NCBI RefSeq assembly: GCF_030913655.1
Contig: NZ_CP133189.1
Coordinates: forward strand, 2,666,001-2,730,000
Direction: 5' to 3'
Length of the DNA stretch: 64,000 nt
Source of the DNA: Clostridium sp. MB40-C1
Lineage (GTDB): Bacteria > Bacillota > Clostridia > Clostridiales > Clostridiaceae
The notes below the pieces were generated by a model. The model was not told where the DNA came from, did not search any database, and saw nothing but the letters and a program-made list of their open reading frames with translations. The stretch's first letter is position 1. Each line of letters opens with the position of its first letter. The position numbers and the translations under genes are program-made. Below are positions 1 to 64,000 of the stretch, in pieces.

Positions 1-423
1 ATGAATTGCTATAAGCAAACTCATCTTAATTCCAAGATTTCCACTAGCAACAAAGCCTGCTCCCATTATAATTCCTTCAGGAAAATTATGAATCATAAGA
101 CCTATAGCCGCCATAAAAGCAACTTTGCTATGATTAGTGTGAAATTTTCCCTTTGAAGAACTTATAACATCAATAAATACAATTATTAATATACCAATAA
201 AAGAAAAAATAATCGCACTAAAAAAATTGATTTTTGTAAATGCTTCAGGTATCAAATCAAACATAACTACTGATAACATAAGGCCTGATGCAAAAGCATT
301 TATATTTCCTAACATCTTTTGCGATGGATTTTTACTAATTATGCCTATAGAAGCACCTATCATAGTACCAGATAAAGAAAATAATCCTGCTATAGTTGCT
401 ATAATAATAAATTTATTAACCAA
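1..423 (-). CDS. ZIP-family metal ion transporter (N-terminal part, cut by window edge)
   Basis: The first 141 codons of a membrane protein that runs off the left edge. ZIP proteins import Zn2+ or other divalent metals across the cytoplasmic membrane. The sequence shows hydrophobic helices at about residues 4-30 and 42-60, a conserved D-L-I-P-E stretch near residue 56, a helix at 66-88, and the family signature HNFPEG at residues 112-117, which carries metal-binding residues of the transport site. The start is taken as TTG because a GGGGG ribosome-binding site lies 8 nt upstream; the nearby ATG is out of frame. The metal cannot be told from this fragment. Confidence 0.88.
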   Translation of the reverse strand, partial: MVNKFIIIATIAGLFSLSGTMIGASIGIISKNPSQKMLGNINAFASGLMLSVVMFDLIPEAFTKINFFSAIIFSFIGILIIVFIDVISSSKGKFHTNHSKVAFMAAIGLMIHNFPEGIIMGAGFVASGNLGIKMSLLIAIH

Positions 424-489
424 ATTAATACCCCCATTTCTAGTTTATTAATATTTTAGAAAGTGGGAGTTTATTCTTTATTTCTTTAT

Positions 490-1062
490 CTATTTACTTC
501 TATATTCTTTTATTTTTTCTATAGCTTCACCTGTAAAGCGAGCCTTAACACAATATCTATATATAGTGTCTATAAGCTCATATTTTTTATATCCACCCCT
601 ATTTATAATTATATAATAGTATTTTTTTTCTAAATTACTTAGACTGGAACTAATTCTAAGCCCTTTTGAAATAGCGTACTTTTCAAAAAATTTTGAATCT
701 AATACTTTAATATTTTTATTTCTAAGTCTTGATTTTAGAATAATAAGTATCTTAAAATCTTCTTCTCCTATAGAATGCACAAAAACAACCTTATCGCAAT
801 CTATATAATATTTGCCTTTAAATAATCCATTTTGAATTCTTAATCTATTATCATACTTAAATTTTAATGTATCCTTATGAGTACGCACTATAAGTGCTAA
901 AACTATTAAAAATTCAATTGTAAACAAATACAATATTATAAAAAAAGAAAATGTTCTATTTAATAAAACCGTAGTAGGTAAAATTAAAAAAATAAAGCCC
1001 ATAGATAGCCAAAACCTTTTAATAGATTTTTTTTGCTTTCTAAGCGCTTTATTTATATCCAT
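490..1062 (-). CDS. Hypothetical two-helix membrane protein
   Basis: A 190-residue protein I do not recognise. Two adjacent hydrophobic segments (about residues 17-34 and 39-58) are followed by a soluble C-terminal domain rich in beta-type sequence and charged residues, a layout like small membrane proteins with a cytosolic PH-like domain; that likeness is only architectural. A good ribosome-binding site (AGAGGGG) precedes the ATG. It lies just downstream of prfA on the same strand with a 24-bp gap and is probably cotranscribed with it. Confidence 0.7.
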   Translation of the reverse strand: MDINKALRKQKKSIKRFWLSMGFIFLILPTTVLLNRTFSFFIILYLFTIEFLIVLALIVRTHKDTLKFKYDNRLRIQNGLFKGKYYIDCDKVVFVHSIGEEDFKILIILKSRLRNKNIKVLDSKFFEKYAISKGLRISSSLSNLEKKYYYIIINRGGYKKYELIDTIYRYCVKARFTGEAIEKIKEYRSK

Positions 1063-1086
1063 ATCTACCCCTCTAATTAATTATAT

Positions 1087-2169
1087 TTATATTTCTCCGT
1101 TATTTCCCATAGCTTTCATTTTTTCTGCTTGTTCCACCGTTATTAAACCATCTATAATTTCATCCATATCTCCATCAAGAAACGAATCTAGTTTATATAA
1201 GGTAATTCCTATTCTATGTTCAGTTACTCTTCCTTGTGGGTAATTATATGTTCTTATTCTTTCACTTCTATCTCCTGTACCAACTTGGTTCTTTCTATCA
1301 GCAGCTATTCCTGCATGTCTTTCAGCTTCTGCTCTTTCATATAATCTAGCTTTTAACACTTTCATTGCTTTTTCTTTATTCTTAAGTTGAGATTTTTCAT
1401 CTTGACATGACACTACCAATCCTGTTGGAATGTGAGTAATTCTAACCGCAGAGTCTGTAGTATTTACACATTGTCCTCCGTGTCCAGATGCTCTAAATAC
1501 ATCTATTCTTACATCGTTTGAATCTATTTCTACTTCAACATCATCAACTTCTGGAAGCACAGCAACTGTTGCAGTAGAAGTATGTATCCTTCCGCTTGAT
1601 TCAGTATCTGGAACTCTTTGCACTCTATGAACTCCACTTTCAAATTTCATTTTACTATATGCAGCATCACCTCTAAGCATGAATACCACTTCTTTAAATC
1701 CGCCAATATCAGTTTCATTAGAACTTATAAATTCACTTTTCCATCCATGACGTTCAGCATATCTTGTATACATTCTAAAAAGATTTGATGCAAACAATGC
1801 TGCTTCTTCTCCACCAGCACCTGCTCTTATTTCAATAAAAACATTCTTATCGTCATTAGGATCTTTAGGAAGCATTAATATCTTTAACTCTTCCTCATAT
1901 TTCATCTGCGCTTCTTCAAGTTCTTTTATTTCTTCACGAATCATTTCTTTTAACTCTGGATCATTCTCTTCTTGAATCATTTCCTTATCAGTTTCTAAAT
2001 CATCTAACGCTTTTTTATATTCTCTATATTTATTAACTATAACCTCTAAATCAGCATGTTCTTTACATAATTTTCTCCACTCATTTTGATTAGCCATAAC
2101 TGACGGGTCACTAATTTTTATAGATAATTCTTCGTATTTATTTCCTATAAATTCTAGCTTATCTAACAT
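1087..2169 (-). CDS. prfA: Peptide chain release factor 1
   Basis: Recognises UAA and UAG in the ribosomal A site and triggers hydrolysis of peptidyl-tRNA. The 360-residue length is standard. The sequence has the N-terminal helical domain, a PxT-type stop-codon recognition stretch (within [10 protein letters not shown], about residue 186), and the catalytic GGQ motif (GHGGQCVN, near residue 233) whose Gln is methylated by PrmC. The gene for that methylase, prmC, lies directly upstream on the same strand, a common pairing. GGAGTG precedes the ATG. Confidence 0.97.
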
Positions 2170-2251
2170 TACTATATCACTCCGTATTCATATTTTCACA
2201 TTTAAGTATTATAACATAAACATATAGTTCTTGACAATTAACACTACTACT

Positions 2252-3109
2252 CTATTTAACTTTTAATTTTGCCATAATAACTCTATCAAGTCCCGCTAAA
2301 TCCTTCTGCCATATTATTTTTTCAAAGCCATTATTAATTAAAATTTTTTCAACTGGCTCTCTTTGATCATGACCTATTTCAAAACCGATCATTCCACCTT
2401 TTTTTAAAACCTTCAAACTTTGCTCTACAATCCTTACATAAAAATCCAAACCATTTTCTCCACCACAAAGAGCTATATATGGTTCATAATTCTTAACATC
2501 ATCCATAAGAGTTGGAATTACATCTTTCTTTATGTAAGGCGGATTAGACAATATAAAATCAAATTTCCTTTTTTCTTGTATAGCCTGTGTTAATAAATCA
2601 CTTTTATAAACTTCAACTCTTTTCCCAAGGTTAAACTTGTTAATATTCTCTAAAGTAACATCATAAGCTATCTCAGATATATCATAACAACATATTTTTG
2701 TATTATTTAAAATTTTTCCTACAGAAACTCCAATAGCTCCACTCCCGCAACAAACATCACATATTTCTGTATATCCATTTTCTTTTATATTCTCTATAGC
2801 CATTTCTACTAGAACCTCAGTGTCTCCTCTTGGTATAAGAACTCCTTCTTTTATATTAAATTCTATCCCCATAAATTCACACTGTCCTAATATATATTTT
2901 ACAGGCATCTTATTCTTTCGCATACCTATCAAACTAAAATACTTATCTACTTTATCTTTGTCAACCTCAATGTCTCTATTTAAAATTATATATAATTTAT
3001 CTTTTTCCAAAACTTTTTGAAGCAAAAGCTGGGAATCTAACATATAAGTATCTATATTTACAGACTTTAAAATATTATAAGCCTCCATCAACAATTGTCC
3101 TATTTTCAA
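2252..3109 (-). CDS. prmC: Release factor glutamine methyltransferase
   Basis: SAM-dependent methyltransferase that N5-methylates the GGQ glutamine of release factors; its substrate RF1 is encoded next downstream. The 285-residue protein has an N-terminal helical substrate-binding domain, a SAM-binding motif around DVCCGSGAIG (about residue 118) and the catalytic NPPY motif in SNPPYI (about residue 188). The start is TTG, supported by GAGGAG 8 nt upstream and by no better ATG. It follows the DUF1385 gene by 15 bp, so DUF1385-prmC-prfA probably form one transcript. Confidence 0.96.
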   Translation of the reverse strand: MKIGQLLMEAYNILKSVNIDTYMLDSQLLLQKVLEKDKLYIILNRDIEVDKDKVDKYFSLIGMRKNKMPVKYILGQCEFMGIEFNIKEGVLIPRGDTEVLVEMAIENIKENGYTEICDVCCGSGAIGVSVGKILNNTKICCYDISEIAYDVTLENINKFNLGKRVEVYKSDLLTQAIQEKRKFDFILSNPPYIKKDVIPTLMDDVKNYEPYIALCGGENGLDFYVRIVEQSLKVLKKGGMIGFEIGHDQREPVEKILINNGFEKIIWQKDLAGLDRVIMAKLKVK

Positions 3110-3124
3110 AATAACACTCCTCTT

Positions 3125-4120
3125 TTAAATTTCCAGGTTTAAATCTTTATCTAAAATGTTTCTATCTTCACTATCCTTATAATTTAATTTATCTTTTATA
3201 CTTTCTACTGTTTCTATACCCTCTGCCACTTTCAAAGATATTATAGCTACCTCTAGCTGCTGTAAATCAGGTTCTTCAGTAGTAAGATTTTGTAACTTTA
3301 GTCCCGGATAAGATAATATTTTAGAACACTTACCAGAATTTTTCCCCATCCATTTTATAATCTCATAGGTAACACCTGAAACAATAGGCAAAAGGACTAC
3401 CCTATACAAAACTCTTTCTCCTATAGAATTCCATGGAGTTAATGAAAATAATATTATACTAACTATCATAACTAAAAATAAAAAATTAGTACCACACCTT
3501 GGATGCAATCTCTCCTGTTTTTGAGCATTTCTAGGAATCAGCTCCATATCTCTTTCATAACAAAATATAGTTTTGTGTTCAGCGCCATGATATTGAAACA
3601 CTCTTTTTATATCTTCCATTCTACCTATAAGATAGATATATATTAAAAATATACTTACTCTTATAATGCCTTCAAAAATATTTAACATTAAACTGTTATA
3701 TATACTTATTTTTTTAAGAGCATTAGCTACAAATGTTGGAAGAATAAAAAATAGAAGAACTGAAAACATCAAAGATAGCATAAGAGAAAAACCCATTACA
3801 ACATCATTAGTCTTGTCTTTGAATATGCCTTCAATAAATTCATCAAATTTAGATGTTTCCACATCATCATCGTCCTCAAAAAATGAAGCAGAATAATTCA
3901 ATGTTTTAATTCCTATTATTAGAGAATCAATCAAATTTATGAAACCTCTTATTATAGGAAGAGAAAAAAATTTATTCTTCTTAGAAAGAGGAATATTTTC
4001 TTCTAAATTGACCTCTATTTCTCCATTAGATTTTCTTACTGCAGTAGCAGTCCCTTTACTTCCTCTCATCATTACTCCCTCAATTACAGCTTGCCCGCCT
4101 ACAGAACAATTTTTTTTCAT
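3125..4120 (-). CDS. DUF1385 family membrane protein (YqhQ-like)
   Basis: A 331-residue integral membrane protein of the DUF1385 family. The N-terminal V-G-G-Q-A-V-I-E-G-V-M-M-R-G block (residues about 7-20) and the central Y-H-G-A-E-H-K-T block are family hallmarks; hydrophobic helices follow at about 110-130, 150-170, 215-230 and 240-255. No biochemical function is established for the family. It commonly sits beside rpmE, prfA and prmC in clostridia, as here. AGAGGTGG precedes the ATG. Confidence 0.9.
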   Translation of the reverse strand: MKKNCSVGGQAVIEGVMMRGSKGTATAVRKSNGEIEVNLEENIPLSKKNKFFSLPIIRGFINLIDSLIIGIKTLNYSASFFEDDDDVETSKFDEFIEGIFKDKTNDVVMGFSLMLSLMFSVLLFFILPTFVANALKKISIYNSLMLNIFEGIIRVSIFLIYIYLIGRMEDIKRVFQYHGAEHKTIFCYERDMELIPRNAQKQERLHPRCGTNFLFLVMIVSIILFSLTPWNSIGERVLYRVVLLPIVSGVTYEIIKWMGKNSGKCSKILSYPGLKLQNLTTEEPDLQQLEVAIISLKVAEGIETVESIKDKLNYKDSEDRNILDKDLNLEI

Positions 4121-4296
4121 AAACCCACCTCTTTCTATTTACAAGAAAGTTAATTCATATTTTCATTATATTCTAAAAACATATTGTTTTGTAATTGTAC
4201 AAAATTAACAATTCCTTAAAATATATTCATATATTTATGTATCTTTTAATAATACAATAATAATTTATATTTTTCAAAATAATTTATATTTTATAG

Positions 4297-4899
4297 CTAT
4301 TTCTTTTTGTTCTTATATTTCCCTTTATATTTAAAATAACAACTTGCGCAAAGAGATTGATATTCCAAATTATCTTGATTGTCTATAGCGATTTGTTCTC
4401 CCTCAAATACAAACTCTCCATTTATCCTTCTTCCATTTAAAATAGCTTTTTTACCACATGTACAAATAGTCTTTAGTTCCTCTATACTGTGAGCTAAAAG
4501 TAACAACCTTGAACTTCCTTCAAAGCCATTCATCTGAAAATCTGTACGAAGTCCATAACAAATTGTAGGAATGTTCATTATTACCGCTATTTTAAACAAC
4601 TGGTCAATCTGTTCTTTTTTCATAAATTGCACTTCATCTACTAAAATACAATCTATTTTTCCATTCTCCTCAACCCAATCTTTTACCAATATATAAATAT
4701 CTCTTTCTTTTTCTACAAGCATGTCTGCTTTTTTAATTATACCAAGTCTAGAAACTACTGTATCTCCACCCTTAATATCTGTTTTTGGTTTAATTATTAT
4801 AGCCTTCATACCCCTTTCTTCATAATTATGAGCAACTTGTAATAAACTGGTTGTTTTACCGCAATTCATAGCCCCATATCTAAAATATAATTTACTCAT
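4297..4899 (-). CDS. tdk: Thymidine kinase, type II
   Basis: Phosphorylates thymidine to dTMP in pyrimidine salvage. The 200-residue protein has the P-loop GAMNCGKTTS (residues about 9-18), the DEVQF motif (about residue 88) and C-terminal zinc-ribbon cysteines (CTCGKK and CASC). The P-loop reads A-M-N-C where many family members have M-F-S-G, so it is slightly divergent. A GGAGG site lies upstream of the ATG. It is separated by 176 bp from the next gene on the strand (DUF1385), with no clear terminator between. Confidence 0.93.
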   Translation of the reverse strand: MSKLYFRYGAMNCGKTTSLLQVAHNYEERGMKAIIIKPKTDIKGGDTVVSRLGIIKKADMLVEKERDIYILVKDWVEENGKIDCILVDEVQFMKKEQIDQLFKIAVIMNIPTICYGLRTDFQMNGFEGSSRLLLLAHSIEELKTICTCGKKAILNGRRINGEFVFEGEQIAIDNQDNLEYQSLCASCYFKYKGKYKNKKK

Positions 4900-5020
4900 A
4901 TTTTAATGCCTCCATTACTTTAATTATCATATTCTCTCACTAATTCATTTTACATTTACATGAATAATAATTTCAAGCTAAATATTTTACATATTATTTG
5001 ACTAAAAAACCCTTATATTG

Positions 5021-5049
5021 TTGATATTTTATAAACCCTATGATATAAT
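5021..5049 (+). promoter_or_regulatory. Predicted housekeeping promoter of rpmE
   Basis: The -35 TTGATA (5021-5026) and -10 TATAAT (5044-5049) are separated by 17 bp, upstream of rpmE on the same strand. The leader of about 65 nt contains a small hairpin (ATTATTCT / AGAATAAT), a possible site for ribosomal-protein feedback, which is inference. Confidence 0.75.
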
Positions 5050-5119
5050 CGTAAGAGTTGACAAAGCGGTTTGAATTATTCTAAATAAAAGAATAATGTT
5101 GTAAGCGAGGTGAAATGAA

Positions 5120-5326
5120 ATGAAGGAAGGTTTACATCCAGAATATTACCATGATGCAGTAGTTAAATGCGCATGTGGAAATACTTTCACTACAGGTTCT
5201 ACTAAAAAAGAACTTAAAGTCGATGTATGCTCTCAATGCCACCCATTCTATACAGGAAAGCAAAAAATGTTAGATACAGGCGGAAGAGTAGAAAAATTCA
5301 TGAAGAAATACAACTTAAAGAAATAA
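5120..5326 (+). CDS. rpmE: 50S ribosomal protein bL31, zinc-binding form
   Basis: Large-subunit ribosomal protein of the bridge region between subunits. The 68-residue length and the cysteines in CACGNTF and [10 protein letters not shown] mark the zinc-binding (C+) form, the version used under zinc sufficiency. GAGGTGAA precedes the ATG. It is the only plus-strand gene in the first 17 kb and converges with rho; the two share a terminator. Confidence 0.97.
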
Positions 5327-5343
5327 TAATTTTCTTTATAAGA

Positions 5344-5375
5344 AATGGGAAAGATTTTATCTTTCCCATTTTTCT
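5344..5375. terminator. Bidirectional terminator shared by rpmE and rho
   Basis: An 11-bp perfect stem (AATGGGAAAGA / TCTTTCCCATT) with a 5-nt loop and T-rich flanks on both strands. The last codons of rho form one arm and the rho stop codon (5357-5359) lies in the loop region, so rho coding sequence and terminator overlap. Confidence 0.9.
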
Positions 5376-6754
5376 TTACTAAATAAATCTAAAAACTCTC
5401 TATTATTCTTTGTTTTATTCATTAATGTGATTAATTTTTCAGTTACATTAGCCACATTTCCTTCATTGTACAATACTTTTCTTATTCTAAATGAAGCCTC
5501 TAACTCTTCTTTTGAAAGTAATAAATCTTCTCTTCTTGTTCCAGATTTATATATATCTATAGCTGGGAAGATTCTTCTTTCTTCAAGTTTTCTATTTAAA
5601 TGAACTTCCATGTTTCCTGTTCCTTTAAATTCTTCAAAAATCATGTCATCCATTCTACTTCCAGTATCCACTAATGCAGTTGCTAATATAGTAAGACTTC
5701 CGCCTTCTTCAATATTTCTTGCTGCTCCAAAAAACTTTTTAGGCATTATTAACGCTCCTGGATCAAGCCCTCCAGATAAAGTTCTTCCTGTAGGATTAAT
5801 AGTTAAATTATATGCTCTTGCTAATCTTGTTAAACTATCTAACAATACTATTACATCTTGACCTTGTTCAACCATTCTTTTAGCTCTTTCTAAAACCATG
5901 TATGCAACTTTAGTATGGTGTTCTGGCTCTTCATCAAAAGTTGAGTATATAACTTCGCCATTAATAGACCTTTGCATATCTGTTACTTCTTCAGGTCGTT
6001 CATCTATTAATAATACTATTAATTTTGATTCTGGGTGATTTTTTTCTATACTATGTGCTACTTTTTTAAGAAGTGTAGTTTTACCAGCTTTAGGTGGAGC
6101 AACTATTATACCTCTCTGTCCCTTACCTATTGGTGAAATTATATCCATCAATCTTGAAGATAAGTCTAATTGATCAGTTTCTAATCTAATCCTTTGTGTT
6201 GGATAGATAGGAGTTAAAGTTTCAAATTTTTTTCTTCTTACAGCCTTCTCAGGATTTTCTCCATTTATTTTTTGAACATATAAAAGAGCTTGAAACTTTT
6301 CTCCCTCTTTAGCTGTTCTTACTTTACCTTCCACTTCATCCCCTGTTTTTAGGTTAAATCTTCTTATCTGAGAAGGAGAAACGTAAATATCCTTAGGTCC
6401 CGTTAAATAATTTTCACCTCTCAAAAAACCATAATTATTATTCTCTATTATTTCTAAAACACCTTTCGCCGTTTCAGAATCATTTATCATAGTTTTCAAA
6501 TTTTTTTCTTTCTCTTCAGTATTATTTTCTGGTTCCTCTTGAGATACATTACTTTTAACTTCTTTATGTAGAATTTTAGGACTGATTTTTTCTGTTAACA
6601 TAATACCGTCTTTATTTATAGATTTGGGATATTTTTCCATTATTTGTTGAATTAATTCTGCTTTTTTAAGTTTAGAGCTACCTTTAATATCAAGCTCTTT
6701 AGCTATCCGCTTCAGCTCGACAACCGTCATGCTCTCTAAGTCTTTATTAGCCAA
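5357..6754 (-). CDS. rho: Transcription termination factor Rho
   Basis: Hexameric RNA-dependent ATPase/helicase that ends transcription. In order: an N-terminal Rho-N helical domain (about residues 1-40), a charged low-complexity linker, a cold-shock-type RNA-binding domain (about 95-160, with [20 protein letters not shown]), then the RecA-like ATPase with Walker A ([10 protein letters not shown]) and Walker B ([16 protein letters not shown]). The start is placed at TTG 6754, 8 nt after GGAGG; the upstream in-frame ATG overlaps that ribosome-binding site. This gives 465 residues. Confidence 0.95.
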
Positions 6755-6924
6755 ACATAGCACCTCCATATTAGTTTATATTATTTATATAAAATCTCGG
6801 GAAATAATTGACAGAGAAATATCTGAAAGGTATTGCCTCTTAAGATTATAACCTATTTTTTATTTTTTATCTACTTTTTTAATAAAAAACTACCATTATA
6901 ATACCATTGTATAAAAAACCGTTA

Positions 6925-7269
6925 TCAAAACATTGCATAAATTTTTTTATTTATTTCTTTATATTTATTAACTTTTCCTTCTACTTTCTCGCTTTTTCCT
7001 AAAAAAATTATAGGCAAACCAATCTTTTCACATCCTCCTATCATCATAGTTCCTTCTATTAAACTATTTATTTTATACTCATAACAATGATATTCTCCAC
7101 ATATAGGACACTTTATCCTTAAATTAATTTTATTATTCTCTATATACTTAATATCTACATTGTTGAACAATTTAGGTATATCTTTAAAATTAAAAATATA
7201 TATTTTTTTCATATCATACTGTGCCATAGAATTTTTAATAGCTATACTAACAACAGTATCTATTATCAC
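6925..7269 (-). CDS. Hypothetical protein with single zinc-knuckle-like CPIC motif
   Basis: A 114-residue protein I cannot name. A C-P-I-C-G-E-Y-H-C-Y stretch near residue 55 could bind a metal through C-x2-C and the following H/C; a second Cys lies in GGCEKIG. The rest is beta-rich with a basic C-terminus. It lies upstream of rho on the same strand, 170 bp away, so operon membership is uncertain. Confidence 0.6.
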   Translation of the reverse strand: MIIDTVVSIAIKNSMAQYDMKKIYIFNFKDIPKLFNNVDIKYIENNKINLRIKCPICGEYHCYEYKINSLIEGTMMIGGCEKIGLPIIFLGKSEKVEGKVNKYKEINKKIYAMF

Positions 7270-8096
7270 TATTTTACCTCCTATCTCTAGTAAATTTACT
7301 ACTTTTTAAATAAATTCTATTTCTTATTTTTATTTCCTTCAAATTAAATAATAATTTTTATAAATAATACATATTAGAAGAATATTACGACGGAATGAAT
7401 AACGGCATAGGAATAGGTTTTCTAAATATATGTAGTTATCCATTAAACCTTCAGCACGCAAAGAAATACTAAAGGTGTATTCTTCTAAAAATGCTACCCT
7501 CACTATGGGGAGTTCATTCCCCAGCTCGGCTGTCGGAGTCCGTTCCGACAATTACGCATTTTTAGAAACCTCCACATTAAGTATTTCTAGTTGCTACTTC
7601 AAAGTTTAATTGGCTAACTACATATATAAGAAAACCTTATTCCTATGCCTTAGTTTATTTATAAGTAATATAGTTTAATATGTATACTGGGGAGAAGAGG
7701 AAAACTATCAGTATTTAAAATTAAAAGGTTTATAATATATAATACTGTAATTATATAAATAGTATTTTAAAGTACACAAATCTATCAATATTCTCAGTAT
7801 CAATAATATTACTTTAATATTAAAACTTATTACAGCCTCCGGCTTAACATTTATCTTATTATGTTCAGAATATACTATAAATAAAAATACTTAATCTAAA
7901 ATTTAGTAATGTTTCCGCTAGCTACCGCTTTTAAGAGCTTATCAGCTCTTTTACTTAAGTCAAAAACAAAGCTCATAATGAAAAATTTAATTTTCATTAT
8001 GAGCTTATTCTTTTATTTAATTCAAAGATTTTCTGACACTAGGAAGAAAATCTTCCTTTACTATTCACTATTAAATAATGTTACGTCACAACATTA
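7270..8096. other. Intergenic region with composite repeat copy 1
   Basis: An 827-bp gap between pyrG and the 114-residue hypothetical gene. It holds repeat element A (7404-7649), a spacer with a short block near 7676-7705 that is also found inverted near 43307-43340, and element B (7921-8098). I see no protein gene; the 70-codon reading frame over element A is treated as part of the repeat. Confidence 0.85.
7404..7649 (-). repeat. Repeat element A, copy 1 (long palindromic element)
   Basis: 246 bp bounded by GGCATAGGAATA and TATTCCTATGCC. The two arms of about 90-100 nt are imperfect inverted repeats and fold into one giant hairpin. The apex carries two small stem-loops at 7507-7522 and 7532-7549. 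On the minus strand the second reads GTCGGA-ACGGAC-TCCGAC; the first has loop ATGAAC. The strand given is sense to the upstream gene pyrG. Other copies are at 12953-13199 and 43371-43615. Confidence 0.9.

Positions 8097-8098
<2 letters not shown>
7921..8098 (-). repeat. Repeat element B, copy 1 (four stem-loops, overlaps pyrG stop codon)
   Basis: A string of four stem-loops: AAGAGCT/AGCTCTT, a 15-bp stem beginning AGCTCATAATG, GATTTTCT/AGAAAATC, and a terminal AATAATGTT/AACATTATT hairpin with a 7-nt loop at 8074-8098. The terminal hairpin includes bases of the pyrG stop codon (8097-8099). Copies are at 13308-13497 and 42824-43018. Confidence 0.88.
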
Positions 8099-9749
<1,651 letters not shown>

Positions 9750-9752
9750 CTA

Positions 9753-9781
9753 TTGACAAATCTAAAAGTTGACATTATAAT
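9753..9781 (+). promoter_or_regulatory. Perfect consensus promoter facing away from pyrG
   Basis: TTGACA (9753-9758), 17 bp, TATAAT (9776-9781) on the plus strand. No plus-strand gene follows. A hairpin with a long T run lies about 45-90 nt further on, so it may drive a short RNA. Confidence 0.5.
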
Positions 9782-9787
9782 AAAAAG

Positions 9788-9872
9788 TACCCTATAAATA
9801 TAATGGGATAATTGTGTCAAAAACATATTAAGTATAATATCATATTTTTTTGTATTATGCTAGTATTTTTTT
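9788..9872 (+). ncRNA. Candidate short RNA between pyrG and the 97-residue gene
   Basis: Inferred only from a consensus promoter at 9753-9781 and a terminator-like hairpin at 9831-9861 (AGTATAATA / TATTATGCT, one G-U pair) followed by a run of Ts. The predicted RNA is about 85 nt with a small internal CCC/GGG hairpin. It would end just before the 3' end of the opposing 97-residue gene. No known RNA family is recognised. Confidence 0.3.
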
Positions 9873-9889
9873 ATATTTTTTGTGTATTT

Positions 9890-10183
9890 TTAATTTATCT
9901 TCTCAAGTTTATTCTTAATTTCAAAATAAATTTCTCTAAACTCCTTATTTATCATGAACTTTTCCTCACCTTTTTTTATATTATACCTAATAATTCTTTT
10001 ATTATTTATAAAAAAATCTTTATTTATTTTATTAGGATTATCACAATTATATTTTTTTAAAAGTAAAAATAAAAGGTACTTATAATCTCTATCTTGTAAT
10101 ATTTTATATAATTCTTCTTTTTCTATTCCTTTCATAGCACATATTATATCTATTATTTTTTCATATTTGTCCATTTGGTACAT
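9890..10183 (-). CDS. Hypothetical small protein upstream of pyrG
   Basis: A 97-residue, mostly helical, Lys/Glu/Ile-rich protein with no signal peptide or membrane segment; I do not recognise a family. It starts at ATG with AGGTGAT as ribosome-binding site. That site is one arm of a 10-bp hairpin (10187-10229), so translation start may be masked in the RNA. It lies between the ddl operon and pyrG on the same strand. Confidence 0.6.
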   Translation of the reverse strand: MYQMDKYEKIIDIICAMKGIEKEELYKILQDRDYKYLLFLLLKKYNCDNPNKINKDFFINNKRIIRYNIKKGEEKFMINKEFREIYFEIKNKLEKIN

Positions 10184-10186
10184 AAA

Positions 10187-10229
10187 AATATCACCTCATT
10201 TAGATTATTATCCAAAATAAGGTGATATT
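10187..10229 (-). promoter_or_regulatory. Hairpin enclosing the ribosome-binding site of the 97-residue gene
   Basis: AATATCACCT and AGGTGATATT form a perfect 10-bp stem with a 23-nt loop. On the minus strand the 3' arm contains the AGGTGAT ribosome-binding site and is followed by five Ts, so it could act as a terminator for the DUF1934 operon, as a translation control, or as both. Confidence 0.6.
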
Positions 10230-10243
10230 AAACCATATATCCT

Positions 10244-10660
10244 TTATTTCATTTTTATATCGATATTCAATATTGTTTTTAGAGATTTTTCACCTTCTAA
10301 ACTCATATCATAATCTATATAAACCTTACCTCCATTTTCATTTACATCTATATTAAGTTTTTTAGTGTCTATATATAATTCTAAGGTACCATAAGGAGTA
10401 TCATACATGGATACATTTTTGACATTATGTTTAAACTTCATCTTAGCATTAGTAGTACCCATTCTAATCAAAGAAAACTCATTAGGTTTAATTCTAAGAG
10501 TAGTGGTAGTACCCTCCATTCCAGATAATTCAGATTCTTCATAAACTGCATAGTAACAATTCTCTTTTTCATAAAACTCGCCTTGAGTAACAATTTCTAT
10601 AGCCTCATCTTCATTTCCTATCTGTTTGCTCCCAACAGATATAATAGCTTTCTTACCCAT
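10244..10660 (-). CDS. DUF1934 family protein (YwiB-like beta-barrel)
   Basis: A 138-residue cytosolic protein of the DUF1934/YwiB family, a lipocalin-like beta-barrel of unknown role. Alternating hydrophobic and polar strands run through the whole length, with the conserved Y-x-E-S-E-L-S-G-M-E-G-T-T-T-T block near residues 40-55 and the R-M-G block near residue 66. It is the last gene of a ddl / PP-loop / DUF1934 set, 18 bp after the PP-loop gene. Confidence 0.85.
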   Translation of the reverse strand: MGKKAIISVGSKQIGNEDEAIEIVTQGEFYEKENCYYAVYEESELSGMEGTTTTLRIKPNEFSLIRMGTTNAKMKFKHNVKNVSMYDTPYGTLELYIDTKKLNIDVNENGGKVYIDYDMSLEGEKSLKTILNIDIKMK

Positions 10661-10678
10661 ATAACCCCTTCACATCCT

Positions 10679-11662
10679 CTACGCTATAATATACTTATCT
10701 ATTTCATCATCATTCGCCGGCTTTACATGTAAAAATTTATCATATGGCTTAGTATAGTTTCCATACATAACTTTTATCTCTTCTTCATCTTTTCCCTTAG
10801 AATATCGTCCTGCAACCTTAGAAGCAAACTTTATATCTTCTTCTAATGGTTTTCCTATTATAACCACCATGGAACCTCTAAAATCTTTTACTAAAAATCC
10901 AGTATCTTCAGGTGTTAGAAGCTTTTTAATTTCATCCGCTTCCAACGCCGTTCTTGACGATATTATTTTACATTCTTTTGTAACTCTAAAATGTCTTCCG
11001 AATCTTAATAATTCAAGTTCTCTAGGTACTGGAGTTTCAACATGTTCTAAAAGTTCTCTCAACCTTATAGAATAGTTTGGTTCTGTCAATTTACATCCTC
11101 CCGCTGGTGATGGATAATCTTTTATGTCCCATTTTTCAGCAAGTTCCATTTGAATTTTTCTACTCCTACCTGATATCCCAAGAAGCTTCTCTCTATCTAC
11201 TAGACCATTTAATTCCATTTCTGTTGGAGGCAAGACCTTTGCACACAAAGGTCTTAAAATCTTTTCTCCAATACCAGATTCTTTTTTTACAACATTTAAG
11301 GAAGATTTATTTTGAGACATAGGCCTCTGATTTAAAACCTCACCAGTTATAATAAAATCAGCATTGAATTTCTCCAAAAGATTCCCCGCTTCCCTCATCA
11401 TCATAGCATGACAATCTATACATGGATTCATATTTTTACCATGACCGTGCTTTGGATTTTTAACAACCTCTAAATGCTCATCAGAGAAATCCACAACTTG
11501 TAAAGGAATACCTATCTGTTTAGTCATCTCTTCCGCATTTTTACTACCAAAAAAATGCGATTTAAAACATATTCCTATTACATCTATACCCTGATCTTTT
11601 ATAAGTTTAGAAGCTAATATGCTATCTAACCCTCCTGATATCAACGCTAACGCTCTTGTCAT
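10679..11662 (-). CDS. PP-loop ATPase, MnmA/ThiI-like, with NFACT-R-type C-terminal domain
   Basis: A 327-residue protein with an N-terminal adenine-nucleotide alpha-hydrolase domain: the PP-loop is SGGLDS (residues 9-14) and C-I-D-C-H (about residue 81) offers a candidate active-site or metal cysteine pair. These domains activate an RNA base by adenylation, as in tRNA thiolases. The C-terminal part (about 200-327) resembles the DUF814/NFACT-R RNA-binding domain. The substrate is unknown; a tRNA modification role is inferred. The gene is 30 bp after ddl. Confidence 0.8.
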   Translation of the reverse strand: MTRALALISGGLDSILASKLIKDQGIDVIGICFKSHFFGSKNAEEMTKQIGIPLQVVDFSDEHLEVVKNPKHGHGKNMNPCIDCHAMMMREAGNLLEKFNADFIITGEVLNQRPMSQNKSSLNVVKKESGIGEKILRPLCAKVLPPTEMELNGLVDREKLLGISGRSRKIQMELAEKWDIKDYPSPAGGCKLTEPNYSIRLRELLEHVETPVPRELELLRFGRHFRVTKECKIISSRTALEADEIKKLLTPEDTGFLVKDFRGSMVVIIGKPLEEDIKFASKVAGRYSKGKDEEEIKVMYGNYTKPYDKFLHVKPANDDEIDKYIIA

Positions 11663-11692
11663 AAACTTCTCCTTTCCTACTATCTTAATATA

Positions 11693-12724
11693 TTATCTAT
11701 TATTTCTCTCTATAGCTAATTCTATAAGCTCAGTTATTAAATCTCTATAAGATACACCTGAAGCTTCCCACATTTTTGGATACATACTTATTTTAGTAAA
11801 CCCCGGCAAAGTATTTACTTCATTTAAATAAACTTCCTCCGTATCCTTATCTACAAGAAAATCAACTCTAGCCATACCTGCACAATCTAAAAATCTATAT
11901 ATTCTAATAGCTTCTTTTCTTACCATTTCTAGTTTTTCTTCACTTAAAGCAGCAGGAATTAACAGTTTTGATTCTGCATTAGAATACTTTGCCTCATAAT
12001 CATAAAACTCATTAGCTGGAATTATTTCTCCCGGAATAGCAGCTTTTACTTCATCATTTCCAAGAACAGCAACCTCAATCTCTCTAGCATTTATAGTTTC
12101 TTCCACCAAAATTTTTCTATCAAATTTAATAGCAAACTCCAATCCACTCTCTAATTCTTCTCTATTATGCGCCTTACTTATTCCTACAGAAGAACCACTA
12201 TTTGATGGTTTTATGAATACAGGATATTCTAATTTTTCTTCAACGTTCTTTATAGATATACTTTTATTTTTTAAATACTCATAAGAGTTTACAACTACAT
12301 AATCAGCTTGTTTTACTCCAAAATTTTCAAGTACATATTTTGTGTAAACTTTATCCATACATACAGCAGAAGACATAACCCCAGGACCTACACATGGTAG
12401 GTTCACAAGCCTGCACATCCCCTGAATAGTTCCATCTTCACCATATAATCCATGCATTACAGGGAAAACTACATCAACTTCTCTATTAAAAAGAACTGTT
12501 TGACCATTAGCTTCTTTATAAAACTCATCTTTTTCCCATTCGCCACTCTCTATTTTGTCTATCGTCCCTGTATATTCAAACCACTTACCTTCTTTATTTA
12601 TACCAATTATATACACTTCAAATTTATCTACATCAATGTTTTTTAAAACAGATGTCGCTGAAACACGTGACACCTCGTGTTCTGTAGACTGTCCTCCAAA
12701 TAATATAGCAACTTTCTTTTTCAT
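11693..12724 (-). CDS. ddl: D-alanine--D-alanine ligase
   Basis: ATP-grasp enzyme that joins two D-Ala for the peptidoglycan precursor. The 343 residues include the N-terminal LFGGQSTEHEVS motif, the GSSVGISKA loop that holds phosphate, the F-Y-D-Y-E-A-K-Y region typical of dipeptide-forming (not lactate-forming) ligases, and the metal-binding E-V-N-T-L-P-G-F near the end. GGAGAG precedes the ATG. It heads a three-gene set with the PP-loop and DUF1934 genes. Confidence 0.96.
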   Translation of the reverse strand: MKKKVAILFGGQSTEHEVSRVSATSVLKNIDVDKFEVYIIGINKEGKWFEYTGTIDKIESGEWEKDEFYKEANGQTVLFNREVDVVFPVMHGLYGEDGTIQGMCRLVNLPCVGPGVMSSAVCMDKVYTKYVLENFGVKQADYVVVNSYEYLKNKSISIKNVEEKLEYPVFIKPSNSGSSVGISKAHNREELESGLEFAIKFDRKILVEETINAREIEVAVLGNDEVKAAIPGEIIPANEFYDYEAKYSNAESKLLIPAALSEEKLEMVRKEAIRIYRFLDCAGMARVDFLVDKDTEEVYLNEVNTLPGFTKISMYPKMWEASGVSYRDLITELIELAIERNNR

Positions 12725-13495
12725 ATATTTCTCTCCTTACCCACCTTGTATATTCTTCATAATTTATTATTCCATATTATATCTCTATTGTGAACTACCA
12801 CTACTTATAAAATTTAGCGGCTTTGTGGTCAATATACCTAAATAACTTCCCCTTGTTTTTCATCAATTAAAATTATATACCAATCATAAAAATATGTGAA
12901 TAAAAAAAAATGAAGTTATACAATAGAAGAATGTTATGAAGTAATGAGTAACGGCATAGGAATAGGATTTTCTAAATATATGTAGTTATCCATTAAACCT
13001 TCAGAAAGCAAAGAAATACTAAAGGTGTATTCTTCTAAAAATGCTACCCTCGCTATGGGGAATCCATTCCCCAGCTCGGCTGTCGGAGTCCGTTCCGACA
13101 ATTACGCATTTTTAGAAACCTACACCTTAAGTATTTCTAGTTGCTACTTCAAAGTTTAATTGGCTAACTACATATATAAGAAAATCTTATTCCTATGCCT
13201 TGATTTTTCATGAATAATACAGTTTAAGCGGTAGTATATTATGTATATTTATTCAGTATTTTATAGCAACTATCTTTTAATCTTAAGTTAATAGATAACT
13301 CCCATAAGCTATCGCTTTTAAGAGTTTACCAACTCTTTCGTTTAAGTCAAAAACAAAGCTCATAATAGAAAATTAAATTTTCATTATGAGCTTATTCTTT
13401 TACTTAATTCAAAGATTTTCTGACATCAGGAAGAAAATCAACCTCTACTAGTACCTAGTACCTGACTCCTAGAAAAATGTTGCGTTACAACATTT
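12725..13495. other. Intergenic region with composite repeat copy 2
   Basis: A 771-bp gap between ypeB and ddl. The ddl-proximal 230 bp should contain its promoter, which I could not place with confidence. The rest holds element A (12953-13199) and element B (13308-13497), with a 108-bp spacer between them. Confidence 0.8.
12953..13199 (-). repeat. Repeat element A, copy 2
   Basis: 247 bp, bounded by GGCATAGGAATA and TATTCCTATGCC and closely similar to copy 1. Apical hairpins are at 13057-13072 (minus-strand loop ATGGAT) and 13082-13099 (minus-strand loop ACGGAC). The strand given is sense to the upstream gene ypeB. Confidence 0.9.
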
Positions 13496-13497
13496 TT
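13308..13497 (-). repeat. Repeat element B, copy 2 (overlaps ypeB stop codon)
   Basis: The same four stem-loops as copy 1. The first small stem reads AAGAGTT/AACTCTT, a paired change from AAGAGCT/AGCTCTT. The terminal hairpin (13473-13497, AAAAATGTT/AACATTTTT, 7-nt loop) includes two bases of the ypeB stop codon (13496-13498). Confidence 0.88.
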
Positions 13498-14863
13498 ACA
13501 TTGTAAGTGCTCCGTTTGGTGTATTGATTATTTGAAGTATCCTTTGTTCAAAACCTGTATCCGCATTAATATAAACTATAAAACTATCATCTTTATAACC
13601 TCCAATAAACTCATAACAAAGAGCTTCTTTATTATTTTCAGTAGGAATCAATGCAAGATTCACAGAAGTTACATTTAAATTTTTCCCAACTCTTTGTCTC
13701 GCCTGCTCTTGAGTTATTCTCGGTTTCTGAATTTGTCTATTTTCTATATGAGCGGTTAGATATTTTTCAGATTCTATTCCCACTATACTTCCATCTTCTA
13801 ATGAAATTTTTAACTTCACTTGATCTGGATATATAATAACATTATCTTGATTATATGCATAGCTTATAACAGCAACATTCTCACTTTTTAGTGCATATGT
13901 AGATTTCATATTTTTATACCCAATATCACTTAAATATCTACTTCCTAAATCAATAGCTTTCTTTAAATTTATTTTAGTTTTACCAATATCTTTATTATCT
14001 AAAAGATATACAATTTTACCCCCATTTTTACTTACTTCTACAGCAATCTCTTCTCCTTTTTCCGCTCCCTTTACTGTAACACCAAAACTATAAGATGGTA
14101 TTTTAGTTTTTCCTTCTGTTTCTTTTTTTAATACATTTGAAATTTTACTTTCTCCTATAGTTTTTTTCACAATGGCTATAGCTTCTGCTTCTGTAATTTT
14201 TTTCTGAGAAATCACTTTAGGTTTTATTTCTAAAATATTATCAGAAAACGGACCATCATATATAAGCGCTGGATATTGAACAACTTGTTTTTGTATCTCC
14301 TTAAACTTATCTGACACAAGTTTACCTTCATTATTTTTCAATGCTTTAGTAGCCTTTTTTCTTACTTCTCCCCATTTTACCTTTCCTTCATTTATATCAC
14401 TTTGTACAGTATTTAACCCCACTAATAAATAATCAGCTTGATTCTTCAATTCTTCCATACTTTTATAATCATCATCACTTAATTCTTTTCCTTGAGATGA
14501 CACTTTTGCAAGCGAATAAGCAAAATCACCCACTTGAGATAAAAATTTACTAGTACCCTCAATATATTCTTGAGATATCGGAAGAGAATGTATCTTATCA
14601 TTTGCTATATCAGAGTACCTAAAAATATCCCCAAAAATAACTATACTTTGTTCTCTAGATCCCACTATTGCAGATTTACCTAAATCTACTTTTATATTTC
14701 TAACAGAATCAATCAATTGATACATATTTTTGCTGTATTCTCCCTGTAAATAATTTCTATAATCCATTCTTTCAAGTGTCATTAAGATTGCAAAAGTAGT
14801 TGAAAATACCACAATGAGCACTACACTAATTGTGTAAATAACTCTTTTTTTAGTCATTTTCAT
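13496..14863 (-). CDS. ypeB: Germination protein YpeB
   Basis: A 455-residue protein with one N-terminal membrane segment (about residues 8-28), a helical region, and C-terminal PepSY-type repeats (about 225-300, 310-375 and 385-450). In Bacillus, YpeB stabilises the cortex-lytic enzyme SleB in the spore. Here no sleB is adjacent: the upstream neighbour is spoIIR. AGGAGGATAGGAG precedes ATG; the ATG two codons later is also possible. Its stop lies in the first hairpin of repeat B copy 2. Confidence 0.9.
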   Translation of the reverse strand: MKMTKKRVIYTISVVLIVVFSTTFAILMTLERMDYRNYLQGEYSKNMYQLIDSVRNIKVDLGKSAIVGSREQSIVIFGDIFRYSDIANDKIHSLPISQEYIEGTSKFLSQVGDFAYSLAKVSSQGKELSDDDYKSMEELKNQADYLLVGLNTVQSDINEGKVKWGEVRKKATKALKNNEGKLVSDKFKEIQKQVVQYPALIYDGPFSDNILEIKPKVISQKKITEAEAIAIVKKTIGESKISNVLKKETEGKTKIPSYSFGVTVKGAEKGEEIAVEVSKNGGKIVYLLDNKDIGKTKINLKKAIDLGSRYLSDIGYKNMKSTYALKSENVAVISYAYNQDNVIIYPDQVKLKISLEDGSIVGIESEKYLTAHIENRQIQKPRITQEQARQRVGKNLNVTSVNLALIPTENNKEALCYEFIGGYKDDSFIVYINADTGFEQRILQIINTPNGALTM

Positions 14864-14930
14864 ACTCCTATCCTCCTTTCATTTGTACTATACATTACTA
14901 GTATTGGTTACATTAATCCTTGTTATACAA

Positions 14931-14967
14931 AAAAAATCCAAGTAAAATTATTTTACTTGGATTTTTT
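14931..14967 (-). terminator. Terminator overlapping the end of spoIIR
   Basis: A 15-bp perfect stem (AAATCCAAGTAAAAT and its complement) with almost no loop and a T8 tail on the minus strand. The final codons and stop (14953-14955) of spoIIR lie inside the stem. Confidence 0.88.
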
Positions 14968-15597
14968 ACATATATTTTTTAATACCTCAATCATTTTAAA
15001 TTTTACTACTAAATTATTTGCCTCTTTGTTAGAATTATTCACAAATTTATATTCCTCAGGAGTTAAAACCTGTTTCATGTCTCTTTCAGTTTTCTCATAT
15101 GCAACTTCGCCTTTTGTTATGTCAGTAAAGCATAATGGCGGAAACATCACACACCACCAATTATGACCTTCCCCCTTACCTATAATTATTCTATACGCTT
15201 CATAATTTCCTTGTGGTAGAGTTATATTACCATAACTTTTTACAGGAAAGTTTTCACGAGATAGCATAGTTACTACATTATAGTTATATCCTTTTTGTCT
15301 TATAACCTTTTCAGCAATTTTTTTTATCTCTTGATCTCTTTGTTTTATTATATCTCTAGATTCTTCTATGTTTTTAGAATTCTTTAGTTTTGGATATATA
15401 TATTCTAAAACCTCATCTCTTATTTTTAATTTTAACGCCTGATCTTCTGTAGTATCACTATTTGCTAAAACATGAAACCTTATGAGTTTTTTAGAAATTT
15501 CCTCTTGACTAGTATTATTTTTACTAAACACAACCCACAAAACACTTACACATAATAATATAGAAACTAAAATAATGGCAACAAATTTATTTTTCAA
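14953..15597 (-). CDS. spoIIR: Stage II sporulation protein R
   Basis: Secreted from the forespore; it signals through SpoIIGA to process pro-sigma-E in the mother cell. The 214-residue protein has an N-terminal signal/anchor helix (about 6-24), the family block LIRFHVLANSDTTEDQALK (about 42-60) and the strongly conserved GHNWWCVMFPPLCF (about 143-156). The stop codon sits in the terminator stem. In model species it is under sigma-F; I did not assign a promoter here. Confidence 0.95.
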   Translation of the reverse strand: MKNKFVAIILVSILLCVSVLWVVFSKNNTSQEEISKKLIRFHVLANSDTTEDQALKLKIRDEVLEYIYPKLKNSKNIEESRDIIKQRDQEIKKIAEKVIRQKGYNYNVVTMLSRENFPVKSYGNITLPQGNYEAYRIIIGKGEGHNWWCVMFPPLCFTDITKGEVAYEKTERDMKQVLTPEEYKFVNNSNKEANNLVVKFKMIEVLKNICKKSK

Positions 15598-15917
15598 CTG
15601 CTTGTCCTCCTATTATATAAGAATTAAACACTCTTTAATAAATATAATTACCATTATTTATCATTTTATACTTTTATTTTATTTTTTATAATTCCAAAGC
15701 TATATTTTAATAAATACAGAATCTAAGTCTTCCATTGGACATCAGCATTTTCACGCTGTATTTTAGAATATTACTATCAGTAAATATACTACAAGGGACT
15801 GTCGCACTAATAATAAATTCTACAATATATTGTATTGAATTTAAACTTTCAAAACAGTATATTATATGTAAATTCCTTAATGCCACAGCCCCATATTATA
15901 CTAAATTACAACCTTAT
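15598..15917. other. Intergenic region between spoIIR and ilvA
   Basis: 320 bp with no gene. It contains an imperfect inverted-repeat element at 15795-15892 with ends GGGACTGTCGCA and TGCCACAGCCCC, lying behind ilvA. I see no clear terminator with a T run. Confidence 0.6.
15795..15892. repeat. Degenerate palindromic element with GGGxCTGTxGCA ends
   Basis: The ends GGGACTGTCGCA and TGCCACAGCCCC pair with two mismatches, closing a domain of about 98 bp. An ACAATATATTGT palindrome lies inside. Only one copy is visible in this window; classification as a small palindromic repeat is inference. Confidence 0.4.
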
Positions 15918-17135
15918 TTAAAATAATTTTATTCCTTCTATACTGTATCCATTTTCCTTTAATGTTTTAATTATTTCTCTTGAATGCTCTTTTGATTGAG
16001 ATTCTATTTCAAAATTTACATTTGCAAATTCAAGTCCTTTTTCATCCCAGTTTTGTTCTTGTCTTACCTTTACAATATTGGCACCTAAAACACCTATCTT
16101 AGTAATTAATTTTCCTAATTCTCCTACTTTATCTTGTAACTCTACATTAAAACTTATTCTTCTTTTTTGCATAATTAATTCTCTATTAATTATCTTAGAA
16201 ACCATTGCTATATCTATATTTCCTCCACTGATTAACACAGCTACTTTTTTACCATCAATTTTTATTTTACCCGCTAAAACCGCTGCTAGTGGCGTAGCGC
16301 CAGCCCCTTCTGCAATTAACTTGCTTGTTTCCATAAGTTTAAACTCAGCATATGATATCTCATCTTCTGAAACGGTTACAACATCATCAACATATTGTTT
16401 AATGTACTTAAAGCTAAGATCTCCTGGTGTCTTTACAGATATTCCGTCTGCTAAAGATTTAACTCCATCTACTGTTACAACTTTACCAGCTTTTAAAGAT
16501 TCTTTTGTTGAAGCTATAATTTCTGCTTGAACTCCTATTACTTTTATATTAGGATTAATTGATTTTGCAGCTACAGCTATTCCAGCTATTAATCCGCCTC
16601 CACCGATAGGAACAAGTATAGCATCCATATCTGGTATATCTTCTAAAATTTCAAGAGCTATAGTTCCTTGTCCAGCCATTACGTCCTCATCATTAAAAGG
16701 ATGTACAAAAGTTGCTCCTGTTTCTTTTTGAATTTCTACAGCTTTAGTGTAACACTCGTCATAAACTTCTCCAAATTGAACTACTTCTGCTCCATATCCT
16801 TTTGTTGCATTAACTTTAGACATAGGTGCAGTAGCTGGCATAACTATTGTAGACTTTATTCCAAAAGCAGTAGCTGCATAAGCAACTCCTTGAGCATGAT
16901 TTCCAGCTGATGATGCCATTACTCCTCTATTTTTTTCTTCTTGTGTCAAGTTTGCTATTTTATTGTAAGCACCTCTTAGCTTAAAGGCACCTGTTTTTTG
17001 TTTATTTTCACATTTTAAATAAATTTCATATCCACTTTGTTTTGAAAAAGTACTTGAATAAAATAACGGTGTTCTTCTAGCTACTCCCTTAATATTTTCT
17101 TGCGCTTTTTTAATTTTGTTTAAATCAAGACTCAT
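15918..17135 (-). CDS. ilvA: Threonine ammonia-lyase (with C-terminal ACT domain)
   Basis: PLP-dependent fold-type II enzyme that converts threonine to 2-oxobutyrate and ammonia. The PLP lysine lies in KTGAFKLRGA (about residue 53) and the glycine-rich phosphate loop in PIGGGGLIAG. The C-terminal 80 residues (from about 325) form one ACT-type regulatory domain. ATG at 17135 is chosen because GGGAGGAA lies just upstream, giving 405 residues. It could serve isoleucine synthesis or threonine catabolism; no other ilv gene is nearby. Confidence 0.92.
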   Translation of the reverse strand: MSLDLNKIKKAQENIKGVARRTPLFYSSTFSKQSGYEIYLKCENKQKTGAFKLRGAYNKIANLTQEEKNRGVMASSAGNHAQGVAYAATAFGIKSTIVMPATAPMSKVNATKGYGAEVVQFGEVYDECYTKAVEIQKETGATFVHPFNDEDVMAGQGTIALEILEDIPDMDAILVPIGGGGLIAGIAVAAKSINPNIKVIGVQAEIIASTKESLKAGKVVTVDGVKSLADGISVKTPGDLSFKYIKQYVDDVVTVSEDEISYAEFKLMETSKLIAEGAGATPLAAVLAGKIKIDGKKVAVLISGGNIDIAMVSKIINRELIMQKRRISFNVELQDKVGELGKLITKIGVLGANIVKVRQEQNWDEKGLEFANVNFEIESQSKEHSREIIKTLKENGYSIEGIKLF

Positions 17136-17782
17136 TTTTCTTCCTCCCTCTAATAATTGCATTTTCTTCTTCTTTTAAATGGTTATTTTCAAAGTTTATC
17201 TTCAATTAACTGATAATTGAATTTTAAATAAATTTATCAACTCAAATTATTAGGCTTTTTATAATCTTAGATAAACAACTCATCTATCTTTATTATAAGA
17301 CAATTTCCAAAATTGTCACTACTATTTCTTCAAAAAAAAGTATAAATTTCAACATTTTTTCACCAGCAATCATGTGTTTTCACAGGGCATACAACACACA
17401 TGTCATTGTAAGCCGTATTTATTAATAGTCGCCTTTCAGATACATATGTATCTCATTGAAAAACATTTTTAAAAAATTCACTTTTTTTTGATAAGCTAAT
17501 TGCATTCCCTCCATTCATATGCTATACTTTTCATGGAACATTAATTAACAATTTGTTAATTTTATTCTACTTTTGTGAACGGTTACAAAATTGGTTGAAT
17601 TTTATAAAAAAATTGCAACTTTTTTATATTTTACATTCATATTAAATGTTTATACATATATATTGCCCATATTCATAAAATAATAAAGTTTTATACTATA
17701 ATTTAGCCTTTAAAAATTAATAATTTTTATTAATTTTTATTATATTTTTATTATACTTTTATTTATAGAAGGAGGAATATTA
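17136..17782. other. Divergent intergenic region between ilvA and the symporter
   Basis: 647 bp without a gene. It holds a candidate ilvA promoter at 17292-17319 with a perfect inverted repeat in its spacer, a 16-bp perfect palindrome AGATACATATGTATCT at 17438-17453, and an AATTAACA/TGTTAATT inverted repeat at 17543-17561. I found no T-box-like stem and antiterminator set. Confidence 0.6.
17292..17319 (-). promoter_or_regulatory. Candidate ilvA promoter with operator in the spacer
   Basis: On the minus strand GTGACA (17314-17319), 16 bp, TATAAT (17292-17297). The spacer is almost filled by the inverted repeat GACAATTT-cca-AAATTGTC (17299-17317), the layout of a repressor site. Confidence 0.5.
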
Positions 17783-18949
17783 ATGAAAAAATTAGGTTTA
17801 ATTCCCAAAATCATATTAGCTATCGTTTTGGGTACTCTTATCGGTAGCTATACTCCTGAACCTTTTATACGTATCTTTAGGACTTTTAGCTCCATATTTG
17901 GAGAATTCCTTGGCTTCGTAATACCTCTATTAATCTTAGGATTTATAGTTGCTGGTATTGCCGAACTAGGAGAAGGTGCTGGTAAGTTATTAGGAGTTAC
18001 TGTAGGTTTAGCTTACTTATTTACATTAGTTTCAGGTTTTTCAGCTTTATTCGTTGGAAGAGCATTATTACCCTCTATAGTTTCTCATGCTGGAAAGGTA
18101 GAAGAAGCTAGAAAAGCTTTAAAGCCTTTCTTTGAAGTTAAGATGCCACCAATTATGGATGTTATGTCTGCACTTATATTTGCTTTCATTTTAGGATTAG
18201 GTATAGCTAAGATACAAAATAAGACACTTAAAGATATGGCTGTAGGATTTCAACAAATAATAACAAAACTTATTGAAAATGTTGTTATCCCATTACTTCC
18301 ACTTCACATATTAGGTATTTTTGCTAACTTAGCTTATACTGGTGAAGTAAGAAATGTTATTTCAGTATTCTGGAAAGTTTTCATAATAATTATTGCTATG
18401 CATTGGATAATTATGCTTATACAATTTACAGTAGGAGGATCTATCTCAGGTAAGAATCCTTTAAAATCTTTAAAAATACAACTTAAAGGTTACCTTACTG
18501 CTTTAGGAACTCAATCTTCTGCCGCAACTATACCAGTTAACATACAATGTGCAGAAGAAATCGGAACTACAAAAGGTGTAAGAGATTTCGTTATTCCTTT
18601 ATGTGCAACTGTTCACTTATCTGGAAGTACAATAACTTTAACAACTTGTGCAATGGCAGTTATGATGTTAAATGGTATGCCTATAAGCATGAGCTCTATG
18701 GCTGGATTTATATGTATGCTAGGCGTAACTATGGTTGCCGCTCCTGGAGTACCTGGAGGTGCAGTAATGGCAGCTCTTGGAATACTTAAATCAATATTAG
18801 GATTCAATGAGGCAGCCCTTGGACTAATGATAGCACTATATATAGCTCAAGATAGTTTTGGAACAGCTTGTAACGTATCAGGTGACCAAGCGGTTGCTAT
18901 GGTAGTTGATGCAATTCAAAAAAAATGGAACAAAAAGCAGGTAAAGTAA
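17783..18949 (+). CDS. Sodium:dicarboxylate/amino-acid symporter (DAACS family)
   Basis: A 388-residue secondary transporter of the glutamate/dicarboxylate symporter family. Eight or so hydrophobic helices can be seen, with the HP1-like serine-rich QSSAATIP loop (about 250), the HLSGST segment in the TM7 position, the HP2-like APGVPGGAVM hairpin (about 312) and the QDSFGTACNVSGD segment of TM8. The substrate is unproven; the divergent ilvA makes threonine or serine plausible, and glutamate/aspartate equally so. AGAAGGAGG precedes the ATG. Confidence 0.88.
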   Translation: MKKLGLIPKIILAIVLGTLIGSYTPEPFIRIFRTFSSIFGEFLGFVIPLLILGFIVAGIAELGEGAGKLLGVTVGLAYLFTLVSGFSALFVGRALLPSIVSHAGKVEEARKALKPFFEVKMPPIMDVMSALIFAFILGLGIAKIQNKTLKDMAVGFQQIITKLIENVVIPLLPLHILGIFANLAYTGEVRNVISVFWKVFIIIIAMHWIIMLIQFTVGGSISGKNPLKSLKIQLKGYLTALGTQSSAATIPVNIQCAEEIGTTKGVRDFVIPLCATVHLSGSTITLTTCAMAVMMLNGMPISMSSMAGFICMLGVTMVAAPGVPGGAVMAALGILKSILGFNEAALGLMIALYIAQDSFGTACNVSGDQAVAMVVDAIQKKWNKKQVK

Positions 18950-18973
18950 GTTAGTTCTAATAACCAAATAAAG

Positions 18974-19018
18974 AAATAGCCTATTAATTAGGATAAACCA
19001 ATTAATAGGCTATTTTTA
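18974..19018. terminator. Bidirectional terminator between symporter and germination operon
   Basis: A 16-bp perfect stem (AAATAGCCTATTAATT and its complement at 19000-19015), 10-nt loop, T-rich on the plus strand and A/T-rich on the other. It ends the symporter gene and, on the minus strand, the germinant receptor operon. Confidence 0.88.
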
Positions 19019-20197
19019 TTTAGTAACACCAATTCTTCTTATTCTAGTATCAACCTCTACATCTATATTAGCATTTTTATATATTTCATCCCATTTATCT
19101 TTTACTTCTTTGTACAAATATGGATGAAACTTTTCAATATATTCCCTAAATCCTATTGGGTCCATAGAAAATTCTTCTTGAGTTATTCTAGCCACTTTTT
19201 CACATTGGCTCTCAATAGAATCATTAAAATTCTTTTCAAATTCTTTTATTTTGCTATCTGAGAAAGCTTCTTCTTGTATTGTATATCCTTCTAATGTACC
19301 TTCTAATTTTATATCAACTTTGAATTTTAATTTTTTTACATCCTTATCCACCAATGTTATTTTCCTGTCAATATCACTTATTTCAAAATCCACTGGATGC
19401 CCTTCATTAACTATAGTAAACTTTCCACCTTTTAATTTTCCTCTTAATAATTCTAATCCAGCAGTTTCTATTTCATCTAAATATCCATTTAACTTAAATT
19501 TTTTTATCATTGCTACTCCTGATAAATTCACTTCATCTTTAGCTTTATCATAATAAATACTAGGTATTATGGCATTCTCATTTTGGTGAAGTAAACTCAA
19601 TAATTCATTCAAAGTAACCGGAAGAATACTAGCATTTCTATTGCTATTTTCCATAAGTCCTGTTATGTAAGTTTCTATATTTTTCTCCATTACAGGTTTA
19701 TATTTTACATAATCCTCAGCTTTACCTTTTGCCACTATTACTTTCATCGTTTTATTAATGGAAGGCTTTCTTTCCAAATAATCAAGTACTTCTTTAAAAG
19801 TTTCAGGATGGTACAACATTTCTTCACTTAATATTAAAAGTTTTGTATGTCCAAAATGGATACTTCTACTTGTTCTAGCAGTTATTTCTCCCAATGCATC
19901 CTGCATTGAATAAGCATCTACAGTCACAAAGTCTTCTTTTGCAGTTCCCCCTTTTTCTGGTCCGAGTTCGCTTATATCTGGAAAACCATAAGTTATATTT
20001 AATTTTTTAAATCCTTCTTCTTGAATTTGTTCATTAGGTTTAATCTTTTTAAATTCTTTTTCTTTATCAATATCCTTCCCTGTATCTATTGCAATAGTAG
20101 ATATAAAACTTTTTCTGTCTATTTCAACCTTATCCCAGCAACCACTCATTAAACAACACATTAATAGTAAAAGCACTATTTTCTTATTAGCTTTCAT
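19016..20197 (-). CDS. Germinant receptor subunit C (Ger(x)C family lipoprotein)
   Basis: A 393-residue lipoprotein: the signal sequence ends in the lipobox M-S-G-C (Cys about 20), followed by W-D-K-x-E-I-D, a hallmark of Ger(x)C proteins. The rest is the three-part GerAC-type soluble domain that sits on the outer face of the spore inner membrane with the A and B subunits. It overlaps the B-subunit gene by 11 bp, so translation is probably coupled. Confidence 0.94.
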   Translation of the reverse strand: MKANKKIVLLLLMCCLMSGCWDKVEIDRKSFISTIAIDTGKDIDKEKEFKKIKPNEQIQEEGFKKLNITYGFPDISELGPEKGGTAKEDFVTVDAYSMQDALGEITARTSRSIHFGHTKLLILSEEMLYHPETFKEVLDYLERKPSINKTMKVIVAKGKAEDYVKYKPVMEKNIETYITGLMENSNRNASILPVTLNELLSLLHQNENAIIPSIYYDKAKDEVNLSGVAMIKKFKLNGYLDEIETAGLELLRGKLKGGKFTIVNEGHPVDFEISDIDRKITLVDKDVKKLKFKVDIKLEGTLEGYTIQEEAFSDSKIKEFEKNFNDSIESQCEKVARITQEEFSMDPIGFREYIEKFHPYLYKEVKDKWDEIYKNANIDVEVDTRIRRIGVTK

Positions 20198-21287
20198 TTT
20201 TAACTCTCCTTGTCTTAAAAAAAGCTATAATCAGCAACAATATTGGAATGACTCCTACTATAAAAATATCTATATACGGAAAAATCTTTTTCTGAATCAT
20301 ATAAACCTCAGCTACATTCTCAGGATACAATGCAATTATATAAATAAGAGGTACAATGAACATTAAGGATATCTTCACATCTTCTAAATGAAAAACATCT
20401 CTTATTATCTCGCTACTAAAATAGTAAAGATTAACATAGGTAGTGAAATAAAATATAAGCCAAAATATCATAGCTAATCCTTCCCATCTTTCAATAAATG
20501 TACCAGGTATATCCACCACAGAAATCATAGAAATGGATGGCCACAATAATTCAGAATTATATTCTTTAGAGAACATAACTAATGAAGCCATATTTATAAT
20601 TATGTAAAATATAGTAATAAAAGTTATACTTCTAAAAGTAATTTTATATATACTTTTTTTATCTTTAACATAAGGAAACAACATATAACTTATTCCAAAC
20701 CCTAAAAATCCAAACAAGCCCAATTTACAAGCTTTTATATATTGTAAAGGCTCATGATTAAATACAGGTAGTATGTTAGTATAATCTCCACCATTTAATA
20801 CAAAAGGAATCACTAATAAAATTGGTATAAACATAAGCCAAAATGCTATTTCATTGAATCTTATAACACTTTCCAACTCTCCTCTTATTAAAAATGTTCC
20901 AGTTAATATCATAAGCAATAATATAAATTCTGTTGGAGTTTTTTCTAGAAGATACATCTTTGTAACCTCAACAAATATCCTCATCTGAAGTGAAATTGAT
21001 ATAATTGAAGCACAAACAAATATGATAGCTATAACCTTTCCAAACAAGTTACCAAAATTATCATATAACACATCTAACAATCTATTATAGTTATTTGCTT
21101 TTAAAGCCTTATTTAATAAATAAAGAAGAATTACTACCAAAACCGAGGTTAATAAAATTACAATCCAACCATCGGTACCTATAACTTTACTTAACTCTGC
21201 AGGGTATGAAAAAATAGATGTTCCTACAACTGTAACTACTATACTAACAAATAGATCATAATTGCTTACAATCCTTCTATTATCCAT
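20187..21287 (-). CDS. Germinant receptor subunit B (GerAB/APC-type permease)
   Basis: A 366-residue integral membrane protein with about ten helices, of the endospore germination permease family related to amino-acid transporters. This subunit forms the germinant-binding pocket in studied receptors. The N-terminal S-I-V-V-T-V-V-G-T-S-I-F-S-Y-P block is typical. It lies 25 bp after the A-subunit gene and overlaps the C-subunit gene. Confidence 0.94.
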   Translation of the reverse strand: MDNRRIVSNYDLFVSIVVTVVGTSIFSYPAELSKVIGTDGWIVILLTSVLVVILLYLLNKALKANNYNRLLDVLYDNFGNLFGKVIAIIFVCASIISISLQMRIFVEVTKMYLLEKTPTEFILLLMILTGTFLIRGELESVIRFNEIAFWLMFIPILLVIPFVLNGGDYTNILPVFNHEPLQYIKACKLGLFGFLGFGISYMLFPYVKDKKSIYKITFRSITFITIFYIIINMASLVMFSKEYNSELLWPSISMISVVDIPGTFIERWEGLAMIFWLIFYFTTYVNLYYFSSEIIRDVFHLEDVKISLMFIVPLIYIIALYPENVAEVYMIQKKIFPYIDIFIVGVIPILLLIIAFFKTRRVKNES

Positions 21288-21312
21288 AGAAAACTCAGCT
21301 CCTTCTTAATTC

Positions 21313-22773
21313 CTATTTTTGTCTTATTTTATCCTTAGTCTTCATATATTTAGGTCTTTCTTTAAAAAACATAAATGGCAATCTTACATACATATCTTTA
21401 AAGTCTTTAATATTAGGATTAACAACAGGAGCTAAATACGGTATACCAAAACTTTTCAATCTAATTAAATGTATTAGAAGTAATAATACTACAATCATTA
21501 TCCCATAAAGGCCCATAATTGCAGAAGCAATGATCGTCATAAACCTTACTATTCTCAATGCAAAAGATAATGAATAGTTAGGTGTAATAAATTCTGTAAT
21601 AGCTGTAATTCCAACTATTATAATCATAATAGGACTTACTATCCCTGCACTAACAGCAGCCTGCCCTATAATAAGTCCACCTACAATCCCTATAGTTGCC
21701 CCTACAGGCTTAGGAAGGCGCACAATAGCCTCTAATAGTAACGCTAAACTTATCTCCATAATTAATGCCTCTATATAAGCTGGGAAAGGCACTCCTTCTC
21801 TTGATCCTGCTATAGAATATGCAAGTTCAGTAGGAATAATAGATGTATGAAAAGATGTTATTGCAACATACAACCCTGGAAGTAAAACCGCTAGTAAAAT
21901 TGCAATAAATCTTGTACATCTAACAATAGAAGAATTTAGCCATCTTTGATAATAATCATCTGGAGACTGAAGCAAATTAGGTAATGTAGCAGGTACTATA
22001 ATAGCAAAAGGAGAATTATCTACAAGCATAGCGATTCTACCTTCATATAGTGCCGCGGCTACAACATCAGGTCTCTCTGTACTTTGAATTTGCGGAAAAG
22101 GGGACAGTCTATTATCTTCTATCATTTGTTCTACATACCCACTATCTAATATAGCATCTATATCTATCCTATCTAATCTAGTATTTAATTCATTAAGTAC
22201 ATCTTGATTTACAATATCATCTATATACATCATTGCTGTATCTGTTTTTGATCGTTTTCCAATAGATTTAGGAATTACTTTAAGTCTCGTATCCCTTATT
22301 CTTCTTCTTACAAGAACAGTATTAAATCTTATAGTTTCTGTAAATCCTTCTCTTGCTCCTCTTATAACAGTTTCCCCTGATGGTTCGCCAACACCTCTTA
22401 CTGGCCAAGACCTGCTAGCTATAACATAAGCCGCGCCTAACCCATTAATTAACATAAGGGTATCTCCTGAGAGCATAGCATTTATACCTTCTGAAAGTTT
22501 ATTAACTTCTCTTATATCTGATACAGCTAAAATTTTATCTTTTATATCTTCAATCTTTTCTATCTTCCTATTTCCTTCCATTAAAGGTTCTAAGACAAAA
22601 TCATCTAACAAAACCTTATCTGCCATACCATCTATATATATAAATGCAGCTTTCCAATTACATATATAAAATTCCCTATAGACTACGTCTGAATTGTTTT
22701 GAAGTAATTCTTTAATATAGCCTATATCTTCCTCAACCTTAAGCGATATATTCTCTTTTATCCATTCCTCCAA
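21313..22773 (-). CDS. Germinant receptor subunit A (GerA spore germination protein family)
   Basis: A 486-residue GerA-family protein: a soluble N-terminal region (about 1-275, with the conserved G-E-P-S-G-E block near 130 and R-R-R-I-R-D) followed by five or so membrane helices (about 285-460). With subunits B and C it forms the receptor, which acts as an ion channel on germinant binding. The start is TTG, 9 nt after AAAGGA. Gene order A-B-C matches known tricistronic ger operons. Confidence 0.94.
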   Translation of the reverse strand: MEEWIKENISLKVEEDIGYIKELLQNNSDVVYREFYICNWKAAFIYIDGMADKVLLDDFVLEPLMEGNRKIEKIEDIKDKILAVSDIREVNKLSEGINAMLSGDTLMLINGLGAAYVIASRSWPVRGVGEPSGETVIRGAREGFTETIRFNTVLVRRRIRDTRLKVIPKSIGKRSKTDTAMMYIDDIVNQDVLNELNTRLDRIDIDAILDSGYVEQMIEDNRLSPFPQIQSTERPDVVAAALYEGRIAMLVDNSPFAIIVPATLPNLLQSPDDYYQRWLNSSIVRCTRFIAILLAVLLPGLYVAITSFHTSIIPTELAYSIAGSREGVPFPAYIEALIMEISLALLLEAIVRLPKPVGATIGIVGGLIIGQAAVSAGIVSPIMIIIVGITAITEFITPNYSLSFALRIVRFMTIIASAIMGLYGIMIVVLLLLIHLIRLKSFGIPYLAPVVNPNIKDFKDMYVRLPFMFFKERPKYMKTKDKIRQK

Positions 22774-22788
22774 CTAATTCACATCCTT

Positions 22789-22980
22789 TTAAATAATCAT
22801 TTTAATTGAAAATAATAAAATAGCTATTACAATCCACCCTATACCTATACCTCTAGCTTTCTTATATAAGCCATTTAAATTTCCCTTTTTAAAATTCCGC
22901 GCATCGAAAAAAATTAGTATAGATCCTTGTATAAGTATTAAAGCTAAAAAGTATTTTCCAAATAAATCTAAAATTTTCAT
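22789..22980 (-). CDS. Small two-helix membrane protein in front of the germinant receptor operon
   Basis: A 63-residue protein with two hydrophobic helices (about 9-26 and 44-62) joined by a short basic loop (ARNFKKGNLNGLYKKARG). It lies 15 bp upstream of the receptor A gene with a GGGGTGA ribosome-binding site, so it is the first gene of the operon. Its size and topology resemble the small D subunits that modulate some GerA-type receptors; that assignment is inference from size, helices and position. Confidence 0.75.
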   Translation of the reverse strand: MKILDLFGKYFLALILIQGSILIFFDARNFKKGNLNGLYKKARGIGIGWIVIAILLFSIKMII

Positions 22981-23124
22981 AATTTCACCCCTACTCTACT
23001 CAATGTATTTTTTGCTTTATCCCGAAAATTATTCATATTAAATAACTCTTCCACAATCCATAATCACTTTATCTTACTCTAACAAATCATAGATCAAACC
23101 ATCATTAAAAATTATTTTATAGAA

Positions 23125-23208
23125 CAAAACGACGATTAGTAAAATATATTTACTAACCGCCGTTTTTGAATCTCTTTTTAAAAGAACGTTATTTTTACAT
23201 TCTTTTAA
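23125..23208. terminator. Tandem hairpins downstream of ispE
   Basis: Two stem-loops: 23128-23165 with TTAGTAAA/TTTACTAA and a CGxCGTTTTT end, and 23176-23205 with TTTTAAAAGAA/TTCTTTTAAAA. Both are T-rich on the minus strand and separate ispE from the germination operon. Confidence 0.65.
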
Positions 23209-23238
23209 AATACTATTCAGTATTCCTAAAGATATGTT

Positions 23239-24081
23239 TTAAATTGTTCTAGTAATAAAAACCTCATTATATTTTTCTTTAAAATGTTCATAACACTTTT
23301 GAGCTTTTAACATATCTTCAAAAAATCCAAATATAGCTGGACCACTCCCACTCATCATTGATCCCATAGCTCCCATTTTAATCATTTTTTCCTTAATATC
23401 TCTCAATACTGTATGTTTTTTTAATGTAACATTTTCAAGTACATTCTTCATATTTTCACTTACATATTTAATATCATTTCTTTCTATAGCCTTAATCAAC
23501 GTTTCAGTATTTGGATGTTTATATATCTTATTTATATCTAAATTTTTATAAACCTCTTTAGTGGAAACACCAAAATTAGGTTTAACTAAGACCAATATAT
23601 GCCCTTTAAAAGAGTTTAAAGAACTCACTCTTTCTCCTATACCTTCACACAAAGCAGTTCCCCCTATGATACAATATGGAACGTCTGCTCCTATTTCAAG
23701 CCCTAAAGAACATAATTCTTTAACAGAAACTTTCTTTCCATAAATCTCATTCATAGCACTTAAAACTGCCGCCGCATCAGAGCTTCCACCTGCAAGCCCA
23801 GCTGAAACAGGAATATTTTTATTTATTTTTATATTTATCCCCTCTTTTATATCATAAGTATCAATAAAGAGTTTAGCTGCTTTATATGCCAAATTTCTCT
23901 CATCTTTCGGAACATAAGGCTTATTACATTCTATTTTTATACCTTTTCTAATCTTTTCAAACTCCAAATAGTCATATAGTTCTATATTTTGCATTATCAT
24001 TTCTAATAAGTGATATCCATCTTCCCTTTTACCTACTACGTCTAAAGATATGTTTACCTTAGCATATGCTTTAACTAACAT
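23239..24081 (-). CDS. ispE: 4-diphosphocytidyl-2-C-methyl-D-erythritol kinase
   Basis: GHMP-family kinase of the MEP isoprenoid pathway that phosphorylates CDP-ME. The 280-residue length is usual. Motif 1 is seen in K-A-Y-A-K-V-N-I-S-L-D-V, the ATP-binding motif 2 in PVSAGLAGGSSDAAA (about 91-105) and motif 3 in MSGSGPAIFG (about 243-252). It sits after sipL, a neighbourhood shared with other clostridia. Confidence 0.96.
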   Translation of the reverse strand: MLVKAYAKVNISLDVVGKREDGYHLLEMIMQNIELYDYLEFEKIRKGIKIECNKPYVPKDERNLAYKAAKLFIDTYDIKEGINIKINKNIPVSAGLAGGSSDAAAVLSAMNEIYGKKVSVKELCSLGLEIGADVPYCIIGGTALCEGIGERVSSLNSFKGHILVLVKPNFGVSTKEVYKNLDINKIYKHPNTETLIKAIERNDIKYVSENMKNVLENVTLKKHTVLRDIKEKMIKMGAMGSMMSGSGPAIFGFFEDMLKAQKCYEHFKEKYNEVFITRTI

Positions 24082-24132
24082 AGTTTTACCCCCGTAACAA
24101 TAATTTAATAATAAGTATTATAGCACATATGC

Positions 24133-24160
24133 AATAAAAAAAAACGGCAAAGCCGTTTTA
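24133..24160 (-). terminator. Terminator of sipL
   Basis: On the minus strand AAAACGGC-ttt-GCCGTTTT followed by a long T run; it lies 27 bp after the sipL stop. Confidence 0.92.
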
Positions 24161-24186
24161 AAAACCCTTACTTAAATGGTATTAAA

Positions 24187-25749
24187 TTATATAACCGTTC
24201 TTCCTGGAATAATTAATTTCTGTCCTACACTAATGTTGTCTGGATTTTCTATATCGTTAATTTTAACTAAGTCATCTATTGTAGTATAGTACTTTTTAGC
24301 TATTTTCCATAAAGTATCGCCTTCTTGAACTACATATATAGTAATACTAGCTTTCTTCTTTATAATAGTATCCTCAACAGGAACTATTCCTATTAAAAAT
24401 TCTTTATGAGCCGTATAATTTACTTTACAATAAGCACTAACTATAGCTTTTACTGCAATGGTATTAGCTTCAATAGAAGCTTCCAGACTTTCTAAATACA
24501 CTTGAGCAGTACACATCATATCAATTTTAGCTCCCGGTATTTCTATAGAGCATGTAAATGGTATATCTTCTTTCACCGTAGAAACATATCTATCTTCATT
24601 GTCCGTTTTATATAATATGTCCACATTCAATAAACCCTCAACAACTACTTTATCCTCCACAATTCTTTTATCTGTAATGCACACTTTCCCTGATGGCATA
24701 ATAATTTCTACAGGTCTTATAGTATCATCTTCTATTTCTATATTTTCTTTAATTATAGCCTCGCTTGTATTCTGCCCTAACATTATGTTTAACTCATAAT
24801 TTTTCTTATCCATCTCAAGAACTTTTGTAGGAGAATATGCATCCTCTATCATGTCCAACTCTGCCTTATACATTACTTTAGTTTCGCTTCTAACTAAAGT
24901 TTCTATATCTACTATACGCTTTTCTCCTAAATCATCTTCTTTAATATCATACTCTATAGCCTCAACATTAAACTCTGAGGAACTATTCATAAAATAATCT
25001 ACGCCTTCAAGTTCAAGTTCATTGTTTATAAATACATCATCTTCTAAACGACATAGTTCTCTACTTCCTGAAACCTTATAAAGAAGAGATATATGCGCAA
25101 AAGCTTCTATTTGAACCTTTCCTTCTAATAATCTTACATCCTTCTTATGAGGAATAACATCACACTTTAAAACTTTCCCTATCTCAGGTTTATCCATAGG
25201 TACTTGCATATGAGCTTTTCCTATTAATTCGCCTTGAACTACCCCAATAACTTTATCAACCGAAGAAGGATTTTTAAGAAGTTGAATATCCTCCATATAA
25301 TCAATATCCTTAACTACCTGAAAATCATACTTTTTATATATAGATGATTTTAATTGAAGTATTCCTTCTATAGCTATTTTTCTCTCATTAACTATAATAC
25401 ATTCTATATGTTCAACATAACACTCTACTGTACAGTTCATGTCTGGCTGAGCACCATAAACTTCTATATAATTAGAGAAATCCTTTGTATATATTACATT
25501 ATATACTTCATTTGTATCTTCTACATTGGCCATGTATAACACATTACATTTTATCTGCCCTTCTACATATACCTTATTTTGCATAACTTGCTTATTGATT
25601 ATAATGGGCTTTGCATCTAGCATAAGTATTTTTCTTACATCCGGCTGAACATCAGGTATTACATACTCTTCTTTAACTACAGTATCCACTGTCTTTTCCT
25701 GAAGAAGCTGTTCGTATTCTATGTTTTCTTTAATCAACTCCATAGACAT
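24187..25749 (-). CDS. sipL: SPOCS/LysM spore coat morphogenesis protein (SipL/SpoVID-like)
   Basis: A 520-residue protein with three SPOCS (DUF3794) repeats (about 30-140, 160-270 and 310-430) and one C-terminal LysM domain (about 472-516, Y-V-V-Q-E-G-D-T-L-W-K-I-A). This matches clostridial SipL, which tethers the SpoIVA coat basement layer to the forespore and is the functional counterpart of SpoVID. The start is ATG 25749 with GGGAGGTG 8 nt upstream; a longer frame reaches into the veg terminator. The neighbours veg, yabG and ispE support the call. Confidence 0.9.
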   Translation of the reverse strand: MSMELIKENIEYEQLLQEKTVDTVVKEEYVIPDVQPDVRKILMLDAKPIIINKQVMQNKVYVEGQIKCNVLYMANVEDTNEVYNVIYTKDFSNYIEVYGAQPDMNCTVECYVEHIECIIVNERKIAIEGILQLKSSIYKKYDFQVVKDIDYMEDIQLLKNPSSVDKVIGVVQGELIGKAHMQVPMDKPEIGKVLKCDVIPHKKDVRLLEGKVQIEAFAHISLLYKVSGSRELCRLEDDVFINNELELEGVDYFMNSSSEFNVEAIEYDIKEDDLGEKRIVDIETLVRSETKVMYKAELDMIEDAYSPTKVLEMDKKNYELNIMLGQNTSEAIIKENIEIEDDTIRPVEIIMPSGKVCITDKRIVEDKVVVEGLLNVDILYKTDNEDRYVSTVKEDIPFTCSIEIPGAKIDMMCTAQVYLESLEASIEANTIAVKAIVSAYCKVNYTAHKEFLIGIVPVEDTIIKKKASITIYVVQEGDTLWKIAKKYYTTIDDLVKINDIENPDNISVGQKLIIPGRTVI

Positions 25750-25835
25750 GGCTTTGGCACCTCCCATAAATTCCCTACTACCTAATGTATATATTATATA
25801 TTTATAAAATATGTTACTATTTAATAATTTTTTAT

Positions 25836-25870
25836 AAAAAAAAAGGGACACTGAAAAATTCAGTATCGCT
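25836..25870 (-). terminator. Terminator of veg
   Basis: On the minus strand GATACTGAA-ttt-TTCAGTGTC followed by CC and nine Ts, just after the veg stop. Confidence 0.88.
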
Positions 25871-25871
25871 T

Positions 25872-26108
25872 TTAACCTGCGAAGTCTATTTGAACTGTTT
25901 TTGTCAAAACATCCGAATAACTATATGTGACCTTCCTTTGGGCGTCGTCTTCTAATCTAACAACGAAAATACTAGGATATGTTTCTTCTAGCACACCATT
26001 ACTTACAATTATCTTCCTTCTTCCGTTGTTAGCTCTTAGCGTAACCTTTTCTCCAACATGATCATCAATCTCATTTTTGATAGCCGCTAAAACATTGATT
26101 CTTTGCAT
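25872..26108 (-). CDS. veg: Veg protein
   Basis: A 78-residue small protein of the Veg family, highly expressed in Bacillus and linked there to biofilm control and to germination/outgrowth. The beta-rich sequence includes G-E-K-V-T-L-R-A-N-x-G-R-R-K and the C-terminal S-Y-S-D-V-L-T-K-T-V. ATG 26108 is chosen over an in-frame GTG three codons earlier because the latter overlaps the GAGGGTG ribosome-binding site. Confidence 0.93.
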   Translation of the reverse strand: MQRINVLAAIKNEIDDHVGEKVTLRANNGRRKIIVSNGVLEETYPSIFVVRLEDDAQRKVTYSYSDVLTKTVQIDFAG

Positions 26109-26228
26109 GGCAAGCACCCTCTTTCTACATAGTACATTATACTATCACATAGTACAATTGTCAAATAAACTAAATATTTTATCACCATTCTGTTATTTTT
26201 GTCAATGTAAATTTTCTGTAAACAAATG

Positions 26229-26262
26229 TAGCTTCAAGCGTTATTCTCCGCTTGAAGCTAAA
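26229..26262. terminator. Hairpin between yabG and veg
   Basis: AGCTTCAAGCG and CGCTTGAAGCT form an 11-bp stem with a short loop in the 250-bp gap downstream of yabG. There is no strong T run, so its role as a terminator is uncertain. Confidence 0.45.
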
Positions 26263-26360
26263 TATGCTAACTTTAGCTACCGTTTATTAGTATTCTCATA
26301 TATGTCAATAATATACTGATATTTTTCTTTATTTTTTTAATATTTATAATATTTAATCTT

Positions 26361-27269
26361 TTATGAATACTTCGATTTAGGAAACCCTTCTCTGTACTTT
26401 CCCCTAGTTTGAAGCCCCCCTATACCCTCAACACCAGTAATGGTACTTGCAATAATTTCTTGTATAGAAACAATCTTACTTATATTAGTATAAGCTATTT
26501 TTTCACATATAAAGACAGGATCTAAACAATGAATTAAAACTCTATTAGGTGAACTTGCAAAGTTAGCACCTGCATCTAATATAGCTTCATAACATGATTG
26601 ACAAGCTCCAGCAAATATAACCAAATCATCGTAATTAGCTTCATAATTTCTAAGATTTATTACTGATTGTACAAAATTTTTAGAGTTTTTATAGTTGTTT
26701 AAATCCATGTAGTTCCTTGCCCCTTTAATCATAGCATCATGTCCTGTTAGAACAACAATATCCGGTTTTAACTGTTTTACAATTTCTAAAACCTTATAAG
26801 GTTGCTCCTCTTCAGGTATTACATATCCAGATGCCTCCATAGCTAATTGCTTATATGTTTTTAAACAAACATCTAGATACTCTGCATCCCCATCTATATG
26901 CAAAATTCTTCCTGGTCTCCCAAATAGCATTGTTTCACTATTCTTTTTTTCTTCTTTTATATATTTATTGCTTCTATTATTATCAATATTTCTATTATCA
27001 CCAATGCTTCTATATTGTTTTCCTGTAATTCTATTATTAAGTATACGTCTTATATTTTCATTAACCTTTTTATTAAAAACTTCATCTTTTTTTCCCTCAT
27101 CGGATTTTGTTACACATTCCAAATCACTTCCAGGCGAATCTGCAATTATCCTTAAATTGACTCCTTTTAAGACATATATGATCCCTGCCTCATTTTCTTT
27201 AATATCTATTATTTTAAATGTAATGTCTTTACCATAAGATTTCCTGACTACTTTATCACCTATCTTCAA
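26361..27269 (-). CDS. yabG: Sporulation-specific protease YabG
   Basis: A 302-residue cysteine-type protease of the mother cell that processes coat proteins, and in C. difficile the germination factors. The N-terminal V-V-R-K-S-Y-G-x-D-I-x-F block, a low-complexity basic stretch (about 65-105), then the conserved P-D-I-V-V-L-T-G-H-D-A (about 165) and F-A-G-A-C-Q-S-C-Y-E (about 217) with candidate catalytic His and Cys. The position next to veg and sipL is conserved in clostridia. Confidence 0.94.
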   Translation of the reverse strand: MKIGDKVVRKSYGKDITFKIIDIKENEAGIIYVLKGVNLRIIADSPGSDLECVTKSDEGKKDEVFNKKVNENIRRILNNRITGKQYRSIGDNRNIDNNRSNKYIKEEKKNSETMLFGRPGRILHIDGDAEYLDVCLKTYKQLAMEASGYVIPEEEQPYKVLEIVKQLKPDIVVLTGHDAMIKGARNYMDLNNYKNSKNFVQSVINLRNYEANYDDLVIFAGACQSCYEAILDAGANFASSPNRVLIHCLDPVFICEKIAYTNISKIVSIQEIIASTITGVEGIGGLQTRGKYREGFPKSKYS

Positions 27270-27339
27270 GTTATCAACTCCATTTTTATAAATCCTATAC
27301 TATTGTATGAAAAACATAATGAATAAGTGAAAAATTTCA

Positions 27340-27377
27340 GCATAAAAAACCCACACTTTAAATGTGGGTTTTTATGC
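27340..27377. terminator. Terminator of the DUF975 gene
   Basis: GCATAAAAA-ACCCACA and TGTGGG-TTTTTATGC form a 15-bp stem with one bulged A and a short loop. It sits 91 bp after the DUF975 stop. Confidence 0.85.
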
Positions 27378-27467
27378 TTTATTGAATATAAGGTATGTTA
27401 CAAAAATGTTATTTTTGAAATTATACAAAATTAACAATTTGTTATACCATAATCAAATATTAAGATT

Positions 27468-28355
27468 TTATATTTCTTTAAATTCATCTTTTATTGATGA
27501 ATTATCATCTAAACAACTATTCTTATATTTAGGAGCAATATCTCCACTTGAAATATCTTCATCCTTTAAATTCATATAAAAATTAGCCTTTACAGCATAT
27601 TTATAAGGTCTAAGCCATAAATACCCTAACCCTAAAGTTAGTATAGATAAGATTTCCCATCCTATAAATGTTAAATTCAATAAAAAATATCTTACACAAT
27701 TCCCATCCATCATTTCTTTACTAGCCTTTATACATTCCATACAAGCCAATTCCGGATTATCATTAGCTATAAAAAACGCCATTTCATAACGAGCAACTGC
27801 TATATAAATAAGTATATAAGCAGCAATAATCAAACTAATCATCATTAATATAATTGCTATGGATGAACCTAAACTTATCATATCTAATGTATAAAAGTTC
27901 CCTCTATTTGATACTGCAATAATTAGTAAAATTATTGATGCGGGTATATATATTACTATAGTCCATAAAAATGTAAATATATAAATTACTAATTGAATGA
28001 GAAAATTTTTACCAAAAAACTTAAACCCAGATAGTACATTTTCGACTTTAGGATTATTTTTCCTTAATAAATTCAGAAAAAAATTATATAATCCGCATGT
28101 TATACATCCACCTATTAATAATTTAATAAGTACTCCAATCTTAAATAAAACCGTAGTACCTAGATTATCATCAGCTATACTTTTATAATAAAAAGGATTA
28201 GCTATTATTTCCCTAAACTCATTAATATTTGATAAATAAAAAACTCCATCTGTAAATAATATTGCAATAAAAGATACTAAAATGGCTATACCCCAATTAC
28301 TTTTTAACTGTATTAGTGCTTCTTTTTTTAATTTGCCTGTACTTTTTATAGACAT
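27468..28355 (-). CDS. DUF975 family integral membrane protein
   Basis: A 295-residue membrane protein. It begins with an L-K-K-E-A-L-I-Q-L-K-x-N-W-G-type segment typical of DUF975, followed by about five or six hydrophobic helices (about 25-40, 75-95, 125-155, 165-190 and 235-255). No function is established for the family. ATG 28355 is preferred to a TTG five codons upstream; the ribosome-binding site is weak for both. Confidence 0.8.
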   Translation of the reverse strand: MSIKSTGKLKKEALIQLKSNWGIAILVSFIAILFTDGVFYLSNINEFREIIANPFYYKSIADDNLGTTVLFKIGVLIKLLIGGCITCGLYNFFLNLLRKNNPKVENVLSGFKFFGKNFLIQLVIYIFTFLWTIVIYIPASIILLIIAVSNRGNFYTLDMISLGSSIAIILMMISLIIAAYILIYIAVARYEMAFFIANDNPELACMECIKASKEMMDGNCVRYFLLNLTFIGWEILSILTLGLGYLWLRPYKYAVKANFYMNLKDEDISSGDIAPKYKNSCLDDNSSIKDEFKEI

Positions 28356-28480
28356 TATACTTTCGCTCAAAATATAAAAATTTAATTTTGAACTTCCCTC
28401 CTAATCTGTTGTTATTCAAACACAAAAGTACTACTACAAAATATACTAATACATTTTTCATAAACAAACAATAATTAAAT

Positions 28481-28524
28481 AGTAAAACCATGTAAACTTT
28501 ATTATAGCTTTACATGGTTTTACT
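28481..28524. terminator. Terminator of the first cotS-family gene
   Basis: A 16-bp perfect stem AGTAAAACCATGTAAA and its complement, with a 12-nt loop, just after the stop of the minus-strand cotS-like gene. Confidence 0.85.
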
Positions 28525-28531
28525 AAAATAA

Positions 28532-29536
28532 TTATCCTTCTTGGTCATAAGCTTTCTTAAAATTTTCAATAAATTTAATATATTGCTCCTGTTCATTAAT
28601 TAGTGCTTGAATTTTTTTATTAAAAGTGTTAGTAGCCCAATTTACTTCATTATAATAATATCTGTTAGCTAATCTCCAAAATCGCTGAGGGAAAAGTAAA
28701 AAAGCAAACAATATTCTGTACTCTTCCTTGCTTAAAGGACTTACTTCATTATATGAATCAATAATTAAATTTGCACAGTCCATATTCCACTCTCTTCTTT
28801 TTAAAACTTTTATCATAAAATTAGATATATCATAAGTTCTAATTTCTCTTTTACAATAATCAAAATCTATTACATTAACATCACTATTTTGATCAATGAT
28901 TATATTATGATAAGTATAGTCATGGTGGCAAAAACTTTTGTCTTCTTCAGCAATCTTGCATATGTTCATATAATCCGAATCATTTAAAACATTTAGAGCT
29001 CTTTTCCCAAGTGCCTTATAAAATTCAACACTCTTTATATAAGTAAAATCAAAATCTCCCTTTCTGCCTTTTTTCCTAGACATATCCCTCATTTTGTCTA
29101 GAGCTTTTATTCTTTTAGACATTAGTCGTGGCCATCTTCCTAAGTCACTTTTTAGCTTACTATTTTCAGGTGGGTCATAACCTTTAGAAGCTATATGCAT
29201 TTTTGCAAGGGTTTTAGATGCCATTATTATATCATTATCTTCATGAAAATCACACTCACGTCCTTCAAGCCATTCTGATAAAGTATATATATCTTCATTT
29301 ACAAGAGCATATGGCTCTCCTTCAATATTTAAATCATATTTGTCTACATACTTAAACCCATTTTTAATTAAATGCTCTTTAGCTCCATATACAAAATATA
29401 ATTTCTGAATACCATAATTTATTCTTTTCAAACATTTAATTCCATCATTTGTTTTAAGAAAATATACTCCTTTATTAGGCTTTATACTTTCAATTCTAAT
29501 ATTGAATTGCCTCTCTATTTCAAATTCCCTCATCAT
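28532..29536 (-). CDS. CotS-family spore coat protein (kinase-like fold), copy 1
   Basis: A 334-residue CotS/YutH-family protein with an aminoglycoside-phosphotransferase-like fold. The catalytic-loop motif C-H-H-D-Y-T-Y-H-N (about 206-214) and the metal-binding V-I-D-F-D-Y-C (about 223-229) are intact, so small-molecule or sugar phosphotransfer is possible, though no substrate is known. It is divergent from a family-4 glycosyltransferase 142 bp away, like the cotS/cotSA pairing in Bacillus. ATG-ATG start after GGGGAGGCGG. Confidence 0.9.
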   Translation of the reverse strand: MMREFEIERQFNIRIESIKPNKGVYFLKTNDGIKCLKRINYGIQKLYFVYGAKEHLIKNGFKYVDKYDLNIEGEPYALVNEDIYTLSEWLEGRECDFHEDNDIIMASKTLAKMHIASKGYDPPENSKLKSDLGRWPRLMSKRIKALDKMRDMSRKKGRKGDFDFTYIKSVEFYKALGKRALNVLNDSDYMNICKIAEEDKSFCHHDYTYHNIIIDQNSDVNVIDFDYCKREIRTYDISNFMIKVLKRREWNMDCANLIIDSYNEVSPLSKEEYRILFAFLLFPQRFWRLANRYYYNEVNWATNTFNKKIQALINEQEQYIKFIENFKKAYDQEG

Positions 29537-29678
29537 TTTTACCGCCTCCCCTATAAATTTATATGTAAATATACCTATGTTTAGAATCTATTTTTTAGTC
29601 CATTCTTAATAACATTTTTTATAACTATGTAATATAATAAACTATGGTAAACTATTTATTTTTTTGAAGGGATGAAAT

Positions 29679-30803
29679 ATGAATATAGGAATAGATTCTA
29701 GAGCTGCCAAATGGTACAGAGGAACAGGTATAGGAACTTACTCATATCAATTAATTAATTCATTAAATAAAATAGACTTTCAAAACAACTACCTTCTTTT
29801 CATGCCAGATAGTAATACTTGTAATATAAACTTTAACAAAAATTTTACTATTAGAAATATAACTCAAAATATAAAGTCAAACTTTTGGGATGAAGTAAAT
29901 GTACCAAATATACTAAAAAGTGAAAATATAAATTTATATCATGTTCCGCAAAACGGAATAGGATTACCCCAAAACAAAAACTGTCCTCTAATAATAACAT
30001 TACATGATATTATACCTTATAAAATGCCTGAAACAGTAGGAGAGAGATATTTAGAAATATTTCAAAAACAAATGCCTAAAATAATTCCTATGTGTGATGG
30101 TATTATTACTGTATCAAACTATTCAAAACAAGATATTATTAATTATTTTAATTTTCCTGCAGAAAAAATTTTCGTAACTCATTTAGCTAATGAAGATATA
30201 TACAAACCACTAGATAAAATTAAATGTAAAGATTTCATTGCAAAAACTTATCATATAAAAGATGACTATATTCTATATGTGGGAGGTTTTAGTCCAAGAA
30301 AAAACATTGTAGGCTTAATTGAATCTTTTAGTAATCTTCTTAAAAAATTAAAAAGAATCAATATGAAATTAGTAATAGCTGGCTCTAAAGGCAAATCATA
30401 TAGTATATATAAAAAAAGAGCTGAGGATTTAGGCATTGAGGATAATGTAATATTTCCAGGCTTTATTCCTATTGAACACATGCCTGCACTTTATAATGCT
30501 GCAAAAATATTTGCATATCCTTCTCTGTATGAGGGTTTCGGTCTACCTCCAATAGAAGCTATGGCTTGTGGAGTACCTATTATAGCTTCAAACCTAACAT
30601 CTATACCTGAAGTTGTTGGTGATGCCGCTGTACTTATAAACCCTTATAATATAGATCAATTAAGCGAAGCCATGTATAATGTACTTTCAAATGAAATTCT
30701 TCAAAATCAACTAATAAAAAAATCTCTACTAAAAAGCTATGAATTTAGCTGGATAAAAACAGCAGAAAAGACCTTAAAGGCTTATGAAAGCATAATTATA
30801 TAA
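29679..30803 (+). CDS. Family 4 glycosyltransferase, copy 1 (CotSA-like)
   Basis: A 374-residue GT-B fold glycosyltransferase. The N-terminal Rossmann part has G-T-G-I-G-T-Y near residue 18; the C-terminal nucleotide-sugar site has [10 protein letters not shown] (about 203) and the conserved [16 protein letters not shown] (about 284). It is clearly paralogous to the gene at 35292. Its pairing with a CotS-family gene suggests a role in spore-surface glycosylation, by inference. Confidence 0.92.
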
Positions 30804-30806
30804 AAA

Positions 30807-30857
30807 GGCTATGTTTTAAGAAACTGTTGACTTCTTGCAACTTCTTAAAACATAGCC
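30807..30857. terminator. Terminator between glycosyltransferase 1 and cysK, shared stem sequence
   Basis: GGCTATGTTTTAAGAA and its exact complement form a 16-bp stem with a 19-nt loop. The same stem, with one change, closes the deacetylase gene at 47706-47746. Confidence 0.8.
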
Positions 30858-30887
30858 AAAGCTACTTCCCCATTTAATTACTTAATT

Positions 30888-31817
30888 TTATGCCTCAAAT
30901 AAGTCAGTTGATAAATATCTTGCTCCTGTATCAGGTAACAATACAACTATATTTTTATCTTTATTTTCTTCCAGTTTCGCTAATTCTTTTGCTGTGTAAA
31001 GTGCAGCACCAGAAGAAATTCCAACTAATAATCCTTCTGTTTTAGCTATCTCTCTAGCTTCTTCATATGCCTTTTCACCCTCTACCTTTACAATTTTATC
31101 TATTACATCTAAATCTAGAACATCAGGTATAAATCCTGCTCCTATTCCTTGTATTTTATGAGAACCAGCTGTTTCCCCAGATAGTACTGCTGAAGTTGAA
31201 GGTTCAATAGCAATTATCTTTACATTTGGGTTTTTCTTTTTTAATACCCTTCCAACTCCAGTTATAGTTCCACCAGTTCCAACGCCTGCAACAAAGATGT
31301 CTACTTTTCCATCTGTATCTCTCCAAATTTCTTCTGCTGTTGTTTTTTCATGAGCATAAGCATTAGCAGGATTTTTAAACTGCTGAGGAATAAATGAGTT
31401 TTCTATTTCCTTATGTAATTCTTCGGCTTTTTCAATTGCACCGCTCATTCCTGTAGCTGCTGGAGTTAAAATTAATTCTGCTCCATATGCCTTTAACAAT
31501 TTTCTTCTTTCTTCACTCATAGATTCTGGCATAGTTATTAAAATCTTATACCCTTTAACAGCAGCAGCAAGTGCTAACCCAACACCTGTATTACCACTTG
31601 TAGGTTCTATAATTACAGTGTCTTTATTTATTATTCCATTCTTTTCAGCTTCCTCTAACATAACTAATCCAACTCTATCTTTAACACTTCCCCCTGGATT
31701 GAAATATTCTACCTTTGCAATAACATTAGCTTTTAAATGATTATTTTTCTTATAATTTCCAAGTTCCACTAAAGGTGTATTACCTATTAATTCGATTAAA
31801 TTCTTTGCTATTTTCAT
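30888..31817 (-). CDS. cysK: Cysteine synthase (O-acetylserine sulfhydrylase)
   Basis: PLP enzyme that makes cysteine from O-acetylserine and sulfide. The 309 residues contain the PLP lysine in N-P-G-G-S-V-K-D-R (about 40-48), the substrate loop [12 protein letters not shown] (about 70-81) and the glycine loop [10 protein letters not shown] (about 178-187). It has its own consensus promoter and a 200-nt leader. It lies alone inside the coat cluster, between two CotS/glycosyltransferase units. Confidence 0.95.
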
Positions 31818-31993
31818 TTTGTTTCCCCCTTATTTTTATTATCCTCAGAAAATATTATTAGCCCTTCTTAAAAGTATATACCTTTTTTTGAGAACATTTT
31901 ATACTAATTACAATACCACTTTTCTTTAGTATAGAAAATATCTATTCGAGTTATCTTTTCGATAAACTTTTTCTTCCCACTATGTTTTTAATT

Positions 31994-32019
31994 CTTACTA
32001 TTCTTATAGGATTAGTAAG
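31994..32019 (-). promoter_or_regulatory. Inverted repeat at the cysK transcription start (operator candidate)
   Basis: CTTACTA and TAGTAAG, separated by 12 bp, lie immediately downstream of the -10 box. The position suits a repressor; an Rrf2/CymR-like cysteine regulator is a guess from gene function. Confidence 0.5.
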
Positions 32020-32048
32020 ATTATAGTATATTAATTTATCCTTGTCAA
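32020..32048 (-). promoter_or_regulatory. Consensus promoter of cysK
   Basis: On the minus strand TTGACA (32043-32048), 17 bp, TATAAT (32020-32025): a perfect match to the housekeeping sigma consensus. Confidence 0.85.
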
Positions 32049-32156
32049 TTTCTTTCTTAATATTCTTTATTACTAAAAAGCTATATTTTAAGTAACGCTT
32101 TAAATCCAACATCCACTTAAAATATAACTAAAAAAAATGTTTAAAAGAATTATCTT

Positions 32157-33182
32157 TTAAACAAACCCTCTAAACTTTTCTATAAATTCTTTTCTATCAT
32201 CTTTAAATTCATTCTTTCTTATCATTTTTTGTAAAAAAGTGTTGTAATTCCAATCTTTAATACGTGTATAATAATTTTTTGATATAACATAAAAATCATA
32301 AGGGAAAACCAGCATACCGTATAAAACCTCTAACTCATCTTTATCTAACTTATTCACCATACTATAATCTTTAATTATATCCTCAGCTTTTTCTATATCA
32401 TAACCAGTCTTTTTTCCTACTTTATTTATAAAATTACATAAGTCATGCACCTTAAGGTCAATTATAGAATAATCAAAATCAATAAAATAAGCTTCATCAT
32501 CTTTTATTAATATATTATGGTGAGCCAAATCATGATGACATAATACTTTCTTGTCTTCTTCACTACATAACTTATAAAAAGAGGAGTTTTCTAATATATT
32601 TATACTATCTTTCATTTGAATTTTATAATTATCTAATTCATCTAAAAATATTTCATCAAATTCACTTTTATCTTGTGCTAAAAGTGCTAAATTTTTAAAC
32701 AAATCCATTTCCTGAATTTTTCTTTTAAAATTTTCTAATAAATTTCCACAAGCATATCTATTTCTATTTCTACATTTAAACCCCTCACATGCTTTATGAA
32801 GTTCACCTATACCTCTAGAAGCAATACTTACATCTATAGGGTTAGTATACTCACTTTCTCTACCATCTATTAAATCCATTAAGCAATAAACATTTTTATT
32901 GTACTTTACGTATATCTTATTATCTTTCGTTCTTACAAACCTAAATATCCTGTTAAAACCATTTCTTCTTATATAATCTATACCTTCATTAATAAATTTT
33001 AAGTCCTCAATTTCATAATCTATTTTTTTTAATATTTTATCTCCTTTATTTGTTACCAATATAAAAACATTCCTAACAGGTATTACATCCTCAACTTTAA
33101 AATCATATTCTTTTAAAATGTCTATATTAAGATCATACTCTATTAATGCCTTTTTATCCTTATATCTAGCATTTTGCAACAT
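32157..33182 (-). CDS. CotS-family spore coat protein (kinase-like fold), copy 2
   Basis: A 341-residue CotS-family protein. The catalytic-loop equivalent C-H-H-D-L-A-H-H-N (about 214-222) and the metal-binding F-I-D-F-D-Y-S (about 230-236) are intact. It is the last gene of a four-gene minus-strand run (CotS copy 4, coiled coil, degenerate CotS, this one) with gaps of 1-4 bp, so they are cotranscribed. GAAGGTGA precedes the ATG. Confidence 0.88.
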   Translation of the reverse strand: MLQNARYKDKKALIEYDLNIDILKEYDFKVEDVIPVRNVFILVTNKGDKILKKIDYEIEDLKFINEGIDYIRRNGFNRIFRFVRTKDNKIYVKYNKNVYCLMDLIDGRESEYTNPIDVSIASRGIGELHKACEGFKCRNRNRYACGNLLENFKRKIQEMDLFKNLALLAQDKSEFDEIFLDELDNYKIQMKDSINILENSSFYKLCSEEDKKVLCHHDLAHHNILIKDDEAYFIDFDYSIIDLKVHDLCNFINKVGKKTGYDIEKAEDIIKDYSMVNKLDKDELEVLYGMLVFPYDFYVISKNYYTRIKDWNYNTFLQKMIRKNEFKDDRKEFIEKFRGFV

Positions 33183-33186
33183 AGGT

Positions 33187-33951
33187 TCACCTTCTTTCCA
33201 ATATATAATTTTTATAATTGAAAATTATTTTCTCTAGTTTCTTTCTATACCTAGCTTCATTTCGTTCGTTACCATTCTTTTTATACCTCATATAACATTT
33301 AATAAAATCATAGGGATAATATATTAAAGATTGTATAAATTTTTTACTTTCTTTACCTAAATTCTCTATGTCACAAAATTCATCAACTAATTCCATTAGA
33401 TTTAAATCCTTATTTTTCTTTTTCACCTTATTTAACAGGTACACAATGTCCATTTCAACCATATCATAACAACACGACTCTAGACTTGCTATCTCTAATA
33501 ACCCATTGCCCTTTAAATTTGTAAAATAAGTATCTCCTAAACATATTTCTGATTTATCCATACTTCTTTTCAATAAACTTAAATAATTATTTTTATATAT
33601 TTGATTAATACATTCATCAGCTTTAGATAAATATTCATTACCATATCTAATAAATATTTTTTCGAAAGAATTTAACTCTTTCTTTTTAGTTAACCATTCA
33701 TATTCTCTTCCTAATTTTCTTATATACCTTTTGTATTGTTCTACTGTTTTTCCTCTTCTATCTTGTAAATTGCCGCCAAGAAAATTATCATATCCCATAG
33801 CCTTATTATGAAATTCCTTAATTAAATATATTTGTTTTACTAGATCATCTTTTTTTATTTTCCTAGATAATTTTACATTTTCATCAATATTAAAAATTTT
33901 CACTCCTTTTTTTGTTATATAATCTAAAAATGTTTCTTTAGATGAGATCAT
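33187..33951 (-). CDS. Degenerate CotS-like protein lacking catalytic residues
   Basis: About 254 residues that align with the C-terminal two thirds of its CotS-family neighbours: the helical Y-K-R-Y-I-R-K-L-G region and the closing Y-Y-P-Y-D-F-I-K block correspond. At the catalytic loop it reads C-L-G-D-T-Y-F-T-N in place of C-H-H-D-x-x-x-H-N, and the D-F-D metal site is replaced by A-S-L-E-S. The N-terminal lobe is missing. It looks like a pseudokinase-type paralogue, probably structural. ATG 33951 is used. Confidence 0.7.
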   Translation of the reverse strand: MISSKETFLDYITKKGVKIFNIDENVKLSRKIKKDDLVKQIYLIKEFHNKAMGYDNFLGGNLQDRRGKTVEQYKRYIRKLGREYEWLTKKKELNSFEKIFIRYGNEYLSKADECINQIYKNNYLSLLKRSMDKSEICLGDTYFTNLKGNGLLEIASLESCCYDMVEMDIVYLLNKVKKKNKDLNLMELVDEFCDIENLGKESKKFIQSLIYYPYDFIKCYMRYKKNGNERNEARYRKKLEKIIFNYKNYILERR

Positions 33952-33965
33952 CCCCACCCCCACCT

Positions 33966-34163
33966 TTATTTATCTCCTTTTTTCATTTTTTTCATTAAAT
34001 AATCCTTTTCTTTTTCCAATTTTTTCATTTTCTTTTGTCTTTTTTTAATTTTTTTTAAGCTTTTTATATAGTTTTTCAATTCGTCTAATTCTTTATCATA
34101 TTCATCTATGTCCTTTTGATCTGACTCTAATGTTATTGTTTCATAACTATCTTTTTTACTCAT
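33966..34163 (-). CDS. Small highly charged coiled-coil protein in the coat cluster
   Basis: A 65-residue, Lys/Glu-rich protein with heptad-like leucines and isoleucines from about residue 20 to the end (L-D-E-L-K-N-Y-I-K-S-L-K-K-I). No known domain. It starts 1 bp after the CotS copy 4 gene with a GGAGGGG ribosome-binding site, so it is a genuine part of the operon. A coat-assembly or scaffold role is only suggested by position. Confidence 0.7.
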   Translation of the reverse strand: MSKKDSYETITLESDQKDIDEYDKELDELKNYIKSLKKIKKRQKKMKKLEKEKDYLMKKMKKGDK

Positions 34164-34164
34164 A

Positions 34165-35166
34165 TCAACCCCTCCACTTAAACAAAGTTATAAATTCTTG
34201 TTTTTCTTCCCTATCTTCAATATATTTTTGAAGCTTATTTAAAAAGAACTCTTCACCCCAGTTCTTTTTTTCCCAATAATATTGTATTCCTCTTTGCCAA
34301 TAATCTTGTGGAAATTCCATAAATGCTTTAATTACTGGAATATGGTTGACTTTAACACAATTTATAGCATTATACGTTTCTATTATTTCTGTTGCATTTT
34401 CTCTAGTCCATTTCCCATATTTCATCCTCCTTATAAGAAGACTAGATAAATCATGCATATAAGTATCTAAAATACAGTAATCAAAATCAATAACATTAAC
34501 ATTGTTATTATTATCAATTAAAACATTATGATTTGCATAATCATGATGACAGAATCCCTTATTTTTCATTTCCTCTTTCATTTCATAGATATAATTACTC
34601 TTTATTAAATTTTCAATTGATCTATCTGCTCTTTCTAGTTCTTCCTCCATTATGCTTAAGTAAACCTCATCAAATTTTGATCTCTTTTCTTTTTTATAAA
34701 TTCTATTTTTGAAATCTAATATTTCATTTTTACGTGTTTTATATGTTTGTATCCATGTAAGCCATCCTATTCTTGGATTCATATATTTAGTTACATTAAA
34801 TCCTCTACTCTTTTTATGAAGCTCCGCTAACTTTAAAGTAGCAAGCCTTGTATCTAAAGGATTATCATAATTGGAAACTCTTGCATTAAGCCACTCAGTT
34901 AAATAAGCATAGTTTTCTCCAAGTTTTACATATTCACAATTATCATTAGTCTTAATTAACTCTAAAATATTTTCAAATCCATTTTCCCTTAAATGTTTCA
35001 TCGCACTGATTATAAAAAGGAAGTGTCCAAAATCATATCTTATAACTTTAAGACAGAACTGATTGTTCCCAGAGCTGATTTTATATACATTTTTTATTTT
35101 TTCTATAAAATCAACATCTAAATTATATTCGTTTTCCACTAACCTTTTTACTTCATCCGCATTCAA
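34165..35166 (-). CDS. CotS-family spore coat protein (kinase-like fold), copy 4 in the locus
   Basis: A 333-residue CotS-family protein with intact C-H-H-D-Y-A-N-H-N (about 212-220) and V-I-D-F-D-Y-C motifs, most similar by eye to copy 1 at 28532. The start is placed at TTG 35166, 8 nt after GGAGG; the longer frame begins inside that site. It heads the four-gene coat run and is divergent from glycosyltransferase 2. Confidence 0.88.
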   Translation of the reverse strand: MNADEVKRLVENEYNLDVDFIEKIKNVYKISSGNNQFCLKVIRYDFGHFLFIISAMKHLRENGFENILELIKTNDNCEYVKLGENYAYLTEWLNARVSNYDNPLDTRLATLKLAELHKKSRGFNVTKYMNPRIGWLTWIQTYKTRKNEILDFKNRIYKKEKRSKFDEVYLSIMEEELERADRSIENLIKSNYIYEMKEEMKNKGFCHHDYANHNVLIDNNNNVNVIDFDYCILDTYMHDLSSLLIRRMKYGKWTRENATEIIETYNAINCVKVNHIPVIKAFMEFPQDYWQRGIQYYWEKKNWGEEFFLNKLQKYIEDREEKQEFITLFKWRG

Positions 35167-35291
35167 GTAGCACTCCTCCAAAAACTTTTTCTCTTTTTAT
35201 TATATGAATATATTTTTAGTGTGTGAATATCACATTTTCACATGATACTTAATATTTATAATATATATGGACTTTTTAAGGAGAGGATGAA

Positions 35292-36401
35292 ATGAAAGTT
35301 GCAATTGATGCTAGAGGTATCAATTGGTATAGTGGTACTGGAATTGGTACTTATACAGAAAATATTGTAAAGAATTTAATGAATATATATAATAATGATC
35401 ATTTTAGGCTTTATTGGTCCGGCCAAACGTTTGAAGCCTTCAAAAAGGAGAATTCTGACATAGTTATGACATCTAGTAAACATCATAGATTTTTTGAGCA
35501 AACCTATTTCCCATATGATTTAAAAAGAGAAAATATAGATATATATCATGTACCTCAAAATGGAATAGGCTTAAGCGAAGAAGTTACTTGTAAAAAAGTA
35601 ATCACCATTCATGATTTAATCCCATATATAATGCCTGAAACTGTAGGTAAAGGATATTTACTTAAGTTTTTAAAAGAGGTTTCTAGCTTAATACAAAGTG
35701 TAGACGGAATTATAACTGTATCTGAATACTCAAAAAAAGATATATTGAAATTTTTCCCTATAGATGAAAAAAAAATATTTGTAACACCTTTAGCTGCTGA
35801 TAGTATATATACTCCGTTAGATAAAAAAAACTGCTCAGATTATTTGCAAAAAAATTACAACATAAATACTCCTTTTATACTGTATATTGGCGGCTTTAGC
35901 TCTAGAAAAAATGTAATTTCACTTATAAATTCCTTTGTAAAAATAAGTAATAATTTTGATAAAAACTACTCTTTAGTTATTGTTGGTGCTCAGAAAGACT
36001 TAGGAAAGTCTTTATGTAATAAATATTTAGACTGTTCAAAAATAATATTCACTGGATTTGCGCCTTTAAATGATCTTCCTATTTTTTATAATGGTTGTGA
36101 AGTTTTTGTATATCCTTCACTTTACGAAGGGTTTGGACTACCACCTCTTGAAGCTATGAGTTGTGGAACTCCTGTTATAACATCTAACATAACATCTATT
36201 CCTGAAGTCGTTAAAGATAGTGGAATATTAATTAATCCTTATGATGAAAATGAATTGTCTAATTCGTTAGAAAAAGTATTATCTGATGAAATATTTAGAA
36301 AGTTCTTAGGAAAAAAAGGTTTTGAACGTTCTTCTTCTTTCTCTTGGGAAAAAACAGCTACAGAAACCTTCAATGCTTATAAATCAATATGCCAACTATA
36401 A
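35292..36401 (+). CDS. Family 4 glycosyltransferase, copy 2 (CotSA-like)
   Basis: A 369-residue GT-B enzyme, paralogue of the gene at 29679: the same [10 protein letters not shown] opening, [10 protein letters not shown] and [16 protein letters not shown] blocks, and similar length. It stands divergent to a CotS gene just as copy 1 does, indicating that the CotS/glycosyltransferase pair was duplicated. AAGGAGAGGATGAA precedes the ATG. Confidence 0.92.
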
Positions 36402-36543
36402 ATATAGCTGCTAGGTCAATTTTATATTTTGTAAATTTTTTTATCAAATGCGTAGCTTTTATTTGAAAGCTTATTTAATACATTATTGTAATAATTCTGT
36501 AATTAACATAGTCAACAAGGATAAAATTCTTATTTGTATACTC

Positions 36544-36603
36544 AATAAAGGGTCTAGAAATGAATTTGTTAATTTACACATACTCATTTTCAGACCCTTT
36601 ATT
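36544..36603. terminator. Terminator between glycosyltransferase 2 and the radical SAM gene
   Basis: AATAAAGGGTCT and AGACCCTTTATT form a 12-bp stem, extended by AAATGA/TCATTT after a 2-nt mismatch. It lies in the 299-bp gap between two convergent genes and can serve both. Confidence 0.8.
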
Positions 36604-36700
36604 ATAAATTATATATTACCATCCCACTTCAAAAAAACACTCTATCTTGATACCTATATTCTATTACCAATAACTAGTAGTTGCACCTATCTTGGTTTTA

Positions 36701-38083
36701 TCATCCTTTAGAAAATGCATCATTACCTTTTTCATCATACATTTCTTTCCACGCCTTATCTGCATAAGGTTCCCATTCATCCGCAATTTTTTGAATATTA
36801 GTTTTAAATTTTTCGTCATAAAGCATAGTTTCTCCACCCTCATCTGTTGGCTTAGCTCCAACCATTTTACATACTTCCCTAACTACACTCGGATTATCAA
36901 TCATCATGCAAGGTCTCAACATATTTTTATTATAAGGCTGTCTATGTCTTAACTCTTTAAAGAAAGGATCTCTAAATATGTCGATTAAATGTTTATTTTT
37001 GATATTTTGAGTTGCAAAATGAGCAAATATGCAAGGCTCACAATCTCCGTGAACATTTATATGGAAGAAAAACTTTCCAGCAATACATCCTCCAACAAAT
37101 GGAGCATCATTAAAGAAATCCATTGTAAAATAAGGTTTTATTTTTCTAATCTCATGTGTTCTTTTACCAAGATATATTCTTTGTTCAGGAGTTAACATTA
37201 AATCATAATCTGGGTTCTTAGTTCCACATGGCATAAATAAGAAATACCAATTTACTTTTGAACCTTTTTCTATTAATTTATCAACAAATTTATCAGATAA
37301 AACTGAATCTATATTTAATCTAGTAACTGCTGTAGAAACTCCAAATAAAACTCCTTTTTCATTTAATAGATCCATTGCATGCATAACTTTTTTATATGTG
37401 CCTTTCCCTCTTCTTGCATCTGTTTCTTCTTCCTCACCTTCTATTGAAAGCATTGGTACCACATTTCCTAAGTTTTTAATTCTATTAGCAAGTTCTTCAT
37501 CTATTAATGTTCCATTAGTAAATGGTGAAAACATCATATCTGGATATTTTTCATAAATATCTAGCATTTCTTTATAAAAGAAGGGCTCTCCTCCTAAAAC
37601 TATAACCCAATATATACCTAAATCTCTTGCCTCACCAATTATCCTATCAACTTCTTCTATTGGCATTTTCGGTTGATTTAACAAATCTGCTGCATAACAT
37701 CCCTTACATCTTAAATTGCATTGCATAGTTGGACTTATAAGCATAGTAAAAGGTATCTTTGTATCTTCTTCATCTAAATATTTTGACCTTTTAGAACCTG
37801 CATACCAGTTAGCATTCGCAAAGAAATTAGTAACTAACTTCTTTAAGCACTTCTTATCTGATTTTCCTAAAATGTTATGAACAAGTTCCTTAGTTGCAGG
37901 TTGAGTATCATAGTACTTATGAACTGCCTCTATTTGTTCCAACTGATGCTTATCTTTTGTAATCTTTTTTAGTAATTCAAAAATCCTTTCTACATTTTTT
38001 TCTGGATTTTTTTCAATAATATCTACTACAGAATTCATAATTTTTTGCTTAACATTCTTTTCTAAGGTGTCCTTTACACTCAT
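36701..38083 (-). CDS. Radical SAM protein with SPASM-like C-terminus
   Basis: A 460-residue radical SAM enzyme. The cluster-binding C-N-L-R-C-K-G-C lies at residues 122-129, after a helical N-terminal extension; G-G-E-P-F follows at about residue 165. The C-terminal half has several cysteines (G-G-C-I-A-G, D-C-E-P-C-I-F, L-R-P-C) that could hold auxiliary clusters as in SPASM proteins. No peptide substrate or partner gene is seen on either side, so the reaction is unknown. GGGGGGATT precedes the ATG. Confidence 0.85.
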   Translation of the reverse strand: MSVKDTLEKNVKQKIMNSVVDIIEKNPEKNVERIFELLKKITKDKHQLEQIEAVHKYYDTQPATKELVHNILGKSDKKCLKKLVTNFFANANWYAGSKRSKYLDEEDTKIPFTMLISPTMQCNLRCKGCYAADLLNQPKMPIEEVDRIIGEARDLGIYWVIVLGGEPFFYKEMLDIYEKYPDMMFSPFTNGTLIDEELANRIKNLGNVVPMLSIEGEEEETDARRGKGTYKKVMHAMDLLNEKGVLFGVSTAVTRLNIDSVLSDKFVDKLIEKGSKVNWYFLFMPCGTKNPDYDLMLTPEQRIYLGKRTHEIRKIKPYFTMDFFNDAPFVGGCIAGKFFFHINVHGDCEPCIFAHFATQNIKNKHLIDIFRDPFFKELRHRQPYNKNMLRPCMMIDNPSVVREVCKMVGAKPTDEGGETMLYDEKFKTNIQKIADEWEPYADKAWKEMYDEKGNDAFSKG

Positions 38084-38241
38084 TATAATCCCCCCAATAA
38101 TTACTAAAATTATAAATAAAAAGTATAATACCTTGTTAAAAACTTTAATTACATTATATTCCTATATGACTTAAAGTCAACATTCTGCTATTCTTATTTA
38201 CAAAGTATTAATAAACTTTTCTTTTTACAATAAAAAAAAGT

Positions 38242-38291
38242 AACTCAGAAGGGATTATGTAGCATTTTTTACCCTTAAGAGTTGTTTTTTT
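38242..38291. terminator. Bidirectional-looking terminator behind the ferredoxin-like gene
   Basis: AACTC/GAGTT and AAGGG/CCCTT stems with a 2-nt internal loop, T7 on the plus strand and T8 on the minus strand. It ends the minus-strand gene at 38367. Confidence 0.75.
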
Positions 38292-38366
38292 AATATAACT
38301 CAACATTTAGAATAATATTAGAATATATTGGACGTCTTTCTACATTTAAATTATATCTTCTACAGC

Positions 38367-39113
38367 TTAAATTTCTTTTATAATTTTCCCATCTGTATCA
38401 ATTATAACTTCACTATAAGGAACAATTACATTTGATTCTAACATCGCTCTCTTTACTGAGTTAACAATCCCTGTACAACATGGTACTGACATTCTAACAA
38501 CTTTTATACTTCTTATATTATTGCTACTTAAAATCTCTATAAATTTTTCTTTGTAATATTCATTGTCGTCTAATTTAGGACATCCCACCATTGTAATACG
38601 TCCTTTTATAAAATCTTTATGGAAGTCAGCATAAGCATAAGCAGTACAATCTGCTGCAATTAATAAATCTGCATTATCTAAATATGATGCTCTTCCATTA
38701 ATTAATTTAATTTGAACAGGCCATTGTCTTAATTCAGATTCTGTTTTATATTCACCTAGTAGATTTTCTTTTGCAACTATAATATTACCTTCTTCATTTT
38801 GTCTACTACTTCTTTGTATCATCTTTGCCATAGTTCCAGGACATCCACAAGCTAAAGAATCCTGCTTTTTCTTACTTTCTTCTATTCTTCTTTTAACAGC
38901 CTCCTCATTATACCCTTCAGCCTCTCTTTCTATAATTTTTATAGCGTCTGTAGGACATGCAGGAAGACAATCTCCCAATCCATCACAATATTGATCTGAT
39001 ACAAGCTTAGCCTTTCCATTAATAAGTTCTATAGCCCCCTCATGGCATGCTTTTACACAAAGCCCACATCCATTACATTTGTTTTCATCTATTGAAATTA
39101 TTTTTCTCTTCAT
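38367..39113 (-). CDS. 4Fe-4S dicluster ferredoxin-like protein
   Basis: A 248-residue protein whose N-terminus carries two cluster motifs: C-N-G-C-G-L-C-V-K-A-C (about 13-23) and C-D-G-L-G-D-C-L-P-A-C (about 43-53), followed by A-C-G-C-P-G and a C-terminal domain with two further Cys in V-P-C-C-T-G. Related proteins accompany Crp/Fnr-type regulators such as HcpR with the hybrid-cluster protein; here a Crp/Fnr regulator is divergent, but no hcp gene is seen. Redox or nitrosative-stress role inferred. Confidence 0.85.
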   Translation of the reverse strand: MKRKIISIDENKCNGCGLCVKACHEGAIELINGKAKLVSDQYCDGLGDCLPACPTDAIKIIEREAEGYNEEAVKRRIEESKKKQDSLACGCPGTMAKMIQRSSRQNEEGNIIVAKENLLGEYKTESELRQWPVQIKLINGRASYLDNADLLIAADCTAYAYADFHKDFIKGRITMVGCPKLDDNEYYKEKFIEILSSNNIRSIKVVRMSVPCCTGIVNSVKRAMLESNVIVPYSEVIIDTDGKIIKEI

Positions 39114-39202
39114 TTATATAGTCCTCCTTTAATAATATTCATTAATACACAATCATATAACCAATTGTTGATTTTATTATACTAATACTATTATAATAAA
39201 TA

Positions 39203-39218
39203 TGTAACATAAGTTACA
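39203..39218. promoter_or_regulatory. Inverted repeat TGTAAC-N4-GTTACA between ferredoxin and Crp/Fnr genes
   Basis: A perfect 6-bp half-site inverted repeat just downstream of a TTGATT-18-TATAAT promoter that faces the regulator gene. The symmetry and size fit a Crp/Fnr-family operator, probably the regulator's own. Confidence 0.65.
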
Positions 39219-39242
39219 AAATAAATTATTAAGGAGATTATT

Positions 39243-39920
39243 ATGAATTCTTCAATAAGTAATTTAAAACTATGTCCCTTATTTTCTCAATTTAAAGAAG
39301 AAGAAGTTAGTGATATATTATTAAATACAAACCACAAAATTTCTTTTTTTCACGAAAACCAAATTATAGCTTTTGAGGGAGATCCAGCTGAAAGTATTGG
39401 CATTATTTTAGATGGAGGAATTGATGTTCAAAAAACTTTTCCTTCTGGTAAAACTGTTACTATAAGTAGTTTATCCATTGGAGGAATATTTGGAGAAGTC
39501 ATTATCTTCTCAAATCAAAAAAAATATCCGTCTACTATAATTGCTACAAAAAAATCGACAATAATTTTTATATCTCAATATGAAATATTAAATTTATGTA
39601 CTAATAATAAGAATTTTTTAAATAAATTTATGGGATTACTCTCTACTAAAATACTTATGCTTAATAATAAAGTTAAAAACTTATCTTATGGAACTATTAG
39701 AGAAAAATTATCTAGTTTTCTTCTTGACGAATATAAAAAACAAAAAAATCTAGTAATAAAAATAAACTTTTCTCGACAAGAACTTGCAGATCAGTTTGCT
39801 ATAACTAGACCCTCCCTATCTAGAGAATTAATTAAAATGAGAGATGAAAATTTAATTAAATTTACTAAAAAAACTATAACTATAGTTGACTTAGAATCTT
39901 TGGAAGAATGTTTATTTTAA
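39243..39920 (+). CDS. Crp/Fnr-family transcriptional regulator
   Basis: A 225-residue regulator with an N-terminal cyclic-nucleotide-binding-type beta-roll (about 15-125, E-G-D-P-A-E-S-I-G-I-I-L-D-G), a dimer helix, and a C-terminal winged helix-turn-helix (R-Q-E-L-A-D-Q-F-A-I-T-R-P-S-L-S-R-E, about 178-195). It lacks an Fnr-type cysteine cluster at the N-terminus, so it is not an oxygen-sensing Fnr. It probably controls the divergent ferredoxin-like gene through the inverted repeat between them. Confidence 0.9.
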   Translation: MNSSISNLKLCPLFSQFKEEEVSDILLNTNHKISFFHENQIIAFEGDPAESIGIILDGGIDVQKTFPSGKTVTISSLSIGGIFGEVIIFSNQKKYPSTIIATKKSTIIFISQYEILNLCTNNKNFLNKFMGLLSTKILMLNNKVKNLSYGTIREKLSSFLLDEYKKQKNLVIKINFSRQELADQFAITRPSLSRELIKMRDENLIKFTKKTITIVDLESLEECLF

Positions 39921-40051
39921 TAATAACTTTTATAAAAAAATTAATAACTTTTTTACAAAAGTTATTATATTTACACATATTGTTTTATGATATAATGGAT
40001 TTACTTTTATTATAGTTATATAAAATATAAATTTAGGAAAAGGTGGATGTT

Positions 40052-42820
40052 ATGAAGTACTTTAATGAAAAGAGTTCTGAAGTACTGGATAATTTAAATG
40101 TTACCTCCAGTACAGGATTATCAACTTCTGAGGCCAAATCTAGGCTTGAAAAGTATGGTCCTAATGAATTTACACAACAAGAAAAGGGTTCTCTATGGGA
40201 CAGTATTAAAGAAGCATTAACTGAACCAATGATGATTATTCTTCTTGCAGCAGCACTAATTAGTGCTTTAATTGGAGAAGTTCACGATGCTATTGGAATT
40301 GTTTGTGCTGTAGCTATAGGTATAACTATAGGTATTATAACAGAAGGGAAATCGCAAAAAGCTGCTGAAGCACTTTCAAAAATGACTGAAAATATAGAAG
40401 TAAAAGTGCTTCGTAATGGAAATGTAATGCAAATAAATAAAAGCGACTTGGTTCCAGGAGACATAGTTTTCATCGAAATGGGTGACATGGTTCCAGCTGA
40501 CGGAAGATTAGTTGAAAGTATTGATTTGAAAATTAGAGAGGACATGCTTACTGGAGAATCTGATGATGTAAGCAAAAACTCAGATGCTATTATTGAAATG
40601 GAAAAAATAGATTCAAAAGGAACAACAATTGTACAAGACCCTATACCAGCTAAACAAATAAACATGGTATTTGGAGGTACATTGGTTGCTTATGGTAGAG
40701 GTAAGTTAGTAGTTACAGCTACTGGAGACAACTCTGAAATGGGTAAAATAGCAAGTAACCTTCAAGAAAGTGATGTAGAAACACCTCTTCAAATTAAACT
40801 TGGAGATCTAGGTGGAAAAATTTCAAAAATATCTAGTGCTATTGCAGCTATATTATTTATAGTTATGCTTGTTAAAATGGTATTAGCACACACATTGTCT
40901 ATTAATACTTCAGGTATTTTACCATTCTTAAATTCTATAGAACCTATTAAAACAGCTTTTGTTGTCTGTGTTGCGTTAATTGTTGCTGCAGTTCCTGAAG
41001 GACTTCCAACAATGATTAATATGACTCTTGCAATAACTATGCAAAAAATGGCTAAAATCAACGCTCTTGTTACAAAAAAAGAGGCTTGTGAAACTATAGG
41101 TTCAGTAAGTGTTATATGCTCAGATAAGACAGGTACACTTACGCAAAATAGAATGACTGTAGAAAAAGTTTATCTTAATGGTGAATTTGTTGAAAGAGAA
41201 GAACTTAGCGACAGAAGTAATTACTTTATTGATAACTGTTTAATTAACTCTACTGCTGATTTAGAAATAACTGAAGGGGAAATTAAATATTTAGGTAGTG
41301 CTACAGAGGGTGCTCTTCTTCTTTATAATAACTCTTATGACTATGCTAAAGAAAGAGAAAATGCAAATATAATACATCAAATTCCTTTTACTTCAAAACG
41401 TAAAAGAATGAGTACTGTAATTAATGGAAGTGAAAACTGCACAGTTCTTACAAAAGGTGCACCGGAAGTTGTATTAGAGTTATGTAAATACGAACATGTT
41501 AACAATAACATTATTGAATTAACAGAAGAAAGAAAACAAGAAATATTTAATGATATTGAAGGACTTCAAAGAAAATCTATGCGTGTTCTTGGATTCTCTT
41601 ATAGAAGTATTAACGAAGAAGTTGCTATGGCATCAGAAGAAAGCATTATTGAGAACGACTTAGTATTTACTGGTTTTGTTGGAATAAAAGATCCATTAAG
41701 ACCAGAAGTTAAAGAAGCTGTTGAAGTTGCAAAAAAAGCTGGAGTATCTACAAAAATGCTTACTGGTGATAATATAAATACAGCTATTGCCATTGGAGAA
41801 GACCTTGGTCTTCTTGAAGGTGGTCTAAGAGCCGTTGAAGCTAGCTATATAGATACTTTATCTAGTGAGGAATTAAAAGAAGAACTAAAAACTATAGCTA
41901 TAGTTGCTCGTTCAAAACCAGATACTAAAATGAAGATTGTACAAGCATTACAAGAAGATGGCGAGGTTGTTGCAGTTACAGGAGATGGAATAAACGATGC
42001 TCCTGCCTTAACTAAAGCTGATGTTGGTATAGCAATGGGTATAGCTGGAACAGAAGTTAGTAAAAATGCTGCTGATATAATCTTAACTGATGATAGTTTC
42101 GGTACTATAGTTAAAGGTATTAAATGGGGTCGTGGAATCTACGAAAACTTCCAAAGATTTATTCAGTTCCAAATTACAGTTAATATTGTAGCTTTCTTAA
42201 CTGCTATTTTATCTGTTATATTTGACTTTGAAATGCCTTTTACAACTATCCAATTATTATGGGTAAATATTATAATGGATGGTCCTCCAGCTTTATCTCT
42301 TGGACTTGAGCCTGTTCGTAATGCAGTTTTAAATAGGAAACCAATAAATAGAAATGCAAGTATAATAACTAGTACGATGCTTAAATCTATGATATTAAAT
42401 GCAGTATATATTACAGCGGTAATTATGATACAAATGGTATTCAATCCTCTTGGAGCTGAAGTTCCAGCAAAAGGATTTAAAGGTCCAAATGAAATGGAAA
42501 CAGTATTATTTGCATTGTTTGCATTCAATGCTTTATTCAATGCTTTCAATTGTAGAGAATTTGGTTCAGATAGTATTTTCCCTTACTTTAAGGATAATAC
42601 TATAGCATTAAAAATAATTGGAGTTACTGCTGTAGTTCAAATATTTATTACAGAAGTATTTTCAGGATTCTTTAATGCTGTATCACTAAGCCCTATTATG
42701 TGGGTTAAGATAATAATTGCTTCCTCTTTAGTAATTATTATAAATGAAGTAATTAAACTTATACTTAGAATGTTTAAAAAAGATTCTAATATGTCATCAT
42801 CACAAAACACTGCAGCGTAA
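40052..42820 (+). CDS. Calcium-transporting P-type ATPase (type II)
   Basis: A 922-residue cation pump of the plasma membrane. Seen in order: the N-terminal cation-ATPase domain, helices 1-2, the TGES dephosphorylation motif (M-L-T-G-E-S), helix 4 with V-P-E-G-L-P, the phosphorylation site D in CSDKTGTLT (about residue 357), the nucleotide-binding K-G-A-P-E, TGDGINDAPAL, then six C-terminal helices. These are typical of type IIA/IIB Ca2+ pumps. ATG 40052 is preferred to GTG 40043 because AGGTGG is 5 nt upstream. Repeat B copy 3 follows the stop by 3 nt. Confidence 0.92.
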   Translation: MKYFNEKSSEVLDNLNVTSSTGLSTSEAKSRLEKYGPNEFTQQEKGSLWDSIKEALTEPMMIILLAAALISALIGEVHDAIGIVCAVAIGITIGIITEGKSQKAAEALSKMTENIEVKVLRNGNVMQINKSDLVPGDIVFIEMGDMVPADGRLVESIDLKIREDMLTGESDDVSKNSDAIIEMEKIDSKGTTIVQDPIPAKQINMVFGGTLVAYGRGKLVVTATGDNSEMGKIASNLQESDVETPLQIKLGDLGGKISKISSAIAAILFIVMLVKMVLAHTLSINTSGILPFLNSIEPIKTAFVVCVALIVAAVPEGLPTMINMTLAITMQKMAKINALVTKKEACETIGSVSVICSDKTGTLTQNRMTVEKVYLNGEFVEREELSDRSNYFIDNCLINSTADLEITEGEIKYLGSATEGALLLYNNSYDYAKERENANIIHQIPFTSKRKRMSTVINGSENCTVLTKGAPEVVLELCKYEHVNNNIIELTEERKQEIFNDIEGLQRKSMRVLGFSYRSINEEVAMASEESIIENDLVFTGFVGIKDPLRPEVKEAVEVAKKAGVSTKMLTGDNINTAIAIGEDLGLLEGGLRAVEASYIDTLSSEELKEELKTIAIVARSKPDTKMKIVQALQEDGEVVAVTGDGINDAPALTKADVGIAMGIAGTEVSKNAADIILTDDSFGTIVKGIKWGRGIYENFQRFIQFQITVNIVAFLTAILSVIFDFEMPFTTIQLLWVNIIMDGPPALSLGLEPVRNAVLNRKPINRNASIITSTMLKSMILNAVYITAVIMIQMVFNPLGAEVPAKGFKGPNEMETVLFALFAFNALFNAFNCREFGSDSIFPYFKDNTIALKIIGVTAVVQIFITEVFSGFFNAVSLSPIMWVKIIIASSLVIIINEVIKLILRMFKKDSNMSSSQNTAA

Positions 42821-42823
42821 CAT

Positions 42824-43018
42824 AATAATGTTGCGACGAAACATTATTATAGAGATTAATGAACAGAGAATAGTGAATAGTAAAGGAAAATTTTCTTCTT
42901 AGTGTCAGAAAATCTTTAAACTAAGTAAAAATAAGAGCATAATGAAAAATCAATTTTTCATTATGCTCTTTGTCGTTAGTCTAAGTAAAAGAGCTGATAA
43001 GCTCTTAAAAGCGATAGC
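42824..43018 (+). repeat. Repeat element B, copy 3 (3 nt after the Ca-ATPase stop)
   Basis: Inverted relative to copies 1 and 2 but again sense to the adjacent gene. The terminal hairpin AATAATGTT/AACATTATT with loop GCGACGA spans 42824-42848. The long stem reads AGAGCATAATG in place of AGCTCATAATG with matching changes on the other arm. Confidence 0.88.
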
Positions 43019-43280
43019 TTACGGATTTATATGAAGTTTTATGTTTATTTAACTATCTAAGAAGTTAAACTATAAACTGGAGCACAGACTCTTTTTTTAT
43101 AAGTATTAACGTTATAAACAGATATCATTTGCATAATTGCAACATTTAAACTATGACTTACAAACCTTTTAATTTTAAGGGTTTGTTTACTATTTATTTT
43201 ATAAACAAAATCTTAATTTCAAATGTTGAACGCTTGAAAAATAGTGCCTTATTTTAAAATAGCTTTTCTATTTAGTTTTA

Positions 43281-43308
43281 AGATTTTCTGACATAAAGAA
43301 GAAAATCA
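43281..43308. repeat. Partial element B hairpin
   Basis: A second copy of the AAGATTTTCT-N-AGAAAATC stem-loop only, in the opposite orientation to the one inside copy 3, next to the block shared with copy 1 (TGTATA followed by GGGGAG). It suggests rearrangement within the composite repeat. Confidence 0.6.
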
Positions 43309-43370
43309 TCCTTTAGTCTTCCTCTCCTCCCCAATATACATTTTTAACTATATTAATTATAAAAAATCAA

Positions 43371-43615
43371 GGCATAGGAATAAGATTTTCTTATATATGT
43401 AGTTAGCCGATTAAACTTTGAAGTAGCAATTAGAAGTACTTAAGGTGTAGATTCTAAAAATCCGTAATTGTCGGAACGGACTCAGACAGCCGAGCTGGGG
43501 AATGGACTCCCCATAGCGAGGGTAGGGTTTTTAGAAGGCTACGCCTTTAGTACTTCTTTGCGTGCTGAAGATTTAATGGATAACTACATATATTTAGAAA
43601 ACCTATTCCTCTGCC
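43371..43615 (+). repeat. Repeat element A, copy 3
   Basis: 245 bp, inverted relative to copies 1 and 2 and sense to the Ca-ATPase gene. Apical hairpins: 43470-43487 (loop ACGGAC, one stem mismatch) and 43497-43512 (GGGGA-ATGGAC-TCCCC). The right end is slightly degenerate (CCTCTGCC). Confidence 0.9.
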
Positions 43616-43868
43616 GTTATCTATTAGGTCGTAATCTTATTCTATTAAGTATGGATTATGCATTAATGCTGTTGAGAATAAATAAGGATATTCCTTTTGT
43701 ACATACTCCATATAAACAAGCCATTCATAAGAAATTAAATTATATTTCTTTATATTTCTTCATACTTTCTCCTCGTGTAATTAAATACACTTCTAAAATT
43801 ATATTATCATATTTCAAGATATTATTTATAGTTTACTGAATTTTAAAATTTATAAAACCTTAAAATAA

Positions 43869-43896
43869 AAAGCTACAGAATTATTTCTGTAGCTTT
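43869..43896 (-). terminator. Terminator of hbd
   Basis: AAAGCTACAGAA and TTCTGTAGCTTT form a 12-bp stem with a 4-nt loop; on the minus strand it is followed by T-rich sequence, 110 bp after the hbd stop. Confidence 0.82.
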
Positions 43897-44006
43897 CTAA
43901 CGTTCTATAAAATTTCCCCAAATTTTATATTAAATACTTTTTAATTAGACTATCCCTATTGAATTTACATAAACCTTCTAATTAACCTGTTTTTACTCTT
44001 ATAACA

Positions 44007-44852
44007 TTATTTTGAATAATCGAAGAATCCTTTTCCAGTTTTTCTTCCTAGCCATCCAGCTCTAACATATTTTCTTAATAATGAATGCGCTCTGTATTTT
44101 GTATCTCCTGTTTCTTTAAATAATACATCCATTATAGCAAGACATACATCTAATCCTATAAGATCTCCTAAAGCTAATGGTCCCATTGGATGATTTGCTC
44201 CAAGTTTCATAGCCTTATCTATATCTTCTGCTGAAGCTATTCCTTCTGCTAATATACCAACACCTTCATTAATCATAGGTATTAATATTCTATTTACAAC
44301 AAATCCAGGTGCTTCTGAAACTTCTACTGGATCTTTTCCTATCTCTTCAGATAATTCTTTAACTTTATCAAATGTTTCTTGTGAAGTAGCCATACCTCTT
44401 ATAACTTCAATAAGTTTCATAACTGGTGCTGGGTTGAAGAAATGCATTCCTATTACTTTGTCTGGTCTATTTGTGGCTGCTGCTATTTCTGTAATTGAAA
44501 GTGATGATGTATTTGAAGCAAGTATAGTTTCTTCTTTACAAATTTTATCTAGTTGTCCAAAAATATCTTTTTTGATTTCCATATTTTCTATTGCTGCTTC
44601 TATAACTAAATCGCAATCAGCTGCCATATTAAGGTCAACTGTTCCTGTTAGTTTAGAAAGAATTTCTTCTTTTTTACTTTCTTCCATTTTACCCTTTGTT
44701 ACTAATTTTGATAGGTTTTTATTTATTGTATTTAAACCTTTTTCAACAAATTCATTTTTTATGTCTCTTAATATAACCTCATGTCCTTTTACAGCAAATA
44801 CTTGAGCTATTCCAGAACCCATAGTTCCTGCTCCTAATACGTATACTTTCAT
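44007..44852 (-). CDS. hbd: 3-hydroxybutyryl-CoA dehydrogenase
   Basis: NAD(P)-dependent reduction of acetoacetyl-CoA to 3-hydroxybutyryl-CoA in butyrate formation. The 281-residue protein has the Rossmann loop [13 protein letters not shown] (about 3-15), the catalytic H in G-M-H-F-F-N-P (about 137), the N-T-S-S-L block and the C-terminal dimer domain ending [15 protein letters not shown] precedes the ATG. It stands alone, with no crt, bcd or etf genes next to it. Confidence 0.95.
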
Positions 44853-45448
44853 TATAAATTCCTCCCCATCATTTTTTGTTATTTTTTTAACGTTATTTTT
44901 TTAACTATTTAATGTAAAAAATACCCTTGTGCACAAGAAATAAATTTAATTGTTAGATATTTATTTGAATATATACCTTATATATCAATTTAAAATATAA
45001 TTTCTATATGTTTTTTAAGGTATATTTACCAAATAAGTACTTGTTTTCTATAATTATATCACCTTCTTATAAATTTTTCAAATATTAATACAAATTTTTT
45101 TCATTTTTTATAAATAATTTTATTCTATTGAATTGATAAATTTTAAACAAAATATTGTATTACTAATATATATTTATTATATATAAAACAAAAAATGCTT
45201 ATTTCTGTTACCATTATGTAAATAATTTCACTAAAAAATGTACTATACTTTATATTGTTGGAAAAAACATTATATAAATTTATATTGATATTTAATTTTT
45301 TTAACTAAAAATCTATAAATTGAAGAAATTGCATAATTAAAAATTTGAAATACGTAATGCAAGTTTTATGCTTATGGAATTATGCAACTTCCTCAATTAT
45401 TATAATTAATTAAAATAATTTTATAAATTTACAAAGGAATGATCTATT
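44853..45448. other. AT-rich divergent intergenic region
   Basis: 596 bp between hbd and the secreted protein gene, without a coding frame. The one clear structure is a long imperfect hairpin at 45320-45396; the rest is AT-rich with no promoter I could place firmly. Confidence 0.6.
45320..45396. promoter_or_regulatory. Long hairpin upstream of the 471-residue secreted protein gene
   Basis: TTGA-a-GAA-a-TTGCATAATT pairs with AATTATGCAA-c-TTC-c-TCAA: 17 pairs with two mismatches, enclosing about 39 nt that includes TGCAAG. It ends 52 bp before the start codon. No T run follows, so it is not a plain terminator. Confidence 0.5.
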
Positions 45449-46864
45449 ATGAAGAAAAAAAAACTATTAGTGTCATCTTTAATTGTTATTGCTATACTAA
45501 TAATTTGTACATTCTTATTTAACCATAAACTAAACACAAAAACAGATTCAGTCTTAAATACTAATAAAAATATCCCTAACAGTACACCTAAAAAGCCTGA
45601 AATATTTATACCAAAAGAAGCTTTAAATCATGATAGTCCATCTTTATCTAGTGAAAGTAAAGACTTAAGAAAATTTCCTTATCCTTACAAATCAATGTTA
45701 TCTATCTGCTCTGATATTGATGATGCTACTATTGAAGAATTCAAACTTTATCATAAATTTTTAAATACACAAGAAGATACCCCATATGGTAAAGGTATAG
45801 GATTAGATATAGGTGATTCTTTTTGGATGTATATGGCAGATGATATGAATTTTAAAGTAGATAAAGAAAATCATGGTGTTGATCACATTATGACTTTTTT
45901 TAAAGGGATTGATCCAACTAAAAAATATAAAGCAGACGAAATAATTAATTATATAAATTGCGGATGGATAGACAGTATACATTCTTTTGGAGATTTCTCT
46001 ACAAACACAGAAAAAAATACAAAATTCCAAAGAGATCTTGCAATAAAGGCTTTAGAAGCTCTTAAAAATTCTAATTCAAATGTATCTGTATGGATAAATC
46101 ATGGTAATAGAGCTAATAAACAAAACTTCGGTTCAGGCGATTTGTCTGAATTTATGAGTTATCAAGAAGGAGATAAAAAAGATTCTAATTACTACCACAC
46201 CGATCTTACCTTAAAAAATAATATTAAATATGTGTGGAACTCTTTAAATGATACAACCTTTGGGTTTGATTATCCACTATTCCAAATCAATCTAAGAGAT
46301 GGACAAAAGGTATGGGGTTTTTCTAGACATACAAATTACATAAAAGATAAAAAAATTGATTGGACTTGGACTCCTAAGCACCTTCACAGACAACTTACTA
46401 AAAATAATTTAGATAATATAGTTAACAAAAATCAATATTCTATAGTAGCGCAGCATTTCGGAGTCTCTACAGAAGATTTATTTGAAAAGAAAAATATAAA
46501 CGCATTAAAACGTCTGAAAAATTATCAAGATAATGGTAAAATTTTAATTACAAAAACATCTAGATTATTAAATTACGCTAATGTTCAAAAGCATCTAGTT
46601 TACAAAAAAATAAATTTAAATAATAAAATGTATATCAATATTTTATCAGTAAAAGATCCTATATTTGGAACTTATATCCCGACTTTAAATGATATTAAGG
46701 GTATAACATTCTATTGCGAAAATCCGAATAACACTATACTTCTTTTAAACGATAAAGTAATCCCTGCGGAAAATATTCAGAAAAATCATAAGGACAAGCA
46801 TGGTAAAAAGAGCATCTCTTTAAAATGGTTTAACTTTGATTATAAAGACTATACAAAACAATAA
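45449..46864 (+). CDS. Secreted or membrane-anchored protein, possible NodB-like polysaccharide-modifying enzyme
   Basis: A 471-residue protein with an N-terminal signal/anchor helix (about 5-24) and a Pro/Ser/Lys-rich linker. Its core has S-I-C-S-D-I-D-D-A-T (about 86-95), I-H-S-F-G-D-F (about 175) and W-I-N-H-G (about 210), an Asp-Asp / His / His order that recalls metal-dependent polysaccharide deacetylase folds. I do not recognise an exact family. A CE4 deacetylase gene follows 89 bp downstream, which supports an envelope-polysaccharide role. Confidence 0.6.
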   Translation: MKKKKLLVSSLIVIAILIICTFLFNHKLNTKTDSVLNTNKNIPNSTPKKPEIFIPKEALNHDSPSLSSESKDLRKFPYPYKSMLSICSDIDDATIEEFKLYHKFLNTQEDTPYGKGIGLDIGDSFWMYMADDMNFKVDKENHGVDHIMTFFKGIDPTKKYKADEIINYINCGWIDSIHSFGDFSTNTEKNTKFQRDLAIKALEALKNSNSNVSVWINHGNRANKQNFGSGDLSEFMSYQEGDKKDSNYYHTDLTLKNNIKYVWNSLNDTTFGFDYPLFQINLRDGQKVWGFSRHTNYIKDKKIDWTWTPKHLHRQLTKNNLDNIVNKNQYSIVAQHFGVSTEDLFEKKNINALKRLKNYQDNGKILITKTSRLLNYANVQKHLVYKKINLNNKMYINILSVKDPIFGTYIPTLNDIKGITFYCENPNNTILLLNDKVIPAENIQKNHKDKHGKKSISLKWFNFDYKDYTKQ

Positions 46865-46953
46865 AATATATTACACTATTTTATACAGGTATTTGATGCC
46901 TGTATATTTTTTTATTAATTGTTAATAATACTACTGAAAGTTAGGTGACTATT

Positions 46954-47706
46954 ATGTTTGGAGCCTTTAAAAAAAGGAATTCTACATTTTGTATAGCTTT
47001 TTGTATTCTACTAACTACATCAATATATATAACTAATAAATTGTATTTCAAAAAATCTATAGAAAGTTCATATGTGACAAATACTCCTAACAAAAAATCT
47101 ATTTATTTAACTATAGATGATGGGCCTTGTCCTGTTGTAACTGATGCTATACTAGATATATTAAACAAAAATAATATTAAAGCTACATTTTTTGTTGTAG
47201 GTAAGGAAATAGACGGAAGAGAAGATATCTTAAATAGAATTTATAAGGAAGGTCACAGTATAGGACTACATACTTATAGTCATGATTTTAGAAAAATCTA
47301 TTCTAGTGAAAATACCTTTATAGATGAAATGTTAAAAACTCAAGATAAAGTAAAAAAAATTACAGGTCATACTTCTACTATTATTAGATTTCCAGGAGGA
47401 AGCTCTGGTCATCTAAACAAAACATATCTTGAAAACTTGCATAAACATGGCTTTAAAATATATGATTGGAATGTTAATTTAGGTGATGGTGTAAACCCAA
47501 ACCTTTCTATAAAAAAATTAGTGGATAATAGTAAGCAGTATAAAAATGATTACTCTAGAATAATCATCCTTATGCATTGTAATTTTAATAATAAAAATAC
47601 AGCTAAAGCATTACCTTCAATAATTGATTATTATAAGGATTTAGGATATGAATTTAAAGCTATTTCAGAAGATACTAAAGAATATTATTATAGATTAAAA
47701 AATTAG
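46954..47706 (+). CDS. Polysaccharide deacetylase (CE4, NodB domain)
   Basis: A 250-residue secreted or anchored enzyme that removes acetyl groups from N-acetylated glycans. After an N-terminal hydrophobic helix (about 7-27) come the NodB motifs: T-I-D-D-G-P (catalytic base and metal Asp), H-T-Y-S-H-D (metal His pair), R-F-P-G-G-S, D-W-N and I-L-M-H (late catalytic His). ATG 46954 is preferred to an in-frame GTG that lies in the AGGTG ribosome-binding site. Confidence 0.9.
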   Translation: MFGAFKKRNSTFCIAFCILLTTSIYITNKLYFKKSIESSYVTNTPNKKSIYLTIDDGPCPVVTDAILDILNKNNIKATFFVVGKEIDGREDILNRIYKEGHSIGLHTYSHDFRKIYSSENTFIDEMLKTQDKVKKITGHTSTIIRFPGGSSGHLNKTYLENLHKHGFKIYDWNVNLGDGVNPNLSIKKLVDNSKQYKNDYSRIIILMHCNFNNKNTAKALPSIIDYYKDLGYEFKAISEDTKEYYYRLKN

Positions 47707-47746
47707 GCTATGTTTCAAGAAATTATTTATTTCTTAAAACATAGCC
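47706..47746. terminator. Terminator of the deacetylase gene, sharing its stem with 30807-30857
   Basis: GGCTATGTTTCAAGAA and TTCTTAAAACATAGCC, a 16-bp stem with one mismatch and a 9-nt loop, starting at the last base of the stop codon. Confidence 0.75.
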
Positions 47747-47827
47747 CAAATTCTTAAATATACTAATTTTGAAATTTTTACGGAAGTTTATGCAAAATTC
47801 TTGACATACTTCCTAATCAATACACTT

Positions 47828-47983
47828 TTAATATCCTTTTTTCTTTGCTTCTATTCCACTTTCATTTATCCCTGGTTCTTTTACTGTTGTATTCAGTTTA
47901 TTTTTAGCCCATTGATTTTGAGTTTTTACCCCATTAGCTAAAAAATTTCCTTTAGTCCATTCTTTTTCATGTTCCTTTTTCAT
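47828..47983 (-). CDS. Hypothetical small hydrophilic protein
   Basis: A 51-residue Lys/Asn/Glu-rich soluble protein (M-K-K-E-H-E-K-E-W-T-K-G-N-F at the start). The start is ATG 47983 after a strong AAGGAG site; a longer frame runs upstream without one. Not recognised. It stands alone between the deacetylase and the Bce-like locus; size and composition recall small spore proteins, which is only an impression. Confidence 0.55.
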   Translation of the reverse strand: MKKEHEKEWTKGNFLANGVKTQNQWAKNKLNTTVKEPGINESGIEAKKKGY

Positions 47984-48072
47984 ACTATCACTCCTTGAAT
48001 AATATATATTCATTCTTTAATAGTATGGTTGTATCTCACTATTAGTAGTCATTGAATATACTTACTGTTTAC

Positions 48073-49881
48073 CTACTTATTTACTTCATCTATTATTTTT
48101 CTCTTCCATATTCCAAAATATATACAATAAATTAATGTTACAAATACTATAACCTTTAATTCCCAAAGTATTGAATTATAATTGAAAATAAGTCTAAGTA
48201 ATTTAAAGATAAAAGATAAATTTAAAACACTTATTAAAAAAGGAGCAAAAAACATAACTATCATTTCCCTCTTAATAATAGAATTAACAACCTGTCTTGA
48301 CACTCCTAAATTTATCATTATATCATATTTTCCTTTTTCTTTTTTCATATCATCATAAAATTTATAATAAAGAAAACTTACTCCCATAAGGAAGAATACT
48401 AACGCCTCAAAACTACAAAAATACAAAATTCCAAGAGATAACTGCTTTTCATTTTTAACTAATAAATCCTTTATTATTATATTTCCCTTACCCTTAATTT
48501 TTTTTTGTATTTCTTCTAAAACTCTTATATCAGTCTTTTTATTAAATTGATACATATAATAAGTTTCTATATAATCTAAATTTAATCCTTCTAATGTTTC
48601 TTCATTAATTACGATTAATGTTCCTACCATTCCTCTTGGCATCAATTTATCTTTAGAAAAATATTTTATATTAATTTGTTTATTTTCTACTGATATAGGT
48701 TCTGAATAAATTTTCTCTACATAATCATTGTTTCCATCATAATTGCTTACTAAAATCCCTTCATATTTTTTTAAAGGATGCTTCTTGTAATTAAACTTAT
48801 TCGCTAACCTATTAAATTCTTCTTGTGATACAAAACTATGATAATTACGATCTAACTTTGAGTAAATCTTTATACTATCACTTTTAAAACTTATTCCTTG
48901 TTTATTTAACATATCTGATATTTTATTATTATAATCTACTTCACTTACATAATAACTTATGTCAAATGGATACATAACATCTTTTTTATACTCAGTTACT
49001 TCTTTTTGAATATATATCCCTCCAAAAAGAAACAATGAAATGGATAAAAAAATACTCATTATAAATAACATATTTTTGTTTGCAGCTGTTTTCTCTCTTA
49101 CACTAGATATAAATATCATATTGATTTTATCATTATATATTTTTTTCGACTTAGAAATAGCGTCAAAAACATATGTAAAAGAATAATTAAAAAAGAATAG
49201 ATTATATAAAAAACCACATGCAAAAAATGGTATTATGAGATATACTGCATTAAATTCATAAATATATTTTATTATAATAATTGTACATATAAAAAATAAA
49301 ATTGCTAAAGATGCTTTTATTCCTGATGAATTTTTATATATCTTACTTTTATTTATATTTTTAATATATATTCCATTTAAAAATCCACATATAGTAAATA
49401 TAACAAATAAATTCCTAACAGTTATAATAACAGTATTTAAATTATCTAACCTGTATATTTTCTTATCATAAATGCTTCCAAAACCCATCATTATAAATTT
49501 AGAAAATGCAATACCTATTATAACTCCTATAGTAATAATTAAGAACCCTAGTATTGTAGTCTCTAATAATATGACTTTTCTCATATGCCGTTTTGATGCA
49601 CCTAATTTATAAAATATCTTAAATTCTTCTATTCTCGAAGTTAAAAATACTCTTAAAGAATAATTTATCAGAAAAAATATTCCCAAAATCAAAGTTCCTT
49701 GTACATAATCAACATTAGCTAAAACCTCCTTTATTTTTTTATCACTTAAAAACTCAGGATTATTTGTAATTAAAATAAAAAAATAATATACAACTACAGA
49801 GATTATTCCACTAAAAACAAAAGCTCTATATTTCTTTAAATTTCTTTTTATGTTTTTTATAATTATAATTTCAAGATCCAT
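48073..49881 (-). CDS. ABC transporter permease, BceB/FtsX-like (first transporter)
   Basis: A 602-residue permease with about ten helices: one near the N-terminus (20-40), groups at 55-75, 105-135, 150-170, 185-245 and 275-300, a large extracytoplasmic region (about 300-490), and three C-terminal helices (about 495-600). This is the layout of BceB-type permeases that sense and remove peptide antibiotics. Its start overlaps the ATPase stop by 11 bp. It is the last gene of the regulator-kinase-ATPase-permease run. Confidence 0.87.
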   Translation of the reverse strand: MDLEIIIIKNIKRNLKKYRAFVFSGIISVVVYYFFILITNNPEFLSDKKIKEVLANVDYVQGTLILGIFFLINYSLRVFLTSRIEEFKIFYKLGASKRHMRKVILLETTILGFLIITIGVIIGIAFSKFIMMGFGSIYDKKIYRLDNLNTVIITVRNLFVIFTICGFLNGIYIKNINKSKIYKNSSGIKASLAILFFICTIIIIKYIYEFNAVYLIIPFFACGFLYNLFFFNYSFTYVFDAISKSKKIYNDKINMIFISSVREKTAANKNMLFIMSIFLSISLFLFGGIYIQKEVTEYKKDVMYPFDISYYVSEVDYNNKISDMLNKQGISFKSDSIKIYSKLDRNYHSFVSQEEFNRLANKFNYKKHPLKKYEGILVSNYDGNNDYVEKIYSEPISVENKQINIKYFSKDKLMPRGMVGTLIVINEETLEGLNLDYIETYYMYQFNKKTDIRVLEEIQKKIKGKGNIIIKDLLVKNEKQLSLGILYFCSFEALVFFLMGVSFLYYKFYDDMKKEKGKYDIMINLGVSRQVVNSIIKREMIVMFFAPFLISVLNLSFIFKLLRLIFNYNSILWELKVIVFVTLIYCIYFGIWKRKIIDEVNK

Positions 49882-50629
49882 ATTTTTTTCCTCCTAGAAA
49901 AGTATTGAATTCTAGGATATCTCTATAAAAAGCTTTTCTTTCTTCTCCGCTGTGTATCTCACTATATATTTCTCCATCCTTTATAAATAAAACTCTATTT
50001 GCATAACTCGCTACAAATGGATCATGAGTAACTAAAAATATAGTCTTTCCTTCTTTTTTGTTTATACTTCTTAATATCTTCATAACTTTTTTAGTTGAAT
50101 TAAAATCTAATTTGCTTGTAGGCTCATCTAAAAACATAATTCCTTTATCTTGTGCTATAGCTCTAGCTATTTCTCCTTTTTGACTTTGCCCTCCTGATAA
50201 CTGTCCTACCCTTTTTAAAGCTAAAGTTTCTATTTCTAATAAACTTAAACTATGATTTACCCTATATTCTATATCTTCCTGTTCCTTCTTCTTCTCTAAA
50301 AGAAGAGGATACAAAATATTATCTTTTATTGTTAAATCTTTTATTAACTTTACATCTTGAAAAACAAAAGAAAAATTTTTTCTTCTAAATTCCCTTCTAC
50401 CATCATCATCTAAATTATTTACATTATATCCTTTTATAATAACTTCACCAGCTGAAGGAGTTATTATGCTAGAAATTACTTTAAGTAAAGTACTTTTCCC
50501 ACTTCCCGAAGGACCCATTACAGCTATAAATTCACCTTTTTCTAAAAAAAAGTTAATATTCTTTAATGCAATTATTCCTTTTTCAGTACCATATATTTTA
50601 TAAACATCTTTCAACTCTATATCTTCCAT
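49871..50629 (-). CDS. ABC transporter ATP-binding protein, BceA-like (first transporter)
   Basis: A 252-residue ATPase with Walker A GPSGSGKST (about 39-47), signature LSGGQSQK (about 144) and Walker B G-I-M-F-L-D-E-P-T (about 165). The signature has Lys where Arg is usual. It is 13 bp downstream of the sensor kinase gene and is translationally coupled to the permease gene, forming a Bce-type module with them. Confidence 0.92.
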   Translation of the reverse strand: MEDIELKDVYKIYGTEKGIIALKNINFFLEKGEFIAVMGPSGSGKSTLLKVISSIITPSAGEVIIKGYNVNNLDDDGRREFRRKNFSFVFQDVKLIKDLTIKDNILYPLLLEKKKEQEDIEYRVNHSLSLLEIETLALKRVGQLSGGQSQKGEIARAIAQDKGIMFLDEPTSKLDFNSTKKVMKILRSINKKEGKTIFLVTHDPFVASYANRVLFIKDGEIYSEIHSGEERKAFYRDILEFNTFLGGKKYGS

Positions 50630-50642
50630 TTTACACCTCTAG

Positions 50643-51617
50643 TTAAAAATATATATTTACAGCAGTTCCTTCTCCCTCATTAGAAGCAATTTCCAAAGAA
50701 TGATTTAATTTTTTACATACTTCATTAGTTATGTATAGTCCCATACCTGTAGATTCCCCATAAATTCTACCATTTTCTCCTGTATAAAATGGTTCTGTTA
50801 TCCTTTTTAGATCTTTCTTATGAATTCCTACTCCTTCATCTTTAACAGATATATATTTTCTACCTTGTGTATCTCCTCCACTTATCTCTATTACCTTTCC
50901 TTTTGCCTTCGAGTATTTCACACCATTACTTATAATTTGTTCTAATATAAAACCAATCCATTTTTTATCTGATTTTATATTAAAGTCTTCTATAGTTACT
51001 CTAGGGAAAACTCCATTTTTAATAAACAAAGTTTTATTTAAATTTACTACTTCTAAAACAAGTTCCTTTAAATTAAAATCCTTAATATTAAAATCATGTT
51101 CAAAATTATCTAATCTAGCATTATACAAAACTAAATTTAAGCCTTTTTCAAGCTTTTCTATTTCATATTTCATATCTCTTATACAATCGTAATCTTCATT
51201 TTCCTGCATTATTAATTTTATAACCGATAAAGGTGTTTTCATTTGATGAACCCATTGATTTATAAAATTTAAATGCTCCGTTTGTTTTTTTATATTTTGA
51301 TGAATATAGTATTTGTATAAATTATAAAGTTCACCTGTATAATTATTTAACACATTTCCCATATGAGAATCGCCAAAAGAATTCAAGCATTCTTCAAAGT
51401 TATTAGGCCTTTTTTCTAAACTTTTATATAGCTTATTTTCATTGAAATATTTTAACCCTAAATAAGCGAATAGGTTAAATGAACTTAATGCTATAAAATA
51501 AATAAAATCATTCCACTCTTTCAATCCTCCAAATACTCCATATAAAAAAAATAGCACTACAAAATTCACCATAAATAAAGCTATATATCCTAAATTATTT
51601 TTTAAAAAAAGCTTCAT
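50643..51617 (-). CDS. Sensor histidine kinase, intramembrane-sensing (BceS-like)
   Basis: A 324-residue kinase with two N-terminal helices (about 10-28 and 36-52) and almost no extracellular loop, as in BceS-type kinases that read the transport activity of a partner ABC transporter. The phospho-acceptor His lies in W-V-H-Q-M-K-T-P-L-S (about residue 127), the N-box in I-I-S-N-G-V-K-Y-S, and the G-box in T-G-M-G-L-Y-I. It begins 3 bp after the response regulator gene. Confidence 0.92.
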   Translation of the reverse strand: MKLFLKNNLGYIALFMVNFVVLFFLYGVFGGLKEWNDFIYFIALSSFNLFAYLGLKYFNENKLYKSLEKRPNNFEECLNSFGDSHMGNVLNNYTGELYNLYKYYIHQNIKKQTEHLNFINQWVHQMKTPLSVIKLIMQENEDYDCIRDMKYEIEKLEKGLNLVLYNARLDNFEHDFNIKDFNLKELVLEVVNLNKTLFIKNGVFPRVTIEDFNIKSDKKWIGFILEQIISNGVKYSKAKGKVIEISGGDTQGRKYISVKDEGVGIHKKDLKRITEPFYTGENGRIYGESTGMGLYITNEVCKKLNHSLEIASNEGEGTAVNIYF

Positions 51618-51620
51618 ATA

Positions 51621-52322
51621 TTATTCCCTCCAGGTTACATTTAATCTGTATCCTTCTCCTCTAACAGCTTCAATTGAATTTTCTATTCCTAATTCCAAAA
51701 GCTTCTTCCTAACCCTTGTTATATTCACGTTTAAAGTGTTTTCATCTACAAAATTTATATCATCCCAGATTTTTTCTAACAAATCCCCTCTTGATGCAAC
51801 CTTAGGGTACCTTTTCATCATCATCCTTAAAAGTTCTCCCTCTTTTTTTGATAAAATAGTCCCCTTATCATTATAATGAACTTCAAATCTTTCAAGATAA
51901 AAAACAAGTCCTTCTATTTCTATAACTCTTTCTTTTTCTTTATTAATTGCATAGTCTCCATATACTCTTCTAAGTTGACTTTTTATTTTTGCTAAAACTA
52001 CTTCATAATAGAATGGTTTAGTTATATAATCATCAGCTCCACTTTCTATAGCCATAACTTGGTTCATTTCAGAATCTCGTGCAGACAGAAAAATTATAGG
52101 ACACAATGATTTTTGTCTTATCTTGTTGCACCAATAATATCCATCATACTTTGGAAGATTTACATCCATAACAACGAGATTAGGATTTTCTTCTTGAAAA
52201 ATATCTATTACTATATCAAATTCTTCAACTACTACCACCTCATATCCATATCTCTCAATATATTCAGAAAGTAACTTTGCAATATTTTTGTCATCTTCAA
52301 CTATCATTATTTTATAAGTCAT
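51621..52322 (-). CDS. OmpR-family response regulator (BceR-like)
   Basis: A 233-residue regulator: receiver domain with acidic pair in V-E-D-D, phospho-Asp in V-V-M-D-V-N-L-P (about residue 53) and K in I-T-K-P-F; then an OmpR/PhoB winged-helix DNA-binding domain with V-N-I-T-R-V-R-K-K-L. It should act with the kinase encoded next. A BceR-type operator lies upstream of the second ABC transporter, the likely target. The ribosome-binding site is weak. Confidence 0.92.
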   Translation of the reverse strand: MTYKIMIVEDDKNIAKLLSEYIERYGYEVVVVEEFDIVIDIFQEENPNLVVMDVNLPKYDGYYWCNKIRQKSLCPIIFLSARDSEMNQVMAIESGADDYITKPFYYEVVLAKIKSQLRRVYGDYAINKEKERVIEIEGLVFYLERFEVHYNDKGTILSKKEGELLRMMMKRYPKVASRGDLLEKIWDDINFVDENTLNVNITRVRKKLLELGIENSIEAVRGEGYRLNVTWRE

Positions 52323-52469
52323 ACTTTATCTTTAGCGAGAGATTGCATTGCAAATACTAAACCCTCACTAAAATTCACCTCTTTTCTTTTTATACTATCT
52401 TCTATGTATAACATGTTAATATCTTTGTTACATTTTAACCTACAGCCATATATGTTACAACTTTACTTA

Positions 52470-52507
52470 AAAATAGATAGCTCTCCTAAGAAAGCTATCC
52501 ATTTTTT
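52470..52507 (-). terminator. Terminator between the transglycosylase-like gene and the regulator gene
   Basis: On the minus strand GATAGCT and AGCTATC enclose a 10-nt loop, followed by T-rich sequence. It splits the locus into two transcripts. Confidence 0.72.
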
Positions 52508-53012
52508 ACTTTAATTCAGGATGAACTATTTTATATATTTTAGCCCTTTTTTCTATTTTCTCTGCATAGTATTGTTTCGCATAATCCTTCATTCTTTGAT
52601 CTTGATCTTTATTTCTCTCAAGCCACGCTACTGATAGTTCCTTGTAATCATTATTCTTAAAATTCTTTGAAATATACCACGCACCCATTTTTATATTTGT
52701 GTCTATATTAGCTATATCCTCTTTTTTAAAATTACTTAATCCCATTTCTTTAGCATATTTTTCTACTTTTGTATCTTTGAAATTAAATGGACCTACCGCT
52801 TCGCCTTTAGTATATTGTTCATTTATATCCATAAAATTATTCTCAAAATGAATTACTGCTGCTAATGTAGCTGGATCTACATTATATTCTCTTGCATATT
52901 GCTTTATTTCTTTTGTATATTTTAATTTATAAAGCGCATTTCTAGTAAATACTCCTGCACCTATTATAGCTATTATTAAAACTCCTACAATACCACCTAT
53001 TATTTTTTTCAT
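52506..53012 (-). CDS. Membrane-anchored lytic transglycosylase-like (SLT) protein
   Basis: A 168-residue protein with an N-terminal anchor helix (about 4-24) and an SLT/goose-lysozyme-like domain: Y-N-V-D-P-A-T-L-A-A-V-I-H-F-E-N-N-F places the catalytic Glu near residue 57, and G-E-A-V-G-P-F-N-F takes the place of the usual G-A-x-G-L-M-Q. It is 12 bp after the second permease gene, so it is cotranscribed with that ABC transporter. Murein cleavage is inferred from the fold. Confidence 0.78.
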   Translation of the reverse strand: MKKIIGGIVGVLIIAIIGAGVFTRNALYKLKYTKEIKQYAREYNVDPATLAAVIHFENNFMDINEQYTKGEAVGPFNFKDTKVEKYAKEMGLSNFKKEDIANIDTNIKMGAWYISKNFKNNDYKELSVAWLERNKDQDQRMKDYAKQYYAEKIEKRAKIYKIVHPELK

Positions 53013-53024
53013 GTATTTTCCTCC

Positions 53025-54941
53025 CTATTCTGTAACTGTTTTATAATAAAATTTCACTGTTAAAAAGTAATACACTAAATATATTACTGTGTATGGAATT
53101 GCTGTTAAAATTATTGGAGTAAATGTTCCTATCTCTAGCCATTTCCCGAACTTAGATAATGCTACTGCACCATGGCATATTCCCATTGTAAGAGGTGCAA
53201 AGAATATAAATGCCATTTGTTTATAAATAGACGCTTTAATCTCTGAATCTCTAACTCCGATTTTTCTTAATATTAGGTATCTTGTTTTTTCTTCATTTGC
53301 TTCTGATAATTGTTTAAAGAAGATTATACTTGCTGTACAAACTAAGAACACCAATCCCACAAAACTTCCTATGAAAAGTAATGTTCCAGTTGCAGCTATC
53401 TCTTGTCTGTAAACATCATAATAGTTTGCAGAAGCTACCCTTAACTTTAATTCTCCCTTTTCATCTACACCTTTGTCATTTTTATAGTTTTTTATTAAAC
53501 TATTAAACTTCTCAGACAATTCACTACTTCTATTATGATTTTCAACTAAATACATACTAATTTTTTGTTTTTTCATTTCTTTACTTAATTTGTTGAATTC
53601 TTCATCCTTAACTACAATAACGTCATTTAACACAAAGCCATTTGCTATAGCCATTTTTTTTACTTCAACTACATTATAAGTTTCTTTTCTTTTACTTAAT
53701 TGAATTGACTTTATAGTTTTATTTGGATCGCCAAACCTAGTTACCAAATAGGAATCCTTATCTGTTAATAATTTTTTATTTAATTCTATATCCTTAATCT
53801 CAGCTATTTTTTCAAAATCACTCTCTGCAATTAAATTTTGACTAAATCCACCCCCCTCTTTTGGATCCACTTCATTATTTACTGTAGTAATAATAATTTT
53901 TTGTTTTAATTTATTGGTATCATTATTTGTAATTAAATCATCAACTTTTTTTGTCAATTCACTATCTACATCTTTAATAACATAATCAAATGGATTTTCT
54001 CTTCCTATATTTAAAGAGAAATTTTTATAAAAACTTATACTAAATCCTAAGGAAGTTAATGTTGTAGCTATAAGTATAGCTATAGTAGCCAAACTTCTTG
54101 AATTCCCTTTTATCCTATATAGTAGTTGAGAATTTGATATCATATTTAAGCCTTTATAATGCTTGTTTTTATTTTTTTTCTTTGCTTTAAGGTAAAATAC
54201 TAGAAGTGAACTAAAGAATAGATACGTTCCACATACAACTGTAACTAATGTTATCATTGATACCATTTCCATATTTTGTTCAAATTGAAGAACATATAAT
54301 AAGTATCCTATAAATAATAAAACCAATGCTGATATTGCTGTAACAATTGATGCTTTAGGTAATTCTTCTCCCCTACTTTCAGCCTTAAATAAATCTATTA
54401 GTTCATACCTATATACCATTGTTGATCCATGTATTGATACGAATAAAAATATAATTATAAAAGCTTTTATAGTTTCATAAGTAGCAGTCATTGTAAATGA
54501 AGCTTTTATCATATTTTCAGCATCTATCATTTTCATAAATAGCTGTATAAACCCTTTGGATAATAGACCTCCAAATATTATCCCTACTACTAAGGCTATA
54601 ATTCCCATGAGCATTGTTTCATAAAACATCAGAGTTCCAATACTTCTTTTCTTTATCCCAAGTAATGAGTAAAGTCCTATTTCTTTCTTTCTCTTTTTAA
54701 TAAAGAAAGAATTTGAATACCATATAAATATAAATACAAATAATGCCACTATATAAGAAGAAGCTGAAAATGCCTGTCCTACCTTTTTCATTCCTTTAGA
54801 TACTGTTGAGATTTGCTCATTATACTCAATAGACTTAAATAATGCATATACTATGACAGCAAAGGTCATTGAAAAAAAGTACATTATATAATTTTTAAAA
54901 TTTATCTTTACATTTTTAATAGCAACACTAAACAATGGCAT
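53025..54941 (-). CDS. ABC transporter permease, BceB/FtsX-like (second transporter)
   Basis: A 638-residue permease with about ten helices and a large extracytoplasmic domain (about 300-510) between helices 7 and 8, the BceB layout. ATG 54941 is used; an in-frame GTG lies three codons upstream. It overlaps the ATPase gene by 14 bp. It is paralogous to the first permease and is followed by the transglycosylase-like gene. Confidence 0.88.
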   Translation of the reverse strand: MPLFSVAIKNVKINFKNYIMYFFSMTFAVIVYALFKSIEYNEQISTVSKGMKKVGQAFSASSYIVALFVFIFIWYSNSFFIKKRKKEIGLYSLLGIKKRSIGTLMFYETMLMGIIALVVGIIFGGLLSKGFIQLFMKMIDAENMIKASFTMTATYETIKAFIIIFLFVSIHGSTMVYRYELIDLFKAESRGEELPKASIVTAISALVLLFIGYLLYVLQFEQNMEMVSMITLVTVVCGTYLFFSSLLVFYLKAKKKNKNKHYKGLNMISNSQLLYRIKGNSRSLATIAILIATTLTSLGFSISFYKNFSLNIGRENPFDYVIKDVDSELTKKVDDLITNNDTNKLKQKIIITTVNNEVDPKEGGGFSQNLIAESDFEKIAEIKDIELNKKLLTDKDSYLVTRFGDPNKTIKSIQLSKRKETYNVVEVKKMAIANGFVLNDVIVVKDEEFNKLSKEMKKQKISMYLVENHNRSSELSEKFNSLIKNYKNDKGVDEKGELKLRVASANYYDVYRQEIAATGTLLFIGSFVGLVFLVCTASIIFFKQLSEANEEKTRYLILRKIGVRDSEIKASIYKQMAFIFFAPLTMGICHGAVALSKFGKWLEIGTFTPIILTAIPYTVIYLVYYFLTVKFYYKTVTE

Positions 54942-55692
54942 TATGTTCACCGCCTAACATGGATGTTAAGTCAATTATTTGTTGAAAAAACTCCTTTCTT
55001 GATGTAGTTCTTTCAATTTCTCTATAAAGCTTACCATCTTTTATAAATATTACTCTTTTGCAATATGAGGCTGCAAAAGCATCGTGTGTAACCATCATTA
55101 TTGTTGATTTATCATTTTTATTTAAATTTTCAAGTGTCTCTAACAATTCTCTTGATGACTTAGAATCCAACGCCCCAGTAGGTTCGTCAGCTAAGATTAG
55201 GGAAGGTCTGTTTATAAGAGCCCTTGCTGCCGCTACCCTTTGTTTTTGTCCACCAGATACTTCATACGGATATTTCTCGAGTAAATCATAAATTCCTAAT
55301 TTACTTGTTATATCTTCTATACTATTATTAATTTTCTTATAAGAAACTTTTGATAAACTTAAAGGTAATGCTATATTTTCTTTAATAGTTAATGTATCTA
55401 AAAGATTAAAGTCTTGAAATATAAATCCTAGCTTTTTTCTTCTAAAATCTGATAATTTATCACCTTTTAATTTTGTAATATTATCTCCATCTATAACTAT
55501 ATATCCCGCTGTCGGTTTATCTATAGTAGATATAATATTTAAAAGTGTAGACTTCCCAGCTCCTGAAGGACCCATAATTCCAACAAATTCACCTTCAAAT
55601 ACTATTAAATCTATTTCATTTAATGCTTGATATACATTTCCTTTTGCTCCGTATACCTTAGTTAAATTTTTTGCTTTTAATATTTCTTTCAT
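54928..55692 (-). CDS. ABC transporter ATP-binding protein, BceA-like (second transporter)
   Basis: A 254-residue ATPase with Walker A GPSGAGKST (about 41-49), signature V-S-G-G-Q-K-Q-R (about 147) and Walker B L-I-L-A-D-E-P-T-G-A-L-D. ATG 55692 follows GAGGAGGG; the longer frame has no ribosome-binding site. It is the first gene of the second Bce-type transcript, preceded by a non-consensus -35 region and a TTACA-N4-TGTAA site, which points to activation by the nearby response regulator. Confidence 0.93.
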   Translation of the reverse strand: MKEILKAKNLTKVYGAKGNVYQALNEIDLIVFEGEFVGIMGPSGAGKSTLLNIISTIDKPTAGYIVIDGDNITKLKGDKLSDFRRKKLGFIFQDFNLLDTLTIKENIALPLSLSKVSYKKINNSIEDITSKLGIYDLLEKYPYEVSGGQKQRVAAARALINRPSLILADEPTGALDSKSSRELLETLENLNKNDKSTIMMVTHDAFAASYCKRVIFIKDGKLYREIERTTSRKEFFQQIIDLTSMLGGEHNAIV

Positions 55693-55716
55693 GTAAAATC
55701 CCTCCTCACAGTTCAT

Positions 55717-55722
55717 ATTATA
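55717..55722 (-). promoter_or_regulatory. -10 box of the second Bce-type transcript
   Basis: TATAAT on the minus strand, 24 bp before the start codon. The hexamer 17 bp upstream (TATCTG) does not match the -35 consensus, as expected for an activator-dependent promoter. Confidence 0.55.
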
Positions 55723-55765
55723 AAATATCTCTTTTTTATCAGATATCGATTTACCTTTCACTAAA

Positions 55766-55781
55766 ATTACAAAATTGTAAT
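55766..55781. promoter_or_regulatory. BceR-type operator TTACA-N4-TGTAA
   Basis: A perfect inverted repeat ATTACA-aaat-TGTAAT, matching the TNACA-N4-TGTAA form known for BceR-like regulators. Its centre is about 60 bp upstream of the inferred transcription start of the second ABC transporter. Confidence 0.75.
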
Positions 55782-55787
55782 GATAAA

Positions 55788-55838
55788 AAGCCCTGCTTTA
55801 ATAGAGTGTAAAAACAACACCCTTTTAAAACAGAGCTT
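55788..55838. terminator. Imperfect 20-bp hairpin upstream of the second Bce transcript
   Basis: AAGCcCTGcTTTAA and its partner ending CAGaGCTT form a long stem with a few mismatches and an A-rich loop; on the minus strand it ends GGGCTTTTTAT. It follows the moaC terminator and may back it up. Confidence 0.6.
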
Positions 55839-55849
55839 AAGGCACATTT

Positions 55850-55880
55850 AAATAAAAAAACAGGTGAAAAATTCACCTGA
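55850..55880 (-). terminator. Terminator of the molybdenum operon (after moaC)
   Basis: On the minus strand CAGGTGAA-ttt-TTCACCTG followed by seven Ts, 16 bp after the moaC stop. Confidence 0.92.
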
Positions 55881-55895
55881 AAGTTAAAAAACTGA

Positions 55896-56378
55896 TTATT
55901 TTCTTATAAATTCTCCGGATTTACCACCAGTTTTTTTGAGAAGTTTTATATCTGAAACAACCATTTCTCTATCTATAGCCTTACACATATCATATATAGT
56001 AAGTGCTGCTACTGAAACAGCAGTAAGAGCTTCCATCTCTACTCCAGTTTGTCCAGTAGTTTTAGCTTCAGCTATTATATCTACTTTAAAATTTTCTTCA
56101 TCAAATTTAAAATTAATATCACAACCTGAGAGCATAATAGGATGGCACATTGGAATTATACTAGGAGTATTTTTTGCTCCCATTATTCCTCCTACTTGAG
56201 CTACTGAAAGAACATCTCCTTTTTTTATGCTTCCTTCTTTAACCCTTTGTAAGGTTTCCTTTTTCATATATATACTTGCACAGGCTATTCCTACCCTTTT
56301 GGTTTTATCTTTATCGCTGACATCTACCATTCTTGCTCTTCCTTCTTTATTTATATGAGTAAGTTCTCTTTCATCCAT
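55896..56378 (-). CDS. moaC: Cyclic pyranopterin monophosphate synthase
   Basis: Completes, with MoaA, the first step of molybdenum cofactor synthesis from GTP. The 160-residue protein has the conserved KGDVLSVAQVGGIMGAK block (about 53-69), M-C-H-P-I (about 77) and G-V-E-M-E-A-L-T-A-V-S-V-A-A-L-T (about 116-131) with the catalytic residues. It lies 7 bp after moaA and ends the operon. Confidence 0.96.
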   Translation of the reverse strand: MDERELTHINKEGRARMVDVSDKDKTKRVGIACASIYMKKETLQRVKEGSIKKGDVLSVAQVGGIMGAKNTPSIIPMCHPIMLSGCDINFKFDEENFKVDIIAEAKTTGQTGVEMEALTAVSVAALTIYDMCKAIDREMVVSDIKLLKKTGGKSGEFIRK

Positions 56379-56385
56379 ACCATTT

Positions 56386-57348
56386 CTAACCTCCTATTTG
56401 AAACATCATTCTTTCTGTTTCACTTCTTTTGTTTAATTCCATATTATGTTCTTCTGGCTTACTTAATATAGCTTCTCTTATTTTTGAAGTAAGAAGAACT
56501 TCATTATCTATATATTCTTTAATGCTTATTTCTTCTTGGGAATGTAAACAAGGTTTTATCATTCCCTCTGAAGTAAGCCTTATCTTGTTACAATCTTTAC
56601 AAAACTTGCAGCTTAAAGGGCTAATGAACCCTATTCGTCCCCTGGCATTTCTTAGTTTATATGACTCAGCTGTACTAATACCTTTATTTTTAATTCTAAT
56701 AAGCATAGGAAATCTTTCTAAAACTTCTTCTGATGTCATAAGTGAATTTTTGTAAAATTTGATTCCCTCTCCTATAGGCATAAGTTCAATAAATCTTACA
56801 TCTATAGGTAACTTCTTTGTCAAATTTATAAAATCTCCTATCTCATCATCATTTATACCTTTTAAAAGCACCACATTTATTTTCAAAGGAGTCATTTCAA
56901 GACATAAACATTTATCAATGGCTTTCAATACCTTATTTATATCTCCATTTCTTGTTATTTTTTTAAATCTATCTCCTCTTAATGTATCAAGACTTATATT
57001 CACTCTTTTAAGCCCTACATTTTTCAATTCTTCTGCCATATCTCCAAGAAGTATTCCATTAGTAGTTATAGCTATATCTTTAATACCATGTATTCTCCCT
57101 GTATTATAAATAAGTTTATCAATATCTCTAACTATAAGAGGCTCTCCACCAGTATACCTTATTTTTTTTATTCCTAAACTTGCTGCTGTCCTTACAAATT
57201 TAATTATTTCCTCGTTGCTCATTTTTTTACTGCAGCACTTTCTTTCTACATCTTCATTCTCAGGCATACAATAAATACATTTTAAATTACATTTGTCTGT
57301 CAATGAAATTCTTAGGTATTCTATTTTTCTTCCGTAATTATCCATCAT
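56386..57348 (-). CDS. moaA: GTP 3',8-cyclase (radical SAM)
   Basis: Radical SAM enzyme for the first molybdopterin step. The N-terminal cluster motif C-N-L-K-C-I-Y-C is at about residues 19-26; the C-terminal cluster motif is seen in C-K-F-C with a third Cys about 14 residues later (P-C-L-H). The functional C-terminal double glycine is present as the last two residues. 320 residues, normal length. It is 40 bp after the mogA gene. Confidence 0.96.
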
Positions 57349-57388
57349 AGTTAAGCCCCCTTAAATAAAATAGTTTAATAATTTAATA

Positions 57389-57877
57389 CTATCTTGCACA
57401 TTCAGAAGCTTCTCCTTTTAATATTTCAATTCCATGCTTAAGTGCGGGCAGTACTGCTTGAAGATTTTCAACTGCTCCTTTTGGACTTCCTGGCAAATTA
57501 ATAATAAGAGTTTTATTTCTTATACCAGCTACTGCTCTTGATAACATAGCTTTAGGGGTAATCTTTAAAGAATTTAATCTCATAGCTTCTGGTATCCCAG
57601 GTACTTGTTTTTTTATTACCTTAATTGTAGCCTCTGGCGTAATATCTCTTTTTGAAAAGCCTGTTCCTCCATTTGTTAGTATTAGATCTACTTTTAAATC
57701 ATCACTGGCCTTTATTAACTCTTCCACAATCTCATCCATTTCGTCTGGAATAATATTATAATATTCTACCTTGTATTCTTCTTTTTCTAGCAACTCTTTT
57801 AAAACTGTCCCTGTACTATCTACTCTTTCCCCTTTTGACCCTTTATCACTGATTGTTAAAATGGCTGTTCTTATCAT
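57389..57877 (-). CDS. mogA: Molybdopterin adenylyltransferase (MogA/MoaB family)
   Basis: Adenylates molybdopterin before molybdate insertion. The 162-residue MoCF domain has T-I-S-D-K-G-S (about 7-13), the T-N-G-G-T-G-F-S-K-R-D nucleotide motif (about 69-79) and N-L-P-G-S-P-K-G (about 131-138). MoaB-type proteins share this fold, so the exact subfamily is less certain than the pathway. Confidence 0.9.
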   Translation of the reverse strand: MIRTAILTISDKGSKGERVDSTGTVLKELLEKEEYKVEYYNIIPDEMDEIVEELIKASDDLKVDLILTNGGTGFSKRDITPEATIKVIKKQVPGIPEAMRLNSLKITPKAMLSRAVAGIRNKTLIINLPGSPKGAVENLQAVLPALKHGIEILKGEASECAR

Positions 57878-57919
57878 ACGTTTACCTCTCTAACATTTAT
57901 AATTTTATTAAAATATTAC

Positions 57920-58654
57920 TCAATCACTACACGGACAAAATCTATGTAGATTCATTAATTCGGCAGCCCCTGCTATGGTTGTCCCAAAAAATACAACTGG
58001 TTTTTCATTAAAAAACTTTCTAATAGTATCATTTGTAACAGTACTTCCTGTTGCCATAATAATATCGCACCAATTTAGCACATCTTCTGTTTTTTCTTCA
58101 GCATTCTCTACTTCAACTCCAAACTTAATTTTACCTATTTTTGCCTTATCAAGGTCCACAACTCTAATATTAAAGTTTTGTGAAAGTCTTTCAAGCATTG
58201 CTGGTTGAAGTCCTATAAGAGCTATTTTAGGATTTCCGTAATTTTCTTTTATGTATTCCACAAGTTTCTTAGCACATTCTTCTGGTTCCTCATCTTTACA
58301 ATGTACACTTCTATCTATTATTTTCAAATATTTACAAACTGCATTTAAAGTTGATATCAAAATTGCTATATCAAAATTTGTATTTATAGGTCTGTTTATT
58401 ATTTCTGAAATTGTTCCAGAAAACTCTCCTGGCATATCTGTAAATGCTTGTCCTTTTTCTCCTTTAAATTCAGCTTGTATAAGCTTCTCTTGACCCTTAA
58501 TAATTGGATAATCTCTTCTTACTGGGTTGCCTATTGCCTCTTCAGTAGTAAGAATTCTACCTTTTATATTTATTTCTTCATTTAAAAGATTATTTTTATC
58601 TACAATATCCTTAAACTTCTCTAATAGCTCTCCATAAAAATCACAACTACTCAT
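57920..58654 (-). CDS. DUF364 family protein (putative heavy-metal chelation domain)
   Basis: A 244-residue protein of the DUF364 family with a Rossmann-like C-terminal half (I-A-L-I-G-L-Q-P-A-M, then D-I-I-M-A-T-G-S-T-V-T-N-D-T). It ends in a short Cys pair (F-C-P-C-S-D). Related proteins are found near molybdenum and other metal genes. Here it sits between modC and mogA in the same transcript, suggesting a molybdate or metal-handling role. ATG 58654 follows GGGGGAT. Confidence 0.8.
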   Translation of the reverse strand: MSSCDFYGELLEKFKDIVDKNNLLNEEINIKGRILTTEEAIGNPVRRDYPIIKGQEKLIQAEFKGEKGQAFTDMPGEFSGTISEIINRPINTNFDIAILISTLNAVCKYLKIIDRSVHCKDEEPEECAKKLVEYIKENYGNPKIALIGLQPAMLERLSQNFNIRVVDLDKAKIGKIKFGVEVENAEEKTEDVLNWCDIIMATGSTVTNDTIRKFFNEKPVVFFGTTIAGAAELMNLHRFCPCSD

Positions 58655-58709
58655 GTTATCATCCCCCATAAACTAACGTAAAATTCCACCTTTTAAATCA
58701 TACAATCTG

Positions 58710-59447
58710 TTATTTAGCTATTTCTATTGTATTATCAAATACACTTCTCATACCTGTAAATTTAGCAACAAAAGTAGAATTAGGTTTTTTAAATATTTCT
58801 TCTGGTGTACCCAGTTGTACTATAGTTCCTTCATTCATTACAGCTATCTTATCTGCTAAATATATAGCCTCATTAAAATCATGAGTTACATGTATAACTG
58901 TGTTCTTTCTACTTTGATGTATACTTTTTAACATATAAATAAATTCTTCCTTTGTTTGTGGATCTAAAGAACTTAATGGTTCATCCATTAAAAGTATTTT
59001 TGGTGATGTAATAAGTGCTCTAGCTATAGCAACCCTTTGTTGCTCTCCTCCACTTAAAGTTAAAGGTCGTCTATCTATTAAATGAGCTATTTTAAACATA
59101 GAAACTACTTCATTTAACTTCTGTTTAATTTCATTTTTGGAAAGTTTTTTTTGCTTTAAACCAAAAATTATATTGTCTTTAACTGATAAATGAGGAAATA
59201 AAACATAGTCTTGATATACAAATCCTATTTGTCTATTCTCTGGATATTCCTTAGTTAAATCTACTTTATTAAAATAAATCTTTCCTTTATCGGGTTTATA
59301 TAATCCTGCTAAGGTCTCTAAAATAATGCTTTTTCCGGTTCCTGTTGGTCCTAATATTACAAAATACTCTCCTTTTCCTATTTGGAGATTTATATCCTTA
59401 AGTTGAAAGTCGCCTAATTTTTTATGTAGATGTTCAACTTTTAACAT
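58710..59447 (-). CDS. modC: Molybdate ABC transporter, ATP-binding protein
   Basis: A 245-residue ATPase with Walker A GPTGTGKS (about 32-39), signature LSGGEQQRVAIARAL (about 132-146) and Walker B I-L-L-M-D-E-P-L-S-S-L-D. It is shorter than ModC proteins with a C-terminal molybdate-binding domain, so it lacks that regulatory part. It follows modB and modA and energises molybdate or tungstate uptake. Confidence 0.92.
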   Translation of the reverse strand: MLKVEHLHKKLGDFQLKDINLQIGKGEYFVILGPTGTGKSIILETLAGLYKPDKGKIYFNKVDLTKEYPENRQIGFVYQDYVLFPHLSVKDNIIFGLKQKKLSKNEIKQKLNEVVSMFKIAHLIDRRPLTLSGGEQQRVAIARALITSPKILLMDEPLSSLDPQTKEEFIYMLKSIHQSRKNTVIHVTHDFNEAIYLADKIAVMNEGTIVQLGTPEEIFKKPNSTFVAKFTGMRSVFDNTIEIAK

Positions 59448-59476
59448 TTTCTCCTCCTTCCCATTATCTAAAATTT

Positions 59477-60280
59477 TTAAAATGCTTCTTTGCTTCCTAG
59501 CAATTCAAAAATAACTAAAGATAGTACAGAAATTATTATTAGTATAGTTGCAACAGATAATGCCGCTTCTAAATCTCCACAAGATAAATTTAGATATAAA
59601 GATACTGGAAGAGTTTCTGTTTTCATTCTAGTAGCACCTGCAATCATAAGTACAGCTCCAAATGCTCCTAAGGCTCTTGCCCATGTTATAACTATACTGG
59701 CTGTCAATCCATTTTTAGCTAATGGAAGAGTAACTTTAAAAAAAGATTGAGCTCTAGAACACCCTAAAGTCCTAGACACAAATTCTATTCTAGGATCTAT
59801 GTCTCCTATAGTAGATTTTAAAATTCTTATCATGTAAGGAACATTTATAAAAAACTGAGCTAATATTATACCTTTTTGGGTAAAAACAAAACTTAATCCT
59901 AAACCTTCAAGATATTCTCCAAATGCTGTACTACTAAAAAAAATAAGTAAAGAAATTCCAGCAACATTAGGAGGAAGTGCCATGGGTATATCTATTATAG
60001 TATTAACTATCCTTTTCCCCCAAAAATCAAACCTAACTAAACAATAAGCTATTGGAACTGCAAACAATATACAGAATGATGTAGAAATAATAGAAGTATA
60101 TATGCTTAATCTCAATGCAAATCTAATTTCTGGGCTTTCAAAGCTTGTCTTTAAATTTGGTAATCCTTTAATTAGAACTATCCCTATAGACGATAGTATC
60201 AATCCTAATAAAAAAGCTGTAAGCACAGAAATAATCCCTACAAATATTATGTTACATGAATTATTAAGCTTTTTTCTCAT
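59477..60280 (-). CDS. modB: Molybdate ABC transporter, permease protein
   Basis: A 267-residue permease with about six helices and the cytoplasmic coupling loop F-V-S-R-T-L-G-C-S-R-A-Q-S-F-F-K-V-T-L-P (about 162-181), the EAA-type motif. It lies between modA and modC. Tungstate selectivity (Tup/Wtp type) cannot be excluded. Confidence 0.92.
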   Translation of the reverse strand: MRKKLNNSCNIIFVGIISVLTAFLLGLILSSIGIVLIKGLPNLKTSFESPEIRFALRLSIYTSIISTSFCILFAVPIAYCLVRFDFWGKRIVNTIIDIPMALPPNVAGISLLIFFSSTAFGEYLEGLGLSFVFTQKGIILAQFFINVPYMIRILKSTIGDIDPRIEFVSRTLGCSRAQSFFKVTLPLAKNGLTASIVITWARALGAFGAVLMIAGATRMKTETLPVSLYLNLSCGDLEAALSVATILIIISVLSLVIFELLGSKEAF

Positions 60281-60302
60281 GTTAACAGTCCCCTTAGTTG
60301 TT

Positions 60303-61139
60303 TTATTCTATAGTTTTAAATCCATATTTTTTAAAAATGTCTTTTTCTTCACTAGAAACAACAAAATCAACAAATTTTTTAGATAGTTCTTTATCTTGAG
60401 AACTATTAAGGACACAAGCTGGTATAGTGCTTATAGCACTTTTATCTTTTGGAATTTGAATAGCTTTTATATCTTTTGCATTAAAAGCATTCTCTTCCCA
60501 TAAAATAGATGCATCTCCTTTTTTCATTTTTAAATCAACTACAATTTCATTAGCTGTAGCAGTTGTAACAACTACGTTTTTCTTAACTTTGTCGTATAAT
60601 TTATTTTTTCCTAATACTTTTTTTGAAATTTTTCCTACAGCTGTTGATTCATTACCTAATATAACTTTCACTCCTTCTTTTCCTAAATCCTCTAAATGTT
60701 TTATATTTTTAGGATTTTCTTTTGGAACTGCTATAACCGGTACATGATAAGCAACATCTTTTTTATAGTCTGATAGTTTTTTTTCTTTTATTACTTCATA
60801 ATAATTAAGTGAGCCTGGAATATACACATCTCCTTTTTTGCTTACTTGTATTTGACTCAAGTTTTGTTCACAAGCTCCATATGTATATTTAATTTGAACT
60901 CCATATTTTTCTTGAAATTTTTTACCTACCTCATCCATAGGTTTTCTTAAAGCTGCACCACAATAAACAAGTAATGATTTATTTTCTTGTTTTGGTTCTT
61001 CTTCTTTAGTATTAGTATTTGAAACTTGTTTTGTTTTAGATTGATTATTTTCTTGCTTTTGATTTCCACAACCAATTAAAGAAATAACTCCAAAAACTAC
61101 AACTAATAAAGCAACACAAATTTTTTTGAGTCTAAACAT
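60303..61139 (-). CDS. modA: Molybdate ABC transporter, substrate-binding lipoprotein
   Basis: A 278-residue periplasmic-type binding protein: signal peptide ending in lipobox L-I-G-C (Cys about 24), a Gln/Lys/Asn-rich linker, then the ModA fold with L-V-Y-C-G-A-A-L-R-K-P and T-Y-G-A-C-E-Q-N-L-S-Q-I, the usual oxyanion-binding loops. Cys residues near the binding loop are slightly unusual. It may bind molybdate or tungstate. Confidence 0.9.
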   Translation of the reverse strand: MFRLKKICVALLVVVFGVISLIGCGNQKQENNQSKTKQVSNTNTKEEEPKQENKSLLVYCGAALRKPMDEVGKKFQEKYGVQIKYTYGACEQNLSQIQVSKKGDVYIPGSLNYYEVIKEKKLSDYKKDVAYHVPVIAVPKENPKNIKHLEDLGKEGVKVILGNESTAVGKISKKVLGKNKLYDKVKKNVVVTTATANEIVVDLKMKKGDASILWEENAFNAKDIKAIQIPKDKSAISTIPACVLNSSQDKELSKKFVDFVVSSEEKDIFKKYGFKTIE

Positions 61140-61273
61140 TTAAATACGCCTTCTTTCTTAAATTGTTAATGTTTATTTTGTATTTTTATTAAAATAAATT
61201 CAATTCATAATTTACTAAACTTATTTCTTCAAATCCATTACCTAAAACTCAGCAAGCCAACTCTTCAAAACGT

Positions 61274-62293
61274 TTACTTGCCAAATGAACAAATCGGATA
61301 TGTACATTTTTTGCACATTAAACATAATCCTCCATGAGCTAAGGAGGTTATGTCTTTCTTTTTTAACTTTTCTCCAGCTAAAACTCTTGGAAAAACTAAA
61401 TCGAAAGATGTAGTTTTAAAATACATTCCAGCTCCTGGTATTCCAAATATAGCAACATCTCCACAATATGCTAACATAAGCATATTACCTGGTAATGCTG
61501 GTACTCCATATGAGACTATTTTATCAGCAACATTTTCTATAGCAATTGGTGTCACATCATCTGCATCTACTGACATACCTCCTGTTGCTAACACTACTTC
61601 GGCTCCATCTTTTATAAGACTTTTTATTCCCTCTTCTATTTTTTCTTTATCATCTGGAGCATACAATACATTTATAAGTGTACATCCATAATAATTAATT
61701 TTTTGCTTTAAAACTGGTGCGAACTTATCTTCTATTCTTCCCTCATATACTTCTGTCCCTGTTATAATAATCCCTATTTTCAAAGATTTTATTTGTTTTA
61801 CGCTAATTACTTTGCCCATTATTTTGCATATCTCTTCTACTTTTTCAATTTTGCTTTTTTCTATAACTAAAGGTATTGCTCTTGTTGCAGCAACAGACTG
61901 ATTTTTATTAACTAATGTATTATTCTGAAGTGTGGCTAAAGTCAATGACCCTATATCATTAATAGCATCTAAGGCATCTAAATTTATTTTAAGAACTCCT
62001 CTTTCTTTAGCTTTTAACTGAATTTTTCCTTCTGATGGTCCTTGTAGTTCTATTCCATGGCCTGCTGAAGCATCAGCAATTCTCTCTGCAGCCTCATTTT
62101 CATGTAATTCATTCTCTGATAACGCTATAGTATTAATGTGATTCTTTCCCATACTCTTTAAAATTTCTATATCTTCTTTTTTTATAATGTACCCTTTTCT
62201 AAAAGCGGGGCCTTTACACTCACCTGGTACAATTTTAGTTAAATCATGTACTAATACTGTACCAACTGCATCTTCTACTCTAATTTTTTTCAT
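61274..62293 (-). CDS. MoeA-like molybdopterin-binding protein with Cys-rich C-terminal tail
   Basis: A 339-residue protein with a MoCF-biosynthesis domain: I-I-I-T-G-T-E-V-Y-E-G (about 178), A-T-G-G-M-S-V-D-A-D-D-V-T (about 236) and G-V-P-A-L-P-G-N-M (about 262). It lacks parts of canonical MoeA and ends with C-L-M-C-K-K-C-T-Y-P-I-C, a tail that could bind a metal or cluster. It is the first gene of the molybdenum operon, followed 134 bp later by modA. Confidence 0.87.
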   Translation of the reverse strand: MKKIRVEDAVGTVLVHDLTKIVPGECKGPAFRKGYIIKKEDIEILKSMGKNHINTIALSENELHENEAAERIADASAGHGIELQGPSEGKIQLKAKERGVLKINLDALDAINDIGSLTLATLQNNTLVNKNQSVAATRAIPLVIEKSKIEKVEEICKIMGKVISVKQIKSLKIGIIITGTEVYEGRIEDKFAPVLKQKINYYGCTLINVLYAPDDKEKIEEGIKSLIKDGAEVVLATGGMSVDADDVTPIAIENVADKIVSYGVPALPGNMLMLAYCGDVAIFGIPGAGMYFKTTSFDLVFPRVLAGEKLKKKDITSLAHGGLCLMCKKCTYPICSFGK

Positions 62294-62321
62294 TTTAATA
62301 TCACCTCTTCTGAAAGTATTT

Positions 62322-62352
62322 ATTTAAAATTATAAAAATTTTATAATTTTAA
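62322..62352. promoter_or_regulatory. 31-bp perfect palindrome in the leader of the molybdenum operon
   Basis: Two 15-nt arms (TTTAAAATTATAAAA and its exact complement) around one central base, lying between the promoter and the first gene. It could be an operator or an RNA hairpin. It contains only A and T. Confidence 0.6.
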
Positions 62353-62416
62353 ACAATTTGAGATAATCATTAGATATAATTATAAAATTTAAGGTTATTT
62401 ATTACAATTTATTAGT

Positions 62417-62445
62417 ATTATAGCCTATTTTTGTGAATTTTTCAA
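62417..62445 (-). promoter_or_regulatory. Promoter of the molybdenum operon
   Basis: On the minus strand TTGAAA (62440-62445), 17 bp, TATAAT (62417-62422), giving a leader of about 115 nt before the MoeA-like gene. No Moco riboswitch was recognised in the leader. Confidence 0.75.
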
Positions 62446-62516
62446 CATATTTGTTTTTTATTGTTAATATATGTAAATTATTGTAATGTTTTTAGTTTTT
62501 CTATTTGAAAACTATT

Positions 62517-62705
62517 TTATTTAAACCTTATGTCATAATCTTCTCTTTTATTTTTAATAATGTACATACCCACAAAAATAATTACTCCTCCAATTATCTT
62601 TATAACACCAAAAGTTTCTTCTATGAATATATATCCTACAATTATAGTAAATACTAGAGACATCTTATTATATAAAGAAGTTCTTACGCCTCCAATTTTT
62701 TTCAC
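62517..62705 (-). pseudogene. C-terminal remnant of an EamA/DMT-family transporter
   Basis: 62 codons matching only the last two helices of EamA-type drug/metabolite exporters, including I-I-G-G-V-I-I-F-V-G-M-Y (about 37-48). Full proteins are near 290 residues. The sequence upstream is the arcC terminator region and shows no matching frame, so the rest of the gene is deleted. Confidence 0.75.
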
Positions 62706-62752
62706 ACACCAAATCCATAAAATATTTCCTATTTAGTATATTTTATACATAT

Positions 62753-62788
62753 ATAAAAACAACTGTTGAAATTCAACAGTTATTTTTA
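62753..62788. terminator. Terminator of arcC
   Basis: AACTGTTGAA and TTCAACAGTT around one base, with T/A-rich flanks on both sides; it is downstream of arcC on the minus strand. Confidence 0.82.
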
Positions 62789-62866
62789 TATATAATTATT
62801 GAATTTTACAACTAAAATATAATTAATTTACATTCAATCTTTTTAATACTTATAATTTAATTACTT

Positions 62867-63817
62867 TTATGCATTTACTATTCTTGTACCTGTTAAACCC
62901 CTTATAGCATCTTTAGCATTTTCAAGTGAAGCTATTAAAGCAATTTTGTTTTGTCCAAATTCAACAAATTTCTTAGCAGCTTCAACTTTTGGAAGCATAC
63001 TTCCTGGTGCAAACTGACCTTCTTCTATATATTTATAAACCTCTTCAAGATTAATTTCTGCTAATTCTTTTTGATCAGGTTTATTGAAATTTACACATAC
63101 TCTATCTACAGCTGTTAACACCAATAGCATATCTGCATTAATTATTTCTGCTAATTTTTCTGCTGCAAAATCTTTATCTATAACAGCTGATACACCTTTA
63201 ATCTCAGTATCTTCATCTATTACTGGTACACCACCTCCACCACAAGATATAGTAACTATACCTGCATCTAGCATAGCCTTGATGGTATCCTTTTCAACTA
63301 TATCTAATGGTTTTGGTGATGCCACAACTCTCCTATATCCTCTACCTGCATCTTCTTTCATTACATACCCATTTTCTTCTGCAAGCTTTTCAGCTTCTTC
63401 TTTTGAATAAAATGACCCAATTGGTTTAGTTGGATTTTCAAATCCAGAATCATTTTTATCAACCAAAACTTGAGTTATAACTGTACCTACCGGTTTATTT
63501 ATATTTCTTTTTCTTAATTCTCCTTCTATAGAATTTTGTAAATGGTATCCTATATATCCTTGTGAATAAGCTCCACAAACATCAAAAGGCATAAGTTTAT
63601 TTACTTCTGAATTAAATTTATGTCCCCCTTCTATAGAACTTAGTATTTGTCCAACCTGTGGACCATTTCCATGTACAACTGCTACTGTATGTCCTTCTTG
63701 TATTAAATCAACTATAGCCTTAGCCGTTTCTTTACAAGTTATTAATTGACTTTCTGCAGATGCATCTTTTGGATTTGCTTGAAGAGCATTTCCTCCTAAT
63801 GCTAAAACTATTTTCAT
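62867..63817 (-). CDS. arcC: Carbamate kinase
   Basis: Transfers the carbamoyl-phosphate phosphate to ADP, the ATP-yielding last step of the arginine deiminase pathway. The 316-residue protein has V-L-A-L-G-G-N-A-L-Q (about 4-13), V-V-H-G-N-G-P-Q-V-G (about 47-56) and S-C-G-G-G-G-V-P-V, typical of the amino-acid kinase fold. CAGGGGGAA precedes the ATG. It follows an ornithine carbamoyltransferase gene, the enzyme that makes its substrate. Confidence 0.96.
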   Translation of the reverse strand: MKIVLALGGNALQANPKDASAESQLITCKETAKAIVDLIQEGHTVAVVHGNGPQVGQILSSIEGGHKFNSEVNKLMPFDVCGAYSQGYIGYHLQNSIEGELRKRNINKPVGTVITQVLVDKNDSGFENPTKPIGSFYSKEEAEKLAEENGYVMKEDAGRGYRRVVASPKPLDIVEKDTIKAMLDAGIVTISCGGGGVPVIDEDTEIKGVSAVIDKDFAAEKLAEIINADMLLVLTAVDRVCVNFNKPDQKELAEINLEEVYKYIEEGQFAPGSMLPKVEAAKKFVEFGQNKIALIASLENAKDAIRGLTGTRIVNA

Positions 63818-63881
63818 TAAATATTCCCCCTGTTATTCAAATATACTTTTTTAGTAAGCAATCACTAATAACTGGTTACTC

Positions 63882-64000
63882 TTATTTTCCGCCCATAGTA
63901 AGAGTCATAACAGCTTTTGCTGTGTGAATTCTATTTTCTGCTTCGTCATAAATTACTGAATGTGGTCCATCTATTACTGAATCTTCTACTTCATTATTTC
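63882..64000 (-). CDS. arcB: Ornithine carbamoyltransferase, C-terminal end (cut by window edge)
   Basis: The last 39 codons of a gene that enters from the right edge. The translated end contains [17 protein letters not shown], the conserved C-terminal helix of ornithine carbamoyltransferases, and stops at TAA 63882-63884. With arcC 64 bp downstream it is probably the catabolic enzyme (arcB); argF is the alternative name if it is biosynthetic. Confidence 0.85.

Follow-up and report, generated by a model that had tools for sequence, protein, structure and literature searches.

In Clostridium sp. MB40-C1, a 64,000-nucleotide stretch of contig NZ_CP133189.1 (positions 2,666,001 to 2,730,000; hereafter "the window") contains three loci at which two repeats, A and B, lie together behind a gene. 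Behind the Ca-ATPase gene, the array starts 6 nt past the stop codon with the palindrome P (42827..42845; G000:2708827-2708845), a terminator-like stem of TGTTGC and GCAACA around a 3-nt loop (TGTTGC-NNN-GCAACA) that is found at gene ends and here constitutes the left terminus. It is followed on the plus strand by B, comprising a left arm with the stretch after it (42869..43025), a terminator-like hairpin within that stretch (42933..42970), and a right arm (43265..43321) which is an inverted copy of 42875-42931. A, also on the plus strand, is a long hairpin (43368..43617; -107.9 kcal/mol, z -10.55) with a core of two hairpins (43427..43562; loops ACGGAC and AUGGAC) that looks like TwoAYGGAY RNA. 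The right terminus is a half-palindrome (43628..43645, plus strand; GTCGTAATCTTATTC...).

The two other loci lie on the minus strand. At pyrG, P (8077..8095) is found at the stop codon, together with B (7910..8098), A (7402..7651) and a half-palindrome at the A end (approximately 7375..7393); at ypeB, the corresponding features are P (13476..13494), again at the stop codon, B (13307..13497), A (12951..13202) and the half-palindrome (approximately 12924..12942). The original prediction had identified the three neighbouring genes correctly, and its order of gene stop, palindrome, B, spacer and A is present each time, with A–B gaps remeasured at 258, 104 and 342 nt, close to the 271, 108 and 352 bp given before. 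Measured from the stop codon, the 19-nt P centre lies at a distance of 1 nt for both pyrG and ypeB and of 6 nt for the Ca-ATPase gene; the reported overlap of the B hairpin with the pyrG and ypeB stop codons is correct for the longer hairpin, because the AT-rich arms of P extend further out.

Two features absent from the earlier description, namely the inverted right arm of B, situated approximately 46-53 nt ahead of A, and the half-P on the outer side of A, indicate that A and B form one unit. Complete copies measure approximately 0.6-0.9 kb, and internal shortening is common. Half-P is present at both element ends in MB40-C1, on our reading partly derived from the target, and no clear target duplication was found at the elements of this genome. 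Variants of the B hairpin in other copies are mostly compensated, so that its pairing is largely kept, and three terminator-like sites, judged by shape only, occur in 42780-43680 versus 0.3 in shuffles. A promoter inside the element found no support (3 promoter-like sites versus 5.0 in shuffles).

A map of the MB40-C1 genome comprises 64 places with A, B or the terminal palindrome; 39 of 43 palindrome places were kept, four weak ones (558535, 642794, 1148406, 2374261) were dropped, and rows 33 and 34 of the site list are probably a single element. The expectation that A and B always travel together, sense to a gene and with B at the stop, did not survive this mapping, which revealed both A and B apart and the other orientations. 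Of 45 A sites, 12 have no match to B (E<=1e-3), although a short B remnant is visible by eye in at least one of them (2945964); of 40 B sites, 7 are without A.

Placement at gene 3' ends held up genome-wide, while the fixed A/B geometry did not. With simple ORF calls and approximate element ends, an element end lies within 15 nt of a stop codon at 40 of 45 A sites, far above chance: among the intergenic bases of the window, the three element gaps excluded, 678 of 7218 (9.4%) lie that close to a stop. Nineteen of the 45 A sites are located between convergent genes and one between two gene starts, where an alternative small ORF ends at the element. Where A lies between tandem genes (25 sites), the end turned towards the stop codon is that of B in 12 cases and that of A in 13; the counts are 12 versus 8 for tandem-gene copies with both A and B, and 8 versus 4 for the 12 complete copies with a left palindrome. 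There is thus a slight lean towards the B-at-stop orientation, not a rule.

Comparison with the sister species C. brassicae shows that sites are shared, yet their occupants are mostly not closest relatives. All 25 examined A loci of C. brassicae match A, B or P sites of MB40-C1 by one or both flanks. At 11 of 55 compared sites only one flank was found beside the C. brassicae locus, some of these being contig ends. Where both species carry A (26 sites), the orientation is the same at 14 and inverted at 12, the ypeB element being among the reversed ones; where A and B were called in both (15 sites), 6 are the same and 9 inverted. In ten full-length pairs, the closest match to an A copy is its orthologue only once; in the others the orthologue ranks 8-44 of 48. 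One non-orthologous cross-species pair of A copies is 99.2% identical, although site flanks are mostly 85-96% identical. From the shared sites, the balance of same and inverted orientations and the occupants that are mostly not closest relatives, A+B appears to be mobile and non-autonomous.

Several sites carry the palindrome only. C. brassicae has P alone at sites 6, 19 and 40, where MB40-C1 carries the element, and the reverse applies to site 62, with A in C. brassicae and P alone in MB40-C1; at sites 1, 6, 40 and 62 the sequence change begins, by eye, at the P centre. At the counterparts of six A sites of MB40-C1, C. brassicae has a short gap free of the element: P occupies three of these (6, 19, 40), site 3 has a different hairpin instead, and no P was found in the gaps at sites 0 and 55, where the MB40-C1 copies are without P or half-P. 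Four relatives whose genomes show no match to A at the DNA level also carry P (51, 18, 3 and 1 copies; reversed-pattern control, 0). In related Clostridium genomes, tandem 7-nt-like units follow P; the cyanobacterial STRR are heptamer repeats, to which these units bear a resemblance only.

Quite probably, then, A and B together are one non-autonomous mobile element that enters the symmetric, terminator-like palindrome P. The element would target P just past stop codons, often between convergent genes, with the centre of P as the entry point, and either orientation would result because P is symmetric. The placement at gene 3' ends likely follows from the position of P at gene ends, a refinement of the earlier suggestion of an insertion mechanism targeting 3' ends, which our data support. 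P and B may act as terminators; since a full P at the B end is accompanied by the terminator-like hairpin in B, neighbouring genes probably retain a termination signal. The mover would be a transposase acting in trans. Directly observed are the repeat anatomy, the shared sites, occupants that turn over and flip, several sites with the palindrome only, the covarying pairs and the relation to RF01731. Weighing against this reading are the element-free gaps without P, a recount of which slightly lowered our confidence, the failure to find a transposase with these ends in the two families searched, the lack of a clear target duplication in MB40-C1, the sub-threshold RF01731 scores of most A copies and the missing excess of pair types in the A core.

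The largely coinciding site sets of MB40-C1 and C. brassicae also suit a history in which the insertions date to the common ancestor and recombination via inverted half-palindromes and dispersed copies later flipped them in place and swapped their contents by gene conversion. In one old pair (L154/1357019) the orthologue is still the closest relative, and the single-flank sites suggest that copies may sit at rearrangement breakpoints. The palindrome-only alleles at orthologous sites speak against this history, as does the 99.2% identity of non-orthologous copies across species whose flanks are several percent apart. We lean against it while taking it seriously; it is partly compatible with the insertion of a mobile element into P, and a mobile origin is needed in both. 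Far less credit is due to the view that selection keeps the element behind particular genes as a functional module, either a terminator or part of the 3' UTR, in sense orientation to the gene; a 3'-UTR module of that orientation had also been proposed in the original prediction. We regard this view as very improbable. The stop-codon placement, the mostly compensated terminator-like hairpin of B and the slight B-at-stop lean would fit it, but most of its predictions fail already: orientation over all tandem A sites is balanced, it is reversed at 12 of 26 sites between the sister species, the corresponding position in the sister is taken by P alone or by an unrelated short hairpin, and no such element was found on the 3' side of pyrG in six other species.

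The search for the mover covered the families Y1_Tnp and Transposase_20, and no transposase with the element's ends was found. Y1_Tnp (RAYT) matches number two in MB40-C1 and one in C. brassicae; together with the palindromic ends and the non-autonomous repeats, they would accord with a REPIN-like system mobilised by resident RAYT transposases. REPINs are described as non-autonomous, palindromic and intergenic (PMC3116915), all of which applies to the clostridial element, yet the latter is much longer and shows no cis link to a RAYT. We judge such a system unlikely: there is no P near the three RAYT loci except for one poor four-mismatch match (L186), and the RAYT locus L185 is flanked, by eye, by a different repeat, ATTAACCGTCCC. 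A derivative of IS110/IS1111 was likewise rejected (Transposase_20: none in MB40-C1, one in C. brassicae), as was a plasmid or phage origin, for which no match was obtained in a plasmid or phage collection from which records near MB40-C1 may have been left out.

Palindrome insertion is shared with REP-targeting insertion sequences, which are described as entering extragenic palindromes (PMC1525189); the present element differs in having no internal transposase gene and in its target, a terminator-like Clostridium palindrome. Transposase-free small mobile repeats are represented by the PATEs and SMR-A of Haloquadratum, of which SMR-A are reported to insert within palindromes without target duplication and terminal-only PATE remnants to arise by core deletion (PMC3119063). 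In contrast to these, the present element is bacterial, lies at gene 3' ends and combines a structured RNA with a hairpin of terminator-like shape. A literature search on repeats, terminators and heptamers found no such clostridial repeat.

The long hairpin A is predicted to bear at its apex an RNA with two GGA hairpin loops resembling TwoAYGGAY RNA (RF01731; clan CL00106, which includes CsrC), a predicted CsrA-binding RNA of Clostridia (PMC4333381). The likeness consists in a long stem whose apex bears two neighbouring hairpins, each with an AYGGAC loop; unlike TwoAYGGAY RNA as described, A is attached to P and B and belongs to a repeat dispersed in dozens of copies. Among aligned A copies, GGA is present in loop 1 of 26/29 and in loop 2 of 26/29. 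Scoring with the RF01731 covariance model covered at most 13 candidates per genome, and its matches run end to end. Among the matches listed for MB40-C1, one of 9 places reaches 43.9 bits and eight score 36.5-40.5, the gathering cut-off being 43 bits; of 13 A-bearing loci, 4 gave a match, each of them under the cut-off, as is the score of most A copies. Across the window Rfam gave no match at gathering level, and the window copy at 43427..43562 is absent from the Rfam matches at E<=5. The A core has covarying stems: with shuffles that ignore relatedness, pairs changed on both sides number 13 of 43 versus 9.1 shuffled, and cells changed on both sides 84 versus 27.2 (sd 4.7; 0/500 as high), while pair types show no excess (31 versus 30.8). 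As to the strand of A, G-U versus A-C counts are 50 to 27 by cells but 24 to 22 by columns.

Two other genomes (G173 and G174) contain TwoAYGGAY RNA in 302-311-bp elements with inverted ends. The ends are clear in 18 elements, 14 of which show 7-8-nt duplications (mismatched flank pairs: 2 of 306). As scored, GGA occupies loop 1 in 18 and loop 2 in 15 of 21 TwoAYGGAY copies, with one row unscored and a competing 3-bp stem picked at L270, L271 and L276. Among 18 loci, conserved neighbours are confined to two locus pairs with a similar protein (31-40% identity). The literature consulted on TwoAYGGAY RNA contains no mention of mobility, and no paper was retrieved when CsrA was combined with terms for MITEs.

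CsrA (PF02599) is encoded in all eight genus genomes, with three matches in MB40-C1. If A is transcribed, its structured RNA could bind this global regulator and may soak it up. A tentative extension, to our minds somewhat unlikely, is that clostridial TwoAYGGAY RNAs act as mobile sponges for CsrA, i.e., decoy RNAs that spread by transposition and thereby set the dose of the antagonist. One lineage would rotate them through symmetric terminators as reusable docking sites, and another would carry them inside MITE-like elements.

Should the reading of A+B as a mobile element be right, an orphan Rfam RNA would gain a genomic setting, with mobile elements as its carriers in two different contexts within Clostridia, and the patchy spread of TwoAYGGAY RNA would have to be read differently. 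Entering terminator loops while bringing its own terminator-like hairpin would afford a mobile element a harmless way of life, and the RNA titration of CsrA in Clostridia, as predicted (PMC4333381), would become testable.

At the three window loci, the order proposed in the original prediction (gene stop, hairpin, B, spacer, A) was confirmed, the upstream genes being pyrG, ypeB and that of the Ca-ATPase. The palindrome that makes up the first hairpin, P, reads AATGTTGC-NNN-GCAACATT and often extends into longer AT-rich arms. In B, which lies behind P, a left arm is joined by a AAGCTCATAATG.../...CATTATGAGCTT-type hairpin; many copies also have a right arm in inverted orientation. A pattern search requiring AATGAAAA...TTTTCATT returned 26 distinct versions of the B hairpin across two species; by eye, where these versions differ, a change on one side is mostly matched on the other, with a few mismatches. 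A starts approximately 46–53 nt beyond the right arm of B and is a long hairpin of 250 nt, ending in CATTAC followed by GTCGCAACATT, which is half of P. Since P and half-P bound the set, A and B constitute one unit, which is internally shortened in many copies.

Searches for A, B and the palindrome were combined over the single contig of 3,893,327 bases that makes up the Clostridium sp. MB40-C1 genome, the window covering positions 2666001–2730000. The palindrome search, allowing up to two mismatches, yielded 43 places (reversed-pattern control, 0), of which 39 were retained and four weak ones left out. Of the resulting 64 sites, A, B and P occur together at 23, A with B at 10 and B with P at four; A stands by itself at 12, B at three and P at 12. 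Thus, the claim that A and B always travel together does not hold genome-wide, as no B match accompanies A at 12 of its 45 sites and B is without A at 7 of 40; at least one of these 12 A sites has a short B remnant, as seen by eye. According to simple ORF calls, 19 of the 45 A sites are flanked by convergent genes, while a gene 3' end is found at the B end only in 12, at the A end only in 13, and at neither end in one. A stop codon is located within 15 nt of at least one end at 40 of the 45 A sites; for comparison, 678 of 7218 intergenic bases of the window, element gaps excluded, are that close to a stop. The predicted orientation with B at the stop survives as a slight lean (12 B-at-stop versus 8 A-at-stop among tandem copies that carry both parts; 8 versus 4 among complete tandem copies), but not as a rule.

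The likely target, P, is older than the element. With one mismatch allowed, the P pattern was counted 51 times in a genome taken as Clostridium sp. ZS2-4 (G006), 18 times in G004, three times in G001 and once in G007, and a DNA search for A gave no match in any of these four; the counts in G002 and G005 were zero. Together with its preceding A tract and trailing T tract, P looks like a bidirectional terminator. For each of 44 P rows inspected in G004 and G006 (two places occur twice; 24 of the 51 G006 copies are covered), ORF calls place a gene 3' end to one side or both, albeit not always close. Tandem 7-nt-like units such as CCAGTAA and CCAATCA come after P in many of these rows (among others, L218, L224 and L228 in G006; L236 and L237 in G004), and L218 also carries a B-like arm behind P. 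Heptamer repeats are known in cyanobacteria, and the units behind P bear a likeness to them.

The sister species, taken as Clostridium brassicae (G003) and the nearest relative with A among the genomes covered, allowed comparison of 55 MB40-C1 sites altogether. All 25 of its A loci among the matches listed have at least one flank matching an MB40-C1 site with A, B or P; 32 further sites were sought by short flank pieces, with 30 located and 29 compared. Flank identity is mostly 85–96%. Full A is present on both sides of 10 orthologous pairs; the ortholog is the nearest relative in one of these (L154/1357019) and ranks 8 to 44 of 48 in the others, and one non-orthologous cross-species A pair is 99.2% identical. 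Where A was matched in both species (26 sites), orientation is the same in 14 and opposite in 12, although A is an imperfect palindrome and the orientation of fragments can mislead; where A and B were called in both (15 sites), six are the same and nine inverted.

Such turnover may reflect fresh insertion or, alternatively, recombination among old sites. Six MB40-C1 A sites correspond to a short element-free gap in C. brassicae. The gaps at sites 6, 19 and 40 contain P alone and that at site 3 a different hairpin; those at sites 0 and 55 are without P, and there the MB40-C1 copies themselves lack P or half-P. Conversely, site 62 has P alone in MB40-C1 and A in C. brassicae, and both species show only P at sites 15, 21, 48 and 50. 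At site 31 a remnant of A persists in C. brassicae, while the C. brassicae sequence at sites 10, 26 and 32 is longer and matches neither A nor B. By eye, the outer halves of P align between the species at sites 1, 6, 40 and 62, the difference beginning at the P centre; at site 1 the element lies in opposite orientations. With regard to recombination, a single flank was located at the C. brassicae locus for 11 of the 55 sites; some of these coincide with contig ends, and a rearrangement breakpoint may lie at others. At L138 and L142 of C. brassicae, the flanks of two different MB40-C1 A sites adjoin each other, an arrangement possibly representing rearrangement breakpoints at A copies. With regard to insertion, the transposase search took in RAYT and Transposase_20; no P lies beside the RAYT genes apart from a weak match with four mismatches at L186, and no Transposase_20 was found in MB40-C1. 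RAYT-like proteins with open frames of 316–318 aa are encoded at L185, L187 and L186, and repeats of ATTAACCGTCCC and GTTAGTTAG surround L185. Separately, the A copy at site 43 (contig positions 2888250–2889170; L115) seems by eye to be interrupted by sequence with a transposase-like reverse reading, its C. brassicae counterpart (L133) being uninterrupted.

When aligned, 29 A copies share a fold consisting of a single long stem topped by two hairpins, in which 16 of 78 pairs have both-sided changes. For the core, covered by 25 copies, such changes affect 84 cells, versus 27.2 (sd 4.7) in shuffles, and pairing is lost in slid controls; pair types are no more numerous than in shuffles. The loops are mostly AYGGAC, with GGA in 26 of 29 copies for each. 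With a covariance model of A, five of 200 family genomes gave matches: MB40-C1, C. brassicae, and G101, G155 and G002 with one match each. The matches of the last three genomes score 38.2, 45.2 and 32.7 bits, respectively, against the Rfam family TwoAYGGAY (RF01731; cut-off 43). Tested directly on 13 loci with A copies, RF01731 matched four over the full length, all under the cut-off; its genome search, in which scoring was limited to 13 candidates per genome, gave at least nine places in MB40-C1 among the matches listed, one above the cut-off, the window copy being absent among them. A is taken as a divergent TwoAYGGAY member. A purine riboswitch (L061, 2470–2571) and a T-box leader (L144, 3487–3725) were seen near A copies.

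RF01731 matches occur in at least 20 of the 200 family genomes, at least 18 of them over the cut-off, and in none of 14 control genomes. Despite the lack of a DNA match to A, the RF01731 model detected one TwoAYGGAY copy in G006 (L278, 1360–1660), which has on one side a sequence, ATGTTACGACATAAC...GGCAT, similar to the A terminus and half-P. A TwoAYGGAY-like RNA lies within a 16S–23S rRNA spacer in G002 (L253, 1492–1646). At least nine places were found in G173 and at least 13 in G174, taken as Clostridium sp. KNHs214. Both ends were identified in 18 of 20 copies inspected there, delimiting elements of 302–311 bp with inverted ends GATTAWCCCACAA and, in 14 of 18, flanking duplications of 7–8 nt (mismatched flank pairs reached 7 nt in 2 of 306). 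This element is MITE-like and carries the TwoAYGGAY RNA; it is not limited to gene 3' ends, as 6 of the 18 lie between two gene starts. Among 18 other TwoAYGGAY loci, a similar neighbour protein is common to only two pairs (31–40% identity).

All eight genus genomes encode CsrA, so its presence does not account for A being restricted in spread. Among 21 distant TwoAYGGAY members, GGA was scored in loop 1 for 18 and in loop 2 for 15; loop scoring found no GGA-bearing loop in L252. In PMC4333381, TwoAYGGAY is predicted to bind CsrA, with validation described as work in progress, and PMC4894983 gives paired ANGGA loops spaced 21 nt apart, close to the 18 nt that is optimal for a CsrA dimer. The starts of the two GGA motifs in the window copy of A are 26 nt apart. 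CsrA binding by A-type RNA can reasonably be hypothesized as a candidate function.
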